Assembly (NCBI GenBank): GCA_944391475.1
Contig: CALXTR010000017.1
Span: forward strand, 1 to 33,026
Length of the DNA: 33,026 bases
Direction: 5' to 3'
Origin: an uncultured Alphaproteobacteria bacterium
Lineage (GTDB): Bacteria > Pseudomonadota > Alphaproteobacteria > RF32 > CAG-239
Part shown: positions 1 to 33,026 of the stretch, in pieces
Layout: every line of letters starts with the position of its first letter
Position numbering within the stretch: the first letter of the stretch is position 1
Made by a program: the position numbers and the translations under genes
Notes under the pieces: model-generated
What the model was told of the DNA's origin: nothing
Seen by the model: the letters and a program-made list of their open reading frames with translations, nothing else
Databases searched by the model: none

Positions 1-87
1 TGCATAAAATGATTTCGATATTAAATGCTCGCCTGCGTGATTTTTATGCTTGACTTCTAATATCGTTGCTTTTTTATCACGAAACAT
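1..87 (-). CDS. Partial CDS, unknown function (runs off left edge)
   Basis: An open frame of 29 codons on the minus strand starts with ATG at 87 and is still open at the left edge. The start overlaps the stop codon of the upstream gene in a TAATG arrangement, a common sign of translational coupling. The visible N-terminus is basic and hydrophilic (MFRDKKATILEVKHKNHAGE), with no signal peptide. I do not recognise the family, and there is no strong Shine-Dalgarno. It could be a chance open frame, but the exact TAATG junction and the same direction as its neighbour favour a real downstream gene. Confidence 0.45.
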   Translation of the reverse strand, partial: MFRDKKATILEVKHKNHAGEHLISKSFYA

Positions 88-842
88 TATTTATTCAATT
101 TATTCCAACCGGTATTAACTTTGGGCTTAGCTTTTTCTTCGGGCTCAGCACTTTTTTCGGTTTCCCAACCACGAATAGGTTGGTTCTTCTGATTAATTAA
201 AGCCTTTTGTTCTTCTGTTTGCGCCACCCCAACTGGAAGGAGCTGATTTAAGAGTGCCGGCGACACGAATTTAACTTTTTTCTTGAGCAACGGATTAATC
301 AACGCATCTATTACCTCAGCTGCCGGTTTAGCATTAAACGGACGAACTTTCCCCCCATAGAAAACCGAGTAAGAATAGCAAGGCGAAGACAGTAACACAT
401 CAGTATTGTCCACCCCTCGCACAAATCGCAGCATGATTTTAGGTTTAATGATGCAGTTTTCATTTTTATCTAAAATAACATTTTGCGGGGTCATAAACAA
501 TTCACGCAGCACCAAATCTTTTAGTTCTTGGTTCAACACACCACAAAAACCGGTTAACGCCATACCATCAATAGTATAGCCATCATAATCGACCGCTCTG
601 GAATCTACCTCATAACAAAACACTTGTTCTGCTTGTTCAATATTAATTGCGGCTGCAGCACCGATTGAATCAGCAATTCCTGGCAAGAAAACCGGTTTAG
701 CCTCTTGTTCAGAACGCCGCCAAGCATCTTTATCCTGCTGAAAAGACTGCACTCCTTCTTTAATTTCCGGAAACTCATCAACTGCACTTGCTGATGTCGC
801 CCCCAAAACCAATCCCATCATCAACAGGAAAAACGCTTTCAT
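87..842 (-). CDS. Predicted exported protein of unknown function
   Basis: The protein has 251 residues. I chose the ATG at 842 because GGAGG sits six to seven bases upstream and the protein then opens with a classic signal peptide (basic MK, hydrophobic residues 4-15, SASA cleavage site near residue 20). A longer reading from 887 would bury that signal inside a meaningless extension. The mature protein is soluble and mixed alpha/beta. It has three cysteines in its central part that could form disulfides, and a lysine- and glutamate-rich, low-complexity C-terminus. No catalytic motif or known domain is recognisable. A likely periplasmic location follows from the signal peptide. It sits alone behind a terminator at 928-962 and is probably co-transcribed with the partial gene to its left. 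AT-rich TATTAT/TATATT stretches upstream (about 870-885) could supply a -10 box, but I cannot fix one. Confidence 0.75.
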   Translation of the reverse strand: MKAFFLLMMGLVLGATSASAVDEFPEIKEGVQSFQQDKDAWRRSEQEAKPVFLPGIADSIGAAAAINIEQAEQVFCYEVDSRAVDYDGYTIDGMALTGFCGVLNQELKDLVLRELFMTPQNVILDKNENCIIKPKIMLRFVRGVDNTDVLLSSPCYSYSVFYGGKVRPFNAKPAAEVIDALINPLLKKKVKFVSPALLNQLLPVGVAQTEEQKALINQKNQPIRGWETEKSAEPEEKAKPKVNTGWNKLNK

Positions 843-927
843 TTTACAACCTCCATCTTCTACATCACAATATAATATAATACCCAAATCTTAATTTACA
901 GCTAACAAAAGCGTCGCTTATCAACAT

Positions 928-962
928 AAAAAAGCCTCTCAAAAAATTTGAGAGACTTTTTT
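928..962 (-). terminator. Intrinsic terminator after the 138-aa gene
   Basis: An inverted repeat pairs GCCTCTCAAA (933-942) with TTTGAGAGAC, allowing one mismatch, and is followed on the minus strand by a T tract. It lies eight bases beyond the stop of the gene at 970-1386 and separates it from the next gene. The A/T tracts on both sides mean it may work in both directions. Confidence 0.8.
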
Positions 963-969
963 ATGCTGT

Positions 970-1386
970 TTAGCATACAGCATTTTTTGTAGCAACATTT
1001 TTCGCCCACTTAGATTTAGGCAGCAAGCGAGTTGCAAAAAAGTTTATTATTTCCACAATCTTCCACCTTCTAGATAAATCAAGTCGTGGAATATGCGTTT
1101 GGCGAGCAAAAAACAATTGCTCCAAAATTGCAATTAATGAAAATCTCGACAAGCTATCCAAATACTCGTCTAAATGATCATCAGAATGCAAACAATAAAA
1201 GCTGACACCACTTTCCACAGAAACGGCATACAACACTGCATATTCAACATCTTGATAGGCGGCAGGAACAATTACATGGGGTTCAGAATTTTTTTTGGCC
1301 TTCCTTACTTCCATTGCCTTATTTTTAGCAATTTCACCCATACCCAATGCATCATCAACCACTTTTTTGATTAATCTTTGTTCCAT
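970..1386 (-). CDS. Small soluble protein of unknown function
   Basis: The protein has 138 residues and starts with ATG at 1386. Neither a clear signal peptide nor a convincing membrane segment is visible. The first 35 residues are charged and probably helical (KKVVDDALGMGEIAKNKAMEVRKAKK); the middle has a hydrophobic, possibly beta stretch (residues 37-60) and the C-terminus is basic. I do not recognise a family. The upstream region is an AT-rich run with no good Shine-Dalgarno, so the start is uncertain. It lies downstream of mltG on the same strand with a gap of 107 bases and has its own terminator, so it may be a separate unit or the tail of the mltG transcript. Even codon use and a clean terminator directly after the stop support a real gene. 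Confidence 0.6.
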   Translation of the reverse strand: MEQRLIKKVVDDALGMGEIAKNKAMEVRKAKKNSEPHVIVPAAYQDVEYAVLYAVSVESGVSFYCLHSDDHLDEYLDSLSRFSLIAILEQLFFARQTHIPRLDLSRRWKIVEIINFFATRLLPKSKWAKNVATKNAVC

Positions 1387-1493
1387 AGAAAAAAATTTTT
1401 TTGAAATATTAATAATAAAAATAAAGAATTTGCAAATTTATAAAATATTGTTGCCCTTATACACTATTTTAGAACCCGAATCAAGCAAAAAAG

Positions 1494-2444
1494 CTATTTT
1501 TGTTTTTTCCATTCCCGCACATTGCGATTATGCTCTTTTAAGCTCCTGGCAAAATTGTGCCCTCCGTTACCACTGGCCACAAAAAAGATATAATCCGTCA
1601 GCTCGGGGTTAGCAGCCGCAAGCAAAGATTCCCGCCCCGGATTACAAATCGGCCCCGGAGGCAAACCACGATATTTATATGTGTTATAAGGATTATCGAT
1701 CTGCAAATCTTTTCTTGTCAGCAAGCGCCCCAAATCTTTTTTTCCTCCGGTCAAAGCATAAATAACCGTCGGATCAGTTTGAAGCAGCATTCCCTTTTTG
1801 AGACGGTTCACAAAAACTGAAGCCACCAAACCACGTTCTTCCGGAATTCCGGTTTCTTTTTCCACAATCGAGGCCAAAATCAGAAGTTCTTGTGGGTTTT
1901 CAAGCGGAACCGAAGCATCGCGATTTTCCCAAACTCTTGCCAGCATACTATCCATGGCCTTTTTAGCTTGCTCAATCACACTTTGGCGACTATCTCCGCG
2001 CATAAAGCTATAAGTCTCTGGCAACAACGAGCCCTCAACCGGAATATTTTCAATTTCCCCAGAGAGATAAGGATTATTGTTCAAAATCTCCATCATCTGC
2101 GCCACGGTTAAACCCTCGGGCAAAGTGACCTTGCGATAGATTATATCACCAGATGCAATCTGCTCCATTACCTCCACAAGGCTCATCTGCGGGGCAAACA
2201 AATATTCGCCGGCCTTGAGTTTCTTATCCAGCCCATTCAAGCGTCCCATAATCCGAAACAACAGCGGAGAAGATATTACCCCACTTTGCGCTAACTTTTC
2301 TGCCACCCCATAAGAATTTGCCCCCCGTGGTATCAAAAACTCCACCGGTTGGTCATAATCCCCTGGTTTACTCACATAATCAAAAAATAAATAAACACTC
2401 AGGCCACATAGCGCAATCGCGCAGATTATAAGTTTTTTAAGCAT
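1494..2444 (-). CDS. mltG: Endolytic murein transglycosylase MltG (YceG-like)
   Basis: MltG cleaves nascent glycan strands of peptidoglycan in the periplasm while anchored in the inner membrane, and so helps set glycan chain length. The 316-residue protein has one N-terminal membrane anchor (residues 3-20), a LysM-like region (residues about 33-95), and the YceG catalytic domain with the hallmark LASIVEKET segment. By family comparison the catalytic glutamate is E195. The downstream DPTVIYAL and NPYNTY...GLPPGPICNPG motifs are also typical. I chose ATG 2444, which has GGAGA upstream and makes the anchor N-terminal; a longer frame from 2486 adds 14 residues without support. It follows fabF after 90 bases that contain a hairpin with a T tract, so its transcription may be partly read-through. 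In many Proteobacteria mltG also lies directly downstream of fabF, which supports the call. Confidence 0.95.
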   Translation of the reverse strand: MLKKLIICAIALCGLSVYLFFDYVSKPGDYDQPVEFLIPRGANSYGVAEKLAQSGVISSPLLFRIMGRLNGLDKKLKAGEYLFAPQMSLVEVMEQIASGDIIYRKVTLPEGLTVAQMMEILNNNPYLSGEIENIPVEGSLLPETYSFMRGDSRQSVIEQAKKAMDSMLARVWENRDASVPLENPQELLILASIVEKETGIPEERGLVASVFVNRLKKGMLLQTDPTVIYALTGGKKDLGRLLTRKDLQIDNPYNTYKYRGLPPGPICNPGRESLLAAANPELTDYIFFVASGNGGHNFARSLKEHNRNVREWKKQK

Positions 2445-2460
2445 CTGTGTTCTCCGACAC

Positions 2461-2520
2461 AAAAAAAGAGCGAAAACCAAATCCAACTAAAATGCATTTC
2501 GTCAGTATGCTTTTCGCTCT
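2461..2520 (-). terminator. Hairpin with T tract between fabF and mltG
   Basis: A perfect 10-bp inverted repeat (AGAGCGAAAA at 2467-2476 and TTTTCGCTCT at 2511-2520) encloses 34 bases. A further GCAT/ATGC pair inside it (2494-2497 with 2507-2510) can extend the fold. On the minus strand the hairpin is followed by a run of seven T, as in intrinsic terminators. It starts 14 bases after the fabF stop and ends about 17 bases before the mltG start, so it may act as a leaky terminator that lowers mltG expression. The large loop makes its strength uncertain. Confidence 0.6.
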
Positions 2521-2534
2521 AAAAAAGCCAAATC

Positions 2535-3809
2535 TTAGGCAAATTTCTTAAAGATTACCGAAGAGTTAGTTCCGCCAAATCCAAAAGAATTTGACATAGC
2601 AGCCTTAATTTCACGTTTTTTGGCTTTCAGCGGCACTAAGTCAAAATCGGCCAACTCATCAGCAGGATTTTCCAAATTCAGGGTCGGCGGACAAGTCTGT
2701 TCGTTAATAGCCTTAATCGTATAAACAGCCTCAACTGCACCGGCAGCACCAAGCAAATGCCCGATTGAAGACTTAGTCGAAGACATTGAAACGTGTTTAA
2801 TACCTTCATCACCAAACAAACGTTTAACAGCCAAAGCCTCACCAACGTCACCGGCCGGAGTTGAAGTACCATGAGCATTGATATAACCAATATCAGAAAG
2901 CTCCACACCATTTTCTTTAGCATGGTCTGCAGCCATTTTCATTGCCCGATAAGCGCCATCACCGGAAGGAGCAGTAATATGATAAGCATCACCGCTCATA
3001 CCATATCCTACCACTTCAGCATAAATTTTAGCCCCGCGAGCTTTTGCATGTTCTAATTCTTCCAGCACAACAGCACCAGAACCTTCGCCCATCACAAAAC
3101 CGCTACGATTCTTATCCCAAGGACGAGAAGCTTTTTCCGGACAATCATTAAAGTCAGAAGTAATTGCTTTCATCCGTGCAAAACCGGAAAGTCCGAGTAC
3201 ATTAACAGCAGATTCGGCACCACCTGCCAACATCATATCAGCATCACCCATAGCAATCATACGAGCCGCATCGCCAATAGCATGAGTACCGGTTGAGCAA
3301 GCAGTAACACAAGCATGATTCGGTCCCTTCAAACCGTACTTAATAGAAAGGTTACCCGACACCAGATTAATCAGGCAAGAAGGAATAAAGAAAGGAGAGA
3401 TTTTTTTGATACCATTTTCATGAAAAGAAATTGAGTTATCATAAATCACCTGCAAACCACCGATACCCGAGCCCATCATCACACCGAAGCGATTTTTTTC
3501 TTCCTCGGAAGCAGTTTCCACATCCCAACCGGCATCTTTAATTGCATCATCACCGGCAGCCATACCATAAAGAATAAACTTATCATTTTTCTTTTGGTCT
3601 TTTGGAGGCATAACCGTATCAGGATTAAAATCGAACTCACCTTCACCCCAAGGCACCTGACCGGCGATTGAAACCGGAATATCCTTCAAATCAATATTTT
3701 CAATTTTTTTGATTCCGGACTTTCCTTCAATCAGGCATTTCCAGTTATGTTCAACACCTCTACCCAAAGGGGAAACAACGCCCAATCCGGTAACAACAAC
3801 TCTTCTCAT
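2535..3809 (-). CDS. fabF: 3-oxoacyl-ACP synthase II (FabF)
   Basis: FabF elongates fatty acids in the cytoplasm by condensing acyl-enzyme with malonyl-ACP. The 424-residue protein is close to the usual length of about 410-425. The thiolase-fold catalytic set is complete: nucleophile C171 in the ACVTACSTGTHA segment, H313 in NAHGTSTPAGD, and H351 in SSTKSSIGHLLGAAG. The C-terminal NSFGFGGTN motif is present. The ATG at 3809 has GAGGT seven bases upstream and the typical MRRVVVTGLG beginning. It lies downstream of acpP, the usual gene order, but a terminator at 3879-3907 stands between them, so fabF probably has partly independent expression. MltG follows on the same strand. Confidence 0.97.
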   Translation of the reverse strand: MRRVVVTGLGVVSPLGRGVEHNWKCLIEGKSGIKKIENIDLKDIPVSIAGQVPWGEGEFDFNPDTVMPPKDQKKNDKFILYGMAAGDDAIKDAGWDVETASEEEKNRFGVMMGSGIGGLQVIYDNSISFHENGIKKISPFFIPSCLINLVSGNLSIKYGLKGPNHACVTACSTGTHAIGDAARMIAMGDADMMLAGGAESAVNVLGLSGFARMKAITSDFNDCPEKASRPWDKNRSGFVMGEGSGAVVLEELEHAKARGAKIYAEVVGYGMSGDAYHITAPSGDGAYRAMKMAADHAKENGVELSDIGYINAHGTSTPAGDVGEALAVKRLFGDEGIKHVSMSSTKSSIGHLLGAAGAVEAVYTIKAINEQTCPPTLNLENPADELADFDLVPLKAKKREIKAAMSNSFGFGGTNSSVIFKKFA

Positions 3810-3878
3810 ACAAAAACCTCATAAACAGTTATACCACGCATCATATCAACAATTGATGCAAACTTTGTTCTTTATATG

Positions 3879-3907
3879 AAAAAACTCGCCATAAGTCAAG
3901 CGAGTTT
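3879..3907 (-). terminator. Intrinsic terminator after acpP
   Basis: A stem of AACTCGC with GCGAGTT and a 10-base loop is followed by a T tract on the minus strand. It lies about 25 bases after the acpP stop. This should limit transcription from acpP into fabF, which fits the usual need for far more ACP than FabF. Confidence 0.8.
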
Positions 3908-3932
3908 CATCAATTCAACAAGTCTGAAAAGA

Positions 3933-4166
3933 CTAAGCATTCTTAGAAAGATAGTCGATAGCATCTTTAACAGTAAGAATCTTTTCAGCGGCTTCATCCG
4001 GGATTTCAACGCCGAATTCTTCTTCAAAAGCCATAACCAATTCTACTGTATCCAGACTATCAGCGCCCAAATCGTCAATGAAGCTGGCGTTATCGGTTAC
4101 TTTTGCTTCTTCAACACCAAGGTGCTCTGCAACAATTTTCTTAACGCGATTAGCTGTATCAGTCAT
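3933..4166 (-). CDS. acpP: Acyl carrier protein
   Basis: AcpP carries acyl chains on a 4'-phosphopantetheine arm during fatty acid and lipid A synthesis. The 77-residue acidic protein has the standard four-helix ACP sequence, with S37 in the DSLD motif as the attachment site. The start at 4166 is supported by GAGGT seven bases upstream. It is flanked downstream by a terminator and fabF. Upstream lies a 328-bp region before rpmJ that must hold its promoter. fabG, which often precedes acpP, is not present here. Confidence 0.98.
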
Positions 4167-4494
4167 ATGATAAACCTCAATAAAAGATTAAAACAAAATT
4201 AATCAAACCATAACGGCTTGTGATTGACTTGTTAGCACAAATTTATCTTACTTGGCAAGTATTATTTTTTTCGCGGGGGCGATTTTGTGTTATTTTTAAG
4301 CCCAAAAAACACCGCAAGGCTTGATTTTGCTTATATTTTAGGCAGATAGGCCTTGTGAAATTTTATCAACAGCTCACCTTAAAATACCACAAACAATGAT
4401 TATATAACCTATAAAAAAGAATATAGCCGCGACAAAAAAAGACCGCCATAATCACCGGCGGCCTTTCAAATAGTCTTAACAACGAGCAACAAAA
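4167..4494 (-). other. Gene-free acpP leader and promoter region
   Basis: This stretch holds no credible gene. At its right end lies the rpmJ terminator (4434-4463). The rest is AT-rich and should contain the acpP promoter and 5' leader. On the minus strand TTGCCA followed 17 bases later by CTAACA (about 4221-4249) is the best promoter pair I see, but its -10 is poor. No conserved RNA fold was recognised. Confidence 0.4.
4434..4463 (-). terminator. Intrinsic terminator after rpmJ
   Basis: GGCCGCC pairs with GGCGGTC around a 9-base loop (4441-4463), with one G-T pair, and is followed by seven T on the minus strand. It lies about 30 bases after the rpmJ stop. Confidence 0.85.
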
Positions 4495-4620
4495 TTAACC
4501 CTGACGAACTTTCATTTTAGGGTTTTTCTTGTTGATAACATAGATACGCCCTTTACGACGAACCACGATGCAGTTGCCGTCGCGTACTTTTTTAGACTTC
4601 AAAGAGCTACAAACTTTCAT
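4495..4620 (-). CDS. rpmJ: 50S ribosomal protein L36
   Basis: This 41-residue basic protein begins [11 protein letters not shown] and ends NPKMKVRQG, the standard alphaproteobacterial RpmJ pattern including the central [11 protein letters not shown] segment. L36 is a small structural protein of the large ribosomal subunit. The sequence has only two cysteines and lacks the full zinc-ribbon Cys/His set, so it looks like the non-zinc form; this is inference from sequence. AAGGAAA lies upstream of the ATG at 4620. It stands alone between its own terminator and a divergent exported-protein gene, as rpmJ often does in Alphaproteobacteria. Confidence 0.95.
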
Positions 4621-4719
4621 TTTTATTTCCTTTTATCAATGTTTGCCCGCAACTTATGCTAAATATCTATGTTTGTCAACCAAAATTTTACAAATAATCA
4701 AAAATAAGCAAAAAATCTT

Positions 4720-4747
4720 TTGCATTATGCAATATTTTCCCTATAAT
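4720..4747 (+). promoter_or_regulatory. Sigma-70-type promoter for the 206-aa exported protein
   Basis: TTGCAT (4720-4725) and a perfect TATAAT (4742-4747) are separated by 16 bases. The start codon of the next gene is 27 bases further on, with GAGAGGAAA between, which gives a short plausible leader. Confidence 0.7.
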
Positions 4748-4774
4748 CAGCACTAAACAAAGAGAGGAAAACAG

Positions 4775-5395
4775 ATGAGAAAAATTTTTCTGACCGCAGT
4801 TTTGCTAGCGTTGCCCTGGCAGAGTGCATATGGTCAAATGCCATATTTAGAAGAGGTAAAAGCCTTAGGGATTATCTCAGGACAAGGCATGGCTTGCAAC
4901 TCATCTAAACACCACACCTTTGAAATGTTAGCCCGCGCCATCATGCTCACCAAAGCCCCCAACCAAGAAATGTTAACCAAGGCGGCTTATATATATAGTG
5001 AAGAAAAGGCCAACACCTATCTTTCCAAACAAATGGACGGCTATTACCAGTGCGATGCAATCATTCGGCGTTTTGATAATCAAGATATATTTAAGATTAA
5101 CCTATATGCCGACGGCACACTTAAAATGCCCGATGGACAGATAATCACGCCGCGTCAACCTTATGATGCCAGCGCATTGTACAAGGCCGACAAACAAATT
5201 GAAATTAAGGCCAAAGCAATTTATGAGGGGGCACCAGCACGAGTCCCCGAAGGCATGCCGGCTCCGGTTATCAGTTCAGCCAAACCTGACAAATCGGGTT
5301 TTTCAGGGTTTAACACCCCTGCTATGTCCAACGCAAGCGGCGCCGATAACTATGCTCCGAGCATGATAAAACACATCAGCCGCAACAATCATTAA
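4775..5395 (+). CDS. Predicted exported protein of unknown function
   Basis: The 206-residue protein begins with a good signal peptide (MRK, hydrophobic core, cleavage after SAYG near residue 20). The mature part has a helical region with the motif GIISGQGMACNSSKHHTFEMLARA and a second cysteine in DGYYQC, so a disulfide between C41 and C93 is plausible. The second half is proline-, alanine- and serine-rich and looks flexible. I do not recognise a family; the sequence around the first cysteine suggests a conserved small periplasmic helical protein. The ATG at 4775 has a strong purine-rich ribosome site. It is followed by ettA with 34 bases between, so the two may share a transcript. Confidence 0.75.
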   Translation: MRKIFLTAVLLALPWQSAYGQMPYLEEVKALGIISGQGMACNSSKHHTFEMLARAIMLTKAPNQEMLTKAAYIYSEEKANTYLSKQMDGYYQCDAIIRRFDNQDIFKINLYADGTLKMPDGQIITPRQPYDASALYKADKQIEIKAKAIYEGAPARVPEGMPAPVISSAKPDKSGFSGFNTPAMSNASGADNYAPSMIKHISRNNH

Positions 5396-5429
5396 ACCAC
5401 CCCGTAGTTTTTAAGGAGTAGACAATACT

Positions 5430-7109
5430 ATGGCATCTTATCAGTATATTTATGTAATGCAAAATTTGAGCAAAGTTTTCCCCGGTGGCAAAGAACTGTT
5501 TAAGGGAATTAGCTTGTCGTTTTTACCTGGAGCCAAAATCGGTGTTTTGGGTGTTAACGGCGCCGGAAAATCCACCTTATTAAAGATTATGGCCGGCGTA
5601 GATAAAGAGTTCAACGGAGAGGCTTGGGCAGCAGATGGTGTTAAGGTCGGTTATCTCGAGCAAGAACCCAAACTTGACCCCAATAAGAACGTGCTTGAAA
5701 ACATCATGGACGGCTTGGGAGAAACTCGCGATTTGCTCAAACGCTTTGAGGAAGTTTCCGCCAAATTTGCCGAGCCCCTAAGCGATGAGGAAATGAATAA
5801 GCTCATTGAGGAACAAGCCGAACTCTCTGAAAAGATTGATGCTTGCAACGGCTGGGATTTGGAAAGAACTATCGAAATCGCTATGGATGCTTTGCGCTGC
5901 CCGCCGGCCGAAGCTGATGTTACCAAACTTTCCGGTGGTGAAAAACGCCGCGTGGCACTTTGCCGCTTGTTGTTGCAAAAACCCGATATGCTGTTGTTAG
6001 ACGAGCCCACCAACCACCTTGATGCTGAGTCGGTTGCTTGGCTGGAAAAACACCTCAAAGACTATAACGGCACCGTGGTTATGGTCACTCACGACCGCTA
6101 CTTTTTGGACAATGTCACTGGCTGGATTTTGGAACTTGACCGCGGTCAGGGTATTCCTTATGAAGGTAACTATTCTTCTTGGCTGGAGCAAAAACAAAAA
6201 CGCTTAGAGCAAGAATCTCGTGAAGAAACCGCTCGTCAAAAAACTTTGGCCAATGAGTTGGAATGGATTCGCAAAAACCCCAAAGCTCGCCAAGCCAAAT
6301 CTAAGGCTCGTATCAACGCCTATGAAGAATTGTTGGCGGCATCGGGCAAAGATAAAATTTCTTTTGCCAGCATTAATATCCCCATGACCGAACGCTTGGG
6401 CGACTTGGTGATTGAGGCCGAACACATCAGCAAAGGCTATGGCGATAAATTGTTGATTGATGACCTGTCTTTCAAAATTCCCAAAGGCGCGATTGTGGGT
6501 ATTATCGGCCCGAACGGCGCGGGTAAAACCACTTTGTTTAGAATGATAACCGGACAAGAGCAACCGGATTCGGGCACGATTCGCTTAGGCCCAACCGTTG
6601 ACTTGGGATATGTTGATCAGGGACGCGATGAACTAGACCCCAACAAAAACGTCTGGGAAGAAATTTCCGATGGCTTGGATATTATCGAACTGGGCAAAAA
6701 ACAAATGCCATCACGGGCCTATGTCGGACAGTTCAATTTTAAGGGCGGTGACCAACAAAAGAAAGTCGGGCAACTGTCAGGCGGTGAGCGCAACCGTGTT
6801 CACTTGGCCAAAATGCTCAAAAAAGGCGCCAATGTCATTTTGCTCGACGAGCCGACCAATGACTTAGATGTTGATACCTTGCGCGCTTTGGAAGAAGGTA
6901 TCATGGAATATCCGGGATGCGTGTTGGTAACCTCACACGACCGCTGGTTTTTGGACCGCTTGGCCACTCATATTCTGGCCTATGAGGGAGATAGCCATGT
7001 GGTTTGGTTTGAAGGCAACTACGAGGAATATGAAAAAGACAAGAAACGCCGCCTCGGTGAAGATGCCGCCAACCCGCATCGTATTAAATATAAACCCTTA
7101 CATCGATAG
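5430..7109 (+). CDS. ettA: Energy-dependent translational throttle protein EttA (ABC-F ATPase)
   Basis: EttA is a soluble ABC-F protein that binds the ribosomal E site and couples translation to the ATP/ADP ratio. The 559-residue protein has two ABC domains: Walker [10 protein letters not shown] at 41-49 and GPNGAGKTT at 360-368, signatures LSGGE at 167-171 and 449-453, and Walker [12 protein letters not shown] and [11 protein letters not shown]. The linker (about 243-325) contains the charged [17 protein letters not shown] and [16 protein letters not shown] segments typical of the P-site tRNA interaction motif. No membrane segments are present, which separates it from transporters. The ATG at 5430 follows AAGGAG. 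It ends in a bidirectional terminator. The family also includes Uup and YheS, but the length, the linker and the [13 protein letters not shown] start fit EttA best. Confidence 0.96.
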
Positions 7110-7117
7110 AAAAAATG

Positions 7118-7146
7118 CTAAAGCCCCGAGTTTGGGGCTTTAGTTT
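7118..7146. terminator. Bidirectional terminator between ettA and the XRE gene
   Basis: A perfect 10-bp stem (CTAAAGCCCC with GGGGCTTTAG) around a 6-base loop lies between converging genes. T-rich tracts on both strands suggest it ends both transcripts. Confidence 0.85.
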
Positions 7147-7148
7147 AT

Positions 7149-7382
7149 CTATTGCTTGTCGATGAGTTCGATTCTGATTTCTTTGTTGTAGAAAAGGAGC
7201 AGTTTTTTAATTAAGCTCAGGTGGGTGTATCGGCCAATTTCGGTACGGTCAATAAATTTTGGTGGAATGTTGAATTGGGCGGCCAGTTGCTTTTGGGTAA
7301 TACCTTTCTGCCAACGGACAAGCATAAGTTCATGCCCGATGGCGCGGCGAATTGTATCAATGTGAAAGTCTTTAATAATCAT
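7149..7382 (-). CDS. Small XRE-family helix-turn-helix protein
   Basis: This 77-residue protein is little more than an XRE/Cro helix-turn-helix domain: residues 17-60 contain the pattern LMLVRWQKGITQKQLAAQFNI followed by a recognition helix and YTHLSLIKKLLLFY. It probably binds DNA as a dimer. TAGGAG upstream supports the ATG at 7382. No toxin partner is visible next to it; the neighbours are ettA (converging) and a long gene-free region with pronounced secondary structure. A strong terminator hairpin with a T tract lies directly upstream of its ribosome site, in the same direction, so its expression may depend on read-through or on a promoter overlapping that hairpin. Confidence 0.8.
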   Translation of the reverse strand: MIIKDFHIDTIRRAIGHELMLVRWQKGITQKQLAAQFNIPPKFIDRTEIGRYTHLSLIKKLLLFYNKEIRIELIDKQ

Positions 7383-7407
7383 AAGTTTTGCTCCTAAAGT
7401 TTTGATT

Positions 7408-7441
7408 AAAACAAAACCGCCTATTCAGATTGAAAAGGCGG
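7408..7441 (-). terminator. Terminator or attenuator directly upstream of the XRE gene
   Basis: On the minus strand CCGCCT pairs with AGGCGG, and inside it TTCA pairs with TGAA around ATC. The hairpin is followed by TTTTGTTTT. It ends about 12 bases before the TAGGAG ribosome site of the XRE gene and points the same way. It may end read-through from pyk, terminate a small RNA, or act as an attenuator of the XRE gene. A weak TTCAAT-18-TTTAAT promoter overlaps it and is an alternative explanation. Confidence 0.75.
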
Positions 7442-7445
7442 GGAG

Positions 7446-7550
7446 CTCAAAAACTGTAGCTATCACAGTCGCATTTATTCGTTACATAAATGTACTTATC
7501 TCATGCACTCCCCATAAAGGAGGCATTTGCATAGCTAAGGTGTTTTTGAG
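7446..7550 (-). promoter_or_regulatory. Three-way-junction-like fold upstream of the XRE gene
   Basis: CTCAAAAAC (7446-7454) pairs perfectly with GTTTTTGAG (7542-7550), and TAGCTAT (7457-7463) with ATAGCTA (7531-7537), making a two-part outer stem of 16 bp. Inside are two hairpins: CATTTAT/ATAAATG (7472-7492) and ATGC-CTCC/GGAG-GCAT with one bulge (7503-7526). On the minus strand the fold is followed directly by an intrinsic terminator and then the XRE start codon, which is the layout of a riboswitch or other cis-acting leader. I do not recognise a known RNA class, and a stand-alone small RNA is equally possible. Confidence 0.5.
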
Positions 7551-7677
7551 ACACCACAGTTTACCTCTAAACTGCAAGAGTTAGATTAAGAATAAACGGG
7601 ATAAAATGCAAGTGAAAAGTTTTAACGTAAATGAACCAAGCTCAATCTCTGGCACGGCTTAAAGGTCGGAGAATGAG

Positions 7678-7777
7678 TCGTATAATAAGAAACCAGAGAA
7701 AATGCGAGTGAGCGTATATAGAAATACGTGACCGAGCATTTTACTCGCAGTTTCTGTATTAGACGACCATTATACGA
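7678..7777. repeat. 100-bp palindromic element with 9-bp terminal inverted repeats
   Basis: The ends TCGTATAAT (7678-7686) and ATTATACGA (7769-7777) are perfect inverted repeats. Inside lie AATAAGAAAC (7684-7693) with GTTTCTGTATT (7750-7760), TGCGAGT (7703-7709) with ACTCGCA (7743-7749), and CGTAT/ATACG (7713-7728) at the tip. AAAATGC (7699-7705) and GCATTTT (7736-7742) offer a competing pairing. The nested structure and sharp terminal repeats resemble a MITE or REP-like dispersed element. It begins four bases after the pyk stop, so it may also protect or end the pyk mRNA, although there is no T tract. Confidence 0.6.
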
Positions 7778-7780
7778 ATT

Positions 7781-9205
7781 TTAAGGGATGTAGACGGTAT
7801 GCAACATATTAGTCCTGCCTTTCTTGCCGAGCGGAAAACCGGCCGTGATGATGATGTGATCACCAGAATGAGCAAAACCATTTTCTACCGCAATTTTTAC
7901 GGCAATGTCTTCTACCTTATCAAAACTCTTGAAACTATCCTTATTTACAAAACTCTTAGCCCCCCAAACCAAAGCCATTTTTCTGGCTACAGCAATATCA
8001 GGAGTTACAGCCAAAATAGGTAGATTTGGACGTTCACGAGCCGTTAACAGCGTGGTAAATCCTGAAGAAGTGTAAGTCACAATCGCCGCCACATTGTTGA
8101 GCACGGTAGGAATATCGGAAGCCGCATAAGTAATGGCATCGGCCTCATCGGCACAACAATGATTGCGACGAGAGTTTTGCATGCAGGTGTAAAACAGCGG
8201 ATCCGATTCGACTTGGATAATGATGTCACGCATCATCTTCACAGCCTCAACCGGATATTTTCCGGCCGCAGTTTCAGCTGAAAGCATCACCGTGTCGGCC
8301 CCATCATAAACCGCAGTAGCCACATCGGATACTTCTGCTCGAGTAGGCGATGGATTATTAATCATCGATTCGAGCATTTGGGTTGCCACAATCACCGGAC
8401 GAGCATATTTGCGACAAGCTGCCACAATCCGTTTTTGAAGCACCGGCACGGTTTGAATAGGACACTCCACACCCAAATCACCGCGAGCCACCATAATGGC
8501 ATCAGACAGGCGGATAATTTCATCTAGTTCATCAATTGCGCTGGGTTTTTCGAGTTTAGAAATCAGCCAAGCTTTGTCCCCAATCAGTTCACGAGCACGA
8601 CGCACATCAGCAGCACTTTGCACAAAGGACATTCCAATCCAATCTACTCCAAGTTTGAGTGCAAACTTCAAATCTTCTTCATCTTTGGGAGTAATAGCAG
8701 AGATTGGCAGTTGAGTGTTAGGAAGATTAACCCCCTTATGACCGGATAGATAGCCACCTACTTTTACGGTTGTACGCGCCATAGATTCGTTACAGTCTTC
8801 CACATGAAGCACGATGCTGCCATCATTTAAGAGCAAATCATCACCTGGTTTAAGTGCCGCAAAAATTTCGGGGTGCGGCAGATTGACGCGACGTTCATCA
8901 CCAAGAGCCTTGTCCAAATCCAACACAAAGTGTTCGCCTTCTTTCAAGAAGACTTTTCCGTCCTTAAAATCACCCACTCTAAGTTTTGGCCCCTGCATAT
9001 CGGCCAAGATAGAAATATGCCGATTCTTAGCCTTAGCCAGTTTTCGAACAATTTCATAACGCTCTTTGTGTTCCTCGTGCGTTCCATGACTAAAGTTAAA
9101 ACGGAAACCATCAACCCCGGCATCAATCAATTTTTCAATTTGCTCTTTGGTGGCCGAAGATGGACCAATAGTAGCCAAGATTTTGGTTTTTGTTTGCAAC
9201 GGCAT
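7781..9205 (-). CDS. pyk: Pyruvate kinase
   Basis: Pyruvate kinase transfers phosphate from phosphoenolpyruvate to ADP, the last step of glycolysis. The 474-residue protein has the TIM-barrel active site: FRFNFSHG near residue 35, ISKLEKP with the catalytic lysine, and the MVARGDLGVE metal-binding motif, followed by the conserved ATQMLESMI segment. The C-terminal regulatory domain is of ordinary size, and no extra phosphotransfer domain is attached. I chose ATG 9205 because GAGGTG lies six bases upstream; frames from 9214 would begin within the ribosome site. It is divergent from gapR. The palindromic element at 7678-7777 follows its stop. Confidence 0.96.
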   Translation of the reverse strand: MPLQTKTKILATIGPSSATKEQIEKLIDAGVDGFRFNFSHGTHEEHKERYEIVRKLAKAKNRHISILADMQGPKLRVGDFKDGKVFLKEGEHFVLDLDKALGDERRVNLPHPEIFAALKPGDDLLLNDGSIVLHVEDCNESMARTTVKVGGYLSGHKGVNLPNTQLPISAITPKDEEDLKFALKLGVDWIGMSFVQSAADVRRARELIGDKAWLISKLEKPSAIDELDEIIRLSDAIMVARGDLGVECPIQTVPVLQKRIVAACRKYARPVIVATQMLESMINNPSPTRAEVSDVATAVYDGADTVMLSAETAAGKYPVEAVKMMRDIIIQVESDPLFYTCMQNSRRNHCCADEADAITYAASDIPTVLNNVAAIVTYTSSGFTTLLTARERPNLPILAVTPDIAVARKMALVWGAKSFVNKDSFKSFDKVEDIAVKIAVENGFAHSGDHIIITAGFPLGKKGRTNMLHTVYIP

Positions 9206-9346
9206 AATCATCACCTCATAAAAAAAATTTCAAATTAGATATATCAATAACAGAAATAAGTTAATAGCATATTAAATATAGTGCTTGTAAAAAACAAACA
9301 TATTTGCTAGCTTATTCCACAAACGATTCAGCAAAAGGAGAAAAAA

Positions 9347-9604
9347 ATGAGTGAAGAACAAAACAGCGATGTCGGAGGAATTGCCGCTGACCGCCTGCGC
9401 TCACTGATTGAACGCATTGAACGCCTGGAAGAAGAGAAGAAAGCCATTTCTTCTGATATCAGAGATATTTATGCTGAGGCCAAAGGCGCCGGTTTTGATG
9501 TCAAGATTATGCGAGCCATTATCAAACTGCGCAAGATGAATGCGGCCGACCGCGACGAGCAAGAATTTTTGCTGGAAACCTACCGCAAAGCCTTGGATAT
9601 TTAA
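9347..9604 (+). CDS. gapR: GapR-type nucleoid protein (DUF2312)
   Basis: This 85-residue protein matches the DUF2312/GapR pattern: AADRLRSLIERIERLEEEKKAISSDIRDIY followed by AKGAGFDVKIMRAIIKLRKM and a short acidic tail. GapR of Caulobacter binds overtwisted, AT-rich DNA ahead of replication and transcription and helps type II topoisomerases; the same role is inferred here. The long N-terminal helix is a coiled-coil dimerisation region. AAAGGAG upstream supports the start. It is divergent from pyk and ends in a strong terminator. The family is almost confined to Alphaproteobacteria, so it is the best lineage marker in this window. Confidence 0.93.
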   Translation: MSEEQNSDVGGIAADRLRSLIERIERLEEEKKAISSDIRDIYAEAKGAGFDVKIMRAIIKLRKMNAADRDEQEFLLETYRKALDI

Positions 9605-9622
9605 GGATATAAACTTTAGTTT

Positions 9623-9650
9623 AAAAGCCTGCTTAAAAAAGCAGGCTTTT
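9623..9650. terminator. Terminator after gapR
   Basis: A perfect 12-bp stem (AAAAGCCTGCTT with AAGCAGGCTTTT) around a 4-base loop ends in a T tract. It lies between converging gapR and the transporter pair and should work in both directions. Confidence 0.9.
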
Positions 9651-9656
9651 TTATTT

Positions 9657-10175
9657 TTATAGTTCAAATACAATTCCGATGACGGCGGCAAGACAAATAT
9701 AAACTATCGGGTGCCACTTCAGCCAGCGAATAAGCCCAAAAGAAACAATCGCAATCAGCACACTTTGCCAGTTGATTAAAGACAAGCGCGCCAACTCCCA
9801 GCCGGCAAACAAAATCAGCGCCAACACCGCCGGACGGATTCCAAACAACGCTTGGCGCAAAAATCCGCCTTCTTCTTTGGCAAACAAATATTTTGCAATC
9901 AAAATAATCACCACCAGCGAAGGCAGCACCAAGCCAAAAGTAGCCACGATTCCGCCCCAAATTCCGGCCGTATTATAACCCGCATAGGTGGCCATATTCA
10001 CGCCGATTGGCCCCGGAGTAGATTCGGAAATAGCAATCATATCCATTAGTTCGCCTTTGGTATACCAATCATATTTATCAGCCAAATCGAGCAAAAACGG
10101 AATAGTCACCATTCCCCCGCCGATTGCCGTCAGTCCGATTTTGAAAAACTCCCAAAACAACAATGCATAAATCAT
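9657..10175 (-). CDS. CHR-family transporter subunit (short chain)
   Basis: This 172-residue membrane protein is one half of a two-gene short-chain CHR (ChrA-like) transporter. It has the CHR motifs TAIGGGMVTIPFL and ISESTPGPIGVNMATYAGY and about five to six hydrophobic segments. I chose ATG 10175, which has GAGGAG upstream and overlaps the stop of the other subunit by four bases (ATGA). The frame as far as 10328 would add non-homologous sequence. CHR proteins were first described as chromate exporters, but the true substrate of many members is unknown, so chromate is only a family label here. Confidence 0.9.
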   Translation of the reverse strand: MIYALLFWEFFKIGLTAIGGGMVTIPFLLDLADKYDWYTKGELMDMIAISESTPGPIGVNMATYAGYNTAGIWGGIVATFGLVLPSLVVIILIAKYLFAKEEGGFLRQALFGIRPAVLALILFAGWELARLSLINWQSVLIAIVSFGLIRWLKWHPIVYICLAAVIGIVFEL

Positions 10176-10717
10176 GAGCGTTTTCTCCTCAGATAAAGTT
10201 GGAAAGCATAACCGGCGACACCTGCTAAAATCACAATCATCACCGGTGACAATCCGGCCGCTACCAACAACAGCAAGCTCAAAGCAAACATACCCCAGCC
10301 GAACCGACCTTTGACCCCTTGCTTCCACAAACGCACCACCGCATCTAAAATCAAAGCCACTACCACGATTCTAATTCCGGCAAAAGCGTGTATCACATAA
10401 GGATTATGCATATACTTGCTCAAAATCGAGGCAACGAGCAAAATAATGATAATGGATGGGGTAACGATTCCGAGCGTGGCGGCAATTGCTCCGATTTTAC
10501 CTTGTTTTTTGTAGCCCACAAAGGTTGCAGTATTAATGGCAATAATCCCCGGGGTGCATTGCCCAATAGAATAAAAATCCATCAATTCGCTGTCTGTCAC
10601 CCACTTGCGGCGCTCGACAAATTCAGCCTGAAGCAACGGCAACATTGCCGCCCCACCGCCAAAGGTGAATAAGCCTACCTTAAAAAACGAAAAAAACAAA
10701 TCCCATAACATTTTCAT
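10172..10717 (-). CDS. CHR-family transporter subunit (short chain)
   Basis: This 181-residue membrane protein is the partner of the next gene. It has the motifs LFTFGGGAAMLPLLQ and SIGQCTPGIIAINTATFVGY, plus an ERRKWVTDSELMDFY loop typical of the N-terminal CHR half. Short-chain CHR proteins work as pairs with opposite membrane topology; the four-base ATGA overlap with the downstream subunit fits that. The start is set at ATG 10717 (MKMLWDL); a GTG four codons earlier is possible. The ribosome site is weak (GTGAGA). Both genes share a transcript that converges on gapR. Confidence 0.88.
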   Translation of the reverse strand: MKMLWDLFFSFFKVGLFTFGGGAAMLPLLQAEFVERRKWVTDSELMDFYSIGQCTPGIIAINTATFVGYKKQGKIGAIAATLGIVTPSIIIILLVASILSKYMHNPYVIHAFAGIRIVVVALILDAVVRLWKQGVKGRFGWGMFALSLLLLVAAGLSPVMIVILAGVAGYAFQLYLRRKRS

Positions 10718-10797
10718 ATTACATCTCACAAAAATCCCTTTAATCTTAAATATATCCGCATTATCTTAAAAGAAATAAAAAAAGCGAGGTCATAAAC

Positions 10798-11904
10798 ATG
10801 ATAATATCAATCGTCAAAGAAATTCGCCCCGGAGAAACCCGCGTGGCCGCCACTCCCGACACCGTGGCTAAAATGCTTACCTTGGGCGCTGAAGTACACA
10901 TTGAGCAAGGTGCCGGACAAGCCTCTGGCTTTAGCGATGAGGCTTATCAAAAAGCCGGTGCTAAAATTATGCCCGATGCCGCCGGCACTTACCAAGGTGC
11001 CGATATTGTGCTCAAAATCTGGGCACCGCAACCAAGTGAAGACAAGTATCTTAAAAAAGATATGACTATCATTGCCAATTTTCAAATCCTAAACCAGCCT
11101 GAGCGTAAAAAAGCTTTTGCCAAGCTCGGTACTCAGTGCTTTGCCTTAGAGCTGTTGCCGCGCATTTCTCGGGCTCAGTCTATGGATATTTTGTCCTCAC
11201 AAAGCAACCTCGCCGGCTATAAGGCCGTGTTGGAGGCAGTTAATCTGTCCCCCAAAGCTGTGCCCCTGATGATGACTGCCGCCGGTACCGTATCTCCGGC
11301 CAAAGTCTTGGTTTTAGGCGCCGGGGTGGCCGGACTTCAGGCCATTGCCACCGCCAAACGCTTGGGCGCACAGGTGTTTGCCTCTGATGTCCGCCCCGAA
11401 GTCAAAGAGCAAGTGGAATCTCTCGGCGGCCGATTTGTGGAGGTCGAAAGCAACGAAACTTTTGAAAACACCGGCGGATACGCCAAAGAAACCACCGCCG
11501 ATTATCAAAAAAAGCAGCAAGCCGCTATCGCCGCACAGTTGCAGAAAACTGATATTGTTATTACCACGGCGCAAATTCCGGGCAAAAAAGCTCCCTTGCT
11601 GATTAATGAAGAAATGCTTCGCCAAATGCCCTCAGGCGGTGTGGTGGTGGATATGGCAGCCGAAAGCGGCGGTAATGTCTTTGGTAGTCACGAAGGTGCC
11701 ACAACCGAGTTCAACGGCATCAAGATTATCGGCAACTCCAATCTCGCCGCCCAGATTCCGCATTCGGCCAGCAAGCTATACGCCAACAATCTGTATAACT
11801 TTTTAGCCCCGATGTATCAGAAAGAAACCAAACAATTTGTATTTAACTTTGCCGACGAACTGGTCGCCAAAACCTGCATCTGCAAAGAAGGAGAAATTAA
11901 ATGA
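10798..11904 (+). CDS. pntAA: NAD(P) transhydrogenase subunit alpha part 1 (NAD-binding domain I)
   Basis: This is the soluble NAD(H)-binding subunit of the proton-translocating transhydrogenase, which makes NADPH from NADH at the cost of proton motive force. The 368-residue protein shows R122, Q127 and D130 in the [16 protein letters not shown] loop, matching the RQD loop of the Rhodospirillum rubrum protein with an offset of five. The Rossmann fold GAGVAGLQA is at 174-182. The C-terminal membrane part found in the E. coli PntA is absent and is encoded separately, as in the three-gene form. GAGGT upstream supports ATG 10798. Its TGA stop overlaps the pntAB start by four bases. Confidence 0.96.
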
Positions 11905-12194
11905 TTGATATCTGGACCCTCTTAACCATTTTAACTTTAGCCTGCTTTGTCGGCTATTTTGTAGTCTGGGGTGTCACTCCGGCCCTGCACTCTCCTTTGA
12001 TGAGCGTATCCAACGCCATTTCCGGCATTGTGATTGTCGGCGCTTTGATAACCGCCGGCATCAGCCAAATGGGCATGGTCAAAATCTTTGGACTGATTGC
12101 CATTGTCTTAGCCAGCATTAACATTTTTGGCGGTTTTGCCGTTTCGCAAAGAATGTTGCTCATGTTCAAAAAGAAAAGAAAGGAGAACCGCTAA
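11901..12194 (+). CDS. pntAB: NAD(P) transhydrogenase subunit alpha part 2 (membrane)
   Basis: This 97-residue membrane protein supplies the alpha-side transmembrane helices of the transhydrogenase proton channel. Three hydrophobic segments are visible (residues about 5-24, 33-52 and 57-80), followed by a basic end. Its ATG overlaps the pntAA stop, and its own stop overlaps the pntB start as TAATG, so the three products are probably made in step by translational coupling. Confidence 0.94.
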
Positions 12195-13555
12195 TGACCA
12201 ATGCATTTCTTTCGCTTAGCTACCTTTTAGCCAGCATTTTGTTCGTGTTCTCCATTCGTGGTTTGGCCTCTCCCGAAACCGCTCGTCGCGGCAATGTTTT
12301 GGGTATGATTGGTATGGGTATTGCGATTCTCGCCACCTTACTTTCCCCTGCCGTAGAAGAAATCTGGTGGGTTTTGGGCGCCATTGCTTTGGGTGGTATC
12401 ATTGGGGTGTATAGCGCGCTTAAAGTAAAAATGACCTCTCTACCCCAAATGATTGCTGCCTTCAATGGCTTGGGTGGCTTATCTGCCGTGTTCATTTCCT
12501 TAGCTGAGATAATCTCGGGCGGACAAACTTGGATTGAATCTTCACTCGGACTTTTGATTGGAGCTATCGCTTTTTCAGGCTCTGCAATTGCCTTTGCCAA
12601 ACTCCAAGGCCTGATAAAAGCCAAAGCCATTGTCTTTACGGGACAACAGCTTCTCAATTTGCTCTTAGGCTTGGGCACAATTGGTTTGACGATTGCTTTC
12701 TGCTTAACCGGTGATGTGAAGTTGTTTTATGCCCTCACCGCAGTTTCGATTCTATTGGGATTTTTGCTGGTCTTGCCGATTGGCGGTGCCGATATGCCGG
12801 TGGTCATTTCCGTACTCAATGCCTATTCGGGTTGGGCTGCTGTTGGCATTGGTTTTTCGCTCCACAATGTCTTGCTGATTATTGTCGGTGCTATTGTCGG
12901 TGCCAGTGGTGCAATATTATCTTATATCATGACCAAGGCCATGAACCGCTCGCTCATGAGTGTAATGCTTGGCGGATTCGGAGCTGAAACTAAAACCTCA
13001 GGCAATAGCAATGATGAAGACAAAATCGCTAAAAGCGGCAACCCCACCGATGCGGCTTTCATTATGGAAAATGCCAACAAAGTCATCATCGTTCCGGGCT
13101 ATGGCATGGCTGTGGCTCAGGCACAACACATTCTAAAAGAAATGGCCGACGATTTAATGAAAGACGGTGTTGAAGTCAAATTTGCCATTCACCCCGTCGC
13201 CGGACGTATGCCCGGACACATGAACGTGCTTTTAGCCGAGGCCAATGTTCCCTATGAGCAAGTTTTTGAGTTAGAAGAAATCAACCGCGAATTTGCCACC
13301 GCCGACGTTGCTTATGTGATTGGCGCCAACGATGTTACCAATCCGCTGGCTAAAAACGATCCCGATTCGCCTATTTATGGCATGCCGGTCTTAGATGTAG
13401 AAAAAGCCAAGACAGTGTTCTTTGTCAAACGCTCGCTCAACTCCGGCTATTCTGGGGTCGACAATCCACTCTTTTATGCCGACAACACCATTATGCTTTA
13501 TGGCGATGCCAAAAAAATCACCGAAGAAATTGTCGGAGCGCTGGAGCAAAAATAG
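12194..13555 (+). CDS. pntB: NAD(P) transhydrogenase subunit beta
   Basis: The 453-residue subunit combines about eight to nine membrane helices (residues 1-260) with the soluble NADP(H)-binding domain III. The latter shows IVPGYGMAVAQAQH, HPVAGRMPGHMNVLLAEA, the YVIGANDVTNPLAK segment and VKRSLNSGYSGVDN, all standard for PntB. Together with PntAA and PntAB it completes the enzyme; no other gene is in the operon. A strong terminator follows. In a cell with an [FeFe] hydrogenase this enzyme may mainly supply biosynthetic NADPH; that link is inference. Confidence 0.97.
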   Translation: MTNAFLSLSYLLASILFVFSIRGLASPETARRGNVLGMIGMGIAILATLLSPAVEEIWWVLGAIALGGIIGVYSALKVKMTSLPQMIAAFNGLGGLSAVFISLAEIISGGQTWIESSLGLLIGAIAFSGSAIAFAKLQGLIKAKAIVFTGQQLLNLLLGLGTIGLTIAFCLTGDVKLFYALTAVSILLGFLLVLPIGGADMPVVISVLNAYSGWAAVGIGFSLHNVLLIIVGAIVGASGAILSYIMTKAMNRSLMSVMLGGFGAETKTSGNSNDEDKIAKSGNPTDAAFIMENANKVIIVPGYGMAVAQAQHILKEMADDLMKDGVEVKFAIHPVAGRMPGHMNVLLAEANVPYEQVFELEEINREFATADVAYVIGANDVTNPLAKNDPDSPIYGMPVLDVEKAKTVFFVKRSLNSGYSGVDNPLFYADNTIMLYGDAKKITEEIVGALEQK

Positions 13556-13571
13556 CATTAACCGCCACAAC

Positions 13572-13606
13572 AAAAACTCCGTAGTTTTAAGCTACGGAGT
13601 TTTTTT
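13572..13606. terminator. Terminator after pntB
   Basis: AAAAACTCCGTAG pairs with CTACGGAGTTTTT around a short loop and runs into T residues. It separates pntB from a converging gene and is probably bidirectional. Confidence 0.9.
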
Positions 13607-13617
13607 AAGCTAAACAA

Positions 13618-14172
13618 TCACAGCAGTAATAGCAAAGCCACAAAGAGAATGGCATATAAAATAATGCCGTGCCAATACATTCCTGCAATCCGCAAATCTG
13701 CTTGCGATGGCAAAGCATTTTCAACAATAATAGTCTGGAGCAAAACATAAAGAATGTAGTTGGTCAAATTCATAGGGATAAGCGGCAACACATAGCGATT
13801 AATGTAAAAACCCAGCGGAAGGAGCAGCAATGGTGCCAAAGCCGCCGGAATGGCATTATAAAAAGTTACATTCCGAAAGCCTACACTTCCCATCACATAA
13901 GCCCCAGTGGCTAAATCGCGCCGCGGAATAATTGTAAAATTACAAGGCCGCGCATTCATAAAACCACCGATGATAAAATGCATCAGTTCATGTAAGATTG
14001 TCCCCGGAATATTAATGAGAGCACTGAGCCACAAACTACGATAAGTTGCACGACTCAAACGCATCAAAAAAATCACTAAAACAATCAGAAAAAAGCGATT
14101 ATCTACCAGAGAATAATACAAATCTGGACTATTCCACCAATACACAATCCGTTCCCAAATCTGATAAACCAT
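13618..14172 (-). CDS. Membrane HExxH protein, M50-like metallopeptidase candidate
   Basis: The 184-residue protein is strongly hydrophobic, with about five membrane segments. HELMH at 61-65 lies at the membrane edge in PGTILHELMHFIIGG, as in intramembrane zinc proteases. A later NALPSQADL segment recalls the second metal-site region of M50B-like proteins. Its start follows the stop of the TetR gene by one base, so the two are co-transcribed and probably coupled. Substrate and activity are unknown; other small membrane HExxH proteins are uncharacterised. Regulation by the adjacent TetR protein is inferred from the operon and the operator at 14832-14846. Confidence 0.7.
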   Translation of the reverse strand: MVYQIWERIVYWWNSPDLYYSLVDNRFFLIVLVIFLMRLSRATYRSLWLSALINIPGTILHELMHFIIGGFMNARPCNFTIIPRRDLATGAYVMGSVGFRNVTFYNAIPAALAPLLLLPLGFYINRYVLPLIPMNLTNYILYVLLQTIIVENALPSQADLRIAGMYWHGIILYAILFVALLLLL

Positions 14173-14173
14173 C

Positions 14174-14779
14174 TCAGCGCACCCGTTTTAAGACTTCCAA
14201 ACCGGCCCAATAAGTATTGATTAAAAGCCGACAAATATTTTTTTTGCTCACCTTTCCGGTTGATTGACTAAGTAAAAATGAGCTGGTTGAAAACAACGAA
14301 AGCAACAATACTTGGCGTGAAATTTTGCGTTCTTTACTGCTCAGTTTAGCAAAATATTCATCAAAACCCCGCTCCCATTTTTGACAAAGTTTCAGATATG
14401 CTCGTTTGTAGAAACGCGGTAAAATTTTGTTATCATTTCGCAAATGAAAATCATAAAGTAGTAGCCACAAATTTTTATGGTTAGCAATCCAATCCATATA
14501 CGCATCAACCAACCGATTAAGATAACGATAAAAATCGCCACCCGCCATCACCTCACTTAGCACTTGAGAAAGTTCGGCCATGGTCTGCATATTTTGTTCA
14601 ATTATAAAATTATTCATATTCGCAAATTGATTATATATCGTCCCGACCGAACACCCGGAGGCCTCAGACAATTTACGGGCGGTCAAAAACTCTGTTCCTT
14701 TTTCTGCCACCAGCTTTCTGCCCACGCTTAACAGCAAGGCCCGAATTTCAGCTTTTGTATTGTTTTTTTGCATATTCAT
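14174..14779 (-). CDS. TetR/AcrR-family transcriptional regulator
   Basis: The 201-residue protein has a TetR helix-turn-helix at residues about 10-56 (AEIRALLLSVGRKLVAEKG, then ARKLSEASGCSVGTIYNQFANMNNF), followed by a helical ligand-binding domain with no recognisable signature. It probably represses its own operon: a perfect palindrome covers the predicted -35 box of its promoter. Divergent to it is an exported protein gene; downstream on the same transcript is a membrane HExxH protein. The start could be M1 at 14779 or M3; the ribosome site is weak. The ligand is unknown. Confidence 0.88.
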   Translation of the reverse strand: MNMQKNNTKAEIRALLLSVGRKLVAEKGTEFLTARKLSEASGCSVGTIYNQFANMNNFIIEQNMQTMAELSQVLSEVMAGGDFYRYLNRLVDAYMDWIANHKNLWLLLYDFHLRNDNKILPRFYKRAYLKLCQKWERGFDEYFAKLSSKERKISRQVLLLSLFSTSSFLLSQSTGKVSKKNICRLLINTYWAGLEVLKRVR

Positions 14780-14817
14780 CTTATATCATCTTAACAAAAA
14801 ATTTGTAAATTTAAGCT

Positions 14818-14846
14818 ATATTAAAACAAACTTGAACACTGTTCAA
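14818..14846 (-). promoter_or_regulatory. Predicted tetR promoter
   Basis: On the minus strand TTGAAC (14841-14846) and TAATAT (14818-14823) are separated by exactly 17 bases. The -35 box is inside the palindrome at 14832-14846, so a bound repressor would block polymerase. Confidence 0.6.
14832..14846. promoter_or_regulatory. Perfect 15-bp palindrome, candidate TetR operator
   Basis: TTGAACACTGTTCAA reads the same on both strands apart from the central base. Its size and symmetry are typical of TetR-family operators. It lies between the tetR gene and the divergent exported-protein gene, 30 bases from the latter's ATG, so it could control both. Confidence 0.65.
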
Positions 14847-14875
14847 TTTATTTGTGAGCAAAGAAGGATAATTTT

Positions 14876-15733
14876 ATGCATAAAATTTTGACCTTGGCAC
14901 TTATGACAAATTTCATCGGCAGTTTCGCCCAAGCCACTGATAATGGCTCTTTTTATGATGATATCTTAATCAGTGGGGAGCTCAAAGAGCAAATTGCCCA
15001 AGAACAGCAACAAAAGGCCTACCATGACCAAATCCGCCAAGTTCAAGATCAGGCCGTTGACCTTTTAGAGAGCAATGCCCCACAAATTAAAATAGACATT
15101 CCAGATTTGCCTACTCGCCCGCAAAATTCCCCCACTTTACAAAAACGCGCTGAAGCTAAAGATTTGTCAGCCGCACCATTTGGGCTAAACTGGGGCGCTA
15201 GCATTTTAGACACCCAAGACCTAGGGGTAAGTTTGACCTCAATTGAAGAAAAAGACTATGTAAACAGCTTCTCAGCTCAAAATTTGCCCAAACCGCTCAA
15301 AGGTTTTCGCTCCATTGATTTAACCTTTGGAATTGAAAATGAGCTCTGGAGAATTATTGCCTATGGCGACTTTTTAGATGACACCAAAGATGCGTCAGTT
15401 GTATTGCGCCAATATCGCCGTTTTTACAAACTTTTGGAGCGCAAATACGGCAATGCCCAGCAGTTTTTCACCCCGCAACCCATTAGCGAAAACCCAGACA
15501 ACAATAACCCAAATCAAAATGCCCCAAAAATTGACACCTCCATCGGCAATCCCGATTTCTTGGCTCAATTACAAAGCGGAGAAGCCGAGTTATATGCCAC
15601 CTTTGAAGGAAATGATGTCGGTGCGGCATTGTCGGTTAATGTCGATGGTTCGGGACGAAGCTATATCATCATTGATTACAAAAACCTAAAAATCTTACGC
15701 GAGAGAGAAGAACAAGCGTTAGATGCATTATAA
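14876..15733 (+). CDS. Predicted exported protein of unknown function
   Basis: The 285-residue protein starts with a signal peptide (MHKILTLALMTNFIGSFAQA). The first mature part is glutamine-rich and likely coiled coil (ELKEQIAQEQQQKAYHDQIR). Then comes a globular domain with PFGLNWGAS, a conserved-looking LW.I.AYGDF segment and LLERKYGN, interrupted by an asparagine- and proline-rich loop (residues about 205-225). I do not recognise the family. AAGGA precedes the ATG. The gene is divergent from tetR across the candidate operator, and its end lies close to the start of a Mur-ligase gene, so an envelope-related role is plausible but inferred. Confidence 0.75.
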   Translation: MHKILTLALMTNFIGSFAQATDNGSFYDDILISGELKEQIAQEQQQKAYHDQIRQVQDQAVDLLESNAPQIKIDIPDLPTRPQNSPTLQKRAEAKDLSAAPFGLNWGASILDTQDLGVSLTSIEEKDYVNSFSAQNLPKPLKGFRSIDLTFGIENELWRIIAYGDFLDDTKDASVVLRQYRRFYKLLERKYGNAQQFFTPQPISENPDNNNPNQNAPKIDTSIGNPDFLAQLQSGEAELYATFEGNDVGAALSVNVDGSGRSYIIIDYKNLKILREREEQALDAL

Positions 15734-15764
15734 AGAATTAAAATATTGGAGTAAGAAAGAAAAA

Positions 15765-17126
15765 ATGACTAAAATCGGATTTTGTGCAGTAGCCGGCAAC
15801 GGCATGAGCCCTTTGGCCCAAATCATGAAACTAAACGGCCATGAAATTTATGGCTCTGACGCTAGTTTTGACAATGGCCGTGATGAATTTCGTAAAAAAG
15901 CCCTAAGTGATGTCGGCATTATCATCCGCCCCCAAGATGGTAGCATGATAAATCAAGATGGCATTGAGGTATTGATAGTATCAAGCGCCATAGCAGACAA
16001 CAATCCCGATATTCTTGCCGCTAAAGCCAAAAATATCCCCATCAAAAAACGCTCTGAACTTTTGGCAGATATTTTCCAACAATATAAATACAACATTGCC
16101 GTAGGCGGAACTTGCGGCAAAAGCACAACCACCGCCATGATTGGTTACATCTTAGATAACCTTGGCAAAAACCCCAGCATGATTAATGGTGCTTTTTTGA
16201 AAAATTATCATTATCGCAAGGGCTTAGCCAACTATATTTATAATGAAGATGACATTTGTGTAATCGAAGCCGATGAAAGCGACGGCTCGATTCGAAACTA
16301 CACTCCCTATCTTGGCATAATCAACAATATCAGCCATGACCATGAACCACTTGAAGTTCTGATGCAATATTTTCAAACCTTTGCCAACCACTGCCAAAAG
16401 TTGATTGTCAATGCCGATTGTCCCAATACTAATAAAATTGAACACCACAATAAATTGACATTTTCTATCAAAAATAAAGATGCTGATTTTTATGCCTCAA
16501 ACATCTCAGCACAACCATTGAGCATCAGATACACACTTGATGGGCAGACTTTCCGTCTTCCGCTCATAGGACGCTTCAACATATACAATGCCTTAGCCGC
16601 GATTGCTGCTTGCACAACTTTAGGCATCAACAAATTTGAAGCCGCCAAAGCATTGGAAGATTTCCAAGGTGTTGAACGCCGCCTTGAACTAATTGGTACG
16701 CGTAACCACATCAGTGTTTTTGTAGATTTTGCACACAATGCCGGCAAAATCGAGGCAAGCCTCGCCGCCCTCAAAGAATTTCCTGGTCGCCTGATTGTAA
16801 TGTATCAATCACACAAACCCATGTCCGCCCGCACTACCGGAGAAGAAGACGGAGTGATTTTTGGCAAATACCTAAATCAACACGACATATTGCTCATGCC
16901 AGAAATATATATGCGTGATCCCATCAAAGATAGCGATATTTCAGGAGCTGATTTAATCCGTTACGCGAAAAACAGCGGGGTTCAAAATGCTTATTTTTAC
17001 GAAACCAAAGAACGAGTACGCGAGCATATCTTAAAAGTTGCTCTTCCAGGAGATCGTATTGTCATTATGGGAGCAAGAGATAACACTCTACCACAGTTTT
17101 GTCGTGATTTATTGAAGGATTTATAA
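15765..17126 (+). CDS. Mur-ligase family protein, probable muropeptide or UDP-MurNAc ligase
   Basis: The 453-residue protein has the three-domain Mur ligase architecture: an N-terminal Rossmann-like domain starting KIGFCAVAGNGMSPLA as in MurC/Mpl, a central ATPase domain, and a C-terminal domain with VDFAHNAGKIEA. The P-loop at about 114-122 reads GGTCGKSTT, whereas MurC and Mpl normally have GTHGKTTT. IEADESDG and the HDHEP motif are in the expected places. Directly downstream (one base between) is an LdcA homologue, so the best inference is an Mpl-like role in joining recycled peptide to UDP-MurNAc. I start it at 15765, where the conserved fold begins; an ATG at 15723 overlapping the previous gene is an alternative. 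Confidence 0.75.
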   Translation: MTKIGFCAVAGNGMSPLAQIMKLNGHEIYGSDASFDNGRDEFRKKALSDVGIIIRPQDGSMINQDGIEVLIVSSAIADNNPDILAAKAKNIPIKKRSELLADIFQQYKYNIAVGGTCGKSTTTAMIGYILDNLGKNPSMINGAFLKNYHYRKGLANYIYNEDDICVIEADESDGSIRNYTPYLGIINNISHDHEPLEVLMQYFQTFANHCQKLIVNADCPNTNKIEHHNKLTFSIKNKDADFYASNISAQPLSIRYTLDGQTFRLPLIGRFNIYNALAAIAACTTLGINKFEAAKALEDFQGVERRLELIGTRNHISVFVDFAHNAGKIEASLAALKEFPGRLIVMYQSHKPMSARTTGEEDGVIFGKYLNQHDILLMPEIYMRDPIKDSDISGADLIRYAKNSGVQNAYFYETKERVREHILKVALPGDRIVIMGARDNTLPQFCRDLLKDL

Positions 17127-17127
17127 T

Positions 17128-18015
17128 ATGAACTTTCAGCTACACTCCGGAGATAAAGTCGGTATCATCGCGCCATCGCGCTGGCTCAAATCAGCTCAAG
17201 ATTTGGACTTAGGCGTAAAATATTTACAAGAAAAAGGACTAGAGCCAATACTTGGTAACAACATCATGAAAAAATGGCGCTACATGGCCGGCACTATTAA
17301 AGAGCGTGTATCTGATATTATGAATTTTTATAAAGACCCCGATATTAAAGCCATATTCTGTGTTGGCGGCGGCGACGGTTCACAGTTTTTGCTTCCACAT
17401 TTGGATTATGAAATTATAAAACATAACCCCAAACCGATTTTCGGGCACAGCGATAATAATGCATTGCAATTAGGCATAATAGCCCAAACCAGACAAGTTG
17501 AATATACCGGATTTGTTTTGGTTTATGATTTCCGCTCCGGCAGATTAGAGCCAATCACCAGACAAAGTTTAGAACAAATTTTCAACGGACAAAAGACCAT
17601 TGCCTCTGGCGGAGAATGCGTTATTCCCGGACGCTGCGAAGGACGCCTGATAGGAGGATGCGTAAGCTTGTTTCGCAACCTCTGCGGCACCCCTTACTTT
17701 CCCGATTTAAGCAACAGCATCTTGTTGTTTGAAGATGAAGAAGAACCCACTTATAAATTAGATTTAATGCTCCAACAGATAAGCCAGCAAAAAGGCTTTG
17801 ACCAAATCCGCGGCATTATTTTCGGTCATTTTGAAAACTGCACCATCCGCAGAGAAGATGATGGCAGCATTGATGATATGATTATGCACTTTAGCCAAGG
17901 GCTCAACATTCCGATAATCAAAGACTTCCCTTACGGGCACGGCATTGATCACTACGTCTTGCCGCTTGGCGGTCAGTGTGTGCTTGATAGTCGCCAATGC
18001 ACTCTAGAGTACTGA
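17128..18015 (+). CDS. L,D-carboxypeptidase (LdcA-like, peptidase S66)
   Basis: LdcA removes the terminal D-alanine from muropeptide tetrapeptides in the cytoplasm during cell wall recycling. The 295-residue protein has the S66 elements: PSRW near the N-terminus, CVGGGDGS, nucleophile S108 in FGHSDNNAL, a glutamate at about 202 in LLFEDEEEP, and H271 in FPYGHGIDH. There is no signal peptide, matching the cytoplasmic location. GAAGGA precedes the ATG, which comes one base after the stop of the Mur-ligase gene; the two form an operon. Its last 12 bases overlap the end of the converging gene. Confidence 0.88.
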   Translation: MNFQLHSGDKVGIIAPSRWLKSAQDLDLGVKYLQEKGLEPILGNNIMKKWRYMAGTIKERVSDIMNFYKDPDIKAIFCVGGGDGSQFLLPHLDYEIIKHNPKPIFGHSDNNALQLGIIAQTRQVEYTGFVLVYDFRSGRLEPITRQSLEQIFNGQKTIASGGECVIPGRCEGRLIGGCVSLFRNLCGTPYFPDLSNSILLFEDEEEPTYKLDLMLQQISQQKGFDQIRGIIFGHFENCTIRREDDGSIDDMIMHFSQGLNIPIIKDFPYGHGIDHYVLPLGGQCVLDSRQCTLEY

Positions 18016-18693
18016 CATCACAAAATTATAAGCTAGTCGCAAATTAAACCAAGTTTTGTCATTTAGTGCCGAAAAATAATACTCAATACCCCGCCAACCC
18101 CAACGATTAAAAATTATCATACTTTCAATCGCCATTAGGTTTGCTGCCGGCAAAAACATCACACAAAACTTATAACTAACTTTTGGCAAATCAGTCTGCT
18201 TATCATGAATTTGCGAACCGACCGTATCCAAATGATAACCAATAAAAAACCCGACAATTCCTCCCAAGACGATACTATATGGAGCAAAGTTCAGATAAAT
18301 CGAGATTCCGACCATCGCAAAAAAACCAAATAGCGGAAAGAAATAAGGAGCAATCACAATCAGCCAATTTCCCTCACCTTCAAACGACATCGCTCCACCG
18401 CTATCATCAGGATTCACTCTGATATTTTTGATTTTATGTAGCGTTAACAAAGCAAAAAAAGTATGTGTCAACTCATGAGCCACCACTTCCATACTTTGCT
18501 TCATATTAGAATCCATCATCGTACGGCAAAAAAAGAAAAAAATAAAACCAGCTATCACCGCTGTGTCGGTAAAATCACTAAAACTATAAGGATAGCTGCT
18601 AAAAAACTGCAAACACGCCGGTAAAGACAACAACATATAAATTGCCAGTGGCCATTTAAAAACTTCTATAATTTTATCAATCACAGTACTCAT
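18004..18693 (-). CDS. Membrane HExxH protein, M50-like metallopeptidase candidate
   Basis: The 229-residue protein has about five membrane segments. VVAHELTHTFFALL at about 71-84 gives the HExxH zinc motif. A later GYHLDTVGSQIHDKQTDLP segment resembles the second metal-ligand region of M50B-like peptidases. GAGGTG five bases before ATG 18693 fixes the start. It has no operon partner; its 3' end overlaps ldcA in a convergent arrangement. It is similar in plan to, but longer than, the protein at 13618-14172. Function and substrate are unknown. Confidence 0.68.
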   Translation of the reverse strand: MSTVIDKIIEVFKWPLAIYMLLSLPACLQFFSSYPYSFSDFTDTAVIAGFIFFFFCRTMMDSNMKQSMEVVAHELTHTFFALLTLHKIKNIRVNPDDSGGAMSFEGEGNWLIVIAPYFFPLFGFFAMVGISIYLNFAPYSIVLGGIVGFFIGYHLDTVGSQIHDKQTDLPKVSYKFCVMFLPAANLMAIESMIIFNRWGWRGIEYYFSALNDKTWFNLRLAYNFVMSVL

Positions 18694-18804
18694 GTTTCAC
18701 CTCATTGCTAGCAATTTTATCTCAAGATTTGAAAAATTTCATTATTTTTTTGCAATATTAACATTTCTTAAAACAATTTTCGATAGCGTATAAAGCGAAG
18801 GAAT

Positions 18805-18869
18805 ACCTTTGACCTGCAAAGGTCTTACCGCTTCTCAGTTCCCCCCACCAAATTTCTGAGAAGCGGTAA
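18805..18869. repeat. Two adjacent hairpins in a divergent promoter region
   Basis: ACCTTTG pairs with CAAAGGT (18805-18823), and one base later a perfect 14-bp inverted repeat TTACCGCTTCTCAG / CTGAGAAGCGGTAA (18825-18869) encloses a 17-base loop. No T tract follows on either strand, so a simple terminator is unlikely. It lies between the divergent genes starting at 18693 and 18961. It may be a regulatory leader, an operator, or a small dispersed palindrome. Confidence 0.6.
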
Positions 18870-18960
18870 ATTTATATCAGCACAACCCAATAATAATGAT
18901 TGTAATTCATCAGATTTAGCAATATTATAATTATGAACGATTAGATAAAAGGAGCAAGCC

Positions 18961-19260
18961 ATGAACCAAGAAGAACTCCAAACTTTTGACTTTCTGATTA
19001 ATGAAGAAGATGAAGTTATGCTTCTGTTGTACCAACAAGAAGGCACTCCTCAAGATTCTCGTATTGAGCTAAATCCGGAAGAAAAATCGGCCATTCTTTA
19101 CCGCAACCAAGAAAGCCAAATTATGCTAGACGATATTCCGACCGATGTTTTCGACAGCCTAACTGAGGCCGACAAACTTTTGGTTTGCGAATTAAGCGCT
19201 GAAGACAATGAAGAAGATACACAAATTGTCTATGCCTATGAGGCCGAAATAGAAGATTAA
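18961..19260 (+). CDS. Small acidic protein of unknown function
   Basis: The 99-residue protein is very acidic, with many Glu and Asp residues and few Lys or Arg, and has no signal peptide or membrane segment. AAAGGAG seven bases before the ATG makes translation very likely. I do not recognise a family. The pattern of short hydrophobic beta-like stretches (VMLLLYQQ, SAILYRN, LLVCEL) separated by acidic loops suggests a small beta-rich domain. It stands alone, preceded by two strong hairpins and converging on the GGDEF-EAL-like genes. Confidence 0.65.
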   Translation: MNQEELQTFDFLINEEDEVMLLLYQQEGTPQDSRIELNPEEKSAILYRNQESQIMLDDIPTDVFDSLTEADKLLVCELSAEDNEEDTQIVYAYEAEIED

Positions 19261-19312
19261 ACCTCTAAAATCACTCTTGGCTGTGTTATCTATGTAAGCT
19301 ATATCATTAGCT

Positions 19313-20584
19313 CTATTTTTTGATGGTAAAAATAGTTTTTCTGGGTTGAGCAGAAAGCAAACGCTGAATATATCTTCCCTGATATAGATTAATTCCCAAA
19401 GAATTACCAACCTCAACCGCTTGAGGGTCATCGACACGACAAATGATCATTTTTGCGCGCTCAGCCTTGTTCACATAATCTGTAAAATGCTTGTCCTCAT
19501 TAATCACATCCATAAAGGTCGGATGCCAAATAATTTTGATTAAATCCGCCCCAAGTTGTTCCCGATCAATGTACTTAAGTTTATCAACCGTGACCCCATC
19601 AATACAAACTTTATAGCCACGATATTGAGCAAAAGTTTTAGCCAAGATAAAAGCCTTAATATCGCTAAAGATATCAGCTAATTGCAACTCTAATACAATA
19701 GTTGAACGCATTGAGGCATTAATATCTTCGTCAAACTGCAAAAACTCGTCTGATAAAATTGTCGATACATTCAAATTCATACTAAAATTGTTAATAAGAG
19801 AACCATCATCATGTCGACTAACACTAGCCAATACACGTTTATCAAGAGTTTCTGTAAGATATTGGAACAACCACGGATTAGCCGTTAAATCCACATCAGG
19901 TAACAACGTATCGCGCAAATCAGCGATTGAAACAAACACTTCATCAAACAACATTTGTGGAGCGGAACGTCCAATCACAGCGCACACCGACTGCCGCCGA
20001 ATAAGGCTGGAAAAATCGGCCATAGACAAAGCTCTTTGAAGTTTTCCAAGCATCTGCGGAGTTAACTGCCTTCTTAGCTTACGCACACCTCCACCATACA
20101 CTCCAGAGGACATAACCGTATTAACGGTACGTCCAGCAGATTTAACCTCCGCATCACTATTTTCAATAACCTTGCGAATTACATCTCTAAAACGTCCGAC
20201 CTCGTTTGACAAATCATAAAATTTAGCAAAACCCGATTTTTCCATATCCGGATTGTCACGAATTAATGGATCATCATGCAAAATAAAACGCAGTTTTACC
20301 AAGCAAGTCAAAATTTCTTCTCTGGCGGAACGATTATAAAACACCACCATATCATCATTAGGAAGAGCAAAGAGTTCGCCACCGCTTTTTTTAATCACTG
20401 TTTCAAAAGTTTCGATAAGCGATTGTCGTTGCACTGCACGCAGATTTTGATTTTCGAGGCTTCCGGTTTTCAAATACAATGCACGATAATCATCAAGATT
20501 TTTCTCCATTTTACGGAGATAATCCAAAATGACGGTATCTTTTTTCACTGCCGGCTTATCATTATTTTTATTAAATAACAGCAT
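19313..20584 (-). CDS. Degenerate GGDEF-EAL-like protein, second of a tandem pair
   Basis: The 423-residue soluble protein is a paralogue of the gene upstream. Residues about 20-130 resemble a worn-down GGDEF fold without a GGDEF motif; residues about 180-415 follow the EAL fold order: FSMNLNVSTILSDEFL, VLELQL, GYKVCIDGVTVDKLKYIDREQLGADLIKIIW and NLYQGRYIQ. The EAL glutamate and the DDFG-type metal-binding aspartates are not visible, so phosphodiesterase activity is unlikely; binding of a nucleotide or of protein partners is possible. I start it at ATG 20584, two bases after the stop of its partner and behind GGAGGAGC. The pair is probably translated in step. Confidence 0.7.
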   Translation of the reverse strand: MLLFNKNNDKPAVKKDTVILDYLRKMEKNLDDYRALYLKTGSLENQNLRAVQRQSLIETFETVIKKSGGELFALPNDDMVVFYNRSAREEILTCLVKLRFILHDDPLIRDNPDMEKSGFAKFYDLSNEVGRFRDVIRKVIENSDAEVKSAGRTVNTVMSSGVYGGGVRKLRRQLTPQMLGKLQRALSMADFSSLIRRQSVCAVIGRSAPQMLFDEVFVSIADLRDTLLPDVDLTANPWLFQYLTETLDKRVLASVSRHDDGSLINNFSMNLNVSTILSDEFLQFDEDINASMRSTIVLELQLADIFSDIKAFILAKTFAQYRGYKVCIDGVTVDKLKYIDREQLGADLIKIIWHPTFMDVINEDKHFTDYVNKAERAKMIICRVDDPQAVEVGNSLGINLYQGRYIQRLLSAQPRKTIFTIKK

Positions 20585-20586
20585 CT

Positions 20587-21867
20587 CTAGAGCAGCTCCT
20601 CCAACATTTCTTTCTGAGTGCATTCATCACGAAAACTACCCCAAAGCAATTTCTTCCGATGCAAACAATCATAAGCAGAACAATGTGCGGCATCGGGACA
20701 ACTTTTTTGCAACAATGCCACTTCCAATCGATCCACAATCGGCCCCTGAAAGGTATTAATTTTATATTCCAACCCCCATTTTAAGGCCTCATTGGTATCA
20801 CATTTAGCCAGCACCACGTTATCCTCACCCAAATCATCTACCACTTTGCGAAACAGCACATTATTATCATCATAAGCAAGGAGCGGTTCCCAAAAAACTT
20901 TCACCATATCGGGAGCCAAGCGATCCAGTTTCAACATTTTAAGAGAAGACGGGCTCACTGAATCAATCAGCAATTTATGCCCACCTGCATGTAAAATATC
21001 TTTGACCTTAAAATACAATGGCAAATTATTAAAGACGTCCATCAACTGCACTTCCACAATCAGTTTTTGCTCAGGCTGCAAGAAATTTTTTGCCAAATGC
21101 ACAAATTCATGAGAAAACACCGAAGACAAATTCAAATTCAAACTAATTTGCTGTGGCCAATTTGCAATATCAGAATAAAAGAAAGCATTAAGCGTTTTTT
21201 TATCTAGAGTTTGTGTCAAATACAAAAACAGCCAACGACTTGCCAGCAAATCCAGACTTTCGTCGAGCTGACGGCTTAAATCTTTCACCGCCACAAAAAA
21301 CTCTTGGAATGCCACCTGAAATTTTCCGGGGGCTAAAACTTTTAATGCACTTTGTCTTTTGATAATTTCGGGAATATCCACCGTATCTAGTTGGGCAATA
21401 ACATCATCAATTTCATCCGCAGTAATTGGACGTTTAGGCAACTCAGCAAGTTCGTCCATATTTTCACGTTCTTCGTCTTGCATATTTTGTATTTTCACGT
21501 AAAAAGACGTATAATCTTCCGGAAAATAGTATATTTTCGCAAAATCTCTGGTACTTTTACCATGAATAATCGGGTCTGAAGACAAACCAAGACGAATTTT
21601 TTTAACCGCCTCATCAACGGTAGAACCGGTAATATTTTTCCCTAAAATCGCAAAATCACCATTAGAAAGCACAAACATTTGCCCTCTAACCACCCCGACA
21701 ATACTATCAAACATCCGAGCAAAAATTTTCACAAACTCAGGATGTCGATTTTTAGGTCTCAGTTTAGAAATATTCACATACAAAACTGAATAATCCAGTG
21801 GATTTCTTGCCACTCGATCTAAAGCATCAAGCAAATACTTCTCACCTGAATTAGCCGATGTTACCAT
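20587..21867 (-). CDS. Degenerate GGDEF-EAL-like protein, first of a tandem pair
   Basis: The 426-residue soluble protein has the same two-part plan. The N-terminal part (LLDALDRVARNPLDYSVLYV, VFVLSNGDFAIL) resembles a GGDEF fold without catalytic residues. The C-terminal part carries the EAL-fold landmarks SLNLNLSSVFSHEF, LIVEVQLMD, HKLLIDSVSPSSLKMLKLDRLAPDMVKVFW and NTFQGPIVDRLE, where the usual DDFG and KID motifs read DSVS and KVF. A cysteine-rich tail (CPDAAHCSAYDCLHRKK) is not found in its partner and could bind metal. The start is taken at ATG 21867; a GTG three codons earlier is possible. It lies 77 bases downstream of a sensor kinase on the same strand. A TATAAT on the minus strand at 21921-21926 could give it its own promoter. 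Confidence 0.7.
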   Translation of the reverse strand: MVTSANSGEKYLLDALDRVARNPLDYSVLYVNISKLRPKNRHPEFVKIFARMFDSIVGVVRGQMFVLSNGDFAILGKNITGSTVDEAVKKIRLGLSSDPIIHGKSTRDFAKIYYFPEDYTSFYVKIQNMQDEERENMDELAELPKRPITADEIDDVIAQLDTVDIPEIIKRQSALKVLAPGKFQVAFQEFFVAVKDLSRQLDESLDLLASRWLFLYLTQTLDKKTLNAFFYSDIANWPQQISLNLNLSSVFSHEFVHLAKNFLQPEQKLIVEVQLMDVFNNLPLYFKVKDILHAGGHKLLIDSVSPSSLKMLKLDRLAPDMVKVFWEPLLAYDDNNVLFRKVVDDLGEDNVVLAKCDTNEALKWGLEYKINTFQGPIVDRLEVALLQKSCPDAAHCSAYDCLHRKKLLWGSFRDECTQKEMLEELL

Positions 21868-21944
21868 TCTTATCACACCATCTCATTACTAAACTTTAGT
21901 TATCATAAACTTGGTTTCAAATTATATCAAGAGTCTTTGCCACT

Positions 21945-24032
21945 TTATAACAAGGCCCTTAGTTTTTCGCCCAAGTCCGTCATATTGTATGGTTTTTTGA
22001 TAAATGCCGTATTAGCATTTTCTGCCACAATTTTTTCCACCTCGGTATCCTTGCTGTATCCGCTCATAAAGATTGCCTTCACCTTAGGATTACATTCTCG
22101 AAGCTTATAAAACAGTTCCACACCGCTCAAATGAGGCATCAAGACATCTAGCATCACCACATCAAAATCATTATGCTTCTCGTAATATTCTGCTGCCACC
22201 TGAGGATTATCAAATGCCACCACCTCGCAATCTAAAGATTTCAAAATATCTTTTAACAATTCCAGCAAAATTTTCTCATCATCGACGGCTAAAATTTTTG
22301 CCTTAATTGGCTTTGGCATCGGGGTCTCTTTTTCCACACAAATCTCCCCATCATGAAGAGGAAAATAGATTTTAAATGTCGTACCTTTCGTGGAACTATC
22401 AACCTTAATAGTACCTTTGTGCTCTACCACAATACCATACACTGCAGCCAGCCCCAATCCGGTCCCTTTTCCTAAAGCTTTGGTCGTATAAAAAGGTTCA
22501 AAAATTTTTCCCAAATTTTCGGGCGCAATTCCGATACCATTATCTTTAACGGTCAACTCCAAATATCTGCCGGGTTTTACTTTCACCAAAAAATTATGAA
22601 CATCTTCAGGCTCGATTACCACATTACGGGTCGCAAAAAGCAGTTTTCCTCCATTTTCCATTGCATCTCTGGAATTAAACCCTAAATTTAGAATCATATT
22701 TTGGATTAAATCACGGTTGGCATTCACACAACAATCTTTGGCTTTCGTCCGCACCATAATTTCCATTTTTTTGGACACCCCGTGTTCCAATAACAAAATA
22801 CTATCTTCCAATAGTGAGTTAAAATTCAGCGCCTCAAAACGTAGCTCTTTTTCTCTTGAGAAGACCAATAATTGTGAAGTCAAATGAGCGGCTCTACGGC
22901 ACGCATTAATAATAATATCCACATATTTGCCAAATTTCTTTTGCTCGCTAGCACTGGCTTTCATTTTCATAAATTCGGCCGCTCCTTGAATACCTGCTAA
23001 CATATTATTAAAATCATGAGCGACCCCCCCGGCCAAACGCCCAAGCGATTCCATTTTTTGAGATTGGCTGATTTGCATAACCCTTTTGCGCAAAGTTCTA
23101 CTTCTGTAGATAATACCAATCAGAGCCAGCACAAAACCAACCGACAACCACATAAAATATCTCGCATATCTATGCGCCCAAAAGCTCCTATCTTGAGCTT
23201 CTTTGCTCACCCACTTGTAGCGCAAATACAGTCCTTGTTCGGGAGAAATTTGCGCCAACACTTTATTGACAAGCTGTACAAACACACGATTTTTTGGCTC
23301 CACCGCCCAAGCAAAACCATAAGAAGACCCCACCACCGGTGCAATATAGCGCATATTATTCAGGCTATGTTTTTCAATCATATACTTAGTGCGTAAAATA
23401 TCGCCCACATAAAACCGTTCTTTACCGGCCCGCACTGTTTTTAAGGCCACTTCCGCAGAAGGATAGACCCGATAGTCATACCTTTTATCTCCGATTACCA
23501 TACGGTGCACGGCAGTAATATTATCAATTGCAATTGCTTGAGGAAATACATCATCTAAAGTATTAATAAAGGCGCCATAATTATTAGTAAAGATTCCAAG
23601 TGAAGATGCAATATATGGATCGCTAGGCAATAAATTAAAACGGTTAGCTCGCTCCACTGAAATCAAGCTCAAAGCATCTATTTTGCCCTTTTGCAACAAC
23701 TTCGCACCCTCATCCCAGCTATCAAGCATCACCGCCCTAAACTGCATATTTAAGCTATCTTCCAGCACCGTCCAGTATCCGGCCACAATTCCTTCTGGCC
23801 TTCGCAAAGTTGCATTATAAGATTCGTAAGGTGGCATATCCCTTATCACACCCACCTTAATTTTTTTATGCTGAGCCAACCACTGTTGTTCGCTTTTGGT
23901 GATATCAATCTGTATCTTGCCCAATGCATCTTCGGCAAACTCCGGAGCATTCGTCCCTTTCTTAGCCATACTCCAGGATAAAATTCCCCATCCCAGTACA
24001 GCCACAAACAGTAATGAAATGACTTTTTTCAA
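21945..24032 (-). CDS. Hybrid sensor histidine kinase with periplasmic solute-binding domain
   Basis: The 695-residue protein has a signal or anchor segment (residues 4-22), a periplasmic SBP_bac_3-like domain (about 55-280), a membrane helix (about 293-309), and a HisKA domain with phospho-acceptor H339 in GGVAHDFNNMLAGIQG. A HATPase domain follows (NLGFNSRDA, DNGIGI, GKGTGLGLAAVYG), then a C-terminal receiver with the acceptor D629 in MLDVLMP and K680 in KKPY. This is the BvgS-like plan: a bound small molecule outside controls phosphorelay inside. No HPt domain or output regulator is adjacent. The start is TTG at 24032, supported by AAGGAG seven bases upstream. The GGDEF-EAL-like pair lies downstream and may be a target or co-regulated. 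Confidence 0.92.
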   Translation of the reverse strand: MKKVISLLFVAVLGWGILSWSMAKKGTNAPEFAEDALGKIQIDITKSEQQWLAQHKKIKVGVIRDMPPYESYNATLRRPEGIVAGYWTVLEDSLNMQFRAVMLDSWDEGAKLLQKGKIDALSLISVERANRFNLLPSDPYIASSLGIFTNNYGAFINTLDDVFPQAIAIDNITAVHRMVIGDKRYDYRVYPSAEVALKTVRAGKERFYVGDILRTKYMIEKHSLNNMRYIAPVVGSSYGFAWAVEPKNRVFVQLVNKVLAQISPEQGLYLRYKWVSKEAQDRSFWAHRYARYFMWLSVGFVLALIGIIYRSRTLRKRVMQISQSQKMESLGRLAGGVAHDFNNMLAGIQGAAEFMKMKASASEQKKFGKYVDIIINACRRAAHLTSQLLVFSREKELRFEALNFNSLLEDSILLLEHGVSKKMEIMVRTKAKDCCVNANRDLIQNMILNLGFNSRDAMENGGKLLFATRNVVIEPEDVHNFLVKVKPGRYLELTVKDNGIGIAPENLGKIFEPFYTTKALGKGTGLGLAAVYGIVVEHKGTIKVDSSTKGTTFKIYFPLHDGEICVEKETPMPKPIKAKILAVDDEKILLELLKDILKSLDCEVVAFDNPQVAAEYYEKHNDFDVVMLDVLMPHLSGVELFYKLRECNPKVKAIFMSGYSKDTEVEKIVAENANTAFIKKPYNMTDLGEKLRALL

Positions 24033-24134
24033 TTTTTAGCTCCTTCACATATTTTGCATACAATTCATTATATCAATAAATTAGATAAAGATAAGTTAAC
24101 CTCCTATAAAAATTGCCGCTATCAAAAATTAACC

Positions 24135-24162
24135 TTGACTGAAAATATGTACATGCTAAAAA
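24135..24162 (+). promoter_or_regulatory. Possible promoter for the [FeFe] hydrogenase gene
   Basis: TTGACT (24135-24140) is followed after 16 bases by TAAAAA (24157-24162). The spacing and the -35 fit, the -10 is moderate. The region lies between divergent kinase and hydrogenase genes. The 8-bp palindrome ATGTACAT (24147-24154) sits in the spacer. Confidence 0.4.
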
Positions 24163-24206
24163 TTATAAAGTAATTCAAATTTTTAACTCATGAAAGAACA
24201 ATTACA

Positions 24207-25691
24207 ATGTTGCCTCAAAAAAACCATGCTTCAGCCATGCGCGCAGAAATTCTAGTTCAGGTCGCTAAAAGTTTTCTTAGCTCTCGTTTTGACAATGCCG
24301 ACCACATTCCTAACCTCATCTGCCCCGATAGCACCCAACCTTTGCGAGGCAATATTGAAGCAGACCGCACCTACGTCAAATATGCCGCTCTTGCTGCCAT
24401 GGGTTTTGATCCAGATACAATAAATGAAGACAACATTTCGCTAAAATCATACGGACAGAAAGCATTAGAGCGGACCTCTGCTCCCGCTAGCGTATTATCC
24501 GTAATCAAAAAATCTTGCGCGGCCTGCATGAGCCAAAGATATCTTGTTAGCAACAATTGCCGCACCTGTCTGGCTCGTCCCTGTATGTTAAATTGTCCCA
24601 AACAAGCCATTGAGGTAAATAACCAAGCCTCAATTGACCAAACTAAATGCATCAAATGTGGGCGTTGTGAAGATGTTTGTCCCTACAAAGCTATCATTAA
24701 AGTTCCGCTCCCCTGCGAAGATGCCTGCCCTGTCGGCGCCATCAGCAAAACTGAAGACGGCCGTGAATATATTGACCATAACAAATGCATATCTTGCGGT
24801 AAGTGCCTAAATTCTTGTCCTTTTGGAGTTATTGTTGAAACTTCGCAAATGATAGATGTAATGCGCGAACTCAACACTCCCCAAAAAGAAGTTGTCGCCA
24901 TGCTCGCACCATCGATACTGGGACAATTTTCTGGAAGTATCAATAATTTGGTTGGAGCATTACAAAAGCTTGGGTTCAGCCATGTGATTGAAGTTGCAGT
25001 CGGAGCCGACATCACCACCCTTAACGAAGCCGCCGAATTTGTAGAAAAAGCCCAAAAAGGCGAACAGCTAATGACCACATCTTGTTGTCCGGCATATTTC
25101 AAAGCTGCTGAGGTACATATACCCGAAATTCAACCTTACGTATCTCACACCAAAACCCCGATGTACTACACAGCTGAACTAGTCAAAAAAGAACGCCCCA
25201 ATTGCACTACAGTTTTCATCGGCCCCTGCCTTGCCAAACGGGTTGAAGCCGAAAATGATCCTCATGTAGATTATGTTATAACTTTTGAAGAAATTGGAGC
25301 AATTTTACAAGCCCACGAGATTAATGTTGCCGAATGCGATTCCGTAGAATTTAGCGAAATTTCTTGCGCACAAGGTCGCGGATTTTCTATTTCAGGAGGT
25401 GTTGCCGGAGCGGTAGCCAGCCTTATTGAAGGAAAAGTAAATTACCTACCGCTCAAAATTGATGGTTTGACCAAAGAAAGTATCAAATCACTGAAAAAAT
25501 ATGGACAACAAGCCACCAGTGGAACTGTTTGCACCAATCCCGATGGGTGTCCATTTAACATGATTGAGGTCATGTGCTGTGAAGGAGGATGTGTCGCCGG
25601 ACCTGGATGTATTGCGCTATCTAAAAAAGCTGCCCGAGCGGTTGAAACTTACACTGCACAAGGCGCCAACCTCAAAGACAAACAATCTTAA
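24207..25691 (+). CDS. Monomeric [FeFe] hydrogenase, group-B-like
   Basis: The enzyme couples ferredoxin to proton reduction or hydrogen oxidation. The 494-residue protein has cysteine clusters for 4Fe-4S sites (C118-C130, C148-C158, C170/C174, C194-C204). The three H-cluster motifs follow: TTSCCPAYF at 290-298, IGPCLAK at 338-344 and EVMCCEGGCVAG at 454-465. The GPCLAK and MCCEGGC forms match the group-B monomeric family rather than the classic MPCxxK form. It is cytoplasmic. The maturation genes hydEFG and any electron-bifurcating partners are not in this window. The start at 24207 has only a weak ribosome site. It is transcribed alone and ends in a strong terminator. Hydrogenases of this type are common in anaerobic gut bacteria and unusual in Alphaproteobacteria. 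Confidence 0.9.
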   Translation: MLPQKNHASAMRAEILVQVAKSFLSSRFDNADHIPNLICPDSTQPLRGNIEADRTYVKYAALAAMGFDPDTINEDNISLKSYGQKALERTSAPASVLSVIKKSCAACMSQRYLVSNNCRTCLARPCMLNCPKQAIEVNNQASIDQTKCIKCGRCEDVCPYKAIIKVPLPCEDACPVGAISKTEDGREYIDHNKCISCGKCLNSCPFGVIVETSQMIDVMRELNTPQKEVVAMLAPSILGQFSGSINNLVGALQKLGFSHVIEVAVGADITTLNEAAEFVEKAQKGEQLMTTSCCPAYFKAAEVHIPEIQPYVSHTKTPMYYTAELVKKERPNCTTVFIGPCLAKRVEAENDPHVDYVITFEEIGAILQAHEINVAECDSVEFSEISCAQGRGFSISGGVAGAVASLIEGKVNYLPLKIDGLTKESIKSLKKYGQQATSGTVCTNPDGCPFNMIEVMCCEGGCVAGPGCIALSKKAARAVETYTAQGANLKDKQS

Positions 25692-25709
25692 ACACCCCCA
25701 ATAATTACA

Positions 25710-25743
25710 AAAAAAGGAATCTGCTTTGGCAGATTCCTTTTTT
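25710..25743. terminator. Bidirectional terminator after the hydrogenase gene
   Basis: A perfect 15-bp stem (AAAAAAGGAATCTGC with GCAGATTCCTTTTTT) around a 4-base loop separates two converging genes, with A and T tracts on the two sides. Confidence 0.93.
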
Positions 25744-25755
25744 ATTACTCAACAT

Positions 25756-27270
25756 TTACTCAGCTGCAAACAACTTTAGCAAATGATTCCATTCAGCTCT
25801 TCTCTTTTGAGCAATTTGCTCTCGTCTTTGGTTCATTGCTGCTATTTCAGCCTCCATGTCCACATTGAGTTCCAAACGAGCACACAAAGATTTCAGCTGC
25901 TCAATTTCAGTCTTATTCAAAGCGTAATTCGACATCAAACATGTCACAAACACTTTAGCCTGTCTCAAGACAAATTCGGTATCTTTCTTTTGAATTTCTT
26001 CCCGATAACGATAGAGCATTGCTAAATGCTCAAATAACGGAGATAAATCATCATCCCCAAAGCTGTCATTATCGAAATTATTAGGCATTTGCATCACATA
26101 ATTTTCGAACCATTTCTCGTTATACGTTCCCTTTTCATCAAATATCGCAATATTCAATGCAGTAAGAAAAGCGCGCGGTCGAAAATGTCCTGAACGATTT
26201 GCCAATTCTAAAGATAACAAAGTCATTTTTTGAAACTCTGGAGCATAGCTAGGAAAATTCATTCCCGGATTCCAGTTCATTAGAGCCACTTCCCAACCCT
26301 TGTCTGTAACATACTTTTTGATAATAGCATTAAGCCTCAAAAATAAATCACCGCAAAGGTCTTGACTTTTCTTAGCCAACTTTTCCACAAAACCGCACCA
26401 AGCCTCAATAATTTTTTGATCATAAGGAGAACTCAAAATCCCGGCGTAATAAATATCTCCCACCACGTCTAAAAGATCCGTTTCACATCCATCAAAAACA
26501 AATGAGCTTAATGTTTTGGCTGCCAACCAGATTTTCATATCTTCCGGCAAATATGTATCCTCTTGCAAAAAAGTATATAGTTCAAAATCATTCAAATTAG
26601 CAGCAAAATCATCAATTTGTGTCAGCAACTGCTTTCGCGAAGGCTCCGAAAGCTCAAGCGTTCCAAAAATCTTCGCCATCGCCTCTATTGCTTCCAATCT
26701 CACCACTCCTTGATACATACTTCGTTGTTGCCCCAAATAGACAATCAAACCAATTGACTGCATCAAAAACTTAGGATGTTGGAGAGCAATATCACAAATT
26801 AACGTAATTAGAGCCGCGGAATCTCGAAATACCGAAAATTTCTTAAGATAAACCAAACTCCATTCCAACAATTCTGGAGCAAGTTTAGATTTTTCGAGCA
26901 CCACACCCACCATTCGTTCATCATTGACACTAACTTGTATCCATTCTTGCAATTGCTTTGTTTTATTATCATCAATAAAACGCGCCACTACACTACCGGC
27001 AATTCGAGGTAATGTCAAATCACAATCTTCAGAATTTTCATAATGGTTAAGCAGACTCCACAAAGCCGTCCAATTAGGCGTTTTCACAAATTCGTCGGCA
27101 AAAGCCTCATCAAAATTTGGAAATGCTTCAAAACAATCACGCAGAGATATCGGAATATCTTTTCCGTTGATTATTTGTTTAATCAACCAAGTTTGTGCTA
27201 ACTCTTTGATACCAGAACCATACAGACCAAAACTCGCCTGTTTAATCAATGCATTGTTATTTAACTCCAT
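25756..27270 (-). CDS. Large helical protein of unknown function
   Basis: The 504-residue protein is almost wholly alpha-helical and soluble, without a signal peptide. Its spacing of leucine-rich amphipathic helices suggests a HEAT- or armadillo-like repeat scaffold for binding other proteins; no catalytic motif is seen. The last 40 residues (MEAEIAAMNQRREQIAQKRR) form a basic coiled coil. I do not recognise a family. The ATG at 27270 lacks a Shine-Dalgarno, and the upstream 170 bases are very AT-rich, so the true start could be internal. It converges on the hydrogenase gene and stands upstream of nothing on its strand within 1.7 kb. Confidence 0.6.
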   Translation of the reverse strand: MELNNNALIKQASFGLYGSGIKELAQTWLIKQIINGKDIPISLRDCFEAFPNFDEAFADEFVKTPNWTALWSLLNHYENSEDCDLTLPRIAGSVVARFIDDNKTKQLQEWIQVSVNDERMVGVVLEKSKLAPELLEWSLVYLKKFSVFRDSAALITLICDIALQHPKFLMQSIGLIVYLGQQRSMYQGVVRLEAIEAMAKIFGTLELSEPSRKQLLTQIDDFAANLNDFELYTFLQEDTYLPEDMKIWLAAKTLSSFVFDGCETDLLDVVGDIYYAGILSSPYDQKIIEAWCGFVEKLAKKSQDLCGDLFLRLNAIIKKYVTDKGWEVALMNWNPGMNFPSYAPEFQKMTLLSLELANRSGHFRPRAFLTALNIAIFDEKGTYNEKWFENYVMQMPNNFDNDSFGDDDLSPLFEHLAMLYRYREEIQKKDTEFVLRQAKVFVTCLMSNYALNKTEIEQLKSLCARLELNVDMEAEIAAMNQRREQIAQKRRAEWNHLLKLFAAE

Positions 27271-27440
27271 AATATAATGTTATTTAATTATTAATAAATA
27301 AAATTCACATAACAAAACTATCATGGTACCAAGTAATGATACTCACTATAATACCCACAATAATTCTAAAATTGGGCATCATGCTACTTCAACTATCATC
27401 TAAAGGCAAGTAAAAAATTACACCACATAGGGTTTAATTA

Positions 27441-27854
27441 TTACCTATACCCGTAATAATCATTGCTATCATAGTAAATATATACATCTTTAGAATTCAT
27501 CAATTCTAAATCCTGAAACAAATTAGCTCTTTCCGGAGCCAATCCTTTTTCAGCAATTACTTTCAAATCCTCTAAGTAATAATAATAAGCTGTGGGGATA
27601 TTAGGCTTATCCAAAATTTTATAATTTTGTTTCATTTTTTCCGCCGCTTTTTCCCCTGCTTTTTTTGCCTCTGCTTCACGTTTTTTTTGTTGCTCTGTTG
27701 CTATCTGATAAGCAGACTTAGGTTTTTGCATCCTAGATGCCTCCACTTGTATTTCATATACAATATCGTCTTCAGCCCACGATTCGCTCATCCAAGCCAC
27801 ACCCAGAGCTCCCAAGACAAAACTTCCCACTCCCGCCAAAATTACTTGTTTCAC
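27441..27854 (-). CDS. Small exported protein, module copy 1
   Basis: The 137-residue protein starts with GTG at 27854, supported by GGAGAG six bases upstream. It has a signal peptide (cleavage near SWA-ED, residue 27), a charged helical middle (KKREAEAKKAGEKAAEKMKQ), and a C-terminal segment homologous to the gene at 28770-29087: PTAYYYYLEDLKVIAEKGLA...DLELMNSKDVYIYY against MAYDDYLYDVQIIAETGRA...DLRVMNNNQIFIYE. The conserved part is the last 45 or so residues. Function is unknown. Its partner is the divergent gene at 27969. Confidence 0.75.
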   Translation of the reverse strand: MKQVILAGVGSFVLGALGVAWMSESWAEDDIVYEIQVEASRMQKPKSAYQIATEQQKKREAEAKKAGEKAAEKMKQNYKILDKPNIPTAYYYYLEDLKVIAEKGLAPERANLFQDLELMNSKDVYIYYDSNDYYGYR

Positions 27855-27968
27855 AACAAACTCTCCAAAAAAACTAAACTATATACAATATAGTATAAGA
27901 ATTTTAACAAATTAATAACATCTATCATATATTATTTATATCATTAACAATTATCGAAGAAGCCCAAC

Positions 27969-28721
27969 ATGAAAAAAGTTTATTACATTGCATTTTATGT
28001 ATGGTTACTCAGTTTTCCTGGCATCTGCCGTGCTGATTTTGAGGCAGACCGTTTCTTTGACTGCGCTGGAATGCAAGTTCCGCTACGTATTATTTTTAAA
28101 ACCTCCTATGGTCAACTCATTCATGATGTATCAACTGAAGAAAAAAGCATTTTAAACAACAATAACAATCTTAAAACAGAAAAATTGTACCTTAATTCTA
28201 GTTACAACTCTGTTCAGCCATATGGATACGTCACCCTTACTTCAGCATTGACCGAATATATAAGCAACAATAAAACCTGCATAATTCCGGAAACCATTGA
28301 AGTCTTTATTGGTTATCGCGACCCTATGATATATATAGCTAAAGAATTTAGAAGCAAACCTTGTGAATTTTCAGTTATGCTGCGCCATCAACAAGTACAC
28401 CAGCAAATCAACATTTATACACTTCAATATTTGCTCCCCTTAATGAAAGAGGCCATTATTAGCGCCACTCAAAACATTACCCCTATTGTATCCACGAGCA
28501 AAAGTTCTTTCAATAATGATATCAAAAAGCTACAAGAGATATATACTGCAGCAATTCAGCCGATTTTAATTGCATTTGATGAAATACGACAAGAAGAAAA
28601 TCGTAAATTTGACGAAGTTACCAACTACAAAATAGATGAAAAACTTTGCCAAAAATATAATTTGCGCCGACTAAAATCAAAGAAACAAAGTTCCCACTCG
28701 ACATCAACCACCAAACGATAA
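27969..28721 (+). CDS. Exported protein, degenerate zincin-like paralogue, module copy 1
   Basis: The 250-residue protein has a signal peptide (first 22 residues) and is a clear paralogue of the gene at 29165-29866, sharing RIIFKTSYGQLIHDVST, the block around IYIAKEF, and NRKFDEVTNY. Where the paralogue has HEQTH this copy has HQQVH (140-144), and where the paralogue has EHEH it has QEEN. Four cysteines are shared and could form two disulfides. If the family is a zinc protease, this copy is probably inactive and may act as a binding or inhibitory partner. The basic, serine-rich C-terminus is unique to it. The ribosome site is weak (AAGAAG). Confidence 0.75.
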   Translation: MKKVYYIAFYVWLLSFPGICRADFEADRFFDCAGMQVPLRIIFKTSYGQLIHDVSTEEKSILNNNNNLKTEKLYLNSSYNSVQPYGYVTLTSALTEYISNNKTCIIPETIEVFIGYRDPMIYIAKEFRSKPCEFSVMLRHQQVHQQINIYTLQYLLPLMKEAIISATQNITPIVSTSKSSFNNDIKKLQEIYTAAIQPILIAFDEIRQEENRKFDEVTNYKIDEKLCQKYNLRRLKSKKQSSHSTSTTKR

Positions 28722-28769
28722 TAGACTTCAATCTTCAGTCATATAAATCGGTCGCCTTTTATGAATACC

Positions 28770-29087
28770 TCATTTGGTTTCATAGATAAAAATTTGATTA
28801 TTATTCATCACTCTCAAGTCATCATATAAGGCCTCATTGTCAGGAGCTCGACCTGTTTCAGCAATTATTTGGACATCATATAAATAATCATCATAAGCCA
28901 TCTGATACCTTGGTTTGATTGCACCTTGAAATTTTTGTAAAACCTCATCAGCGGTTGCTTCAGCTTCTGGTCGATATTTTTCCAACCAGTTATCTTCACT
29001 TTCGTAAACCACCTCTTGAGCTCGACAAACATTAGAGCTTAAGAGCTCTATCCCGCATATCGCAATCAATAAAACAAAATTCTTCAT
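28770..29087 (-). CDS. Small exported protein, module copy 2
   Basis: The 105-residue protein has a signal peptide (MKNFVLLIAICGIELLSSNVCRAQ) and a C-terminal domain homologous to the copy-1 small protein. The middle, helical segment of copy 1 is much shorter here. I use the ATG at 29087, which lies six bases after GAGGTG; the ATG directly before it and a GTG in the same frame are too close to the ribosome site. Function is unknown. Constant pairing with the zincin-like gene suggests that the two products act together, possibly as a propeptide, inhibitor or substrate; this is inference. Confidence 0.75.
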   Translation of the reverse strand: MKNFVLLIAICGIELLSSNVCRAQEVVYESEDNWLEKYRPEAEATADEVLQKFQGAIKPRYQMAYDDYLYDVQIIAETGRAPDNEALYDDLRVMNNNQIFIYETK

Positions 29088-29164
29088 CATAATCACCTCA
29101 TTGCTAAGGATAGTAAAATAATTTTAACAATTCGATAATAACATATATTAGGGAGTTGAAAAAA

Positions 29165-29866
29165 ATGCGTAAACCAACATTAATTATCGGAATTCTTATT
29201 AACTTATTGAGCTACGTACAGACTAGCCAATGCGGAGAAATACGTGCTCCTGAATGCGACAAACTCAATCCTTCTCCACGCATAATCTTTCAAACTTCAT
29301 ACGGACAACTAGTCCATGATATATCTACCCCTCAAAAGCAAATCCAAGCGTTATCCTCCCGTCCGGAAAAAGGTATTTTAATTGATGGTTTAGCCACAGC
29401 CGAAACCATAGGCTCAGTTAGAATAAGTAAGGCCCGAGGCATAAAATTAGATGACGGCAGCTATTGCATTTTGCCCCAAGAAGTCGAAGTATATTTTGGT
29501 TATGTCAACCCCACCATCTACATAGCAAAAGAATATCCTACCGATAGTTGCCGTTTTTCTTTACTAATTCGTCATGAGCAAACCCACCAGCGCATCAATA
29601 TTCTGACCTTAGAATACTTTTTGCCCCTCATTAAAATTGCAGCTCAAGGAATCATTCAACAAAGCCCGTCCGTCAAAATTTCCACCCCACAAGAAACCAA
29701 AGAGGCTTTGCGCAATCTCCAAGAATATTATATCTATATGCTCATGCCGCTAATAGAAAAATTTAACCTAGCTCGCGAACACGAGCATCGCAAATTAGAC
29801 AACCAAACTAACTACGCAATGGAAAGGGATATATGCACCAAATTTGATTTTCCGCAGAATAATTAG
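29165..29866 (+). CDS. Exported zincin-like protein with HExxH, module copy 2
   Basis: The 233-residue protein has a signal peptide (first 25 residues) and a conserved HEQTH motif at 137-141 in LLIRHEQTHQRINILTLEYFLP, followed by REHEHRKLDNQTNY (204-217), whose histidines could complete a metal site. The layout recalls the DUF922 family of predicted secreted zinc proteases, where an HExxH helix is followed by a motif near YD..T.HG; I consider this family assignment tentative. Four cysteines shared with copy 1 suggest two disulfides. I start it at ATG 29165, nine bases after GGGAG, rather than at a TTG that touches that site. Confidence 0.75.
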   Translation: MRKPTLIIGILINLLSYVQTSQCGEIRAPECDKLNPSPRIIFQTSYGQLVHDISTPQKQIQALSSRPEKGILIDGLATAETIGSVRISKARGIKLDDGSYCILPQEVEVYFGYVNPTIYIAKEYPTDSCRFSLLIRHEQTHQRINILTLEYFLPLIKIAAQGIIQQSPSVKISTPQETKEALRNLQEYYIYMLMPLIEKFNLAREHEHRKLDNQTNYAMERDICTKFDFPQNN

Positions 29867-29875
29867 AGCTTAGCA

Positions 29876-29907
29876 ATAAAAAAGCCACCCGACTGCATAG
29901 GTGGCTT
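29876..29907 (-). terminator. Terminator after the cold-shock gene
   Basis: AAGCCACC (29882-29889) pairs with GGTGGCTT (29900-29907) around a 10-base loop, followed by six T on the minus strand. There is no T tract on the plus strand, so it mainly serves the cold-shock gene. Confidence 0.85.
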
Positions 29908-29931
29908 ATCAAAAGCAAAGGAATAATTATT

Positions 29932-30135
29932 TCACAGCAGCTTGAGATTACCTGCTGCGATTCTACCACGATCATTGTAGGGCTCGTAAGCCACACGTTG
30001 CCCTGTCGCAATAGAACGCAAGCCAATCTTCTCCAACTGCGTTGCATGCACAAAAATATCTTTAGAGTCCCCATCAGGAACAATAAAACCATAACCCTTT
30101 TGGGTGTTATACCATTTAATATTACCAAAAAGCAT
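29932..30135 (-). CDS. Cold-shock domain protein
   Basis: The 67-residue protein is a single cold-shock domain: MLFGNIKWYN, the RNP1-like motif KGYGFIVP and the RNP2-like motif DIFVHATQL. Such proteins bind single-stranded RNA or DNA and act as RNA chaperones. A strong GGAGG lies nine bases before ATG 30135. The gene has its own terminator and stands between the duplicated module and a long gene-free block. Gene-family number (cspA, cspD etc.) cannot be told from the sequence. Confidence 0.95.
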   Translation of the reverse strand: MLFGNIKWYNTQKGYGFIVPDGDSKDIFVHATQLEKIGLRSIATGQRVAYEPYNDRGRIAAGNLKLL

Positions 30136-30743
30136 TAGCTTTCCTCCAGATAGTTTTATTATTGGTTTCTTTTTTTTATAAATACAATTGTAAGTTTAGT
30201 TATAAAAATTTAATTATCAATAAACAAATACAATAAATCACAAAAAAAATATGACCATCGACTAATATATAAGCATCACCCATCAAATAACTACCCTACC
30301 TAAAAAATAATTTTTATCTGATTAATGATTAGTACCATCCCTCGTTTTTCGGGGAAAAACGTCCAGAGATTTCCCAATTTTTCAATTTAACTCGAAGCCC
30401 CCTTGAAAGTGGTGACATTATTATAACAAGCACTCCGCAAGGCACAATCGCCGAGGATGAAAAAACTTCCGGTGAAAGTTTTTTCACCGTAGGGTCAGGA
30501 AACATCAATAAGCGAGGCTTTGACAAAAGCCGCAGCGCATTTAGGTTTCCAACGTCGCGAAGTTGTTAGGTGGCGAAGAAACAATATGTTTCAAGCGACC
30601 GTTACATAATGAGCTGCCTTTTGCGCCCAATGAATTGATGCACTTAATCACAAGTTTACAACAGCTTATAAATATAGAACTCCGACAGCGCAAAAGCCAC
30701 TGCCGGAGCATCGGAGAAAGAAAAACATAATAATATTTTTTAC
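30136..30743. other. Gene-free block, GC-richer in its right part
   Basis: No convincing gene is present in these 608 bases. The left part (30136-30320) is very AT-rich and holds the cold-shock gene's promoter and leader. From about 30325 to 30720 the sequence is visibly richer in G and C and has several hairpins: CGTTTTT/AAAAACG (30343-30361), and at 30457-30490 two mutually exclusive ones, GAAAAAACTT/AAGTTTTTTC and CGGTGA/TCACCG. Another hairpin (CTCCGACAG with CTGCCGGAG) lies at 30680-30709. Two minus-strand frames (30329-30526 and 30541-30762) lack ribosome sites and any recognisable domain. This may be a decayed gene, a dispersed repeat or a structured RNA. Confidence 0.5.
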
Positions 30744-33026
30744 CTAAAATTCTAAAACGCATATGTAATTAATATAATTAATACTAGATTTGTAAGAATA
30801 GCTAATTTGCCCATCATCATAAATACTCCATACTGATGAAACTTTTCCATCACTTCCAATTCGTTCTGTCGATGACATAAATGATCCTGATATTGGAGTT
30901 TTATTGAGCTCAACGAATGCACTCTCAATAATAGCTTTGTTCTTGACGCGAATAGCTTCCAACTCCCCTAATGCTGGAAGATACCATTCTCCTGTGGTAC
31001 TTTTATCCCCATTGGGTGAGTATTTGGAGCACTTAATTACTGCATCCCCGGAATCACTAACGCTACTCAATTCATTAAGCCAAGCAGATGTATTTCCTTT
31101 GCCGTTCCAGTCTGATAACGCTGATTGCGCATCCGAATAGTTTGTGATTCCCTGAACATCAACAGAAGAGGCATTACGTGACCATTGACCATATTTAGAA
31201 TAAGATAAAGCAACTGCAACCTTTTTGCCATCTTTCTCATATCCCACAACACCAATTGGAGTTTTGTCTTTTAATTTACAAGCATTGCAAGTAAAGTCTG
31301 AATACACAATACTTCCAACTTCACAGCCTTCTTTGCATGTTTTTAAGCATTCTCTATTTCTCCATTCGTAACCAGGGGAACAAGTACAGCTTGCATAAAA
31401 ACCTCCGCAAGATTCCCCCACTCCTGCCAGCTCATTTATCCCTGAGCAAGTAGAAACATATGATCGATCGCAAATTCTGGCTTTTCTGTTTTCGTTTATT
31501 TCAATGGGTAAAACACATCTCACCGAACGAACGGTTTGTTTTGATCCTCTATCCCCATTATTTACACCGGCATATACAGAATACCCATTATCCGGTGAAG
31601 ATGCAAAATATCTAGTTGCAGATAGTGGAGTAGCCTCAATTTTTGTTAATCCATTGTTAATTGATGAAAAATTAGGCCATATGGTTGCTAATAATTCTCC
31701 TGATGCAGGTAAATACCAATCTCCAGTACTAGTAGCTGCTGTAACATAGTTGTAACAATATCCCGGAGCGTAACCGTCGGCATTTGCTCCATAATGATCT
31801 ACCCAAAATAAGGTTGCAGGTTTTCCGTCAAAATAGTTTTTCTGGTCTACCACCCATGAGATGTCTCCTATGCCATACACATCATTACTATCAGGACTCC
31901 ATGACAGTTGCGATTCTTTTAGGCTGACCGCCAATGCTTTTGATCCGTCAACATAACCAATAACGCCGATAGGAATTTTTCCATCTTCTTTTTCTGCAGA
32001 AATGGATAAATCATTAAATAAGATTTGCCCAATAAGAGAAGGAATAGTACACATACCGTCAACCCATTCATATCCATCAATACACTCGCAACTCTTATAC
32101 AGACCAGCACATGTATCACCACTGCCATTCGCATATCCCATGCCTTGACACCGATATCTATAGTCAGCTGAACAAATTTTTATTTTGCCTGCTTCATCAA
32201 CGTCCAACGGTAATGTACACATCAGCCGAGGTAAACGACCTAAGGTTGTTCCTTCATAATTACCTTTAATATCATCATATGGACGCCCAGAAGATAACTC
32301 CCACCCATGGATATAAGAAAGTTCCGAAGAAGAAGCATACTTATAGCTTATTTCATTTTTTCCGGCTGCAGCATACCCGCTATTTATTTTTTCACGATTA
32401 TTGATTAGAAAATAATTTAATTCGCCCATGGCGGGAAGATACCATTGGTTTTTTAATGTCCCAGAGGTCTGATAATTATAACATACTCCGGCGCTGTACG
32501 ATGTTCCACTGATTTTGTAGTGCGCAAAAGTATTCTCACGTCCGTTAAAATCACTAAGAACTTCTCGCACTGAGGTATAGTTTCGTATTCCTTTATAATC
32601 TTGAGCCCATCCCCATCTTCCAGACTTGACATCCAAACTGACCGCCAATCGTTCATTATTGTTTTTATACCCGATGATACCTATTGGCACTTTAGATGAA
32701 TCTAAAGTTACGCTGCAGGTTAAATCACTGTATAAAATATCTCCAACTTGACATAATGGTTTGCACTCACCATTGTCCCATACATAATCAACGGCACATT
32801 TGCAGGACTTGTACGTTCCCGCACAGGAATCACCCACTCCGCCGGTAATATGCGTCGAACTGTCAACTGAACAACTATAAATATACTCCTTATCACAAAC
32901 TTTCGCCGTCCCATTCCCCATATCCTCAAAAGCTAGGACACACCTGACATAAAAGGAGAGACCCTTAAGGCCGCCGGCCACACCGCCACTGGCATCCACA
33001 TTCCACGCGGTAAGGTAGCTATACTC
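30744..33026 (-). CDS. Large cysteine-rich repeat protein, 5' part beyond the right edge
   Basis: The frame is open from base 33026 to the stop at 30744, at least 760 residues. It consists of at least three and a half copies of a unit of about 235 residues. Each unit has an EGF-like cysteine-rich stretch (GVGDSCAGTYKSCKC...DNGEC), then VGDILYSDLTC, PIGVIGY, AVSL, W, and a GEWYLPALGEL motif followed by a block ending RCVLP. The WYLPA.GEL motif and the overall order resemble DUF1566/Lcl-type domains with a C-type-lectin-like fold, found in surface proteins. The frame starts within a unit, so no signal peptide can be seen. A role in surface binding is likely but inferred. Confidence 0.85.
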   Translation of the reverse strand, partial: EYSYLTAWNVDASGGVAGGLKGLSFYVRCVLAFEDMGNGTAKVCDKEYIYSCSVDSSTHITGGVGDSCAGTYKSCKCAVDYVWDNGECKPLCQVGDILYSDLTCSVTLDSSKVPIGIIGYKNNNERLAVSLDVKSGRWGWAQDYKGIRNYTSVREVLSDFNGRENTFAHYKISGTSYSAGVCYNYQTSGTLKNQWYLPAMGELNYFLINNREKINSGYAAAGKNEISYKYASSSELSYIHGWELSSGRPYDDIKGNYEGTTLGRLPRLMCTLPLDVDEAGKIKICSADYRYRCQGMGYANGSGDTCAGLYKSCECIDGYEWVDGMCTIPSLIGQILFNDLSISAEKEDGKIPIGVIGYVDGSKALAVSLKESQLSWSPDSNDVYGIGDISWVVDQKNYFDGKPATLFWVDHYGANADGYAPGYCYNYVTAATSTGDWYLPASGELLATIWPNFSSINNGLTKIEATPLSATRYFASSPDNGYSVYAGVNNGDRGSKQTVRSVRCVLPIEINENRKARICDRSYVSTCSGINELAGVGESCGGFYASCTCSPGYEWRNRECLKTCKEGCEVGSIVYSDFTCNACKLKDKTPIGVVGYEKDGKKVAVALSYSKYGQWSRNASSVDVQGITNYSDAQSALSDWNGKGNTSAWLNELSSVSDSGDAVIKCSKYSPNGDKSTTGEWYLPALGELEAIRVKNKAIIESAFVELNKTPISGSFMSSTERIGSDGKVSSVWSIYDDGQISYSYKSSINYINYICVLEF
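30747..31472 (-). repeat. Repeat unit 3 of the large surface protein
   Basis: This is the C-terminal unit, starting at CDRSYVSTCSG and ending ICVLEF, with GEWYLPALGEL near its middle. It has an extra CKEGCE cysteine pair absent from the other units and is the last before the stop. Confidence 0.8.
31509..32174 (-). repeat. Repeat unit 2 of the large surface protein
   Basis: The unit runs from CSADYRYRCQG to SVRCVLP and contains GDWYLPASGEL. The cysteines of the EGF-like stretch are in the same order as in unit 1. Its central loop (YFDGKPATLFWVDHYGANADGY) differs most from the other units. Confidence 0.8.
32211..32897 (-). repeat. Repeat unit 1 of the large surface protein
   Basis: The unit runs from CDKEYIYSCS to LMCTLPL and contains NQWYLPAMGEL. 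A partial unit precedes it up to the window edge, ending FYVRCVLAF, so at least one more copy exists outside the window. Confidence 0.8.

Follow-up and report, generated by a model that had tools for sequence, protein, structure and literature searches.

In the AprA/AprI system, a serralysin-type metalloprotease is paired with a periplasmic inhibitor, and inhibitors of the AprI type are beta-barrels. The locus analysed here resembles that system in that a gene for a metalloprotease-like protein adjoins a gene for a small exported protein. However, no relation between the two systems was detected, the small protein of our locus is predicted to be all-helical, and the two genes are divergent. 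A second point of comparison is the DUF922 family, whose members are predicted to be zincin-like, secreted metalloproteases (PMC3650047). The same source concerns the CLCA family, zincin relatives in which a catalytic residue has been replaced and which have been maintained. The CLCA domain is unrelated to the one described below, where, in contrast, each copy with a replaced catalytic residue has a small partner gene of its own. As for regulation, a single CtrA site can drive divergent promoters of less than 100 bp, as in the flagellar fliL2/fliF2 of Rhodobacter sphaeroides (PMC6180460). Our locus likewise has a putative TTAA-N7-TTAA-type site in a short divergent region, and its genome encodes CtrA, but its genes are not flagellar and its half-sites often deviate (TCAA, GTAA). 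The module formed by the two genes is real, conserved and undescribed, and each of its parts is of a recognisable kind.

A duplicated divergent gene pair and its relation to DUF922

The window, i.e. the whole analysed stretch of 33,026 nucleotides, belongs to a 1.56-Mb genome assembled in 36 contigs. As the first-pass annotation had described, it contains two tandem units, in each of which a gene for a small exported protein diverges from a gene for a larger one (Table 1). The four open reading frames are homologous pair by pair, with 36% identity over 205 aa between the large proteins (E = 1e-47) and 36% identity over 64 aa between the small ones (E = 2e-12), and the quoted motif strings, HEQTH and EHEH in copy 2 and HQQVH and QEEN in copy 1, are present. 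Typical signal peptides could be read from the sequence at the N-terminus of all four proteins. Because Shine-Dalgarno-like sequences lie at the right distance, the large protein of copy 2 likely starts at ATG 29165, with GGGAG ahead, and small partner 2 likely starts at ATG 29090 or 29087, behind GAGGTGAT. Residues of copy 2 are numbered here from TTG 29156; earlier numbers, counted from ATG 29165, are three lower, so that the former 137-141 and 205-208 correspond to 140-144 and 208-211.

Table 1. Positions of the genes, motifs and putative regulatory sites of the module in the window
Feature	Position	Strand	Remarks
Small exported partner 1 (137 aa; GTG start, GGAGAG ahead)	27441..27854	-	Signal peptide, then a K/E-rich linker and a conserved helical domain at the C-terminus
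CtrA-box-like GTATAAGAATTTTAAC, 7/9 consensus positions	27893..27908	.	Lies in the copy 1 divergent region; a register at 27904-27919 that overlaps it scores 8/9
Large exported protein, copy 1 (250 aa)	27969..28721	+	HQQVH, D215 and four Cys kept; predicted pseudoprotease
HQQVH motif, copy 1 (Glu141 to Gln)	28386..28400	+	
Small exported partner 2 (108 aa)	28770..29096	-	Homologous to small partner 1; order-wide profile
CtrA-box-like GTAAAATAATTTTAAC, 8/9 consensus positions	29113..29128	.	In the gap that separates the two start codons of copy 2
Large exported zincin-like protein, copy 2 (236 aa from TTG)	29156..29866	+	
HEQTH motif, copy 2 (His140, Glu141, His144)	29573..29587	+	
Asp215 codon, copy 2; candidate third metal ligand	29798..29800	+	Conserved class-wide together with HExxH

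In the window's genus, the module adjoins a gene whose product resembles monomeric [FeFe]-hydrogenases and contains ferredoxin-type cysteine clusters (24207-25691 in the window). At every tandem-type locus of the genus, the module is also flanked by a gene for a cold-shock-like protein of 67 aa (29932-30135 in the window); the product of this gene is 97% identical between the window genome (G000) and G099, and the latter has a second cold-shock-like gene within the locus. Near the end of the window (30744-32999), a 751-aa open reading frame encodes repeated Cys-rich modules with 'GEWYLPALGEL'-type motifs.

Sequence searches of the window proteins against Pfam, NCBIfam and PDB returned no credible match, and neither the large nor the small protein has a Pfam or NCBIfam name. 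The comparison with DUF922 (PF06037) suggested by the first-pass annotation was borne out by profile-profile similarity across the domain but not at the Pfam gathering cut-off (27 bits), which none of the window proteins reached. DUF922 was matched weakly by 7 of the 85 family members (best E = 2.7e-4), and an hhalign alignment of the family with DUF922 extended over 142 columns (probability 93, E = 2.7e-7), placing HExxH on HExxH and Asp on Asp; its score was 48.2, and none of 60 column shuffles exceeded 18.2. Downstream of HExxH, both families have a conserved Asp (F/L-D) close to the C-terminus. This Asp precedes TxHG in DUF922 but NxxNY in the window family, where Tyr occupies the position of the His, and the window family further differs in having four conserved Cys, longer helices and a divergent partner gene. 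By these comparisons, the large protein is a member of an undescribed family that is distantly related to DUF922.

The AlphaFold2 model of the large protein of copy 2, a confident one (pLDDT 90.8, pTM 0.81), consists of a long beta hairpin (78-97, 103-123), a long helix (132-168) that bears HExxH, and an antiparallel helix (178-214) that ends at D215. In the model, the helical hairpin returns the 206-215 segment towards H140 and H144, which is consistent with a metal site. Among the matches listed, Foldseek and VIA-align searches with this model retrieved no solved zincin other than an unspecific helical match; glycine receptors and Rab GTPases appeared without a credible relation, and the best VIA-align Z was 4.7, in a comparison whose rows depend on Foldseek, so that a fold missed by Foldseek cannot appear.

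Small proteins of the family are between 101 and 389 aa long; the length of their linker varies greatly, and a C-terminal helical domain of ~45 residues is conserved. They gave no match to Pfam, including the family of serralysin inhibitors (Inh/AprI). The model of small protein 2 is all-helical (pLDDT 84.7, pTM 0.42), and a fold search with it returned nothing. Six proteins compared with the PADLOC anti-phage profiles had no match, and in the literature searched DUF922 was mentioned in two papers and COG5661 in none.

Active-site residues in the large proteins

HExxH is intact in 87 of the 91 proteins of the order set, which includes one outside relative, and D215, four positions past residue 211, is present in all 91. 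Across the 56 rows of the class-wide alignment, H140 is kept in 56, E141 in 54, H144 in 56 and D215 in 55. The large protein is predicted to be a small exported, disulfide-containing, zincin-like metalloprotease that would use HExxH and D215. Copy 2 had been proposed to be an active metalloprotease with zinc-binding residues in both HEQTH and EHEH; the conservation of HExxH and the distant kinship with DUF922 favour the first half of this proposal, but EHEH shows no conservation as a site. Of the 91 members, 69 have Q at residue 211, 13 have H and 7 have N, and EHEH was rejected as the zinc site.

An alternative reading is that the large protein is no protease in life but has a structural or metal-binding role in the envelope, as part of a module that serves assembly or zinc handling. 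Such a role would fit both the failure of the model to match a solved zincin and the maintenance of a copy without the catalytic Glu. We consider it very unlikely, given that Glu141 persists in nearly all class-wide rows, where few other positions survive divergence, and given the kinship with DUF922, itself predicted to be zincin-like (PMC3650047).

All four exceptions to HExxH come from the window's genus and are of the copy-1 type, with HQQVH in the window and G099 and HFQTH in G096 and G097. Copy 1 retains H140, H144, E210, D215 and the four Cys, having lost the catalytic Glu alone. The observation that HEQTH and EHEH are altered together in this copy thus holds for the former, whereas the latter is no conserved element and the conserved D215 is kept; a loss of all metal ligands was rejected because H140, H144 and D215 remain. 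As both His residues and D215 are in place, the predicted loss in copy 1 is that of the general base and not necessarily that of the metal, which makes it a predicted pseudoprotease with a possible capacity for metal binding. A separate and fuller loss of the active site is seen in a different alphaproteobacterial family, where one relative (L161:2367-3074), the other of the class-wide rows without Glu, has HQLQH together with a change of D215 to Met.

Pairing, duplication and retention of the two genes

The large protein is encoded in 140 of the 153 genomes of the order, which from the kind of genome would be gut bacteria, and the small partner in 139 of the 153, essentially always beside the large gene. 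Ten genomes lack both (p ~2e-10 by Fisher's exact test on the 2x2 table, a value that serves as a guide only since the genomes are related). The discordant genomes include some with contig-edge fragments, for example G092 and G139, where the matches begin at or near the contig end; in two other discordant genomes, G102 and G122, divergent small genes were recovered by a local profile. The arrangement is head-to-head at nearly all loci of the order, with a gap that in core copies (see below) is most often 43-45 bp, and copy numbers of the two genes are equal in most genomes with 2-3 copies. The recurrence of the divergent pair in related genomes, on which the first-pass annotation had staked its proposal, was found near one-to-one across the order. 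In a sample of 289 genomes of the class, the large protein is present in 52, often in tandem, while the small partner was detected in the four members of the order included there and in no genome outside it. As far as the searches reach, the pairing appears to be specific to this order. Because outside the order the large family is found with no small partner detected, the fold of the large protein does not require one. In several other alphaproteobacterial families, relatives of the large protein (L155, L156, L157, L158 and L184) are encoded two or three in tandem; every one has HExxH and none has the small partner.

The genome holds more than the window pair: elsewhere in it lies a third, 'core' copy (G000:C13:12890-13495), which likewise has a small gene diverging from it. 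On one side of it are two genes that we take, from our own reading of the sequence, to be smpB and argS, and on the other side is a gene for a HAD-type phosphatase, with which the core copies of most genera are convergent. A tree of 89 proteins contains a supported accessory clade, including both window copies, apart from the core lineage. The accessory cassettes are found at varied loci with unrelated neighbourhoods, and the window's genus has two of them in tandem. In G096, G097 and G100, a gene resembling those of flagellins is located next to the accessory pairs or between them (L036:3970-5397, L038, L040); in G099 its place is occupied by an MFS transporter gene.

For each of the 75 small proteins compared (75/75), the nearest relative belongs to the same class, core or accessory, as its own large partner. 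Distance matrices of small and large proteins correlate (r = 0.82 for accessory and 0.81 for core copies, overall range 0.76-0.82; Mantel p = 0.0005), a co-divergence that partly reflects shared species history. In genus g13 (L105-L108), the module has been doubled in tandem independently: HExxH is present in both copies, and a diverged HELQH paralogue stands beside the core copy; most of these doubled copies have a recognisable small gene in front. The separate core and accessory clades, the same-class nearest relatives, the matrix correlation, the varied neighbourhoods and the doubling in g13 together indicate that the small and large genes duplicate, move and diverge as one unit.

Comparison of the window with G099 gave pN 0.19 and pS 0.83 for copy 2, pN 0.06 and pS 0.70 for the core copy, and pN 0.17 and pS 0.76 for small 1 and its orthologue, and the HFQTH pair of G096 and G097 gave pN 0.20 and pS 0.80; as synonymous sites are saturated, these values do not amount to exact dN/dS. 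The proposal that copy 1 is a decaying pseudogene was rejected, because its open reading frame is intact, it is conserved in sister species and its pN in the same comparison with G099 is 0.18 versus a pS of 0.77. These figures point clearly to purifying selection on copy 1 and small 1. The view of copy 1 as an inactive paralogue kept by selection is upheld as regards the missing Glu and the selection, but not as regards the loss of a second site.

The small partner persists beside the Glu-less large copy in both the HQQVH and the HFQTH lineages, which bears on what the partner does. It might be an inhibitor that blocks the cleft of the zincin in the periplasm, with copy 1 titrating it as a decoy. 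The obligate divergent pairing and co-duplication would fit such a role, and a Glu-less copy with its own partner could serve as an inhibitor sink, but a dead enzyme needs no inhibitor, yet the partner is kept under purifying selection; the wide size range, with only a short conserved C-terminal domain, is also more adaptor-like, and we regard inhibition as unlikely. It might otherwise be the substrate, which the zincin would cut, thereby liberating the C-terminal domain or detaching the small protein from an anchor. Exclusive pairing agrees with this, as does a variable linker joined to a conserved C-terminal domain, the layout of a processed precursor, but the retention of the partner beside dead copies in two lineages speaks against it and makes a pure substrate unlikely. 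A partner kept under selection beside a dead enzyme favours a stable complex, i.e. a binding role, over a function only as substrate or only as inhibitor.

In G100, the corresponding stretch holds no trace of copy 1 but a live accessory pair is present, so the Glu-less copy has apparently been lost there and is dispensable. Gene order is conserved in the genus, with the dead copy on the hydrogenase side and the live copy on the cold-shock-protein side, and this favours one duplication. The tree places each dead pair with live copies of its own lineage; in an AU test, a single clade of dead copies was not rejected (p = 0.07). Possibly, the catalytic Glu was lost twice independently, in the HQQVH and HFQTH lineages.

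Putative CtrA control and the proposed role of the module

An element of the form [T/G/C]TAA- or TCAA-N7-TTAA(C) is present in the divergent regions. A box with at least 8 of the 9 consensus positions occurs in 38 of 74 divergent regions versus 13 of 138 control gaps, which are longer gaps from the same loci; in shuffles, ~7% of regions reach this score. The box is oriented towards the large gene in 57 of the 62 cases that score at least 7. In core copies, TTAAC typically ends 22-25 bp before the start of the large gene and is followed by a -10-like TATTAT a few bases ahead of the ATG, a proximity that suggests a leaderless transcript. Genus g3 largely lacks the box. CtrA is encoded in the genome (NF045991, 400.6 bits versus a cut-off of 350). 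Exact TTAA-N7-TTAAC sites are not enriched genome-wide over a reversed control (31 vs 49), and for that reason CtrA control is something we infer; the enrichment of the box and the presence of CtrA make it a testable proposal that the module is under cell-cycle control. Two CtrA-box-like sites also lie close upstream of dnaA (G000:C15:7593-7608 and 8110-8129; L256, L233), where they would be expected were CtrA to act close to the origin of replication in this order.

The reading that we favour, tentatively and at slightly less than an even chance, is a two-protein module of the cell envelope, comprising a periplasmic zincin and a dedicated adaptor, with copy 1 as a non-catalytic binder. The small exported protein would be the dedicated binding partner of the zincin, on which its ~45-residue C-terminal domain would dock. 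One short divergent promoter region, probably controlled by CtrA, would be common to both genes, so that the two proteins would be made together. The core copy is kept throughout the order, and the accessory version is a self-contained cassette at varied loci. Copy 1 would not cleave but bind, serving as a decoy, a scaffold or a regulator. A more elaborate scheme, unlikely when taken as a whole, would be an order-wide envelope system under CtrA cell-cycle control with an adaptor acquired by the order, in which tandem duplication has produced, possibly on two independent occasions, a pseudoprotease complex that binds metal and regulates its active counterpart.

The natural pseudoprotease copies with their retained partners offer a test of the role of the partner once catalysis is gone, and the CtrA-like box provides a directly testable link between the module and the cell cycle. 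As nearly every genome of this uncultured, presumably gut-dwelling order encodes the module, it probably matters to the bacterial envelope.
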